In this document: positions 1 to 41,095 of the stretch, piece by piece | Layout: each line of letters begins with the position of its first letter | How positions within the stretch are numbered: position 1 is the stretch's first letter | DNA from: an uncultured bacterium | Lineage (GTDB): Bacteria; Actinomycetota; Actinomycetes; S36-B12; CAIKAW01 | Assembly (NCBI GenBank): GCA_903825575.1 | Contig: CAIKAW010000024.1 | Coordinates: 1 to 41,095, forward strand | Direction of reading: 5' to 3' | Length of the DNA stretch: 41,095 nucleotides | The notes under the pieces: generated by a model | What the model saw: the letters and a program-made list of their open reading frames with translations, nothing else | The model's database searches: none | What the model was told of the DNA's origin: nothing | Made by a program: the position numbers and the translations under genes

Positions 1-14
1 CTAGGATTCTGCCC

Positions 15-569
15 ATGGCGACGAATCCTGACCGTTCCAGCTACTTCCCGGCGATCGAGAAGAAGTACGGCCATCCCATGTCGTACTGGTTCGACCACAT
101 GGCCCGGATTGCCGATCGCAAGTACCTAGAGCAGATCGCATTCCTGCGGGAGGACCACGGCTTCAGCCAGGCCCACGCCAACGCGTTGGTCCTGTACTCC
201 CGGGGCTCGAAGAGCGCCCATCGGGTCGGCACGGTCGATGAGTATCTGGCCCCTTTCGACGAGACCAAGCGCGCGACCGTACACGCGATCCTGAAGACCA
301 TCACTTCGAAGTACCCCAAGATGGAGACGGTCATCGCGTGGAACCAGCCGATGCTCAAACTCAACGGGCAGTACATCTTCGGGGTGATGGTGTTGACGAA
401 TCACATCCTGATAGCACCGTGGAGCAAGGACGTGCTGCAGCAGTTTGCTCCGCGCTTGACCGACTACAAAGTCAACAAGAAGACAATTCAGGTACCCGTC
501 GACTGGAAGCCCGACGCCAAGTTGCTCCGCGACATGGCCGCGGCCCGAATCGCTGAAACCACCGACTGA
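15..569 (+). CDS. DUF4287 / DUF1801 (YdhG-like) domain protein
   Basis: A soluble protein of 184 residues with no signal peptide or membrane segment. Residues about 10-65 (MSYWFDHMARIADRKYLEQ, then an HANALV motif) resemble DUF4287. Residues about 75-180 resemble the DUF1801/YdhG-like fold. No enzymatic function is established for this pair that I can name. The ATG has a weak AGGA eight bases upstream. The frame stays open to the window edge, so a slightly longer start cannot be excluded. It converges on the tdm gene with only about 20 bases between the stops, so a shared role is not implied. Confidence 0.75.
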   Translation: MATNPDRSSYFPAIEKKYGHPMSYWFDHMARIADRKYLEQIAFLREDHGFSQAHANALVLYSRGSKSAHRVGTVDEYLAPFDETKRATVHAILKTITSKYPKMETVIAWNQPMLKLNGQYIFGVMVLTNHILIAPWSKDVLQQFAPRLTDYKVNKKTIQVPVDWKPDAKLLRDMAAARIAETTD

Positions 570-590
570 CAGCCACCGCCGAACACTCGA

Positions 591-2921
591 CTACGAACGC
601 GGGCGTTCCTTGTCGGGGTCATAGAATGGGAAGCGCACGACGGTCGCCGGAATCCGCTTCTGTAGCCCGTCGAGTTTGCCGATCTCCAACTGAGTTCCGA
701 TCGCCGAATGCTCGACCGCGACGCGGGCCAGTGCAATGTTCTTGCGCAGCAACGGTGAACGCACACCCGAGGTCACCACGCCGATTTGTGGGCGGCCACT
801 GTGCACGCAGTCGCCGTGACTTGCAGTCTCGTTACCTTCGATCTCAAGACCGACGAGCACGCGGCCCGGATTGGCCTTGCGACGCTCAACCGCCGCGCGG
901 CCAAGGAAGTCTTCGTCTGTGGTCTTGAGTCCGACCGCAAAACCAATGCCTGCCTCAAACGGATCGGTCTGGTCGTCGAACTCATGACCGGCGAACACCA
1001 GTCCCGATTCGATCCGCAACACGTCGAGCGCATCCAGGCCAAGCGGTGCAATTCCGTGCGGCTCACCAGCAGCGAAGATCGCATCCCAAACCTGCGCTCC
1101 CGCATCGGGGTGGCACCAAACTTCGTAACCAAGTTCACCGGTGTAACCGGTGCGGGACACCATCAATGGCGGGCCATTCGGGCCACCAAGGCGACCGATG
1201 GTGAACGAGAACCAAGTCAGATCAATGAACGCGGGCTGTGCCGGCGAAGTCCAAATCAAATCGGCCAGAACTTCGCGGCTCTTGGGTCCCTGCACCGCAA
1301 TGTTGTGCAAGTTGTCGGTCGATGGACGCACCCACACCTTGTCCAGTCCCAATTTCACAGCCAAGTCGCGCAGCCAGATGCCATCGAACTCTTCCCCGCC
1401 CACGAAACGGAAGTTGTCGCGGTCAATCCGGTAGACCGTGGCGTCGTCCATCATGCCGCCGGTCTCATTGCACAAAGCGGTGTAGACAACCTTGTTGATG
1501 GACAACCGGCGGATGTCGCGCGTGCATGCTGCCTGCAGCAAGGACTCAGCGTCGGGCCCGAGAACCTCGAACTTGCGCAGCGGCGACAGATCGCACACTG
1601 CAACCCGCTCACGGCAAGCCCAGTACTCAGCTTCGGGACCATGACTCGAGAACGAAGTCGGCAACCAGTAGCCCCTGTACTCGGTCATTCGGCCAGTCAG
1701 CTCACGGATGCGGCCGGTGAAGCCGGTGTCCTTGGTGAGCACGGGTTCGGCATTGGCAGTCACTCGGTGAGCCACCCCTCGGGAGAAATTTGCGGAAGAC
1801 GGGTAGACCCGCACTCCGATCGGAGTTGGCACCCAGCCGTTAGCGGGGTCAATGTCATCGGGACAAGCTGAAGATGCGCAAACAAGATCGGTGGCAGCCC
1901 GCAGCAACACGTAATCGCCAGGGCGTGACCACGGTTCGTCCGAGAAGATCAGGGTCGCGCTGTCTAGGAACGTGTTGAAGAAGAAGTTGATCGCTGGCCA
2001 GCCCTTGTGTGGTGCGATCTGGTAGGGCGCTAGCGCCCCGTTGAAGTTGTCCGAGCAGTTGATGTGACCGAAGTAGCCGCGGTCTTCGTAGTACTTCGCG
2101 GTGCAGGCGTAGCCGAAAGTGTCATGGCGCCCGACCGTGTCGCGAACGACCTCAACGAGCGGACGCATGTCTTGATCGAAGAACTTCGAATACAAGCCCG
2201 GTGTTGGGATCGTGCGGCCCCCGATGGTGCGGGTCGCGGTGGAGTCGATCTCTTTAATGACGCCGCTGTCGAGAGCGCGTTGGTCGAAGGCAAGAAAGTC
2301 CGAACACTGGCGGCCCTCGAGATCGACGATCTGAATGTAGTCGCCGGCCTTAACCTCGTAAGTCAGCGCACACGACGCGTCGACAACGATGTCCAGTGTG
2401 GGTTCGGCCAAGAGTTTCGGCGTAACGAAGGTTCCGGCTACTGGCACGAGGGCCCGGTAAACCATGATTGCTAGTTCGGTGGCTAGTCCTGATCCGTCGG
2501 GCTGCATCGGGCCACCAGGAGCGACGACAACCAGCGAGGCCGCACTGTCGAAGGTGAGTCTTACGCAGTCGCCAGCCCGCGAACCAGCGCCCAACACGTG
2601 GGCAGCCGAAGCAGTCTCGGGGTTGACGCCCAATCCGGCCACGTACGCGGTCAGGACGCCAGCGTCTGGGTGTGCAGATTTGGAAAGTGCCGCAAGACCA
2701 CCGGCCGGTCCTGATGCCTTCAGGCCGGCAGCCGCCAGCAGATCCACACCGCTGGCGCCGACAGCCAGAACTTCGGCCGCCTGACCCCCGTGTAGGTCGG
2801 TGATTTCGACGATGTCCCCGGCCGCAATCGCCACGACTGTTGCCCCGCCACCTGCCACCGGGTATCGCTCAATCCCAGGGCCAGGAAGAACAAGTCCGCG
2901 GGAAGAAGTGTCGGTCAGCAC
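591..2921 (-). CDS. tdm: Trimethylamine N-oxide demethylase (DUF1989 + GcvT fusion), Tdm
   Basis: A cytoplasmic fusion protein of 776 residues. Known Tdm splits TMAO into dimethylamine and formaldehyde, and its C-terminal half can pass the one-carbon unit to tetrahydrofolate. Residues 1-165 are a degenerate DUF1989-like repeat. Residues about 170-390 are the intact DUF1989 domain, with RQCSDF at 204-209 (Cys206, Asp208) and Cys273, Cys289 and Cys353 as probable metal or catalytic residues; that assignment is from memory of the family, not an alignment. Residues about 400-776 are a GcvT-type tetrahydrofolate-binding domain (SRTGYTGELGYEVW, GLDALDVLRIESG). The start is GTG with GGAGG at 2932-2936 about ten bases upstream. 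It lies downstream of the permease on the same strand and close to tmm, which supports TMAO as substrate. The main alternative is another DUF1989-GcvT fusion of unknown substrate. Confidence 0.88.
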   Translation of the reverse strand: MLTDTSSRGLVLPGPGIERYPVAGGGATVVAIAAGDIVEITDLHGGQAAEVLAVGASGVDLLAAAGLKASGPAGGLAALSKSAHPDAGVLTAYVAGLGVNPETASAAHVLGAGSRAGDCVRLTFDSAASLVVVAPGGPMQPDGSGLATELAIMVYRALVPVAGTFVTPKLLAEPTLDIVVDASCALTYEVKAGDYIQIVDLEGRQCSDFLAFDQRALDSGVIKEIDSTATRTIGGRTIPTPGLYSKFFDQDMRPLVEVVRDTVGRHDTFGYACTAKYYEDRGYFGHINCSDNFNGALAPYQIAPHKGWPAINFFFNTFLDSATLIFSDEPWSRPGDYVLLRAATDLVCASSACPDDIDPANGWVPTPIGVRVYPSSANFSRGVAHRVTANAEPVLTKDTGFTGRIRELTGRMTEYRGYWLPTSFSSHGPEAEYWACRERVAVCDLSPLRKFEVLGPDAESLLQAACTRDIRRLSINKVVYTALCNETGGMMDDATVYRIDRDNFRFVGGEEFDGIWLRDLAVKLGLDKVWVRPSTDNLHNIAVQGPKSREVLADLIWTSPAQPAFIDLTWFSFTIGRLGGPNGPPLMVSRTGYTGELGYEVWCHPDAGAQVWDAIFAAGEPHGIAPLGLDALDVLRIESGLVFAGHEFDDQTDPFEAGIGFAVGLKTTDEDFLGRAAVERRKANPGRVLVGLEIEGNETASHGDCVHSGRPQIGVVTSGVRSPLLRKNIALARVAVEHSAIGTQLEIGKLDGLQKRIPATVVRFPFYDPDKERPRS

Positions 2922-2960
2922 TGAACCGTCGCCTCCATTAACTCAGTTCGCGAAAAGATA

Positions 2961-3000
2961 CCTGGCCCGACCGAATCAACAAGTGATCGGCCGGGCCAGG
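2961..3000 (-). terminator. Hairpin between permease and tdm
   Basis: Arms 2961-2973 and 2988-3000 (CCTGGCCCGACCG with CGGCCGGGCCAGG) form a 13-base-pair stem with one mismatch and a 14-base loop. On the minus strand it starts 11 bases after the permease stop and is followed by TATCTTTT. It could terminate the permease transcript or partially attenuate tdm, whose GTG start is only 40 bases further on. Confidence 0.6.
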
Positions 3001-3011
3001 CAACTAACTAC

Positions 3012-4484
3012 TTATACGAGCTCAGACTCGGGGTGAATCTGCTCGGACGTGTCGCGCCACTGGAACTTCTGCTTGTCCTGTGCCACACGTCGAATCACGA
3101 ACAAGATCGCACCGATGAGCAAGATGACCGGTCCGAGAAGCAGCTCAGTAGAGATGCCCAGGATCTTGTTACCCGATGCGTAGCCGGTGGCCGAGAAGTT
3201 GGTTAGAGCAATCAAGGTGAATACCAAGTTGGCAACCACCATTACGCCTGCAACAACCAACCAGCCCGTCTTGAGCTTGTAAGGCCGCGGCCAGTTGGGA
3301 CGAGTGCGGCGCATAAGGATGACGCCACTGAGCGCGAAGATGTGAGCCATGATGTAGCCAAGGTTGCTGGCGGCAAGAATCACCAAGTTGCTGTCGAATA
3401 CCAGCAGCAGCAAGATGTTGAAGACCGAGTCGACCGTCATTGCGCGACCCGGAACGTGATGCTTGTTGAGCACACCAAGTTGCTTGAGGGTCATACCGCC
3501 GCGCGAGATGCCATACAGCGCGCGCGACGCGTCCATCGTGGCCGTATTCATGGCGAGCAAGAGCCCGGCAATTAGCAACACAGTCGCAATGCTCGACCCG
3601 GCACCGATGATGGTGGTCAGCGCGGTTACAACGTAGGCGCCGTTCGCGCCAGCGTTGATCTGGTCCATCGACAAGGTCCCGGCAACGCCGAGTGGCAGCA
3701 GGAAGTACACAACGAGGCTGAACGCTGATGCGGTTAGCAGCGCCTTGCGGGTGTCGTGAAGTTCCTTGAATTCCGGTCCGAACGAAGCAACACCTTCGAC
3801 GCCGTATGCCGACCAGCCCATCAAGTACAGCCAGACCAGCGCGACCTTCCAGCCGTCATTCCAACCGTGAACTGTCCAAGCCATGTTCGATGAGTGGAAG
3901 TGTCCGCTGAAGAACGCGCCGAACATGATCACGCCGAGCGGGATCAGCAGCAGTGCGCCGGTGATGTAAGTCAGATTGACTCCAACGCGCATCCCGCGAG
4001 TGTTCAAGAACCAAATACCAATGATGCAGCCGATGCCGATCAGCTTGGCCAGCGTGATGTGCCCAAGCCCGTCGAAGATGTTCAAGGTGTTGGATGAGAA
4101 CCACTGCGCCTGAATGAGCGTTCCGATGAGCATCCCGTTGATCGCAAGCACGGCCGACCAGCCGAACCAATACCCGAAGGTGATGATTGGCCCGATCAGC
4201 GTGGTCTTGCCCTTCCACGCCTCGTTTGCGTAGAGCGCGATGCCGCCCGATTTGTCCGGGAACATCAAGGCCGGCTCTTGATAGATGAAGGCCTGGCAGG
4301 CGCCGATGACCATCGACAACATCCAGAACACGACGGTGCCCCAGGTGCCGAGCACCGCGTAGGTGAAGCCCAGTGCCGAGATCAGGAAGCCAGGGCACGC
4401 AAGAGAAACGACGAAGCCGTCCCACCAACGCAGTGACTTAAGAAGTTCTCGATCGTGAACTTCGACGTACACTCCGGACGACAT
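3012..4484 (-). CDS. APC-superfamily amino acid/amine permease
   Basis: An integral inner-membrane protein of 490 residues with about 12 hydrophobic segments and a short charged C-terminal tail. It is typical of the amino acid-polyamine-organocation (APC) superfamily; the GFVVSLACPGFLISALGFTYAVLG stretch near the start matches the glycine-rich first helix. The reading frame has a TTG codon immediately before the ATG. I chose the ATG at 4484 because GGAGG sits six bases upstream of it. The substrate is not readable from sequence. Its position directly upstream of tdm and divergent from tmm makes a methylated amine, TMAO or a related quaternary amine a reasonable inference. No TmoXWV-type ABC transporter genes are present in this cluster. 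Confidence 0.85.
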   Translation of the reverse strand: MSSGVYVEVHDRELLKSLRWWDGFVVSLACPGFLISALGFTYAVLGTWGTVVFWMLSMVIGACQAFIYQEPALMFPDKSGGIALYANEAWKGKTTLIGPIITFGYWFGWSAVLAINGMLIGTLIQAQWFSSNTLNIFDGLGHITLAKLIGIGCIIGIWFLNTRGMRVGVNLTYITGALLLIPLGVIMFGAFFSGHFHSSNMAWTVHGWNDGWKVALVWLYLMGWSAYGVEGVASFGPEFKELHDTRKALLTASAFSLVVYFLLPLGVAGTLSMDQINAGANGAYVVTALTTIIGAGSSIATVLLIAGLLLAMNTATMDASRALYGISRGGMTLKQLGVLNKHHVPGRAMTVDSVFNILLLLVFDSNLVILAASNLGYIMAHIFALSGVILMRRTRPNWPRPYKLKTGWLVVAGVMVVANLVFTLIALTNFSATGYASGNKILGISTELLLGPVILLIGAILFVIRRVAQDKQKFQWRDTSEQIHPESELV

Positions 4485-4606
4485 CAAAATCCTCCAAGGA
4501 TTACGGTGACACGAAGACGCGATACGGGCCGCTGGATACTATGCCCGGTTTCCGGCGATCCGCAAGGGTCCTGCGGCCCCAGAAATGGGAGTTGGGATGG
4601 TGGGCA
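4485..4606. promoter_or_regulatory. Divergent intergenic region, permease versus zinc-ribbon gene
   Basis: This 122-base gap separates the minus-strand permease from a plus-strand small membrane protein, so it should contain promoters in both directions. On the plus strand TACTAT at 4537-4542 is a good -10-like hexamer, but no -35 hexamer at normal spacing is convincing. An ATG overlapping this hexamer (4541) is in frame with the downstream gene and is unlikely to be its start. The minus strand shows only the strong GGAGG of the permease. Confidence 0.3.
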
Positions 4607-4948
4607 ATGCCTGACTATCAGGTAACGGTCGTCTGCTCTTGCGGAGTCAGGCGGAAGGTCACTCTCGGTGAGGCTGGTGTCTGTGAGTGCGGCGAGAAGT
4701 ACGACACCAACCGGCTAGATCCCAAGGTGGTGGCTGACATCAAAAGCCGGGCCACCCACTTCGCTGCTCGCCGCAAGAGCTACGCCATCCAACTGGCAAT
4801 CGTCTTCCTCGCAATCCTGGTCATAGCTCGCTCGGCACCTTGGAAGATAACGGTGGCCGCGATTTTCGTTTCCTGGATGTGGTTTGGGGTGCGCGGCGTC
4901 CGCAAGCTGCGCCGCACCGATCACGAAGTCACGCGCCATTCGCTCTAA
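4607..4948 (+). CDS. Small zinc-ribbon membrane protein, unknown function
   Basis: A protein of 113 residues. Residues about 9-30 carry a CSCG...CECG pair of cysteine knuckles, probably a small zinc ribbon. Residues about 55-90 hold one or two hydrophobic segments (AIQLAIVFLAILVIA, then KITVAAIFVSWMWFGV), followed by a basic tail. I chose the ATG at 4607 because it is preceded by GGGATGG, the cysteine-rich domain begins right after it, and the longer in-frame ORF would overlap the likely -10 element. It sits 137 bases upstream of tmm on the same strand, so co-transcription is possible. I do not recognise a named family. A membrane-anchored accessory or sensor protein is conceivable but unproven. 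Confidence 0.6.
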   Translation: MPDYQVTVVCSCGVRRKVTLGEAGVCECGEKYDTNRLDPKVVADIKSRATHFAARRKSYAIQLAIVFLAILVIARSAPWKITVAAIFVSWMWFGVRGVRKLRRTDHEVTRHSL

Positions 4949-5085
4949 CAGCTTGGTTTCGCACTAGACTCCCCGGCCATTGCCTTGTTTGACCAGCGTT
5001 CGACGGTTCTTTTGCTAGCCCTGGTTCTGCAACTGTTCAGCAACCGAAAAAGCAGCGCCTGCTGCAACTCCGAAAGGGATACCTG
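4949..5085 (+). promoter_or_regulatory. Upstream region of tmm
   Basis: This 137-base stretch has no gene. TTGACC at 4989-4994 resembles a -35 element. Seventeen bases later comes TTGCTA (5012-5017), a poor -10. The Shine-Dalgarno sequence of tmm is GAAAGGG about seven bases before its ATG. A separate tmm promoter is therefore possible but weakly supported. Confidence 0.25.
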
Positions 5086-6429
5086 ATGTCGAGACTGGCC
5101 ATCATCGGAGCCGGCCCCAGTGGCTTGGCGGCGCTTCGTGCTTTCGAATCCGCCCGCAACGGCGGGGCCGAAATCCCCGAGCTGGTGTGCTACGAACGCC
5201 AAAGTGACTGGGGCGGCATCTGGAACTACACCTGGCGCACCGGGCTCGATGCCCACGGTGAGCCGGTCCACGGGAGCATGTACCGCTACCTGTGGTCCAA
5301 CGGCCCCAAGGAATGTCTTGAGTTCGCCGATTACTCCTTTGAGGAACATTTCGGCCGGCTGATTCCGTCGTACCCGCCGCGCGCAGTGCTCCACGACTAC
5401 ATCGTCGGACGCGTCGAGAAGTCGCGCGTGCGCCCGTATATCCGCTTTGAGACGACCGTGCGCTGGGTTGAATACAACGAGACCACGAAGAAGTACCTGG
5501 TGCGCTCGCATGATCTGAAGGCCGACACATATTCGGACGAAGAGTTCGACTGGGTCATCAACGCGTCCGGGCACTTCTCGACCCCGAACGTGCCTTCATT
5601 CGAAGGACTGGACAAGTTCCCCGGCCGGGTTATGCATTCGCACGACTTCCGCGATGCGGTTGAATTCGCCGACAAGGACGTACTTGTTGTCGGCAGCAGC
5701 TACTCAGCCGAAGACATTGGCATCCAGTGCCACAAGTACGGCGCCAAGTCTGTGACCTTTAGTTACCGCCACAACCCGATGGGGTTCACTTGGCCAGAGT
5801 CGCTGGATGAACGCCCGCTGCTAACAAAGGTTGTTGGCCGTACCGCACACTTCTTGGACGGATCAACCAAGGATTTCGACGCGATCGTTTTGTGCACCGG
5901 CTACCTGCACCACTACCCCTACCTACCCGACTCACTTCGGCTGAAGACCGACAACCGGCTCTTCCCACTGGGTCTCTACAAGGGGATCTTCTGGGAGGAA
6001 CAGCCGACGTTCATGTACCTCGGCGCGCAGGACCAATACTACACTTTCAACATGTTTGATTCCCAGGCTTGGTATGCACGCGATGTCATACTCGGCCGCA
6101 TCGAACTGCCGAACGCAGAAGTCCAGCATGCTGACTCGCTCGTATGGCGGGCCAAGGAAGAGGCCTGCCAGAACGCAACGGACGATATCGACTTCCAGAC
6201 CGAGTACATTCGCGATTTGCTGGGCAGCACCGACTACCCGCCGCTCGACGTTGAGCATGTCGCTGCCTTGTTCAAGGAATGGGAGCACCACAAGGAGGAG
6301 AACATCCTCACCTACCGCGACCGCTCGTACCCGTCCGTCCTCACTGGCAAGGTGTCGCCAAAGCACCACACGGACTGGCTGGGCGCGTTGGACGACTCGA
6401 AAGAAGCCTTCCTCGCGTCAGGTGACTAG
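5086..6429 (+). CDS. tmm: Trimethylamine monooxygenase (flavin-containing monooxygenase), Tmm
   Basis: A cytoplasmic class B flavin monooxygenase of 447 residues that oxidises trimethylamine to TMAO with NADPH and O2. The FAD-binding motif GAGPSG is at residues 8-13, the FMO signature FPGRVMHSHDF at 178-188, and the NADPH-binding GSSYSAED at 203-210. Segments such as DWGGIWNYTWRTGLD (41-55), HGSMYRYLWSNGPKE (62-76) and the C-terminal PKHHTDWLGALDDS closely match bacterial Tmm as I remember it, and length is typical. It lies next to tdm and the dimethylamine monooxygenase genes, completing TMA to TMAO to DMA. It is convergent with the DUF3445 gene, with only 15 bases between the stops. Activity on other amines or sulfides, as for other FMOs, is possible. 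Confidence 0.93.
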   Translation: MSRLAIIGAGPSGLAALRAFESARNGGAEIPELVCYERQSDWGGIWNYTWRTGLDAHGEPVHGSMYRYLWSNGPKECLEFADYSFEEHFGRLIPSYPPRAVLHDYIVGRVEKSRVRPYIRFETTVRWVEYNETTKKYLVRSHDLKADTYSDEEFDWVINASGHFSTPNVPSFEGLDKFPGRVMHSHDFRDAVEFADKDVLVVGSSYSAEDIGIQCHKYGAKSVTFSYRHNPMGFTWPESLDERPLLTKVVGRTAHFLDGSTKDFDAIVLCTGYLHHYPYLPDSLRLKTDNRLFPLGLYKGIFWEEQPTFMYLGAQDQYYTFNMFDSQAWYARDVILGRIELPNAEVQHADSLVWRAKEEACQNATDDIDFQTEYIRDLLGSTDYPPLDVEHVAALFKEWEHHKEENILTYRDRSYPSVLTGKVSPKHHTDWLGALDDSKEAFLASGD

Positions 6430-6444
6430 TTGAGTTTGGCTAGT

Positions 6445-7485
6445 TCAGTCCGGGAAGGTTCCAGCTGAGGTCTGCGCGCCGTCGTCGAATTGAGACAGGT
6501 ACTGCAAAACCGAAGGCCGGGTCATGGTCAATCCCTTGTAGTCGGCCAACTCGTCTGGCAGGTCACGCAGAACCCGGTGCAAACGCCGGCCCCATTTAGG
6601 AATCGTCACCAGGTCCTGCAGCGAGATCAGGTAGCAGCGGATTGGGAACACGATGGCGTTAGAACGAGGTAGGCGCCACAGGCTCTGCAATTCGACTCGC
6701 AGGTACATGTACTCGCCGGCATTCTCCGGTGTCACTGTTGCGCGATCCACGCCCCACTTCGCGTAGTTCTCCGGGCTCGTGTCGAGCCGTGGATGCACCG
6801 TCATCGTCCAGTTCAATCGACGCACTGGCTGACCTTGGCGAAGATTGAGTAGGAACTTCAAAGCTCGCTCAAACACTCCAAGTTCATGGGCGAGCGGAAC
6901 TGGCCCGTGCCATTCCATGAAGTTCATGCCGATGTCAAAATCTAGCGACCAGTCGGCTTGGGTGGTGATTACGCCGGCATCCATCCAAAGGTTGTCGTCG
7001 CGCTGATCCAGCAAGGCGTAGTCACCCTGGGTCTGGCGCATGATGTATTCCATTGGTCCATACGGCAGCGTCGTGTTGTCAAGGAATGTAAAGGTGTCAT
7101 CGATCCCAAGGGGTCTGTTAATCCAGTGCCAGCGGTCACCGTCTTGGTGCAACTCAAACCACTGCGGATAACTCTCGCTGAGATTCGTCATCAGGAGCTC
7201 CAGCAAGTCCCAGCCAGCCAGATTCATGTGCGGCAAAGACTGACTGCGTAGCGGATCCTCATTAAGCACCAGGGCCCGGTCGGCTACTTCCGATACGTAG
7301 TGCTCATCGACATCAAATGGGTGCTCATAAACCGAGCCAGGGCGGAAGGAAACGTGCGGCTCAATATTGACCGAGTACATGTACTTGTCCTCGGGGAAGG
7401 GGAACGGGAAGCGCGCGATCGCTTCGGCGCTGTTGTGGTACGTGAAATCGCCACGGAAAGTTTCAGTGTTGAACTCGATAGTCAT
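6445..7485 (-). CDS. DUF3445 heme-dependent oxidative N-demethylase, dimethylamine monooxygenase subunit
   Basis: A soluble protein of 346 residues of the DUF3445 (heme-dependent oxidative N-demethylase) family. It is the likely oxygenase component that converts dimethylamine to monomethylamine and formaldehyde. Visible family signatures are the WHGPVP segment at 192-197 and the QSLWRLPRSNAIVFPIRCYL block at 267-286. The ATG has GAGGAG about six bases upstream. It is the last gene of a minus-strand set, 24 bases after the ferredoxin-reductase gene and downstream of the DmmA-like gene. This three-gene combination is the known dimethylamine monooxygenase set (DmmABC). I give no subunit letter because I cannot verify the naming from sequence. 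Confidence 0.88.
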   Translation of the reverse strand: MTIEFNTETFRGDFTYHNSAEAIARFPFPFPEDKYMYSVNIEPHVSFRPGSVYEHPFDVDEHYVSEVADRALVLNEDPLRSQSLPHMNLAGWDLLELLMTNLSESYPQWFELHQDGDRWHWINRPLGIDDTFTFLDNTTLPYGPMEYIMRQTQGDYALLDQRDDNLWMDAGVITTQADWSLDFDIGMNFMEWHGPVPLAHELGVFERALKFLLNLRQGQPVRRLNWTMTVHPRLDTSPENYAKWGVDRATVTPENAGEYMYLRVELQSLWRLPRSNAIVFPIRCYLISLQDLVTIPKWGRRLHRVLRDLPDELADYKGLTMTRPSVLQYLSQFDDGAQTSAGTFPD

Positions 7486-7509
7486 CGGTTCTCCTCGGCT
7501 ACGTGGGAT

Positions 7510-8484
7510 CTAGCGATCCAGGACAAGTTCGCGCCCTTCAAAACGAGAAACACATGGCATCACTTTCTGGCCCCCCGCGTGTTCGTCGTCGGTCAAGTAG
7601 TGGTCATTGTGCAACAAGGTTCCGTCGAAGGAAATAACGCGGGTTTCGCATTGGCCGCAAGCGCCGCCGCGGCACAAGTACGGCGCATCAACACCGGCGG
7701 CCTCAATAGCTTCGAGCATGCTTTGGTGCGGACCAACCTTGATCGACAGGTCTGAAGCTGCCAGCCGCACTTCGTAAGGACTCCCTGAGGGCGGGGCTAG
7801 GAATCGTTCGGAGTGCAGATTCTGGGCCGGCCACCCAAGTCCCTCGGCTGTCGATAGCACCCAGTTCATCATTCCGCCCGGGCCGCAAACGTAAAGGTGC
7901 GTCCCGAGTGGTTGGGCGGCGAGCAAGGTGGTGAGTGGAATCTGCTCGCCTTGATCATCGCGGTAGATCGACACCCGCTTGCCGTAAGTGTTGCGCAGTT
8001 GATCAAGATAGGCACCATCGTTCTCCGAACGCACTGCGTAATTCAGTTCAAATGCATCCCCGTAGCGCGCTAGCTCGCTCATCATGGCTAACGTCGGCGT
8101 AATCCCAATGCCACCGGCAAAGAGCAAGTGCTTGCGTGCGCGCCTATCGATTGGAAACAGGTTCACAGGGTGGCTCAAGCGTAATAGCGAACCGACCGTA
8201 ACCCGGTCGTGCATGAACATCGAGCCGCCACGACCACCCGGATCGCGACGCACCGAAATGTTGTATGCGTCAGTGGCTCCCGGCGAACTCATTAAGGAGT
8301 AAGGATTGCGCCGTAGCGTGTCACCGTCTTCCATTTCCACCACAACGTGCGCACCCCCCGCGAAAACAGGAAGCGGCTTGCCGTCGGTGGGCTCAAAGCG
8401 GAACCGCTTGATCTCCGATGTGACATCAACGATCTGTGTGACACGCACGTCAATCTTTGGGGTGCGATCCGCCGACTTCGTCAC
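7510..8484 (-). CDS. Flavin/2Fe-2S oxidoreductase of dimethylamine monooxygenase
   Basis: A phthalate-dioxygenase-reductase type electron-transfer protein of 324 residues. The flavin-binding RNPYSL is at 59-64, the pyridine-nucleotide site GGIGITP at 124-130, YVCGPGG at 198-204, and a C-terminal plant-type 2Fe-2S domain has CRGGACGQC (Cys271, Cys276, Cys279) plus Cys311. It would pass electrons from NAD(P)H to the DUF3445 oxygenase. Its start overlaps the end of the DmmA-like gene by four bases (ATGA), indicating translational coupling. Alone the family is generic (VanB-like); the partner genes give the substrate assignment. Confidence 0.88.
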   Translation of the reverse strand: MTKSADRTPKIDVRVTQIVDVTSEIKRFRFEPTDGKPLPVFAGGAHVVVEMEDGDTLRRNPYSLMSSPGATDAYNISVRRDPGGRGGSMFMHDRVTVGSLLRLSHPVNLFPIDRRARKHLLFAGGIGITPTLAMMSELARYGDAFELNYAVRSENDGAYLDQLRNTYGKRVSIYRDDQGEQIPLTTLLAAQPLGTHLYVCGPGGMMNWVLSTAEGLGWPAQNLHSERFLAPPSGSPYEVRLAASDLSIKVGPHQSMLEAIEAAGVDAPYLCRGGACGQCETRVISFDGTLLHNDHYLTDDEHAGGQKVMPCVSRFEGRELVLDR

Positions 8485-9083
8485 CGAAAGGCCTCCTCTG
8501 GATCGGGAGCCGTTCCAGGCATTTCGGCATCCACGCAGACACCTTGGAAGGCCCCGATTCGGCGGGAGTAGTGATCACGAACGAGCAGCATCAATCCGCA
8601 GTGAGCGCATTTCGCAGGTTGGGTCGTGACGTCCTCGGTGATTCCCTTGCAATGAACACACTGCACGCGCCGAGCTTCGGATCCGCGATGCTCCCGCTGG
8701 ATTGAGGCCTGATCAACACCGGCAGCCAGCGCGACCACCATGGCTTGGCCGATCATCCCTTCGGTACCGGCGAGGTAGATCTGTGTGCCCATATGGGCGT
8801 TAGCCAATTCGACGGCCAGCCGAGGCAAGGCAGCTGCGACGGTTGGGCCAACGTAGAAGGCGGCCGGGTTAAGGGCCTGCAATGCGCTCTCAAAACCACG
8901 GCCCGCGGCAGCTCGCGGGATGTAGCAAATATGCGCTCGCTCGAAGAACCCCGGCGACGCTGTGGTCGCTAGGTCAAGGATTGCCTGTGCACCTTCGCCA
9001 TCAGCCATGAAGAGGTGCAGCGTCCCAGTACGAGCCACAAGCGGGCTGTAGATGGGCCGACTCTTAATGCCTTCTACCAACAT
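8481..9083 (-). CDS. dmmA: DmmA-like subunit of dimethylamine monooxygenase
   Basis: A soluble protein of 200 residues. The N-terminal 135 residues look like a nucleotide-binding-reductase-like fold (YLAGTEGMIGQAM at 103-115). A C-terminal rubredoxin-like or zinc-ribbon domain has CVHC at 142-145 and CAHC at 159-162. This two-part structure matches the DmmA-like family. It is required with the reductase and the DUF3445 protein for dimethylamine oxidation in the characterised marine system. It is first of three tightly linked genes and overlaps the reductase by four bases. The Shine-Dalgarno sequence is weak. Whether the four cysteines bind iron or zinc cannot be told here. Confidence 0.82.
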   Translation of the reverse strand: MLVEGIKSRPIYSPLVARTGTLHLFMADGEGAQAILDLATTASPGFFERAHICYIPRAAAGRGFESALQALNPAAFYVGPTVAAALPRLAVELANAHMGTQIYLAGTEGMIGQAMVVALAAGVDQASIQREHRGSEARRVQCVHCKGITEDVTTQPAKCAHCGLMLLVRDHYSRRIGAFQGVCVDAEMPGTAPDPEEAFR

Positions 9084-9110
9084 GTTTCGCTACCGTCCGA
9101 CGAGGCCAAA

Positions 9111-9146
9111 GTCGCGCCGGCACTGATCGAGTGAGGCCGGCGCGAC
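9111..9146 (-). terminator. Hairpin between the GcvT-like gene and dmmA
   Basis: A perfect 11-base-pair inverted repeat, GTCGCGCCGGC at 9111-9121 and GCCGGCGCGAC at 9136-9146, with a 14-base loop. It lies seven bases after the GcvT-like stop codon and about 28 bases before the dmmA start. On the minus strand it is followed by a short TTT. It may act as a partial terminator that lowers dmm expression relative to the GcvT-like gene, or as an mRNA-stabilising 3' end. Confidence 0.55.
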
Positions 9147-9152
9147 CGATTG

Positions 9153-10289
9153 CTACTTGGCAGAGCGCTTGAGTTTCTTCGGGTCATCGAAGGTGATCGT
9201 ATGTGCGATCGCAGTCGCTGTGACGTTGGCGCCACGCACCTCAAGCGGGGTTCCCTGAACCGCGACCGCTACATCCATCCGAGCGATTGCCATTGAGCGT
9301 TTTGTAAGGCGCGAGTACATCCCGCATGTGATGACACCGACCTTCTTGCCGCCGGCCCACAGTTCATCGCCCTCTGACGTGGCGTGGTCAGAGTCAACCA
9401 GCACACCGAAGATCTTGAACCGCTCCTGCCCCTTCAGGCGGTAGTGCTCTTCTGCGCCGCGGAAACCGGTCTTTCCGGGGGACACGGTGAAATCAAGACC
9501 GAGTTCCCAAAGGGTGTCGCCCGGGCCTTCGTTCTCGAACGGGTACATCTGCGAGTTGTCATATGGGAAGAAGAGCAGTGAACTCTCGACGCGAAGCCAA
9601 TCAAGGCAGGTGAAGGCCGCCGGGATAATTCCCAACTCCTTACCTTCGCCAATAATCGTGTCCCAAATCTCCAGCGCATCCTCACGCCGACAGAAGATTT
9701 CGTAACCGCGTTCTCCGGTGTAACCGGTACGAGAGATCATCACGTGCTTGCCGAACAGGGTTGTCTGCAGCTGGTGGAAGTACGGCAGTTCCCGAATACC
9801 TGGGACGTGCTTGCTCAAGTACTCGACCGCAAGCGGGCCCTGAAGTGAGAGGTCCTGCAAGTCATCATCGAAGAGAACAGCGACGTTCTTTCCCGCGGCC
9901 GAGCGCAAGAGTTCTTCATGGCCTGAACCTGAACCGTGAACGACCATCCAGGCGTTGGGCCCAGTGCGGTAAAGGATGCAGTCGTCGGCGAACTTTCCGG
10001 CGTCGTTCAGAATCGCTGCGTAGATCGAGCGACCAGGGTAGATCTTGCGTACATCGCGCGTCGTTGTCAGCTGGAGCAGGTGGTGTGCGTGCTCGCCGAC
10101 GACGTGAAGTTTGCGTAGCCCAGACACATCCATGAGCGCGGCCTTAGTGCGGACCGCTTCATGCTGGTCGGCCAAATCGCTCGTTGAGTACGTCCAAGCG
10201 GTCTCCATGCCATTCCAGTCCTCGAGATCCGATCCGAGGGCCCGGTGGCGGGCGGCCAGCGGTGAGCGGCGCCAAGACATAACACTCAT
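9153..10289 (-). CDS. GcvT-family tetrahydrofolate-dependent aminomethyltransferase-like protein
   Basis: A stand-alone GcvT/YgfZ-family protein of 378 residues with the SRTGYTGERGYEIF signature and a C-terminal barrel domain (VGVITCGMYSRLTKRS). It is not a glycine-cleavage T protein by context, since no gcvH or gcvP is nearby. It heads the gene set that encodes dimethylamine monooxygenase and resembles the C-terminal half of Tdm in family. A role in transferring the methyl-derived one-carbon unit onto tetrahydrofolate is the best inference. The characterised DmmDABC system has a fourth gene, and this could be its counterpart, but I cannot confirm that. The longer in-frame ORF reaches 10409. 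I chose 10289 because GGAG lies about six bases upstream and the extra 40 residues look non-coding. Confidence 0.8.
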   Translation of the reverse strand: MSVMSWRRSPLAARHRALGSDLEDWNGMETAWTYSTSDLADQHEAVRTKAALMDVSGLRKLHVVGEHAHHLLQLTTTRDVRKIYPGRSIYAAILNDAGKFADDCILYRTGPNAWMVVHGSGSGHEELLRSAAGKNVAVLFDDDLQDLSLQGPLAVEYLSKHVPGIRELPYFHQLQTTLFGKHVMISRTGYTGERGYEIFCRREDALEIWDTIIGEGKELGIIPAAFTCLDWLRVESSLLFFPYDNSQMYPFENEGPGDTLWELGLDFTVSPGKTGFRGAEEHYRLKGQERFKIFGVLVDSDHATSEGDELWAGGKKVGVITCGMYSRLTKRSMAIARMDVAVAVQGTPLEVRGANVTATAIAHTITFDDPKKLKRSAK

Positions 10290-10525
10290 GCGGTTCTCCA
10301 GTTCTAGTTTCGATCCGTTCCCGGTCTGTGTCCCCGGGACCTTACCCACCGGCCTGCCCATTGGCGACCCCTGAGCACGTGGCGCAACTTGCGTGTTGCC
10401 AAGACCCAAGGTGTTCGACCCCTCACCCGGTGGTGATATCCATGAGGAGCGGGCACTGTCAGTCTCACAGGAATCACACAGGTTTCCTCCACAAAGCGAT
10501 CAGGTTCCTTCGCTAGAAATGGCGC
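10290..10525. promoter_or_regulatory. Divergent leader between the dmm gene set and a membrane protein gene
   Basis: This 236-base gene-free stretch must carry the promoter of the minus-strand GcvT-dmm set and of the plus-strand membrane protein gene. It contains the imperfect palindrome GGCGCAACTTGCGTGTTGCC at 10381-10400 and a GGTGTTCGACCCCTCACC dyad at about 10411-10428. It also holds a self-complementary GTCCCCGGGAC at 10330-10340 inside CCGGT...ACCGG arms. It matches no riboswitch class I can recall. On the plus strand TAGAAA (10514-10519) lies about six bases from the ATG at 10526 and could be a -10 element for a leaderless mRNA. Confidence 0.35.
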
Positions 10526-11938
10526 ATGACAATCACCGAGCAAGTGGCTGCCGAGGTAACCGCAGCCCCGTTGGGGCACAAAGCGCGTGCAGCCTCTGAC
10601 CGAGTCGCGGCAGGAATAGCGATCGCGATCTTCGCCGCATTCTGTGCAGTTGTGTTGTCAAAGGCCTCACAACTTCTTGAACCCGACGACTACGCGTACC
10701 GCGCGTCGATTGCCGCATTGAGCCAGGGCCACCTGACGCTGACTAATACCCAATACCTTGCGTTGGCCAAGGAGCTCGCAGCGAGTTCGACGCAAGTCGC
10801 GCCGGTCGGCCCTAACAGCGGCCAAGGCATCATGCAGTGGGTTCAACTGTCGAACGGCAATTGGATCAGCGAGAAGAACCCCGGCTATCCATTCCTCGCA
10901 CTGCCCTTCAAACTGCTCGGCAATCTTCGACTGGCACCGCTCTTCTACGGCGGACTCGCATGCCTGAGCCTGTTCTTTGGTGCGCGTCGTTGGTTGGGGC
11001 GTTGGGGTGGTGTCTGGGCGGTAGGCCTCTTCTGCTCTTCTGGCGCCGCACTCGTGTTTGCTTGGCGCGCGACGATGCCGACGTTCACTGATGCGTCGCT
11101 GATTGCAGCAGGCGCCGGCGCTTTGATTTGGTCGATGCTCGCTACTGAGCGAAGTAGCCGCAGACGCATAATCGTTGGCCTGCTTGGATTTGTCGCTCTC
11201 GAAGCTGCAGTGTTCGTCCGCTACACCAACATCGTCTTGCTGCTGGCCGCGATCGTTGCTGTGCTGCTATTTCGTCGGGCCGCAGAAGTGAAATGGGCAG
11301 GTCTGTTCTGGTGGTTCGGCAGTGTTGGGCTATTCGGCTGCGGCGTGCTGCTTTTCGATCAACTCACGTACGGCAACGCATTCAAGACCGGCTACGCATC
11401 CGGCGAAATCACTTTCAATCTTTCGTCAATCTTGCCCAACATCGGGAACATGCCAATTCACTTGATCAAGAGCATGCCAATGCTGGTGCTTGCACTGATC
11501 GGTCTTGGTTGGATGGCGATCCGACTCCGGGGCACACGTGGCGGCGACGCTGAATCGCACACGGCAGCCCGCCGCGATGCTGCAGTTGGGTCGATGCTTG
11601 CTCTTGGTTGGTTTGGAATTTGGGGTTTGTACTCGGCTTACTCTTGGACCGTGGGGCAGGCGGCTGGGGGCGGTGGCAACAGCGTCCACGTCATCCGCTT
11701 CTATCTGCCGGCGATCGGACTTATCGCCCTGCTGGGAGCCTGGCTGCTCACCCAGTTGCCAGGGTGGCTACCCGCCGTGGGACTGGCCGCCATCCTCGGG
11801 ATCGGTGCGACCTCCGCCGTTAATCTGGCGAAAGACGCCCAATCTGGACCGCTCGGTGGACCCGGCGGCCACTCCGGACCAGGTCAACCCGGACCACCTC
11901 CCAACGGCGGCGTTCCCAACGGACCTCCGCAATCCTGA
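10526..11938 (+). CDS. GT-C-like polytopic membrane protein, unknown function
   Basis: A protein of 470 residues with roughly ten hydrophobic segments after a 25-residue cytoplasmic N-terminus. An acidic LLEPDDYAYRA motif lies in the first extracytoplasmic loop, as in GT-C glycosyltransferases that use lipid-linked sugars. The loop continues with a short NPGYPFLALPFKLLG segment, also typical of that fold. The C-terminal 35 residues are a Gly/Pro-rich tail (GPGQPGPPPNGG). I do not recognise a named family. There is no strong Shine-Dalgarno. fdhD follows after 55 bases on the same strand, but the two look functionally unrelated. A cell-envelope glycosylation role is a guess from fold features only. 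Confidence 0.65.
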   Translation: MTITEQVAAEVTAAPLGHKARAASDRVAAGIAIAIFAAFCAVVLSKASQLLEPDDYAYRASIAALSQGHLTLTNTQYLALAKELAASSTQVAPVGPNSGQGIMQWVQLSNGNWISEKNPGYPFLALPFKLLGNLRLAPLFYGGLACLSLFFGARRWLGRWGGVWAVGLFCSSGAALVFAWRATMPTFTDASLIAAGAGALIWSMLATERSSRRRIIVGLLGFVALEAAVFVRYTNIVLLLAAIVAVLLFRRAAEVKWAGLFWWFGSVGLFGCGVLLFDQLTYGNAFKTGYASGEITFNLSSILPNIGNMPIHLIKSMPMLVLALIGLGWMAIRLRGTRGGDAESHTAARRDAAVGSMLALGWFGIWGLYSAYSWTVGQAAGGGGNSVHVIRFYLPAIGLIALLGAWLLTQLPGWLPAVGLAAILGIGATSAVNLAKDAQSGPLGGPGGHSGPGQPGPPPNGGVPNGPPQS

Positions 11939-11993
11939 TTCCGCCACACCGGCTGTCGGGAGACAATGACCCGGTGACCACCGTGGAACGCAA

Positions 11994-12806
11994 ATGAGTA
12001 ACGGCACCGAACGTCGTCGCATTACCCGGATTAGTTCTGGGGTGCGCGAGGAAGTTTCCGACCTGATCGCCACTGAGGAACCACTGGTCATCGAGGTGGA
12101 TGGCACCGTGGTCAGTACGACGATGCGAACGCCCGGGCACGACCTTGAACTGACTCTGGGTTGGCTCGTGTCCGAAGGTGTGGTCACTAGCCCAGGCGAG
12201 ATCGTGACGGCGCAGGAATGCGTAGACCGCCCGACGCCGGACGAAGAGGCGCGGCTCGTTCGGGTGGTAACTCGCGGCGGCAAAGCACCGCAGGCCCGGC
12301 TCACCCCAACCTCAAGCGCCTGCGGAATCTGTGGCTCAGACCTAGTCGAACGCACGTTGGCTCAGTCCCCCTGGCCGCTCGACTTAGACGAAGTACGAAT
12401 CCCCTTGCCACAACTGCTCGGCTTGCCAGATCTGCTACGCGAGGCCCAACGTGGATTCTCAGGGACCGGGGGGTCCCACGCGGCCGGACTCTTTGATACC
12501 AAGGGAAACCTGGTCGTGGCACGCGAAGATGTGGGGCGGCACAACGCCGTCGACAAGGTGGTCGGTCACGCCCTAGCCGGGGAAATGCTGCCCCTTCGCG
12601 GCCATGTGCTGCAGGTGAGCGGGCGGGCGTCGGCCGAACTTGTTCACAAATGTGTCCGGGCCGGAATCCCAATCATGGCCGCAGTGTCGGCGCCATCGAC
12701 CTTGGCAGTGGATCTGGCCCGCGCGGCCGGTTTGACGTTAGTCGGCTTCAGCCGGGGTGAGGGATGCAACATCTACTCCGGGGCCGAACGGGTCGTCGAC
12801 GCCTGA
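11994..12806 (+). CDS. fdhD: Formate dehydrogenase accessory sulfurtransferase FdhD
   Basis: A cytoplasmic protein of 270 residues. FdhD transfers sulfur from IscS to the molybdenum cofactor of formate dehydrogenase and is needed for its activity. The CGIC motif at 110-113 is the conserved CxxC, and the segment from GSHAAGLFD through DVGRHNAVDKV is the family signature. Length is usual for FdhD. No formate dehydrogenase gene is in the window. A link to the methylated-amine cluster is plausible because formaldehyde from demethylation can be oxidised through formate, but that is inference. The ATG has only a weak GGAACG upstream. It converges on the bldC-like gene, with 13 bases between them. 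Confidence 0.93.
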   Translation: MSNGTERRRITRISSGVREEVSDLIATEEPLVIEVDGTVVSTTMRTPGHDLELTLGWLVSEGVVTSPGEIVTAQECVDRPTPDEEARLVRVVTRGGKAPQARLTPTSSACGICGSDLVERTLAQSPWPLDLDEVRIPLPQLLGLPDLLREAQRGFSGTGGSHAAGLFDTKGNLVVAREDVGRHNAVDKVVGHALAGEMLPLRGHVLQVSGRASAELVHKCVRAGIPIMAAVSAPSTLAVDLARAAGLTLVGFSRGEGCNIYSGAERVVDA

Positions 12807-12819
12807 GCTAGGTCTCGAC

Positions 12820-13077
12820 TTAGTCCTGCGGCGGAATTACGTAGCCTGGCGGCGGGGTCAGGCGCGGTCCCTGACTCGTCTCGTTTCGCCGCGGCATTGC
12901 ATCGAGCAGGGCATAGACCTCGGCCGCCCGATATCGGCGGTGGCCGCCGAGCGTGCGGATCGAGGACAACTTGCCAGCCTTGGCCCACCTGGTCACGGTC
13001 TTGGGGTCGACGCGGAACAACCCGGCCACCTCGGCAGGCGTCAATAGCGCCTCGCCCTCCGGCATCCGACTCGACAT
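12820..13077 (-). CDS. bldC: BldC-type MerR-like DNA-binding protein
   Basis: A small helix-turn-helix protein of 85 residues, with the excisionase/MerR-like motif LLTPAEVAGLFRVDPKTVTRWAK... and GGHRRYRAAEVYALL. This matches BldC, an actinobacterial transcription regulator conserved near purM. It has a proline-rich C-terminal tail of about 15 residues. The open frame extends upstream to 13161, but the ATG at 13077 has GGGAGG five bases upstream and starts where the family does. Outside Streptomyces the role of BldC is less clear; it binds direct repeats. Symbol given for family, not proven orthology. Confidence 0.85.
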   Translation of the reverse strand: MSSRMPEGEALLTPAEVAGLFRVDPKTVTRWAKAGKLSSIRTLGGHRRYRAAEVYALLDAMPRRNETSQGPRLTPPPGYVIPPQD

Positions 13078-13276
13078 GCTGCCTCCCGCCCCAAGCCCTT
13101 GGGCGTTCTGTCCGGTTTCTCCGTACTTGGCAATCTGCCACGCTCTGGCCCGCTGGGGCAAGTCGCCGACCTGCGAGCGTCCGGACGGAGTATGGTGTGG
13201 TCCTCGTGGGAACGAACCAGCCCACGTTCAAACGTTGCCGCCGGGGAGCCTGGCATCCCGATCGAGGGGGTCCACT

Positions 13277-13474
13277 ATGGGGCGCGGCCGAGCTAAGGCC
13301 AAGCAGACCAAAGTCGCCAGAGCGTTGAAGTACAACGCTCCCAATACCGACTTCGATTCGCTGCGAGCCGAGTTGACGGGTGCCGAACGGGTAGTTCCCG
13401 TTGCGCCGGTAGCTGCCGAACCTGCTGATCCGTACGAGTCGTACTACGAAGAAGACGCTGACGAGGACGACTAG
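13277..13474 (+). CDS. DUF3073 domain protein
   Basis: A small acidic-tailed protein of 65 residues. The N-terminus MGRGRAKAKQTKVARALKYN and an acidic C-terminus (YYEEDADEDD) are diagnostic of DUF3073, which is conserved in actinobacteria next to purM and bldC. The function is unknown. The basic N-terminus suggests nucleic-acid or ribosome contact, but this is speculation. A much longer open frame exists from 12953. I chose the ATG at 13277 because GAGGGGG lies about six bases upstream and the family begins there. It converges on purM, with three bases between the two stops. Confidence 0.85.
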   Translation: MGRGRAKAKQTKVARALKYNAPNTDFDSLRAELTGAERVVPVAPVAAEPADPYESYYEEDADEDD

Positions 13475-13477
13475 CCC

Positions 13478-14572
13478 CTAGCCGCGGTTGAACTCTCCGA
13501 GCAGTCGTACGGCACCGCCTCCGCCGCCTTTTGCCGGTGCGTCGCCAGTTTCACCGACGGCCCGGTCACGGACTTGTCCACACACCCAAGCGGGCACCTT
13601 GCGCTGGGCGAGAAGTTCTAGCGTGGCAGCGGTTGCCGATTCGGCAACAATCGCGATCATTCCGATACCCAAGTTGAGGGTTGCTTCCAGATCGGCACGC
13701 GCCACCCCGCCCAAGTCAGCGATCAGATCGAAGATGGGATTCGGGCGCCAAGTCCCACGCTCGACCGTGACCGCTAGACCGACCGGAAGCACGCGGGCCA
13801 GATTTGCCGCGATTCCACCGCCAGTGATGTGGCTGTAGGCGTGCACCTCAATGGCACGCGTCAACTCCAAACAGTCGAGTGCGTAAATCCGCGTGGGCTC
13901 AAGAAGTTCTTCACCCAACACGCGCCCAAGTTCGGGCACGTCGCGATCTAGCGCCCACCCTGCCCGATTGAAGAAAACCTCTCGAACCAATGAGTAGCCG
14001 TTGGAATGAAGACCCGAAGCACCCATCGCGATCACCGAATCACCGACACGTACACGATCGGGACCGAGCAGTTCGTCGGCTTCCACCACACCTACCCCGG
14101 CACCGGCGACGTCGTACTCGTCCGGACCCAGAAGGCCGGGGTGTTCGGCCGTCTCGCCACCGACTAGCGCCGCTCCGGCCATCCGCGCACCTTCGGCGAT
14201 GCCTGTCACAATCGCTGCTACCCGCTCCGGAACAACCTTGCCCGTGGCTATGTAGTCGGTCATGAACAACGGTTCGGCCCCGCATACAACTAAATCGTCG
14301 ACCACCATTGCAACCAGATCGATCCCGATCGTGTCGTGCTTGTCCATCCGTTGGGCAATCACAACCTTGGTGCCAACACCGTCGGTGGAAGTCGCCAGCA
14401 ATGGACGACGAAAACGCGTTATCGCTGAAACGTCGAACAGTCCGGCAAACCCACCGAACCCACCAAACACCTCTGGTCGTTGCGCCTTGGCAATTGCAGC
14501 GCGCATCAGTTCAACTGCCCGCTCCCCAGCCTCGACGTCGACGCCAGCGGAACGGTAAGAAGCCCCGCTCAA
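13478..14572 (-). CDS. purM: Phosphoribosylformylglycinamidine cyclo-ligase PurM
   Basis: A cytoplasmic enzyme of 364 residues. It makes aminoimidazole ribotide (AIR) from FGAM with ATP, the fifth step of purine synthesis. Visible AIR-synthase signatures are STDGVGTKVVIAQ, DLVAMVVDDLVVCGAEPLF, and GASGLHSNGYSLVR. The start is a TTG at 14572 overlapping the purF stop (TTGA), so translation is probably coupled to purF. The C-terminal Gly-rich stretch (PAKGGGGGAVRLL) is slightly unusual. Position next to purF and a BldC/DUF3073 pair is the standard actinobacterial arrangement. Confidence 0.96.
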   Translation of the reverse strand: MSGASYRSAGVDVEAGERAVELMRAAIAKAQRPEVFGGFGGFAGLFDVSAITRFRRPLLATSTDGVGTKVVIAQRMDKHDTIGIDLVAMVVDDLVVCGAEPLFMTDYIATGKVVPERVAAIVTGIAEGARMAGAALVGGETAEHPGLLGPDEYDVAGAGVGVVEADELLGPDRVRVGDSVIAMGASGLHSNGYSLVREVFFNRAGWALDRDVPELGRVLGEELLEPTRIYALDCLELTRAIEVHAYSHITGGGIAANLARVLPVGLAVTVERGTWRPNPIFDLIADLGGVARADLEATLNLGIGMIAIVAESATAATLELLAQRKVPAWVCGQVRDRAVGETGDAPAKGGGGGAVRLLGEFNRG

Positions 14573-16101
14573 GGTGCGGCCTGACGAAACGGCGATTGCG
14601 AGCGCAGGTCTAATTCGGTCTGGGTGTTTGACTTTTCGAGCAGGTGCTTACCGAGCAGTTCGGGCTCAGGCAAGGCCACCGGATAGGTGCCATTGAAACA
14701 CGCGCGGCACAAACGCTCTGCCGGCACTTGAGTTGCGGCCGTCAGTTCGTCCAACGAAATGTAGTGCAGCGAATCAGCATCAATCGAGCGGCGGATTTCG
14801 TCAATTGTTATGCCGTCGGCGATCAATTCGGCTTTAGTTGCGAAGTCGATTCCGTAAAAACATGGCCACTTAACCGGAGGCGACGAAATTCGGACGTGGA
14901 TTTCCTTAGCACCAGCCTCACGCAGCATGCGGATAATGGCGCGTTGAGTATTGCCACGCACGATGGAATCGTCGACGACGATGAGTCGCTGTCCAGAAAT
15001 CACTTCACGCAGCGGGTTGAGCTTGAGTCGAATGCCGAGCTGGCGAATCGTTTGCGACGGTTGGATGAAGGTACGTCCGACGTAAGCGTTCTTCATCACA
15101 CCTTGGGCGTACGGAATCCCGGACTCCTGCGCGTATCCGACCGCAGCGGGAGTGCCGGACTCGGGCACCGGGATCACTAGGTCGGCCTCAACTGGAGCTT
15201 CCCGAGCGAGCCGGCGACCAATTTCCAGGCGCGTGGAATGAATACTCCGCCCAGAGATATTCGAATCGGGCCGCGCCAAGTACACGAACTCAAACAAACA
15301 ACCCTTTGGTTCGGCTTCCGCGAACCGGCTCGAGCGCAGCCCGAACTCGTCGATTGCGATGAGTTCGCCCGGCTCGATCTCGCGCACGAAGGACGCGCCA
15401 ACGATGTCCAAAGCAGCCGTCTCGCTGGCTACCACCCAGCCGCTGGCCAGCCGGCCAAGACACAACGGCCTGATGCCCTGCGGATCGCGCGCGGCGTACA
15501 ACGTTGTCTCGTCCATGAAGACCAGGGAGAACGCACCCTTAAGCAGTGGCAACTCAGCCCGGGCCGCGACTTCCATGCTTTCGTCAGGGTGAGCAGCGAG
15601 CAGGGTGGTCAAAAGTTCAGTGTCGCTGCTGGAACCAAGCATGCTGCTTTGGCCAATTGGCAGCTCGCCGGATGAGTCGGCCAGCGCCCGCACGCGATTG
15701 ACTAGCTCGTGAGTGTTGGTCAGGTTGCCGTTGTGTCCGAGTGCTAGGTGTCCGGTTGCTGTTGACCGGAAGGTCGGTTGGGCGTTCTCCCAAACCGATG
15801 CGCCGGTGGTCGAGTAGCGACAGTGCCCGACCGCCACGTGGCCTTGCAACGTCTCCAACGCGGCCTCATTGAAGACCTGCGAGACCAAACCCATGTCCTT
15901 GTAGACGACGATCCGGCGGCCATCGCTGACGGCGATCCCAGCGGACTCTTGACCACGGTGTTGCAGAGCGTAGAGGCCGAAGTACGTCAGTTTGGCAACG
16001 TCCTCGCCTGGGCCCCAGACACCAAACACGCCGCAGGCATCCTGCGGACCCTTCTCGCCCGGAAGCAGCTCGTGTCCGAGGAGTCCGTCGCCGCGCGTCA
16101 C
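14569..16101 (-). CDS. purF: Amidophosphoribosyltransferase PurF
   Basis: A protein of 510 residues catalysing the committed step of purine synthesis, PRPP plus glutamine to phosphoribosylamine. The N-terminal glutaminase nucleophile is Cys23 in DACGVFG, so a propeptide of about 22 residues is removed. The PRPP-binding motif LIVVDDSIVRGNT is present. Cysteines in KGCLFE, PCFYG and LCRAC fit the iron-sulfur, Bacillus-type PurF. The start is GTG. It begins only 25 bases after the last ABC-transporter gene, with no obvious promoter, so transcription probably reads through. Confidence 0.97.
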   Translation of the reverse strand: MTRGDGLLGHELLPGEKGPQDACGVFGVWGPGEDVAKLTYFGLYALQHRGQESAGIAVSDGRRIVVYKDMGLVSQVFNEAALETLQGHVAVGHCRYSTTGASVWENAQPTFRSTATGHLALGHNGNLTNTHELVNRVRALADSSGELPIGQSSMLGSSSDTELLTTLLAAHPDESMEVAARAELPLLKGAFSLVFMDETTLYAARDPQGIRPLCLGRLASGWVVASETAALDIVGASFVREIEPGELIAIDEFGLRSSRFAEAEPKGCLFEFVYLARPDSNISGRSIHSTRLEIGRRLAREAPVEADLVIPVPESGTPAAVGYAQESGIPYAQGVMKNAYVGRTFIQPSQTIRQLGIRLKLNPLREVISGQRLIVVDDSIVRGNTQRAIIRMLREAGAKEIHVRISSPPVKWPCFYGIDFATKAELIADGITIDEIRRSIDADSLHYISLDELTAATQVPAERLCRACFNGTYPVALPEPELLGKHLLEKSNTQTELDLRSQSPFRQAAP

Positions 16102-16126
16102 AGGTTGATTCTATTGGACGACGGCC

Positions 16127-16939
16127 TCACAGCCGACCGCCTGACGTCCCGTCCGAGAGTCGTTGGGCCAGATAGACCGGCAAGATGAACAGGATCACGA
16201 GGGCAGCAGCCACCGCGTTGACGATTGGGCCTTGGTTTGGCCGGAAGAGGTTGTTGAAGATCCACTGTGGCAAGGTCTCGATGCCGGCGCCCGCCGTGAA
16301 GGTGGTCACCACAATCTCGTCAAAGGAAAGGGCGAACGCCAGCAGGCCACCCGCGACCAGAGCGGACCGGATCGCGGGGAAGGTCACATGTCGGAAGGTC
16401 TGAAGTCCGGTGGCTCCGAGATCGGCCGATGCTTCCTCTAATGACGTACCGGCGCGCCGCAACCGAGCGACCACATTGTTGAAGACCACGACGATGCAGA
16501 AGGTGGCGTGCCCAAGAACCACCGTAAGCAGGCCGAAGCTGATGCCGACATAAGGCAGAACGGTCGAAAACGCAGAGTTGAGCGCGATACCGGTGACGAT
16601 GCCAGGCAAGGCGATCGGAAGAATCACCAAGAAGCTGACGGCATCGCGCCCAAACCACGTGTAGCGCGCCACGGCGAACGCGATCATCGAGCCGAGCACA
16701 ACCGCTATGAACGTTGCACCAAGCCCGGCGCGCACGCTCGTCCATACGGCATGCCGAACACCCACGTCAGCCAGTGCCTTGTCCCACCAGACGAACGAGA
16801 AGCCACGGGGTGGCCAAGAGAAGACCTTCGAGGGATTGAAAGAGTTGACGATCACCACGAGCAATGGCAGATAGATGAACAGCAAGGTCACCGCCGATGC
16901 CGCACCTAGGAGGTATCGAGCTCGACGCGAAAGAGTCAT
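16127..16939 (-). CDS. ABC transporter permease, PotC-like (polyamine type)
   Basis: An inner-membrane permease of 270 residues with six predicted hydrophobic segments. The cytoplasmic coupling loop is SLEEASADLGATGLQTFRHV, the EAA-type motif that docks with the ATPase. It is the fourth gene of a PotA-D-B-C-order operon and begins seven bases after the PotB-like gene. With its partners it would import a polyamine or other small cationic amine. The substrate cannot be read from the permease. Confidence 0.88.
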   Translation of the reverse strand: MTLSRRARYLLGAASAVTLLFIYLPLLVVIVNSFNPSKVFSWPPRGFSFVWWDKALADVGVRHAVWTSVRAGLGATFIAVVLGSMIAFAVARYTWFGRDAVSFLVILPIALPGIVTGIALNSAFSTVLPYVGISFGLLTVVLGHATFCIVVVFNNVVARLRRAGTSLEEASADLGATGLQTFRHVTFPAIRSALVAGGLLAFALSFDEIVVTTFTAGAGIETLPQWIFNNLFRPNQGPIVNAVAAALVILFILPVYLAQRLSDGTSGGRL

Positions 16940-16946
16940 CAGCGGC

Positions 16947-17855
16947 CTACAAGTTCTCTAGCGCGCCAGTACGGCGCACGGCAGCCAGATAGAGAATGAC
17001 TACAACGATCGGGAACATGGCTGCAGCAGCAGCAAATGGAAGGTTCCCGGCAATTCCGATGTTGTCGTAGACGATGTTCGCGAACATCTGATTACTTCCT
17101 CCGACAATCTTCACCATGATGTAGTCCCCGAGTGTCAGCGAAAACGTGAAGATCGAGCCTGCAACGAGTGCGGGAATGATCATTGGGACCACGATGGAGC
17201 GGAAGGTGCGGCCAGCCGCTGCGCCTAGATCGGCCGAAGCTTCAAGCAAAGATCCCGGCAAGCGTTCGAACCCGGCGTATACCGGCAACACCATGTAGGG
17301 CAGCCAAACATAGGCAAGCGCGCAAATAGTCGCCGGTAGCCCCAGCCCAGGGCCGTGTAGTCCAAGTGGTTTAAGCGCCCAGTCCACGGCACCGTTTCGG
17401 TCAAGCATCACTTGCCAGGCGTAGCCCTTGACCAAGTAGGAAGTCCACAAAGGCATCGTTACTGCGATCACCAAGATGTATTTCATTCGCCGCGTGCGGA
17501 CCACTTTGGCAATGAAGAATGCGAGCGGTAAAGCCAACAAGGCATCAACAACTGTCACTCCAACAGCTATCAGCAGCGTACGAACCGCAACCGTTCGATA
17601 GATGGGCTGTGTGAATAGCGTGTGGTAGTTGGCAAAAGACGTTTTGCGGATGATCGCGCCGGTGAAGTCGTCAGTGGACCACAAGGACGAGATGAGCATG
17701 ACGAGCAATGACCCCAGGTACAGCACCCCGAGCCAGAACAGTGGGGCCGAAAGTAAACCGGTCAGCCGCCAACGCGGATGTCGGTAAGCAGTAGCCGACA
17801 ACCGTCGAGGGAGACTTTCGTCTCCCTCGACGGTGTCAGCGATTTGTTGTGACAT
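16947..17855 (-). CDS. ABC transporter permease, PotB-like (polyamine type)
   Basis: An inner-membrane permease of 302 residues from the chosen start. It has a cytoplasmic N-terminal tail of about 30 residues and six hydrophobic segments. Its EAA loop is SLLEASADLGAAAGRTFRSI. A longer in-frame start exists at 17888, but the ATG at 17855 overlaps the stop of the binding-protein gene (TGATG), which indicates translational coupling, so I chose it. It forms a permease heterodimer with the next gene. Confidence 0.87.
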   Translation of the reverse strand: MSQQIADTVEGDESLPRRLSATAYRHPRWRLTGLLSAPLFWLGVLYLGSLLVMLISSLWSTDDFTGAIIRKTSFANYHTLFTQPIYRTVAVRTLLIAVGVTVVDALLALPLAFFIAKVVRTRRMKYILVIAVTMPLWTSYLVKGYAWQVMLDRNGAVDWALKPLGLHGPGLGLPATICALAYVWLPYMVLPVYAGFERLPGSLLEASADLGAAAGRTFRSIVVPMIIPALVAGSIFTFSLTLGDYIMVKIVGGSNQMFANIVYDNIGIAGNLPFAAAAAMFPIVVVILYLAAVRRTGALENL

Positions 17856-19057
17856 CAGCCCTTGATCGTTGTCCAGGCTTGGACCCACTGTGAGTAGTCA
17901 ACACAGATTGGCCCACGACCGTCCAGGCAATCAGTTGTCGGTGTCGTCCAGTAACTGATCTTCGCCGCGTAGGCCGCGTCGAGGGCATGGAACTGGTCGC
18001 AGAACCCGGCAGTGGCAACGGCACACGACGTGGACTGTGCAGGTGCCTCGCCGAACCATTCGGCGACTTGATCGTTAACCTTCTGCGAGGTAATCCAGTC
18101 CATCCACTTGTACATGCAGTTCGGGTGCGCTGCATGGGCCGCGATCATCCACGTGTCCGACCACCCAGTGGCGCCTTCGGTCGGTACCGCGGTATCGACC
18201 GCGATCTTCTTGTCAGCGTTGATGATGTTGGCATTGATCTGCCATGCCGTTCCGATAACGCTAGTGCCATGCTCGAAGGCAGTGACCTCATCGGTGTAGG
18301 CCGCCCAAGGCTTGTCCCACATCGTTCGTTGGGTCTTCATCAGCGCAACCGCGGCCTCGAACTGCGTCTGATCTAAGGCGTAAGGATTCGTGATCTTCAG
18401 GTCCGGCTTCGTAGACATCAGGTACAACGCAGCGTCTGCAATGTAGATCGGTGAATCATAGGCAGTGATCTTCCCCGCATACGGGGAACTCGCCTCGAAT
18501 ACCGACGACCACGAAGTTGGCGCAGTCGTTACTACTGCCGGGTTCCACATCAGGACGTTGGCGCCCCACCCGTGCGGGATCCCGTACATCTGCCCGCTCA
18601 CTGAGTTCCACGGCTTGTCCTTGAGGAATGGCGAGATCGTCGCGTAGTTGGGAACCAGTGCCGTATTAACCGGGGCGACAACTCCGCCATAAATAAGCCG
18701 GAGCGTCGCATCCCCCGATGCCGAAACCCCGTCGTACTGGCCAGTCTTCATCAGCGTCACCATCTCGTCGCTGGTGTTGCCGATCTTGGCGTTCACCGTA
18801 CAGCCGGTGGCCTTCTGGAAGGGGGTAACCCAGTCGACGGTCTTGTCATTCGAACCGTTCTCCGCGTACCCGGCCCAGACGACGATGTTCAGGGCGCCTT
18901 CACCCGCACCGACACTCTGCGCCATCGGCACGCTCGGCGGCGCCTGGTGAGAGGGGCTAGCACTTCCCGACGGGGTCGAACTACTTCCGCAGGCCGCTAG
19001 CAACAGCGCGGTAGTCGAAACTCCGACCGCCCACATCTTCGTACGGTTCCTGTGCAC
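17855..19057 (-). CDS. ABC transporter substrate-binding lipoprotein, PotD-like
   Basis: A secreted lipoprotein of 400 residues. Residues 1-22 form a type II signal peptide with lipobox LAAC (Cys23), followed by a Ser-rich linker. The mature part (NIVVWAGYAENG, then periplasmic-binding-protein type II fold) resembles spermidine/putrescine-binding proteins of the PotD/PotF group. Two cysteine-containing loops near the C-terminus (SCAVATAGFC, DCLDGRGPICVDY) may form disulfides. The start is GTG with GGGAGG just upstream. Exact ligand is unknown; polyamine is the family default. Confidence 0.87.
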   Translation of the reverse strand: MHRNRTKMWAVGVSTTALLLAACGSSSTPSGSASPSHQAPPSVPMAQSVGAGEGALNIVVWAGYAENGSNDKTVDWVTPFQKATGCTVNAKIGNTSDEMVTLMKTGQYDGVSASGDATLRLIYGGVVAPVNTALVPNYATISPFLKDKPWNSVSGQMYGIPHGWGANVLMWNPAVVTTAPTSWSSVFEASSPYAGKITAYDSPIYIADAALYLMSTKPDLKITNPYALDQTQFEAAVALMKTQRTMWDKPWAAYTDEVTAFEHGTSVIGTAWQINANIINADKKIAVDTAVPTEGATGWSDTWMIAAHAAHPNCMYKWMDWITSQKVNDQVAEWFGEAPAQSTSCAVATAGFCDQFHALDAAYAAKISYWTTPTTDCLDGRGPICVDYSQWVQAWTTIKG

Positions 19058-19111
19058 TTGCCCTCCCTAGTGCTCACGCCCGGGCCCCCTGCCCGGATCG
19101 GATGCCACCCA

Positions 19112-20179
19112 TCAACCGATCTGAAACTCATGCTCCCGGCGCCAAACCAATTTGATCCTTCGATCTCGGTATTCATTTACCTGCATAGAAGACGTTTCGA
19201 GATTCTGCCGCAGGGCGACGAGTTCAGCACCAGCGTCAAGGCCGACCACGAATCTCGTCGCATCACCTACGTAGACCACTTCGCGTACAACGCCGACGGC
19301 ACTGTGCTCGTCCGCATCAATACCGTCGGACTCAGCCACCAGGCGGATCTTTTCCGGACGGATGCTAAAAACGCCGGGTCGACCAATGATCGACTGCGCC
19401 GATTCGCCTCGCAGAAGATTCGACGTGCCAACGAATCCAGCGACGAACTCTGTGGCTGGTCTTTCGTAAACGTCGGCAGGCGACCCGATCTGTTCAATCC
19501 GACCGTTGTTGAACACCGCGATTCGGTCCGACATCGTCAACGCCTCATCTTGATCGTGCGTCACAAAGACAAAGGTGATGCCGACATCGCGCTGGATTGC
19601 CTTGAGTTCGACCTGCATCTGCTCACGAAGTTTGAGGTCGAGCGCACCGAGTGGCTCATCGAGCAAGAGCACCCGGGGGCGATTGACTAGAGCCCGGGCA
19701 AGGGCCACACGTTGGCGTTGCCCGCCCGATAGTTGCGATGGCCGACGGCCGCCATATTCCTCGAGCCGCACGCTGGCCAGCGCGGCGTCCGTACGTTCTT
19801 TGCGCTCAGACTTGGCAACTTTCTTCACTCGCAGGCCGTACTCAACATTGGTCCGAACATCAAAATGCGGGAACAACGCATAGTCCTGGAACACCGTGTT
19901 GACATCGCGCTGAAATGGGGGGCGTTGCGAGACGTCAGCGCCGGCAAGTTCGATGCGACCGGACGTTGGCAGTTCAAAGCCGGCAATCATGCGCAGTACC
20001 GTTGTCTTGCCGGACCCGGAGGGACCGAGCAACGTTAAGAACTCGCCGTCAAATATGTCTAGATCAATATCGGCGACTGCCACGACATCGCCGAACTCCT
20101 TGCGCAAGGCCCGCAATCTCACCGCAGGCACACCTGCAACACCGGAGCCAGCCAACTCCGTTGCAAGCGCAGAAGTCAT
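19112..20179 (-). CDS. ABC transporter ATP-binding protein, PotA-like
   Basis: A cytoplasmic ATPase of 355 residues. Walker A GPSGSGKT is at 52-59, the LSGGQ signature at 150-154, and Walker B LLLDEP at 171-176. The C-terminal about 100 residues form a TOBE-type regulatory domain, as in PotA/MalK-group importers. It heads the four-gene set, and the binding-protein gene begins 54 bases after its stop. The ATG is preceded by GGTGGGATGGT. It starts 57 bases after the sterol-carrier-like gene, so it might be read from the pur operon; a weak CCGGTG/CACCGG hairpin at 20228-20248 lies between. Confidence 0.93.
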   Translation of the reverse strand: MTSALATELAGSGVAGVPAVRLRALRKEFGDVVAVADIDLDIFDGEFLTLLGPSGSGKTTVLRMIAGFELPTSGRIELAGADVSQRPPFQRDVNTVFQDYALFPHFDVRTNVEYGLRVKKVAKSERKERTDAALASVRLEEYGGRRPSQLSGGQRQRVALARALVNRPRVLLLDEPLGALDLKLREQMQVELKAIQRDVGITFVFVTHDQDEALTMSDRIAVFNNGRIEQIGSPADVYERPATEFVAGFVGTSNLLRGESAQSIIGRPGVFSIRPEKIRLVAESDGIDADEHSAVGVVREVVYVGDATRFVVGLDAGAELVALRQNLETSSMQVNEYRDRRIKLVWRREHEFQIG

Positions 20180-20236
20180 ACCATCCCACCCAATATCTCG
20201 CCGTTGAGTTCCCCTAGACCCACGCTACCGGTGAGA

Positions 20237-20584
20237 TCAGGCCACCGGCAGCAGATCAGACAAGTCGCTGCGTTCCCCGCTCGCCCAAACGTCGCCTTGG
20301 CGCGTGGCTTCGACCCAACTCAGTTGGCCGACCGCCAGTGCGAGCCAAGTGCGTGGGTCGGTCTCGACTACGGCTGGCGGGGTTCCTCGGCGGTGCCGAA
20401 CACCGGGTACGGCTTGCACGGCGCCGTACGGGGGAACGCGCACTTCAACGCTGTGTCCCGGCGAACTTTCGGCGAAGGCGGCCAGTGCCAAGCGAACCGC
20501 GACTCCAACTGCGGCCGGGTCCGGTTCGGCCCCCACCTGCCATTGCTGCAAGCAGTCCGCCGCAGCCCGGCGCCAGTCGGTCAC
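20237..20584 (-). CDS. Sterol-carrier-family protein of the actinobacterial pur cluster
   Basis: A small soluble protein of 115 residues. The segments EVRVPPYGAVQ, RHRRGTPPAVVETDPRTWL and ASGERSDLSDLLP match the SCP2-like small proteins found beside purL in actinobacteria. Its biochemical function is not established. It starts with GTG two bases after the purL stop, so it is translationally linked to purL. The purine context is conserved, but a direct role in the pathway is unknown. Confidence 0.82.
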   Translation of the reverse strand: MTDWRRAAADCLQQWQVGAEPDPAAVGVAVRLALAAFAESSPGHSVEVRVPPYGAVQAVPGVRHRRGTPPAVVETDPRTWLALAVGQLSWVEATRQGDVWASGERSDLSDLLPVA

Positions 20585-20586
20585 GT

Positions 20587-22851
20587 TCAGCCGAACAAAG
20601 CCGGCAATGTGGCAGCGCTAGCAGCGCGCAATTCGGCCAATTCAACTGTGAAAGTGGCGTCCACATTGAGTTCCGAGACCGCCAATGTTGTGCCGATGCG
20701 CTCAATCGCGAGGTTCCGGTGAGCGCATAGTCTGGTGAACCGTTCTTCGTGATCCGGGGCAACCGCCACCAGCACCCGGGCTGTCGATTCGGCGAATAGG
20801 AAAACAAACGGATCGATACCCGCGGGAATCGCAATCTGGGCACCGACGTTGCGACGCAACGCCATCTCGACCACCGAAATCGCCACTCCCCCGTCAGAGA
20901 CATCGTGGGCGGCAATTAGCAGTTGTTCGCGGGCCGCAGTAGCCAAGATTTCGGCCAATAGTTTCTCGCCGACTAGGTCAACTGCCGGTGGCTGACCCCC
21001 AAGATGACCATGTACTTCGTGGGCCCATTCGGAACCGCCAAACTCGTCGCGCGTAACGCCGAGCAAGTAGATCGAATCTCCAGCTGACGCAAATCCCATC
21101 GGCACCCGGCGTGCAACGTCAGCAATTACGCCGAGCACCCCGACTACCGGCGTTGGGTGAATTGCCACGTCCGCGGTCTGGTTGTAGAAGCTCACATTGC
21201 CGCCGGTAACGGGCACACCTAGTTCGAGGCAGCCATCGGCTAAGCCACGGACTGCTTCGGCAAACTGCCACATCACGCCAGGGTCTTCAGGGGAGCCGAA
21301 GTTCAAACAGTTCGTCACAGCCAACGGAACCGCACCGGTCACTGCAACATTTCGGTAGGCCTCGGCCAAAGCAAGTTGGGCCCCTGCGTAGGGATCAAGT
21401 TTGGCGAAGCGAGCATTGCAGTCAGTGGCTAGCGCGACGCCTAGGCCGGTTACCTCGTCGATGCGAATGACTCCGGAGTCTTCCGGTTGGGCCAACACCG
21501 TGTTTCCAAGCACGTAGCGGTCGTACTGCCCGGTCACCCAGTCCTTAGCAGCCAAGTTCGGAGACGCCACCAACTGCATAAGCGTCGCGCGCAATTCCTC
21601 GGGTGTACCTGGTCGGGCGAGTCGCGCTGGCGTCGGCGCATCGGCAACCAAAGCGTCCTGCCAAGCCGGACGCACCATCGGCCGGTCGTAGACCGGACCG
21701 TCGTGAGCGACCGTGCGCGGCGGTACATCAACGATTGTCTCGCCGTGCCATTCGATGACTAGCCGACCGCCAGTTGAAACCTCACCGATGACGGTCGCAG
21801 GGACGTCCCAGCGACGACAAATCTCCATGAACCGATCGACCTTAGCCGGCGAAACGATCGCGCACATGCGCTCCTGCGACTCGCTCATCAGGATTTCCTC
21901 GGGCGACAACGTACTGTCGCGAAGTGGTACCCGGTCGAGCCAGACGTGCATCCCGCCATCACCATTCGAAGCTAATTCGCTTGTGGCACAAGAGATTCCA
22001 GCCCCGCCGAGATCCTGAATACCTTCGACCAGACCTTCGTGCAGAACCTCAAGGGTGCACTCGATCAGCAGTTTCTCCATGAACGGATCGCCAACCTGGA
22101 CGCTGGGTCGCTTGGCTGGACCGTCAGCGTCGAAAGTTTCCGACGCCAACACCGAAACCCCGCCGATGCCATCGCCACCAGTGTGAGCGCCGTAAAGAAT
22201 CACAAGGTTTCCGAGCCCACGAGCCGAAGCACGATGAATGTCTTCATGCCGCATGACCCCAACGCAGAGAGCATTAACCAACGGGTTACCCGCGTAGCAA
22301 GGATCGAACACAATCTCGCCGCCGATATTTGGCAATCCCAGACAGTTGCCGTATCCGCTAATCCCGGCCACTACTCCGGGCAGAACTCGACGCGTGTCCT
22401 CCGCGTCGGCAGCCCCAAATCGCAACGGATCCATCACTGCTACAGGGCGAGCGCCCATCGAAATGATGTCGCGTACGATTCCGCCGATTCCGGTTGCCGC
22501 ACCCTGATAGGGCTCGACGTACGAAGGGTGATTATGAGACTCGACCTTGAAGGTCACTGCCCAACCGTCTCCGACATCAACGACGCCGGCGTTTTCGCCG
22601 ATACCGACTAGCAAGGCATCGGTCTTCGGCGCCTTGTCGCCGAACTGACGCAGGTGAACCTTGCTCGACTTATACGAACAGTGTTCGCTCCACATGACGC
22701 TGTACATCGCAAGTTCGGCGCTGGTCGGACGTCGGCCCAGGATCTCTTTGATCCGCGCATATTCGTCAGTCTTCAGCCCAAGTTCTGCGTAAGGCTGGTC
22801 AGCATCAGGATCTGAAGCGGCGTGCGTGACCGAATCGATAGGCCGGGTCAT
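20587..22851 (-). CDS. purL: Phosphoribosylformylglycinamidine synthase subunit PurL
   Basis: The synthetase subunit (754 residues) of FGAM synthase, which makes FGAM from FGAR, glutamine and ATP. The length marks the small-type PurL that needs PurQ and PurS as partners. Visible motifs are [20 protein letters not shown] near the N-terminus, [21 protein letters not shown], and [19 protein letters not shown] in the C-terminal half. The ATG overlaps the purQ stop by four bases. Confidence 0.97.
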
Positions 22852-23525
22852 GCCGACACCAACCGATGCAGGATCGAGGTGAAAAAGCCCAGGCCATCAC
22901 TTGATGGCCCAGTCAGATCGTCGATGGCATGTTCTGGGTGGGGCATGAGGCCGACGATGTTGCCCGCTTCATTGGTGATACCGGCGATGTCACGGTACGA
23001 ACCGTTTGGGTTGCCGCCCACATACCGAGCAAGCACCCGCCCGCTGCGTTCAAGTTCGTCAAGCACCGACTCCTCAGCGATGTAGCACCCTTCACCGTTC
23101 TTGATTGGTACCAGGATCTCTTCGCCCACTTGGTAGTCGGCCGTCCATGCGGTGGTGTTGCTCTCGATGCGAAGCCGTTGGTCGCGACAAACAAAGTGGC
23201 GGTGGTCGTTCCGGGTGAGCGCTCCTGGAAGCAGATGTGCTTCGCACAGCACCTGGAAACCGTTGCAGATGCCCAGAACTGGCAGGCCATCCTTTGCCGC
23301 CGGAATTAATGCGGCCATGATCGGGCTGAAACGCGCAATTGCGCCACACCGCAAATAGTCGCCGTAGGAAAAGCCGCCCGGTAGCACCACCGCATCGACC
23401 GCACCTAGCGAATCATCCCCGTGCCAGAGTGCAACCGGATCGGCGCCGGCGTAGTCGATTGCCCGAAGCGCATCCCGGTCGTCAAGCGAGCCCGGGAATG
23501 TGATGACCCCTACGCGAGGGGTCAT
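22848..23525 (-). CDS. purQ: FGAM synthase glutaminase subunit PurQ
   Basis: A class I glutamine amidotransferase of 225 residues that supplies ammonia to PurL. The nucleophile is Cys87 in [10 protein letters not shown], and the catalytic His/Glu are in the HPEHA motif near residue 208. Length is normal. It overlaps purS upstream and purL downstream by four bases each, which fits a stoichiometric PurSQL complex. Confidence 0.97.
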
Positions 23526-23773
23526 GCGTCCTCAACCACGTGCACAGTGAAGTTCTCGATTACCGGATTAGCCAGCAGGGTTTCGGCAAGTTCGTTCAAA
23601 CGTTCTCTGCGCGACGCATCTAAGGGGCCGGCTAATTCGATCTCAAAACGCTTGCCTTGACGGACCGAGGTCACTCCTACCAGACCTAGGCGGTCCAACG
23701 CGCCTTCAACAGCCCGACCTTGTGGGTCGAGGATTTCAGGCTTGAGCATGACCTCGACAACAACACGCGACAC
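23522..23773 (-). CDS. purS: FGAM synthase subunit PurS
   Basis: A small structural subunit of 83 residues, normal for PurS, that bridges PurL and PurQ. The sequence RVVVEVMLKPEILDPQGRAVEGALDRLG followed by VRQGKRFEIEL is characteristic. The open frame extends upstream to 23818. I chose the GTG at 23773 because AGGAG lies six bases upstream and the family begins at this strand. The stop overlaps the purQ ATG. Confidence 0.93.
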   Translation of the reverse strand: MSRVVVEVMLKPEILDPQGRAVEGALDRLGLVGVTSVRQGKRFEIELAGPLDASRRERLNELAETLLANPVIENFTVHVVEDA

Positions 23774-23876
23774 GGCGACTCCTGTGCCTGGGCCGAAATA
23801 GCGGGACGGGCCCGACATTTGCAGCGATCAGCGGTACCGCCAGCCTATCGTCCGGCCTAACTCGGAACCGACCGAC

Positions 23877-24761
23877 TCAGCGGAAGCGTTCGCCGGTCAG
23901 CAGTTCGTAGGCTTCGACGTACTTGGCTCGGGTTCGATCGACCACTTCGGCCGGAAGCGGCGGCGGCGGTTCCCCGGAATCTCGACGCCAGCCTGATTCG
24001 GGCGACGTTAGCCAGTCCCGGACGTACTGCTTATCGAACGACGCCTGCGCTTGCCCGGGCGTCCACTGCCCGATGGGCCAGAACCGTGACGAATCAGGCG
24101 TTAGCACCTCGTCGGCTAGCACCATCCGATGCCGGTTTGGACCGGTCAGCGCCCGCCCGAATTCGAACTTTGTGTCGGCAAGAAGCAGCCCGCGCTCAGC
24201 TGCCACGGCGGCAGCTCGCTCGTAGGCCCACATGGTCAGGCGGCGCAACTCCTGCGCCTCCTCTTGGCCAACAAGCACCATTACCTCGTCGAACGTTACG
24301 TTCTCGTCGTGCTCGCCCATTGGAGCCTTGGTTGCTGGCGTAAAGATTGGTTTGGGAAGCAGTGAGCCTTCTTTCAATCCCGGTGGCAACCCAACACCAC
24401 AGACCGAACCATTAGCCGCGTACTCAGTTACGGCCGAACCGGCCAGGTAGCCGCGGGCGACACACTCAACGGGCAGCATGTCCAGTTTCTGGCACAACAT
24501 CGCCCGGCCTGAGACCGCGGCTGGGACCCGCGTCGAAACCACGTGATTGGTCACCACGCCCTGAAGTTGGACAAACCACCACAACGAAAGGGCAGTGAGA
24601 ATTCGTCCCTTGTCAGGGATCTCAGTCGGTAAAACCCAGTCGTAGGCCGAAATCCGGTCCGACGCGACAACCAGCAACCGGTCATCGGACGTCTCGTAAA
24701 GATCGCGCACCTTGCCCGAATAAACATGGCGGTACTCAGGACCTAAGCCATAGTCGGTCAC
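23877..24761 (-). CDS. purC: Phosphoribosylaminoimidazole-succinocarboxamide synthase PurC
   Basis: SAICAR synthetase of 294 residues, joining CAIR and aspartate with ATP. SGKVRDLYE, LLVVASDRISAYDWVLP and ECVARGYLAGS are family signatures, as is the LADTKFEFG block. A longer ORF reaches 24809, but the GTG at 24761 overlaps the purB stop (GTGA) and begins where the family does. It is separated from purS by about 100 bases. Confidence 0.95.
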   Translation of the reverse strand: MTDYGLGPEYRHVYSGKVRDLYETSDDRLLVVASDRISAYDWVLPTEIPDKGRILTALSLWWFVQLQGVVTNHVVSTRVPAAVSGRAMLCQKLDMLPVECVARGYLAGSAVTEYAANGSVCGVGLPPGLKEGSLLPKPIFTPATKAPMGEHDENVTFDEVMVLVGQEEAQELRRLTMWAYERAAAVAAERGLLLADTKFEFGRALTGPNRHRMVLADEVLTPDSSRFWPIGQWTPGQAQASFDKQYVRDWLTSPESGWRRDSGEPPPPLPAEVVDRTRAKYVEAYELLTGERFR

Positions 24762-26173
24762 AGAATCGCCGCCGGCACATAAGCCGCGGCAACGCCGTGT
24801 TCGGAACAAACCTTCGCGATCCGCGCGGCCACTGCCGCGATTTGGCTGCCCGCAGCACCAGTAAAGGCACTCGGGTCCGATTCAATTGCGCCCAGTTCGT
24901 CCCGGTTCAACCCCAAACGCGGATCGGCGGCGAGCCGGTCGAATAGATTCAACTCCGTACCTTCGCGACGGGCCAGAGCAACCGCTACGGCGTGCTCGCG
25001 TATAACTTCATGAGCAACTTCGCGACCCACGCCCTTACGTACTGCCGCCACCAACACCTTTGTGGTGGCCAAGAACGGCAGATTGCGCGCCAACTCGCGT
25101 TCGGCAATTGCCGGGTAAGCCCCGAACTCGTCCAGCACGGTCAAGAAGGTCTCAAACAATCCATCGGTTGCATAGAAAGCATCCGGCAAGGCCACCCGCC
25201 TAACGACCGAGCAACTTACGTCGCCTTCGTTCCACTGGTCTCCGGCAAGTTCGCCGACCATTGATAGGTAGCCGCGCAGAACGACCGCCAAGCCATTGAC
25301 TCGTTCACAAGAACGGGTGTTCATCTTGTGGGGCATAGCGCTCGAACCAACTTGCCCAGCCTGGAAACCCTCGGTCACAAGTTCCTGGCCGGCCATCAAA
25401 CGAATCGTCTTAGCCAAACTTGAGGGCCCGGCGACCACCTGTACCAGCGCGGACACGACGTCAAAATCGAGGGAGCGGGGATAGACCTGACCGACACTGT
25501 CGAGCACGCGTTCGAAGCCGAGGTGCTCAGCAACCCGTCGCTCGAGTTGCACTAACAGCGCGGGATCGTTGCCCAGAAGATCGAGTTGGTCCTGCCCGGT
25601 ACCCACCGGGCCCTTGATGCCACGCAACGGGTAGCGCGCCAACAAGTCGGTGATGCGGTCGTAACCATTGAGCATCTCTTCGGCCGCGGTCGCAAAACGT
25701 TTGCCCAGGGTCGTCGCCTGAGCGGGCACGTTATGAGTGCGACCGGTAATTACGAAGTCTTGGAACTCAACCGAAAGCCGGCCTAGTCGCGCCAACGCGG
25801 CCACTACCCGATCGCGGACCAACAGCAGCGACTCGCGAATCTGTAGCTGCTCCACGTTCTCAGTTAGGTCACGCGAAGTCATTGCCTTGTGGATGTGTTC
25901 GTGACCGGCAAGGGCTGAGAACTCGTCGATCCGCGCCTTCACATCGTGCCGGGAAATGCGCTCGCGAGCGGCGATAGAGGTTAGATCGATGTCTTCGAGC
26001 ACTGCTTCATAAGCCTCGATCACCCCATCGGGCACATCGACGCCAAGTTCTCGTTGGGCGCGAAGCACCGCTAGCCAGAGTTGACGTTCGAGGCGGACCT
26101 TGTGAACTGGGGACCACACCTGCGACATGGCTCCCGAGGCGTACCGGTTCGCCAGCACGTTAGGAATAGTCAC
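24758..26173 (-). CDS. purB: Adenylosuccinate lyase PurB
   Basis: A fumarase-superfamily enzyme of 471 residues acting twice in purine synthesis, on SAICAR and on adenylosuccinate. The signature GSSAMPHKMN and the TSRDLTENVEQLQ segment are visible. I chose the GTG at 26173 because the protein then begins MTIPNVLANRYAS, matching actinobacterial PurB. An ATG six codons earlier (26191) is the alternative. Neither start has a strong Shine-Dalgarno. The stop overlaps purC. Confidence 0.95.
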   Translation of the reverse strand: MTIPNVLANRYASGAMSQVWSPVHKVRLERQLWLAVLRAQRELGVDVPDGVIEAYEAVLEDIDLTSIAARERISRHDVKARIDEFSALAGHEHIHKAMTSRDLTENVEQLQIRESLLLVRDRVVAALARLGRLSVEFQDFVITGRTHNVPAQATTLGKRFATAAEEMLNGYDRITDLLARYPLRGIKGPVGTGQDQLDLLGNDPALLVQLERRVAEHLGFERVLDSVGQVYPRSLDFDVVSALVQVVAGPSSLAKTIRLMAGQELVTEGFQAGQVGSSAMPHKMNTRSCERVNGLAVVLRGYLSMVGELAGDQWNEGDVSCSVVRRVALPDAFYATDGLFETFLTVLDEFGAYPAIAERELARNLPFLATTKVLVAAVRKGVGREVAHEVIREHAVAVALARREGTELNLFDRLAADPRLGLNRDELGAIESDPSAFTGAAGSQIAAVAARIAKVCSEHGVAAAYVPAAIL

Positions 26174-26207
26174 CCAGCCATTGTCCCGCATCGGCGACCT
26201 ACTGCAG

Positions 26208-27482
26208 TCACGGCCCGCTGATCAGGCCCGCAGCAGCTCTCTCAGCAATGTCCGGCCGCACTACCGCGCCGGCAAAATCGATTAGTTCAACGCCGGCGTA
26301 AGCCCGATCACGGGCTTGCCCAAGGTCGGTTCCCGTCGCAGTGACCGACAACACCCGGCCGCCAGCGACCACAAGTTGCTCGTCGGCACCCGAACGCGCG
26401 GTGCCAGCATGCAAGACCGCGATGTCCGGCAAGGCCTTGGCCGCCTCAGTACCCGTGATCGCTGCGCCCAAAGCCGGTGCAACCGGGTACCCGGGAGCCG
26501 CCATCACGACCGTGACCGCCGCTGACTTTGACCAGCGCAAAGGCTCGGCCTGAGCCAGTTGACCCGTAGCGGCGGCGTACAGGAGTTCGCCTAGCGGCGA
26601 CTCGAGCCTGGCTAGGACGGCCTGAGTTTCCGGATCGCCGAAACGAGCATTGAATTCAATGACGCGCATACCTCGTGACGTCAATGCCAGACCCGCGTAA
26701 AGAAGTCCGGCAAACGGCGTACCTCGGTGTGCCATTTCGGCGATTACCGGTTCGAGCACTCGCTCTCGAGCCACTTCGATCAAGTCCGGCGGCGCCCAAG
26801 GCAAGGGGCTATATGCGCCCATTCCTCCAGTGTTGGGACCGGTGTCCTGCGCTCCTACTCGCTTGAAGTCCTGCGCTGGGGCCAGAACTACTAAGTCGAT
26901 TCCGTCAGTCACGGCAAAGAGCGAAATCTCCGGCCCGTCGAGGTATTCCTCAACCAATACGGCTGCGTCAATCAGCGCGCTACGTGCATGTTCGATCGCA
27001 ACCATTCGATCGTTCGTGACCACGACACCTTTACCCGCGGCCAAACCGTCAGCCTTAACAACGTACGGCGGGCCAAACTCGTCGAGGGCATGTTCGACTC
27101 GAGCTAAGTCGCTGCAGATGTGAGCTAATGCTGTGGGCACGCCTGCGCTCGCCATGATGTCTTTGGCAAACGCCTTGCTGCCTTCGATTGCTGCTGCTTC
27201 ACGGGAAGGACCGAAACAGGGAATGCCTGCTGCCCGAACTGCATCTGCAGCACCGACACTCAGCGGCAATTCCGGGCCTACAACGACGAAGTCGGCGCCC
27301 AGTTCAACTGCTAGCGCAGCGATGGCGTCAGCGTCGGATAGGTCGACGCCGAAAACAGGCACCTCGTCGGCGATCCCAGCATTCCCCGGCGCAGCAAGCA
27401 CTTCGGTAACACTGGGATCGGCCAACAATGAGCGCACCAAAGCGTGCTCGCGTCCCCCGCTACCTACGACTAATACGCGCAC
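26208..27482 (-). CDS. purD: Phosphoribosylamine-glycine ligase PurD
   Basis: A GAR synthetase of 424 residues with an ATP-grasp fold. VLVVGSGGREHAL at the N-terminus, PYVVKADGLAAGKGVVV and RFGDPETQAVL are family hallmarks. The start is GTG. It lies about 16-34 bases upstream of purB on the same strand, depending on the purB start. It is preceded by an unrelated aminotransferase gene rather than by purA. Confidence 0.97.
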   Translation of the reverse strand: MRVLVVGSGGREHALVRSLLADPSVTEVLAAPGNAGIADEVPVFGVDLSDADAIAALAVELGADFVVVGPELPLSVGAADAVRAAGIPCFGPSREAAAIEGSKAFAKDIMASAGVPTALAHICSDLARVEHALDEFGPPYVVKADGLAAGKGVVVTNDRMVAIEHARSALIDAAVLVEEYLDGPEISLFAVTDGIDLVVLAPAQDFKRVGAQDTGPNTGGMGAYSPLPWAPPDLIEVARERVLEPVIAEMAHRGTPFAGLLYAGLALTSRGMRVIEFNARFGDPETQAVLARLESPLGELLYAAATGQLAQAEPLRWSKSAAVTVVMAAPGYPVAPALGAAITGTEAAKALPDIAVLHAGTARSGADEQLVVAGGRVLSVTATGTDLGQARDRAYAGVELIDFAGAVVRPDIAERAAAGLISGP

Positions 27483-27518
27483 GTACCGACCCTAGCGGGC
27501 CACTTGCAACGCTCTTAG

Positions 27519-28871
27519 TCAGCCGGCGTAGTGGTGGTCGACCACCGTAAATGCACGGTCCAAGGCGGCCAACGCCTCGTTCGCCTCGGCAGCCGAGATC
27601 GTGCAGGGCGGCACGACGTGGAGTCGGTTGAAGTTCATGAACGGAAGCAACCCGTTTGCACGGCAGGCCGCGCCGAGCTCGGCCATTGCAGGTGAAGTTC
27701 CCCCGTATGGCGCGAGCATCTCGCGGGTAGCCCGATCCTTGACCAGATCCAGCGCCCAGAGCACGCCTAGGCCGCGGACCTCGCCGATAATCGGGTGCTT
27801 GTCAGCCAGTTCGCGCAGGCCCGGGCCAATCACGTCGGCACCGATCTTCTTGGCGTTCTCGACGATGCCCTCCTCCTTCATCGCGTCGATTGACGCGACG
27901 ATGGATGCGGCAGCCAACGGATGGCCCGAGTAGGTAAGGCCGCCGGGGAAGACTCGGTCGTTGAACGTGGCAGCGATCTCGTCGCTGATTACAACGCCAC
28001 CGACGGGGACATAGCCAGAGTTGGAACCCTTGGCCCAAGCGATCAGATCGGGCTGCCCGTTGAAGTTCTCGAACGCCCACCATTCGCCGGTCCGGCCGAA
28101 TCCGGCCATGACCTCATCGAGGATGAGCATGATGCCGTGCTTGGTGGCCAATTCGCGCACACCCTCGAGGTAGCCGGTAGGCGGTACAAGCACCCCAGCC
28201 GTTCCAACGACGGACTCGATGAGAATTGCCGCGATGGTCCCAGCACCTTCGAACTGGATTACCTGGGCGAGGTGCTCAAGGGCCCGCTCGCACTCTTCGG
28301 CCTCAGTCTTGGCCCAGAAAGCAGAACGGTACAGGTAGGGCCCAAAGAAGTGGACGTGCCCAGTGACGTACTCGTTGGGCCAGCGGCGGGGGTCTCCGGT
28401 CGCGGCAATCGCAGCGCCGGTGTTGCCGTGGTACGAGCGGTAGAACGACATGACCTTCTGGCGGCCAGTGTGTAGACGGGCCATCCGGACTGCGTTCTCA
28501 ATCGCGTCAGCGCCACCGTTGGTGAAGAAGACCTTGTTCAGACCCGCCGGGGCCAAGTCAGCGATGCGCTTGGCGGCCTCACCGCGCATGTCATTTGCAT
28601 GCTGCGGTGCGATCGTCGATAAGCGGGCGGCCTGGGCCTGAATCGCCGCAACGACCTTTGGGTGCTGGTGGCCAATATTGACGTTGACCAGCTGGGAACT
28701 GATGTCGAGGTACTTGTTGCCGTCGTAGTCCCAAACGTAACTGCCAAGCCCACCGGCGATCGTCATCGGCTTGAGAGCGGCCTGCGCCGACCACGAGTGG
28801 AACACGTGAGCGCGGTCTAGGTCATAAACGCGCTGGCCCTCGGCGGGATCGGGTGTAGGCAGGTCAGTCAT
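27519..28871 (-). CDS. Class-III PLP-dependent aminotransferase
   Basis: A fold-type I aminotransferase of 450 residues. TNGGADAIENAVRMAR binds the cofactor phosphate, LDEVMAGFGRTG holds the Asp252 that contacts the PLP nitrogen, and Lys281 in AWAKGSNSGYVP is the probable Schiff-base lysine. Its overall look, with TGDPRRWPNE and HFFGPYLYRS, is close to taurine-pyruvate and similar omega-aminotransferases as I remember them. Substrate is uncertain. GGAG about seven bases before the ATG supports this start. It sits between purA and purD, where purine genes would be expected to be adjacent, so it may be an insertion. It is not clearly part of purine synthesis. Confidence 0.85.
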   Translation of the reverse strand: MTDLPTPDPAEGQRVYDLDRAHVFHSWSAQAALKPMTIAGGLGSYVWDYDGNKYLDISSQLVNVNIGHQHPKVVAAIQAQAARLSTIAPQHANDMRGEAAKRIADLAPAGLNKVFFTNGGADAIENAVRMARLHTGRQKVMSFYRSYHGNTGAAIAATGDPRRWPNEYVTGHVHFFGPYLYRSAFWAKTEAEECERALEHLAQVIQFEGAGTIAAILIESVVGTAGVLVPPTGYLEGVRELATKHGIMLILDEVMAGFGRTGEWWAFENFNGQPDLIAWAKGSNSGYVPVGGVVISDEIAATFNDRVFPGGLTYSGHPLAAASIVASIDAMKEEGIVENAKKIGADVIGPGLRELADKHPIIGEVRGLGVLWALDLVKDRATREMLAPYGGTSPAMAELGAACRANGLLPFMNFNRLHVVPPCTISAAEANEALAALDRAFTVVDHHYAG

Positions 28872-28969
28872 TGGGTTCTCCTCGATGCGAATGCCCCAAC
28901 CATACGGTGATCCGCTGCCGACTCAACTTGCAGGCTGTCAAGGTTAAGACTCGAGAGCCGACACTGCGA

Positions 28970-30310
<1,341 letters not shown>

Positions 30311-30322
30311 TCACGGCAGCAG

Positions 30323-30365
30323 AAGGGGCACCTACCAGATCACGAAGATCGGGTAGGTGCCCCTT
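30323..30365 (-). terminator. Strong hairpin downstream of the Ser/Asp-rich protein gene
   Basis: A perfect 14-base-pair inverted repeat, AAGGGGCACCTACC at 30323-30336 and GGTAGGTGCCCCTT at 30352-30365, with a 15-base loop. It begins 30 bases after the stop of the secreted-protein gene and lies before the purA start region, both on the minus strand. It should isolate purA from upstream transcription. Confidence 0.75.
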
Positions 30366-30395
30366 TGGCGCTACTGGCCAAACGTGTCTCCAGGT

Positions 30396-30956
30396 TCAGC
30401 CGCCAAAGCCAACCGGCGCCCCTGCGATCTCATCTGATGAAGTCCCATCTGAGCCGCCCGAACCATGCCCGTCTCCACCTTCGTGCGAAGTTGAACTGTG
30501 CGTTGTCGAGGCAGTCGACGTGGAGGCCCCATCCGGGACGTCTTCAGACTCGGTCGCGTCATCGGACTCAGAGCAGGCGGGCAACGATGTGGCCGTAGCC
30601 GAATCGGTGGGTGTCGCGAACTCGCCGTCAGTTGAGTCACCTTCCCCTGCCGAAGGGCAGGTTGCAGAAGGTGAATCCGTAGCGGAATCCGTTGGATCCG
30701 CAGAGGCAGAGTCGGTGACGGAGGCTGGGTCGGTGACTGAAGTCGAGTCGCTAACCGACGGCGTCTCACTTGCCGATTCCGAGGCCGAAATCGAGGTCGA
30801 ATCGGAAACGCGGGCGATTCCGGAAGCCTTCGCCGGGCCGGTTGCTGCGCTTGCCGCACCAACGCCCACCACTGCAATAGCGACGCTTCCGACTACGACT
30901 TTGGTCAGCGCGCCCATTTGTAAGGCAGCACTTCGGCCACCCATCCAGTCAAACAT
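30396..30956 (-). CDS. Secreted Ser/Thr/Asp-rich low-complexity protein
   Basis: A protein of 186 residues. After a basic start (MFDWMGGRSAALQMGALTK) comes a hydrophobic stretch VVVGSVAIAVVGVGAASAA, a probable signal peptide with an Ala-x-Ala cleavage site. The rest is almost entirely Ser, Thr, Asp, Ala and Glu, with short repeats such as SDST and TDSA. A C-terminal His/Gly/Ser segment follows. Such proteins are often surface-exposed or mucin-like. Two cysteines (CPSAGEG, LPACSES) might pair. I recognise no family. GGAGGGG six bases before the ATG at 30956 fixes the start; a longer ORF reaches 31004. The opposite strand is also open here because of the repetitive composition. Confidence 0.7.
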   Translation of the reverse strand: MFDWMGGRSAALQMGALTKVVVGSVAIAVVGVGAASAATGPAKASGIARVSDSTSISASESASETPSVSDSTSVTDPASVTDSASADPTDSATDSPSATCPSAGEGDSTDGEFATPTDSATATSLPACSESDDATESEDVPDGASTSTASTTHSSTSHEGGDGHGSGGSDGTSSDEIAGAPVGFGG

Positions 30957-31071
30957 TTGATCCCCCTCCCAGCCCCTGGGAGTTCCAGGTTCAGACCAGA
31001 GCATCGGTGCTTGGCAGATATGGGGCGGTCAGCGACTGACTAAGGCGCGGCTAAGGTCTTCGCGGTCCGCT

Positions 31072-31485
31072 TCAGTGGCTTGGACTGAGCACACTGGACG
31101 CTGTGGCGCTGGAGTCCGCGAGGAAGGTCCGGCACCGCAGTGCCTCCTCGTCTTCCCCGATGCGATCGGCGGCGACTGCAAGAGCATGCAGTGCACGCAG
31201 GAATCCGCGGTTCGGTTCGTGCTCCCACGGAACCGGGCCATGTCCCTTCCAACCGTTGCGCCGCAACAGGTCCAGCGCCCGGTGGTAGCCGACTCGGGCG
31301 TACGCGTAGCCCTCGACATCATTCCCGGCGGCTAGGGCCGCCTCGGCCAGCACCGCCCAAGCTAGCGACGAGGTAGGTGCGCGTCGGGCAACGTCGACCG
31401 GATCTGCGCCAGCCGCTAATTCGGCAGCGGCCGGGTCCACCGGAAGCAAGGTCGGGTCCGGGCCACCGAGCAAGTCGTGGATCAT
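31072..31485 (-). CDS. DUF3151 domain protein
   Basis: A soluble protein of 137 residues, helical and repeat-like. LLGGPDPTLLPVDPAAAELAAGADP near the N-terminus and YHRALDLLRRNGWKGHGPVPW in the middle match DUF3151, a family found beside fba in actinobacteria. Function unknown. I chose the ATG at 31485, which overlaps the fba stop by three bases (ATGA), over the longer ORF from 31524. It is probably co-translated with fba. Confidence 0.85.
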   Translation of the reverse strand: MIHDLLGGPDPTLLPVDPAAAELAAGADPVDVARRAPTSSLAWAVLAEAALAAGNDVEGYAYARVGYHRALDLLRRNGWKGHGPVPWEHEPNRGFLRALHALAVAADRIGEDEEALRCRTFLADSSATASSVLSPSH

Positions 31486-32507
31486 GCCGACACCGTCGTT
31501 CCGACCGAGCGAAGATCTTCGCAACCTCGCACCACTCGAGCGGCCATCGCAGCTTCAGCAGTCTTGCCGTAAGCCCGCGGATCATAGATCTTCTTGTTGC
31601 CCACTTCGCCATCGATCTTTAGTACGCCGTCGTAGTTCTTCAGCATGTGGTCCGCGATCGGCCGCGTGAACGCGTACTGCGTGTCAGTGTCGATGTTCAT
31701 CTTGATGACGCCGTAGTCCAGTGCCTCGCGGATTTCGCTGAGCAGCGAGCCAGAGCCACCATGGAAGACCAGATCGAATGGCTTGTCCTTGCCGTACTTT
31801 GCGCCCACCGCACCCTGAATGTCCTTCAGGATCGACGGAGTCAGGACAACATTTCCAGGCTTGTAGACACCGTGGACGTTGCCGAATGTTGCGGCCACCA
31901 GATACCGCCCGCGTTCGCCGAGTCCGAGTCGTTCCGCGGTAGCTAGGCCATCTTCTGGGGTCGAGTACAACTTGGCATCGTGCTTGGCCTCGACACCGTC
32001 CTCCTCGCCGCCGACGACCCCAATTTCAAGTTCCAAAACGATGTTTGCTCGGTGACACTTCTCGAGCAACTCTTCGGCGATCGTCAAGTTCTGGCCGAGC
32101 GGTACCGCCGAGCCATCCCACATGTGTGACTGGAACAGCGGCAGGTTTCCGCCGGCGACTCGGTCGAGTGAAATATCAATCAGGGGGCGCATGAATCCGT
32201 CGAGCTTTTCCAACGGGCAGTGGTCGGTATGCAGCGCGATCTGCACGCTGTATCCAGCGGCAACCTCATGAGCGAACGCAGCTAGCGCACGAGAGCCGAT
32301 GATCATGTCCTTTACGCCCTGGCCCGACGCGAACTCCGCGCCGCCCCACGACACCTGCACTATGCCGTCACTTTCGGCTTCGGCGAACCCGCGAATCGCA
32401 GCCACGATCGTCTGAGACGACGTGCAGTTGATCGCCGGGTACGCGAATGCGCCGGCTTTCGCTCGATCAAGCATCGCGGCATAGGTCTCTGGCGTGGCAA
32501 TCGGCAT
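31482..32507 (-). CDS. fba: Class II fructose-bisphosphate aldolase
   Basis: A zinc-dependent glycolytic and gluconeogenic aldolase of 341 residues. It cleaves fructose 1,6-bisphosphate to DHAP and glyceraldehyde 3-phosphate. ALHTDHCPLEKLDG at 91-104 holds the catalytic aspartate and zinc histidine (Asp95, His96). LVFHGGSGS and KMNIDTDTQYAF are substrate-binding loops. Length is normal. TAGGAG six bases before the ATG supports the start. Confidence 0.96.
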   Translation of the reverse strand: MPIATPETYAAMLDRAKAGAFAYPAINCTSSQTIVAAIRGFAEAESDGIVQVSWGGAEFASGQGVKDMIIGSRALAAFAHEVAAGYSVQIALHTDHCPLEKLDGFMRPLIDISLDRVAGGNLPLFQSHMWDGSAVPLGQNLTIAEELLEKCHRANIVLELEIGVVGGEEDGVEAKHDAKLYSTPEDGLATAERLGLGERGRYLVAATFGNVHGVYKPGNVVLTPSILKDIQGAVGAKYGKDKPFDLVFHGGSGSLLSEIREALDYGVIKMNIDTDTQYAFTRPIADHMLKNYDGVLKIDGEVGNKKIYDPRAYGKTAEAAMAARVVRGCEDLRSVGTTVSA

Positions 32508-32579
32508 TGAAACTCCTAGAAGATTCGAACGGCAACTTCCCTCATCCTTGCAGCGACGCCGCTTCGCCCGGGGACTGCC

Positions 32580-34202
32580 CTACTTCGGTGTCACGACCTG
32601 CAGTTCTCCGGCTGCATAACGGCTGCGGATTAGCTTCTTATCGAACTTGCCCACACTCGTCTTGGGCACGGCGTCGATCACGGCCCAACGCTCGGGCACC
32701 TGCCACTTAGCAACCCGGCCGGCCAGAAAGTCGCGAAGTTCAGCCACGTCTGCCGTCGCACCCTCCTGCAAGACGACGGTCGCCAACGGGCGTTCGCCCC
32801 ACTTTTCGTCTGGCACGCCAACAACGGATGCCTCTTTGACCTGCGGGTGAGCCATCAGGTGGTTTTCCAAATCGACCGACGAAATCCACTCGCCGCCTGA
32901 CTTGATAACGTCCTTGGCCCGGTCGGTGAGGTTCAGGTAGCCATTCGGGGTGATGCTGCCGACATCCCCAGTGCGCAGCCAGTCGCCTTCGAATTTGTCG
33001 GGATCATCAGCGAGGTAATACGACGCGGTGATCCAAGGCCCGCGAACTTCTAGTTCGCCGACGCTAGCGCCATCCCACGCGACGATCGAGCCATCCGGTC
33101 CCACCAGCCGAGCCTCAACAGCAGCGGGCAGCCGGCCCTGCGAGTAGCGATAAGGCCAGGCGGCCTCTTCCGACAGACCCGCGGGCGGTCGAGCGACCGA
33201 CCCCAATGGCGACGTCTCCGTCATTCCCCAAGCGTGGATGATGCGGATGCCGTACTTGTCATAGAAGTCGCGCATCAGCGACGGCGGACAGGCAGACCCA
33301 CCGACAACAACTTCACGCAAACTCGATACGTCTCCACCATTGGCGGACAGGAATCCGAACAGGTCATTCCAGATCGTTGGCACCGCCGCCGCAAACGTCG
33401 GTCGCAGCACCTCGATCATCTTCGCTAACGGCGCTGCTTGCAGGAATCGGTCCGGCATGATCAGCGAGTAGCCCATAAGGAAAGCGGCGTACGGCACGCC
33501 CCACGACATGGCGTGGAACTGCGGAACGACGGCAAGCACCGAATCATGCTCAGAAAGGGCGAACGAATTCGATTGCCCCAATTGTAAGGAGTGCAACCAG
33601 ATCGAACGGTGGCTATAAACCACTCCCTTGGGATCCCCTGTTGTGCCACTGGTGTAACACATTGCTGCTGCATCGGTCTCAACAATTGCGGGCCAGTCAT
33701 ATGTAGTCGGTTGCCCAGCTAACAGATCGTCGTACCGGTGCACCATTACGCCTGGCGCCGCCAAGTCGCTGCCACCAGGACCGGTCACGATCACATGTTT
33801 GACGGTATGCAACTCCGGCAACAACGGAGTAAACAACGGCACCAATGCGGCATCGACGATGACGACCTTGTCCGCCGCATGGTTGGCAATGAAGTTCAGT
33901 TGCTCAGCAAAGAGTCGGATGTTCAACGTGTGTAGCACTGCACCCATGGATGGGACGGCTAAGTACGCCTCGAGATGTTCCTGGTTGTTGAACATGAAGG
34001 TCGCAACTCGGTCATCACCGGTCACCCCAAGGTCTTTTAAGGCGTGCGCTAACTGGGATGCTCGATCGGCAACTTCGGCGAAAGTGGCGCTGCGGTAGCC
34101 CTCGCCAGTCCAAGTCTTGACGGTCGAGTCGGCGTGCTGGGTGCGCCCATATTCGACCAACCGCGAAATCGCCAACGGCAGTTCATTCATCGTGCTTCTC
34201 AT
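32580..34202 (-). CDS. Acyl-CoA synthetase, AMP-forming (fatty acid-CoA ligase)
   Basis: An ANL-superfamily enzyme of 540 residues that activates a carboxylic acid to its CoA thioester through an acyl-[14 protein letters not shown] is the phosphate-binding loop, [10 protein letters not shown] the adenine region, and [10 protein letters not shown] and [15 protein letters not shown] are the hinge-domain motifs. The C-terminal [11 protein letters not shown] lysine is present. It resembles medium/long-chain fatty acid ligases; the chain length cannot be read. The ATG at 34202 has AGGAGG four bases upstream; a second ATG lies four codons later. Confidence 0.9.
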
Positions 34203-34252
34203 CGCGCCTCCTAGATCCCGGACCAGACGCTACGACGTTCAGGACTCAGCCG

Positions 34253-34897
34253 CTACGGAATCTGGTTATAGACGTGCCGACGAACCCAGGCATGCATGGC
34301 GATTGCTGCAGCCGCACCAGCATTGATCGATCTAGTAGAACCAAACTGACCAATTGACAGCACCGCCGCGCAATGTTCGCGAGCTGCTTCGCTTAACCCG
34401 GGACCCTCCTGGCCGAACAGCAAAACACAGGCGCGCGGCAGGTTGAAGGTTTCAAGAGCCACAGCGCCCGGCAGGTTGTCGATCCCCAGAATTGGCAGGT
34501 CAGCCATGGCGGCCCACTCGGCAAGGGCTGGGACGGACTCGTGGTGGTGCACCGATAGATAGCGGTCGGTCACCATCGCGCCGCGGCGATTCCAGCGGCT
34601 GCGACCAACAACGTGGACTCCGGCGGCTTGGAACGCATTGGCCGTGCGAACGATCGAACCAATGTTGAAATCGTGGTCCCAGTTCTCGACCGCTACGTGA
34701 AATGGGTGCCGCGAGAGTTCGAGGTCAGCCACGATGGCTTCCAAGGTCCAGTAGCGGTAGCGATCGACCACGTTGCGCCGATCCCCATTGGCGAGCAGTT
34801 CGCCATCGAACCAAGGTTCGGTCGGCCACGGCTGCGCATGCGGACCGACGCCAATTGGGTCAAGGCGCTCTTCGTCGCTCGGGCGTTCTTGGCTCAT
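34253..34897 (-). CDS. SpoU/TrmH-family RNA 2'-O-methyltransferase
   Basis: A SPOUT-fold methyltransferase of 214 residues from the chosen start. Motif 1 is NIGSIVRTANAF, motif 2 CVLLFGQEGPGLS, and motif 3 SIGQFGSTRSINAGAAAAIA. These bind S-adenosylmethionine in the knot. The target is probably a tRNA or rRNA ribose. The open frame reaches 35209, but that would overlap the divergent dedA-like gene almost completely; the ATG at 34897 leaves room for both promoters. No strong Shine-Dalgarno is visible. Confidence 0.88.
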   Translation of the reverse strand: MSQERPSDEERLDPIGVGPHAQPWPTEPWFDGELLANGDRRNVVDRYRYWTLEAIVADLELSRHPFHVAVENWDHDFNIGSIVRTANAFQAAGVHVVGRSRWNRRGAMVTDRYLSVHHHESVPALAEWAAMADLPILGIDNLPGAVALETFNLPRACVLLFGQEGPGLSEAAREHCAAVLSIGQFGSTRSINAGAAAAIAMHAWVRRHVYNQIP

Positions 34898-34973
34898 CTG
34901 GCCAAGATAAGGCGTCGGTAAGCCCGGCCTGCCGTTGACCGACGCTGCGCCCAAGGCCCGGTAGCCTGCCCAC

Positions 34974-35597
34974 GTGGACCTAATCGCGTCGTTGTTGAAC
35001 CCGCAATCGCTAATCACTTCGCTGGGCAGTCTGGCCTTAGTGGGGGTGGTCGCGATTATCTTCGCCGAATGCGGCCTGCTGATCGGGTTCTTCCTGCCGG
35101 GCGACTCCCTGCTGTTCGTCACCGGACTGCTCATCGCGCAAGGCTTTGTGCACACGTCCCTATGGCTGGCCTGTGTCCTCTTGAGTATCGCGGCCGTCGC
35201 CGGAAACATCGTGGGCTACTGGATCGGCCGTAAGGCCGGACCCGCGGTTTTCAACCGTCCGGACTCCCGGTTCTTCAAGCAGCAATACGTAGACCAAGCC
35301 CACGAGTTCTTCGGCCGGCACGGAAAGCGCGCCATCGTGATGGGCCGCTTCGTGCCGATCGTGCGCACGTTCCTGACGGTCACCGCGGGGGTTGCAAAGA
35401 TGAACCCGCGCGTCTACAACGCCTACAGCGTCATTGGCGGTGTGCTTTGGGCCTCGGGCCTAACGATCCTGGGCCACCAGCTAGGCCATATCGCGATCAT
35501 CAAGAACAACATCGAGATTTTCGCAATTGGCATCGTGGTGGTCAGCTTCATTCCAGTTGCGATCGAACTAGCCCGCACCCGCACCCGCACCCGATGA
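34974..35597 (+). CDS. DedA-family membrane protein
   Basis: A polytopic membrane protein of 207 residues with about five hydrophobic segments. ECGLLIGFFLPGDSLLFVTGLLIA and the GRFVPIVRTFLTVTAGVAKM segment, with conserved Gly-Arg-Phe-x-Pro, are typical of DedA. Known members act in undecaprenyl or other lipid-phosphate flipping and membrane homeostasis. The start is GTG without a clear Shine-Dalgarno. It is divergent from the SpoU gene and converges on pyrE. Confidence 0.9.
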   Translation: MDLIASLLNPQSLITSLGSLALVGVVAIIFAECGLLIGFFLPGDSLLFVTGLLIAQGFVHTSLWLACVLLSIAAVAGNIVGYWIGRKAGPAVFNRPDSRFFKQQYVDQAHEFFGRHGKRAIVMGRFVPIVRTFLTVTAGVAKMNPRVYNAYSVIGGVLWASGLTILGHQLGHIAIIKNNIEIFAIGIVVVSFIPVAIELARTRTRTR

Positions 35598-35695
35598 TGA
35601 AAGTGCCGTGCGTGCGCATAGGTGACACACATGGCGCACCCTTGCATGGAAGATTTGTGCCGGCCCCGTACCCCGACGAGCGACCAGCGGTTAGC

Positions 35696-36232
35696 TCACT
35701 CCAAGCCGAGATCGGCCGGCGAGTAGGCGGCTAAGTAGGGCAGTCCAGCCGCCTGGATCGCCGCCGCCGCACCGCGTTCGACAATGACGGCCACTCCAAC
35801 GACTTCAGCGCCCGCTTCGCGCAACGCTTCGACGGCCGTCAGCACAGATCCGCCAGTGGTGGAAGTGTCCTCAACCGCAAGCACCCGGCGCCCGGCGACA
35901 TCTGGGCCCTCAATCCGCCGCTGCAACCCGTGCGCCTTTTCGGCCTTTCGCACGACGAAGGCATCCAGCGCCCGGCCCTGACTCGCGGCCACATGCAGCA
36001 TGGCCGCAGCCACCGGATCGGCGCCAAGAGTCAGCCCACCCACAGCGTCGTAGTCCAACTCCGACGTCAGGTCCAGCATCACCTGGCCGACCAGTGGCGC
36101 GGCCGAAGCGGCCAGGGTCACTCGGCGGAGGTCGACGTAATAGTCGGCTTCGCGGCCCGAGGACAGGGTCACCCGCCCCCGAACGACGGCCTTGTCAACG
36201 ATCTCGGCGCGCAAGCGTTCTCTAGCGGACAT
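35696..36232 (-). CDS. pyrE: Orotate phosphoribosyltransferase PyrE
   Basis: An enzyme of 178 residues making orotidine 5'-phosphate from orotate and PRPP in pyrimidine synthesis. VLAVEDTSTTGGSVLTA is the PRPP-binding motif, and SSGREADYYVDLRRV and AFVVRKAEKAHG fit the orotate and PRPP loops. The ATG is at 36232. It lies alone on the minus strand, apart from other pyr genes in this window. Confidence 0.95.
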   Translation of the reverse strand: MSARERLRAEIVDKAVVRGRVTLSSGREADYYVDLRRVTLAASAAPLVGQVMLDLTSELDYDAVGGLTLGADPVAAAMLHVAASQGRALDAFVVRKAEKAHGLQRRIEGPDVAGRRVLAVEDTSTTGGSVLTAVEALREAGAEVVGVAVIVERGAAAAIQAAGLPYLAAYSPADLGLE

Positions 36233-36353
36233 CCCGGCAGCGTAGCGGCAGCGCCCCTAGGCGCCCGATCCGGCAAGACCATGGGAGGATAAGTGTGGGA
36301 CCCACGCCGGTCCTGCGGGCCGAACCAGCGGTCCACAACGGACAAGGACCGTC

Positions 36354-37253
36354 ATGCGTCGCACTCTCGCCCTAATCGCCGGCACCGCCATATTGCTGGC
36401 CGGTTGCGGGTCTTCGTCGTCGTCAAGTGCGTCGGCGAAAGCCAGCGGAAAGTACGGCGACAAGCCAACGATCACCTTCAACGGTGCCGCCCCCAAGACC
36501 CTGACCACCCAAGTGCTCACGAAGGGGACGGGGCCGGTCGTCGCCAAGGGCGATCTACTCGTCGCCGACTACCTCGGGCAGATTTGGGGCGGGAAGGTCT
36601 TCGATAACTCCTACGACCGTGGCGTGCCAGCCGGATTCCCGATCGGTGTCGGGGCCGTAGTCCCAGGTTGGGACAAGACTCTGGTCGGCGTGACCGCGGG
36701 CAGTCGCCTGCTGGTCAGCCTGCCCCCAGCGGACGCATACGGCGCAACGGGAAACACAAACGCCGGGATCAAGGGAACTGACACGATCGTATTCGTGGTT
36801 GACGTGATTTCGTCTTTCTCGAGCAAGGTTGGTGGTGACCCCAACGCAACGCTGCAAAAGTTGCCGGCTGGCGTCCCGACAGTGACTGGCGCTCTTGGCG
36901 TGAAGCCGACAATCAGCATCCCCAAGGGCTTGAAGAGCCCGACCAAGCAGCGCCTCATCGCTATCGCGCTCGGTATGGGTGCGTTGATCAAATCAGGCGA
37001 GATTGTCTTCCAGTACGAGGCAATCGACTGGACCGGAAAGGCCGATGGCTCGACCTGGACCAGCGGCCAGCCAACCACGGCAGCGGTCGGTGCCACCGGT
37101 ACGCCTAGCGTGCTTGACGGGCTGGTCGGCCTGCCAATCGGAAGTCGCGTCATGATCGAGGTGCCAGCTGCAACCGGTCAGGCTGCAGCCGTAGCAATTG
37201 TCGACGTTGTCGCGCAGCCGCTTTCAGCTAAGGCCACGGCGGCCGGCAAGTAA
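36354..37253 (+). CDS. FKBP-type peptidyl-prolyl isomerase lipoprotein
   Basis: A secreted lipoprotein of 299 residues. Residues 1-17 are the signal peptide with lipobox LAGC (Cys18), followed by a Ser-rich linker. Residues about 55-155 form a full FKBP domain (GDLLVADYLGQIWGGKVFDNSYDRG, IGVGAVVPGWDKTLVG, LVSLPPADAYG). Residues about 210-290 look like a second, degenerate FKBP domain with no matching YG motif. It would assist folding of secreted proteins at the membrane. Ends in a strong terminator. Confidence 0.92.
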   Translation: MRRTLALIAGTAILLAGCGSSSSSSASAKASGKYGDKPTITFNGAAPKTLTTQVLTKGTGPVVAKGDLLVADYLGQIWGGKVFDNSYDRGVPAGFPIGVGAVVPGWDKTLVGVTAGSRLLVSLPPADAYGATGNTNAGIKGTDTIVFVVDVISSFSSKVGGDPNATLQKLPAGVPTVTGALGVKPTISIPKGLKSPTKQRLIAIALGMGALIKSGEIVFQYEAIDWTGKADGSTWTSGQPTTAAVGATGTPSVLDGLVGLPIGSRVMIEVPAATGQAAAVAIVDVVAQPLSAKATAAGK

Positions 37254-37262
37254 CCAGAACGT

Positions 37263-37300
37263 ACGAAGGCCCGGGCGGGACGATCCCCCCGGGCCTTCGT
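37263..37300. terminator. Bidirectional terminator between FKBP and SDR genes
   Basis: A perfect 13-base-pair inverted repeat, ACGAAGGCCCGGG at 37263-37275 and CCCGGGCCTTCGT at 37288-37300, with a 12-base loop. It lies ten bases after the FKBP stop and 44 bases before the end of the convergent SDR gene, so it can serve both strands. There is no long T tract on either strand. Confidence 0.8.
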
Positions 37301-37343
37301 CATGTCTGGGCGCAATAGCAGTCCTGGAAGCAGCTTGGCTCCA

Positions 37344-38132
37344 CTACTTACGGCGGGCGCGATTCGCCATCGGGTTTACCGACGAACCCGAGCCGATCCG
37401 GCGTACCAGCGGGCGTGGCGAGTACCGAGCCAATGCGGCAAGCACCTTGTATTGCACGCCAGGGATGCTTACGGGCCGTCCGCTGCGAACCGACTTCAGG
37501 CCTGCGGCCACGACGTCATCAGCGTCAAGCCAGAGCCACTCGGGCAGCGAGCCCATCTCGAGTCCAGCGCGGTCGTGAAACTCGGTGTGCGTGTAGCCAG
37601 GACACAGGGCTGTAACTCGGACTCCGCTGCCGCGCAATTCCGCGTCGATGCTTTCGCTGAATACCGTCACCCACGCCTTGGCTGCGCTATAGGTACCACT
37701 GGCGATGAACGATGCGACGCTGCTCACGTTGATCACCGAGCCAGTTCCCCGCTCGATCATGGCAGGCAGCGCCGCATGAGTTAGCCGCATCGTCGCCCGC
37801 ACTAAGACGTCGAGCATGTTCTGTTCGGCGGTCAGGTCAACGGAAACGAAACTGCCCTTGGTTGCGAAACCGGCATTGTTGACGAGGACATCGATCGGTC
37901 GCGCCGTGTCGGCGAGCCGAGCGCCGACCCGGTCGCAGGCATCCAGATCCGAAAGATCAGCTGGGAGGACTTCAACCGAGATGCGATGGCGTGCCTGCAG
38001 ATCAGTTGCGGTGGTCTCAAGCCGGTCAACGTCACGCGCCACGAGAACAAGGTCGAAGCCATCGGCTGCGAGCCGGCGAGCGAAGGCGGCGCCAATACCT
38101 GCGGTAGCCCCGGTGATAAGTGCGGTTGCCAT
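37344..38132 (-). CDS. Short-chain dehydrogenase/reductase
   Basis: A classical SDR of 262 residues. The nucleotide-binding motif TGATAGIG is at 7-14, NNAG at 85-88, Ser137/Ser138 precede the catalytic Tyr148 and Lys152 of YSAAK. An Arg after the first strand and Asp at 33-36 suggest NADP(H) or NAD(H), not decidable here. Substrate unknown; the family spans ketones, alcohols and lipids. It is divergent from the class I/II aminotransferase gene. Confidence 0.88.
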   Translation of the reverse strand: MATALITGATAGIGAAFARRLAADGFDLVLVARDVDRLETTATDLQARHRISVEVLPADLSDLDACDRVGARLADTARPIDVLVNNAGFATKGSFVSVDLTAEQNMLDVLVRATMRLTHAALPAMIERGTGSVINVSSVASFIASGTYSAAKAWVTVFSESIDAELRGSGVRVTALCPGYTHTEFHDRAGLEMGSLPEWLWLDADDVVAAGLKSVRSGRPVSIPGVQYKVLAALARYSPRPLVRRIGSGSSVNPMANRARRK

Positions 38133-38191
38133 GCCCCTACTTTGGCACGGGCCTGCGCGCGCGGATAGCCGGTGCGCTCTACGGTGTGCCT

Positions 38192-39349
38192 GTGACCGAA
38201 TACCTCGTACCGCGGATGCGACCTTACGAGAGCACCATCTTTGGTGAGATGTCAGCGCTGGCCGCCGCCACAGGTTCGGTCAACCTCGGCCAAGGGTTTC
38301 CTGATACCGACGGTCCAACCGAACTAATCCGAGTCGCAGCAGATGCGATGTCAGCCGGTCGAGGCAATCAGTATCCAGCCGCACACGGCACCATTGAACT
38401 ACGTCGTGCCATTGCCGCGCACCAACAGCGCTTCTATGGACTCACGGTCAATGCTGATACCGATGTTGTGGTTGCCACCGGCGCATCCGAGGTGCTGGCC
38501 GCTGCGCTCATGGCATTGGTCGAGGCCGGCGACGAGGTTCTGCTGTTCGAGCCGTACTTCGACATCTATGCAGCCCAGATAGCGATGACCGGCGCGACAC
38601 GGATAACGGTTCCGCTAGGGCCAGGATTGCGGCCTGATCCCGTCGCACTGCGCGCCGCAGTCACCCCACGCACTCGTGTGTTGCTCATCAATAGTCCACA
38701 TAACCCAACCGGCATCGTCTACACCGCCAACGAACTCGACGAAATCGGTCGAATTGCCATCGACCATGATCTGATCATCATTAGTGACGAGGCTTACGAA
38801 CACCTTTGGTTCGACTCGGCTCAGCATGTTCCTACTGCAACTCGGCCCGGCTTATTCGACCGCACGATCACCGTTGGCTCCGGCGGAAAGACGTTCTCGT
38901 TCACCGGATGGAAGGTTGGTTGGGCGAGCGGGCCCACGGACCTAATTCGGGCCGTACGGGTAGTGCGACAGCATCTGAGCTTCGTAAGTGGGGGACCGTT
39001 CCAGTACGCCATCGCAGCCGGATTGGCAATGCCCGACTCATATTTTCGCGAATTCCGGGCCGGGCTTGCCGCGAAACGCGATAGGTGGTGCGAAGGATTG
39101 GCTGATATTGGGATCGACGTGAATTGGCCGGATGGAACCTACTTCGCGATCAGCGACGTCCGTGGACTCGGGTATGAAGACGCCCAGAAATTTTGTCGTG
39201 AACTGCCAGAGCGCGCGGGGGTAGTCGCCATCCCAGTTTCACTGTTCGCGCACCACCCAGGCTGCGAAACTCTCGTGCGGTGGGCGTTCTGCAAGCGCGA
39301 AGAAGTACTTGACGAGGCGTTGACAAGGTTGCGCCGCGCCTTCGGCTAG
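38192..39349 (+). CDS. Class I/II PLP-dependent aminotransferase (DapC/kynurenine-aminotransferase-like)
   Basis: A fold-type I aminotransferase of 385 residues. NSPHNPTGIVYT, SDEAYEHLWFD and GSGGKTFSFTGWKVGW are the cofactor motifs; the lysine in GGKTFS forms the Schiff base. In actinobacteria such enzymes are often N-succinyldiaminopimelate aminotransferases (DapC), but close relatives act on kynurenine or methionine, so the substrate is open. The GTG at 38192 gives the typical N-terminus (TEYLVPRMRPYEST, then the GQGFPDTDGP loop); the longer ORF from 38120 overlaps the divergent SDR gene. Confidence 0.85.
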   Translation: MTEYLVPRMRPYESTIFGEMSALAAATGSVNLGQGFPDTDGPTELIRVAADAMSAGRGNQYPAAHGTIELRRAIAAHQQRFYGLTVNADTDVVVATGASEVLAAALMALVEAGDEVLLFEPYFDIYAAQIAMTGATRITVPLGPGLRPDPVALRAAVTPRTRVLLINSPHNPTGIVYTANELDEIGRIAIDHDLIIISDEAYEHLWFDSAQHVPTATRPGLFDRTITVGSGGKTFSFTGWKVGWASGPTDLIRAVRVVRQHLSFVSGGPFQYAIAAGLAMPDSYFREFRAGLAAKRDRWCEGLADIGIDVNWPDGTYFAISDVRGLGYEDAQKFCRELPERAGVVAIPVSLFAHHPGCETLVRWAFCKREEVLDEALTRLRRAFG

Positions 39350-39367
39350 CTCGACGCCAACACTAAG

Positions 39368-39709
39368 TCAGTTGCGACGTTGCGGTCGCCACACAACCAG
39401 TGCGGTTGACGTGATTTCGCGGTGAAGCTCACCTAGCCGACCGCGCAGTCTTTCGACCTCGGCCTCCAAGGCCAGAATGCGCAAAATGCCGCTCAAGTTA
39501 ATGCCCTCTGCAGTGAGCCGCTGCACTTCGCGCAGTCTGGCAATATCGCGCATCGAATAGAGCCGATTCCGTCCGCCTAGTCGACCGGGCGAAACGAGTC
39601 CAAGTCGGTCGTATTGGCGCAGAGTTTGTGGGTGCAAGCCAGCTAGTTGTGCGGCAACAGAGATGACATAGACGGGCGTATCTTCGGTCAGTCCGTAGTG
39701 CTCGCTCAT
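39368..39709 (-). CDS. hspR: HspR, MerR-family heat-shock repressor
   Basis: A DNA-binding repressor of 113 residues. VYVISVAAQLAGLHPQTLRQYDRLGLVSP is the MerR helix-turn-helix, followed by GGRNRLYSMRDIARL and a leucine-rich coiled coil (ILALEAEVERLRGRLGEL). In actinobacteria HspR binds HAIR sites upstream of dnaK and uses DnaK as co-repressor. It overlaps the dnaJ stop by four bases (ATGA), the usual last position of dnaK-grpE-dnaJ-hspR. Confidence 0.94.
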   Translation of the reverse strand: MSEHYGLTEDTPVYVISVAAQLAGLHPQTLRQYDRLGLVSPGRLGGRNRLYSMRDIARLREVQRLTAEGINLSGILRILALEAEVERLRGRLGELHREITSTALVVWRPQRRN

Positions 39710-40893
39710 GATTGCTCTCCCTCAGCAACGGGCTGCCTCGCGCCAACAGCTGCCCCCGCCGCTCGGTTGCGCAGATCGGCGCGCGGATCGTGATCGCTTG
39801 TCGCTGCGGCGTACGCCTCAAGTGCGTCCTTGGCTGCGCCGCTTAGCTTTGCCGGCACGACAACGTCGATGCTCACCAACAAATCGCCATGCGTGCCGTC
39901 GCGACGGGGCGCGCCACGACCGCGCACCCGGAAGGTACGCCCGGTTGCCGTACCGGCTGGCAACTTCAGCCGCACCGATAGGCCGCTGATTGTGGGAACT
40001 TCAATCTCAGCGCCAAGGGCAGCCTCAGCAAAGGTCACTGGGACGACGACGGTGAGGTTGTCTTCGGTCCGGCCGAAGACGGGGTGCGGCGCCACGCCAA
40101 CAACAACGAAGAGGTCACCCGCGGGGCCACCGCGCTCGCCAGAAGCGCCCTTGCCCTTGAGCCGGATCCTTTGGCCTTCCTTGACACCGGCTGGAATCCG
40201 CGCCTGCACAGTTCGACTGCTGTGACCGCGCCCCGAACCGTTGCAACTCTGACACGGATCATCGACTACAAGCCCACGTCCGCGACAGTCTCGACAGGGT
40301 TCGGCAAACGCGAAGTTCCCGACATTGCGCGAACTTGATCCACTTCCCCCGCAGGTCGCACACATACGCGGAGTCGTACCAGCGCGGGCGCCGGTACCGG
40401 AGCAAACAGCACAAGGTGCCTCGCCGGTTAGCCGCAGCGGCAACGTAACGCCGTTGAGCGCATCAGTGAACGACAAGGTGGCACTTGTTTCGACATCGGC
40501 TCCACGCCGGGGGCCACGAGTACTGGAACCACGATTAAACAGCCCGCCAAGAACATCGCCGAATCCCCCGGCGCCCGGTGCCCCACCGCGACCGAACACA
40601 TCGCCGAGGTCGAAGTTGAAGTTGCCGCCACCACCACCCGGACGAAAACCGCCTGAGCCGAACAGTGTGCGCGCTTCGTCGTATTCCTTGCGCTTGGCGG
40701 TATCGGACAGAACGTCGTACGCCTCGCTGACCTCTTTGAACTTGGCTTCAGATTTTGCGTCGTTGGCATTGTTGTCCGGGTGATGAGCGCGGGCCAAGGT
40801 GCGATAAGCCTTCTTGATTTCGGCCGCCGAAGCCGTCTTGGAGACGCCGAGCATCTTGTAGAAGTCCTTCTCGATCCAGTCCTTCGTACTCAT
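39706..40893 (-). CDS. dnaJ: Chaperone DnaJ
   Basis: An Hsp40 co-chaperone of 395 residues that stimulates DnaK ATPase. The J domain contains HHPDNN, followed by a Gly/Phe-rich linker (FGSGGFRPGGGGG). A zinc-binding domain has four CxxCxGxG repeats (CAVCSGTG, CATCGGSG, CRDCRGRG, CQSCNGSG). The C-terminal substrate-binding domain is complete. The N-terminus MSTKDWIEKDFYKMLGV is typical of the actinobacterial DnaJ1 type. Confidence 0.96.
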   Translation of the reverse strand: MSTKDWIEKDFYKMLGVSKTASAAEIKKAYRTLARAHHPDNNANDAKSEAKFKEVSEAYDVLSDTAKRKEYDEARTLFGSGGFRPGGGGGNFNFDLGDVFGRGGAPGAGGFGDVLGGLFNRGSSTRGPRRGADVETSATLSFTDALNGVTLPLRLTGEAPCAVCSGTGARAGTTPRMCATCGGSGSSSRNVGNFAFAEPCRDCRGRGLVVDDPCQSCNGSGRGHSSRTVQARIPAGVKEGQRIRLKGKGASGERGGPAGDLFVVVGVAPHPVFGRTEDNLTVVVPVTFAEAALGAEIEVPTISGLSVRLKLPAGTATGRTFRVRGRGAPRRDGTHGDLLVSIDVVVPAKLSGAAKDALEAYAAATSDHDPRADLRNRAAGAAVGARQPVAEGEQS

Positions 40894-40927
40894 CGGCGTC
40901 CCTGCCTCCTAACTTCTCCCGAGTGGC

Positions 40928-41095
40928 CTAGGCCTTGTCGGCGACGGCGACAGTAGCCGGACGCAAGACGCGACCTGCGAAAAGGAAGCCAGCCTGATAG
41001 ACCGCAGTGCACGTCGGTCCTTCGACGTCGTCTCGCTCTTCATGGCTAATGGCCTCGTGAATCGTTGGATCGAACGGCTCACCGACCGTGCCAAA
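40928..41095 (-). CDS. grpE: GrpE, C-terminal part (gene cut by window end)
   Basis: The last 55 codons of an open frame entering from the window edge: FGTVGEPFDPTIHEAISHEE, then PTCTAVYQAGFLFAGRVLRPATVAVA, ending in a TAG at 40928-40930. This is the beta-domain of GrpE, the nucleotide-exchange factor for DnaK. It lies 34 bases upstream of dnaJ on the same strand. The rest of grpE and probably dnaK lie beyond the window. Confidence 0.93.
   Translation of the reverse strand, partial: FGTVGEPFDPTIHEAISHEERDDVEGPTCTAVYQAGFLFAGRVLRPATVAVADKA

Follow-up and report, generated by a model that had tools for sequence, protein, structure and literature searches.

A predicted DmmD, the GcvT-fold subunit of dimethylamine monooxygenase, in a trimethylamine gene cluster of an uncultivated actinobacterium

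Introduction

The closest described counterparts of the locus reported here are the dmm clusters of Paracoccus aminophilus and Ruegeria pomeroyi, where dmmD (SPO1579 in R. pomeroyi) is the first gene of dmmDABC. dmmDABC was described in a marine survey, where its carriers were Alpha- and Gammaproteobacteria. A role for DmmD in passing formaldehyde to tetrahydrofolate (THF) has already been hypothesised (Lidbury 2017, PMC5520151; Dziewit 2015, PMC4543880; both citing Zhu et al. 2014), and formaldehyde and THF condense too slowly on their own to sustain a flux (PMC7073904). Direct biochemical proof of this THF role was not found in the accessible literature. R. pomeroyi dmmABC alone oxidises dimethylamine (DMA) in Escherichia coli (PMC5520151), so the oxidation as such can proceed without DmmD.

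The published dmmD phenotypes conflict. P. aminophilus dmmD mutants fail to grow on DMA and show a weak effect on trimethylamine (TMA) (PMC4543880), whereas R. pomeroyi dmmD::Gm carrying dmmABC grows on DMA and not on TMA or TMAO (PMC5520151). The R. pomeroyi phenotype is not predicted by simple relief from formaldehyde released in DMA oxidation.

Two other families resemble DmmD. The glycine-cleavage T protein, GcvT, shares its fold and folate-site residues but needs a lipoyl-H protein. The GcvT domain of the TMAO demethylase Tdm (PDB 9Q5A) has the same conserved residues and belongs to an enzyme of formaldehyde-releasing N-demethylation, yet it is fused to DUF1989 and lacks a 10-residue insertion present in DmmD.

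The gene cluster

The window, the whole 41,095-nt stretch of DNA analysed, carries an intact open reading frame at 9153..10289 on the minus strand that encodes a complete, stand-alone GcvT-fold protein of 378 aa (Pfam GCV_T, 204 bits; GCV_T_C, 36 bits), annotated here as dmmD, a putative THF-binding subunit of dimethylamine monooxygenase. Its length falls in the range of the DmmD class (about 375-380 aa), and a Shine-Dalgarno-like GGAGAA, read from the sequence, lies at 10294..10299 (minus strand), upstream of the ATG at 10289. Three genes follow on the same strand: dmmA (8481..9083), with both DmmA Pfam domains (PF22290, PF22289) and a match to NF041259; dmmB (7510..8484), a flavin/2Fe-2S reductase with FAD, NAD and 2Fe-2S domains; and dmmC (6445..7485), the haem oxygenase subunit (DUF3445/HODM alpha; PF11927). 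Their products are 54%, 57% and 70% identical to DmmA, DmmB and DmmC of P. aminophilus. The intergenic gaps from dmmD to dmmC are 69 nt, -4 nt and 24 nt, and with a common strand and such tight spacing dmmD is co-transcribable with dmmABC.

A sequence-only reading of the window had placed a GcvT-family protein at the head of a minus-strand set with DmmA-like, reductase and DUF3445 genes, and had seen neither gcvH nor gcvP beside it. The Pfam matches and open reading frame map agree with both statements, since neither gene is among the open reading frames around dmmD. Elsewhere in the same genome there are a canonical GcvT above the NCBI cut-off and, on contig C31, a GcvP.

The window DmmC is a full-length homologue of the alpha subunit of HODM from Pseudomonas mendocina (PDB 5LTE; E-value 2.3e-143). 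The purified Pseudomonas HODM holoenzyme reportedly contains a tetrahydrofolate cofactor. The loci differ in gene order, however: dmmD comes last in the Pseudomonas-type loci examined (A-B-C-D) and first in the window.

As in P. aminophilus, tmm and tdm lie near dmmD. The trimethylamine monooxygenase gene tmm (5086..6429, plus strand) matches NF058570 at 807.7 bits against a cut-off of 675, and tdm (591..2921, minus strand), encoding DUF1989 and a GcvT domain, matches NF053776 at 1123 bits against a cut-off of 1100, its product being 51% identical to P. aminophilus Tdm. Between them, an APC permease gene (3012..4487, minus strand) has a weak, below-cut-off resemblance to the TMAO permease TmoP. 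Near the cluster lies fdhD (11994..12806, plus strand; PF02634), encoding a formate dehydrogenase accessory protein with a putative link to C1 oxidation. Further along, a complete spermidine/putrescine-like ABC transporter is encoded between purF and purL (16127-20179, minus strand); it comprises two permeases, an ATPase and a YdcS-like binding protein, and may import amines. The window has no matches to Rfam families.

Identification as DmmD

Sequence comparison and phylogeny identify the product of 9153-10289 as DmmD, the GcvT-fold auxiliary component of dimethylamine monooxygenase, an enzyme of four parts (DmmDABC). Full-length alignment with the DmmD of P. aminophilus JCM 7686 (pAMI6), a protein characterised by genetics, gives 58% identity over 374 aa. 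The comparison with R. pomeroyi DmmD that the sequence-only reading had proposed was made with the Ruegeria conchae protein as a stand-in for SPO1579; it likewise gave 58% identity over the whole length, and the R. conchae genes are ordered dmmDABC. Identity is higher to a Rhizobium homologue (72%) and to two same-order actinobacteria (88% and 80%), and falls to 30% against the GcvT half of the window Tdm.

A maximum-likelihood tree was built from 50 GcvT-fold domains, 26 of them DmmD rows; Msil_3605 of M. silvestris, 36% identical to SPO1579 (PMC5520151), lay outside this sample. All 26 DmmD rows form one group with support 100/100, the window DmmD inside it, and a 100/97 branch parts DmmD and the Tdm GcvT domains from canonical GcvT and the sarcosine/dimethylglycine-type domains. 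The nearest large family to DmmD is the GcvT half of Tdm.

Scores against curated profiles separate the protein from its relatives in the same way, and known DmmDs show the same pattern of scores. A GcvT identity was rejected at 143.5 bits against the NCBI cut-off of 235.85 and by its separate clade. The SoxA/dimethylglycine (DMGDH) identity was discarded on the missing fused FAD domain, a score of 86.8 bits against the SoxA cut-off of 1164 and a different clade, and that of the DMSP demethylase DmdA on 92.6 bits against 410. Nor is the protein a free-standing Tdm domain, having no DUF1989, 230 bits against the Tdm cut-off of 1100 and its own place in the tree. The placement among sarcosine- or DMSP-related GcvT enzymes that would have spoken against the earlier reading was thus found neither in the tree nor by the curated cut-offs, and its suggestion that 9153-10289 is the fourth gene that growth on methylamines requires is borne out: that gene is dmmD, by the 58% identity, the 100/100 clade and the synteny described below.

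Fold and conserved residues

An AlphaFold model of the window DmmD (mean pLDDT 88) matches structures of GcvT, DMGO, DMGDH, SoxA and DmdA at TM about 0.8-0.86, several of them folate complexes. Asp103 (codon 9981..9983, minus strand) aligns with Asp97 of E. coli GcvT (PDB numbering), the aspartate mutated in PDB 3A8K (D97N), and is kept in DmmD, Tdm, GcvT and DMGDH/SoxA-type rows. Glu193 and Glu197 of the GYTGERGYE motif (codons 193-197 at 9699..9713, minus strand) and Arg233 (9591..9593, minus strand) are invariant in all the GcvT-fold groups compared. The residues common to THF enzymes are invariant across the 26 DmmD sequences.

One segment sets DmmD apart. Residues 251-260 (FENEGPGDTL; 9510..9539, minus strand) form an insertion absent from Tdm and GcvT, with G257, D258 and L260 invariant in DmmD; it may be a docking loop.

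Synteny and distribution

Among dmmD loci in named genomes, dmmA at the least is present in 79 of 80. Where the flank is long enough, dmmA, dmmB and dmmC all lie beside dmmD without exception (54/54 homologous loci), which excludes a chance neighbourhood. By comparison, tdm is near dmmD in only 31 loci. Either folD or purU occurs within the flank in 19 of the 54; in many Rhizobium loci both directly adjoin dmmD, as expected if the product of DmmD is methylene-THF.

There are two main arrangements: D-A-B-C in alphaproteobacteria, a Chloroflexi MAG and the window, and A-B-C-D in the Pseudomonas type. A 555-kb plasmid of Pseudomonas aeruginosa RW109 carries dmmABCD, dmmD last, and also an ammonium transporter and glutamate-synthase-like genes. 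A Leisingera plasmid (locus L033, 4427-7074) has an MttB-family trimethylamine methyltransferase-like gene immediately followed by one for a DmmD-like GcvT protein. This protein is 42% identical to the window DmmD and falls with DmmD in the tree, but it lacks the DmmD insertion and has no dmmABC in its 13-kb stretch.

The DmmD of the window and those of two other actinobacteria group with Lichenifustis, an alphaproteobacterium, at 100/99 (window; loci L010, L011 and L037), and a close dmmD homologue was found in only two of the same-order relatives searched. Both the grouping and the patchy occurrence fit transfer of the cluster between phyla, and the dmm cluster has probably moved horizontally in this way.

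One-carbon metabolism of the host

The host genome, about 2.2 Mb, contains one FolD, an Fhs and a formate dehydrogenase, as found by single-family searches; PurU gave no match over the cut-off. On another contig (C11; locus L129, 1148-7763), a gmaS-like type III glutamate-ammonia ligase gene, mgsABC-like genes, a SoxB-like dehydrogenase gene and an XRE regulator gene likely make up a methylglutamate pathway. The host could therefore take trimethylamine via TMAO, dimethylamine and methylamine to ammonium.

A mycothiol-dependent formaldehyde dehydrogenase scores 669 bits against a cut-off of 513. Its gene, for an S-(hydroxymethyl)mycothiol dehydrogenase, is directly followed on contig C86 (locus L130, 5360-7080) by one for an MBL-fold hydrolase, and the pair constitutes a THF-independent formaldehyde route. 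The mycothiol enzyme and a BldC-type regulator are in line with an actinobacterial host. Marine bacteria have been argued to depend on the THF route alone for formaldehyde (Lidbury et al.), an argument that does not transfer to this host because of its mycothiol-dependent dehydrogenase. THF capture by DmmD need not be essential here.

Proposed function of DmmD

The reading preferred here, given a probability of roughly 85%, is that DmmD within DmmDABC hands the formaldehyde produced by Dmm, or a hydroxymethyl-amine, to THF as 5,10-methylene-THF. As established for the family, DmmB, with DmmA, would draw electrons from NAD(P)H and deliver them to DmmC, the haem subunit, which would convert dimethylamine to methylamine and formaldehyde. 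Fold and residues suggest that DmmD binds tetrahydrofolate in the pocket common to GcvT and Tdm, where the released formaldehyde, or the hydroxymethyl-amine preceding it, would combine with the cofactor to give 5,10-methylene-THF. FolD, a reverse-acting Fhs and formate dehydrogenase, all encoded in the genome, could then oxidise the one-carbon unit, the flux itself being a prediction. With the GcvT half of Tdm as its nearest large relative, the earlier suggestion that DmmD performs as a separate protein what the fused GcvT domain performs in Tdm is a fair reading. A bolder version is tentative and rather unlikely: DmmD would dock on DmmC via loop 251-260 and take a bound N-hydroxymethyl or imine intermediate, never free formaldehyde, making Dmm a channelling oxidative demethylase with its folate site in trans.

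The R. pomeroyi phenotype, failure on TMA and TMAO with growth on DMA (PMC5520151), fits a different division of labour, in which DmmD serves the reaction of Tdm, or the TMA pathway as a whole, taking up Tdm formaldehyde or supporting Tdm, and is merely co-transcribed with dmmABC. The closeness of the Tdm GcvT half in the tree and the presence of tdm in the same window agree with this. It is nevertheless improbable: Tdm has a GcvT domain of its own, loss of dmmD in P. aminophilus prevents growth on DMA and has only a weak effect on TMA (PMC4543880), and dmmABC, unlike tdm, adjoin dmmD in every locus with enough flank.

DmmD might instead act structurally or as a regulator, stabilising the complex or adjusting its speed, its folate site a relic. 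Activity of dmmABC alone in E. coli, and the slower reaction once dmmD was added (PMC5520151), would suit such a role; the chance of it is nonetheless slim, given the invariance of the THF-enzyme residues in all 26 DmmD sequences and the folD or purU genes that often adjoin dmmD. There is next to no chance that the gene lies beside dmmABC by happenstance and encodes a surplus GcvT or an enzyme acting on sarcosine, dimethylglycine or DMSP. The common fold and the GcvT-family Pfam match are all in keeping with that idea, but the protein scores under the NCBI cut-offs for GcvT, SoxA and DmdA, the genome has its canonical GcvT and GcvP elsewhere, and the 100/100 clade together with the 54/54 synteny already refutes it.

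Implications

dmmD is an already described gene, and only its actinobacterial host is new. The window DmmD agrees with those of P. aminophilus and R. pomeroyi in length, fold and first place in dmmDABC, but it belongs to an actinobacterium that has an additional mycothiol formaldehyde dehydrogenase. In this uncultivated member of the phylum the genes leading from trimethylamine to methylamine, dmmD among them, appear to be complete. With predicted THF capture alongside a mycothiol formaldehyde pathway, the host is a test case for whether DmmD is for detoxification or for keeping carbon on folate.
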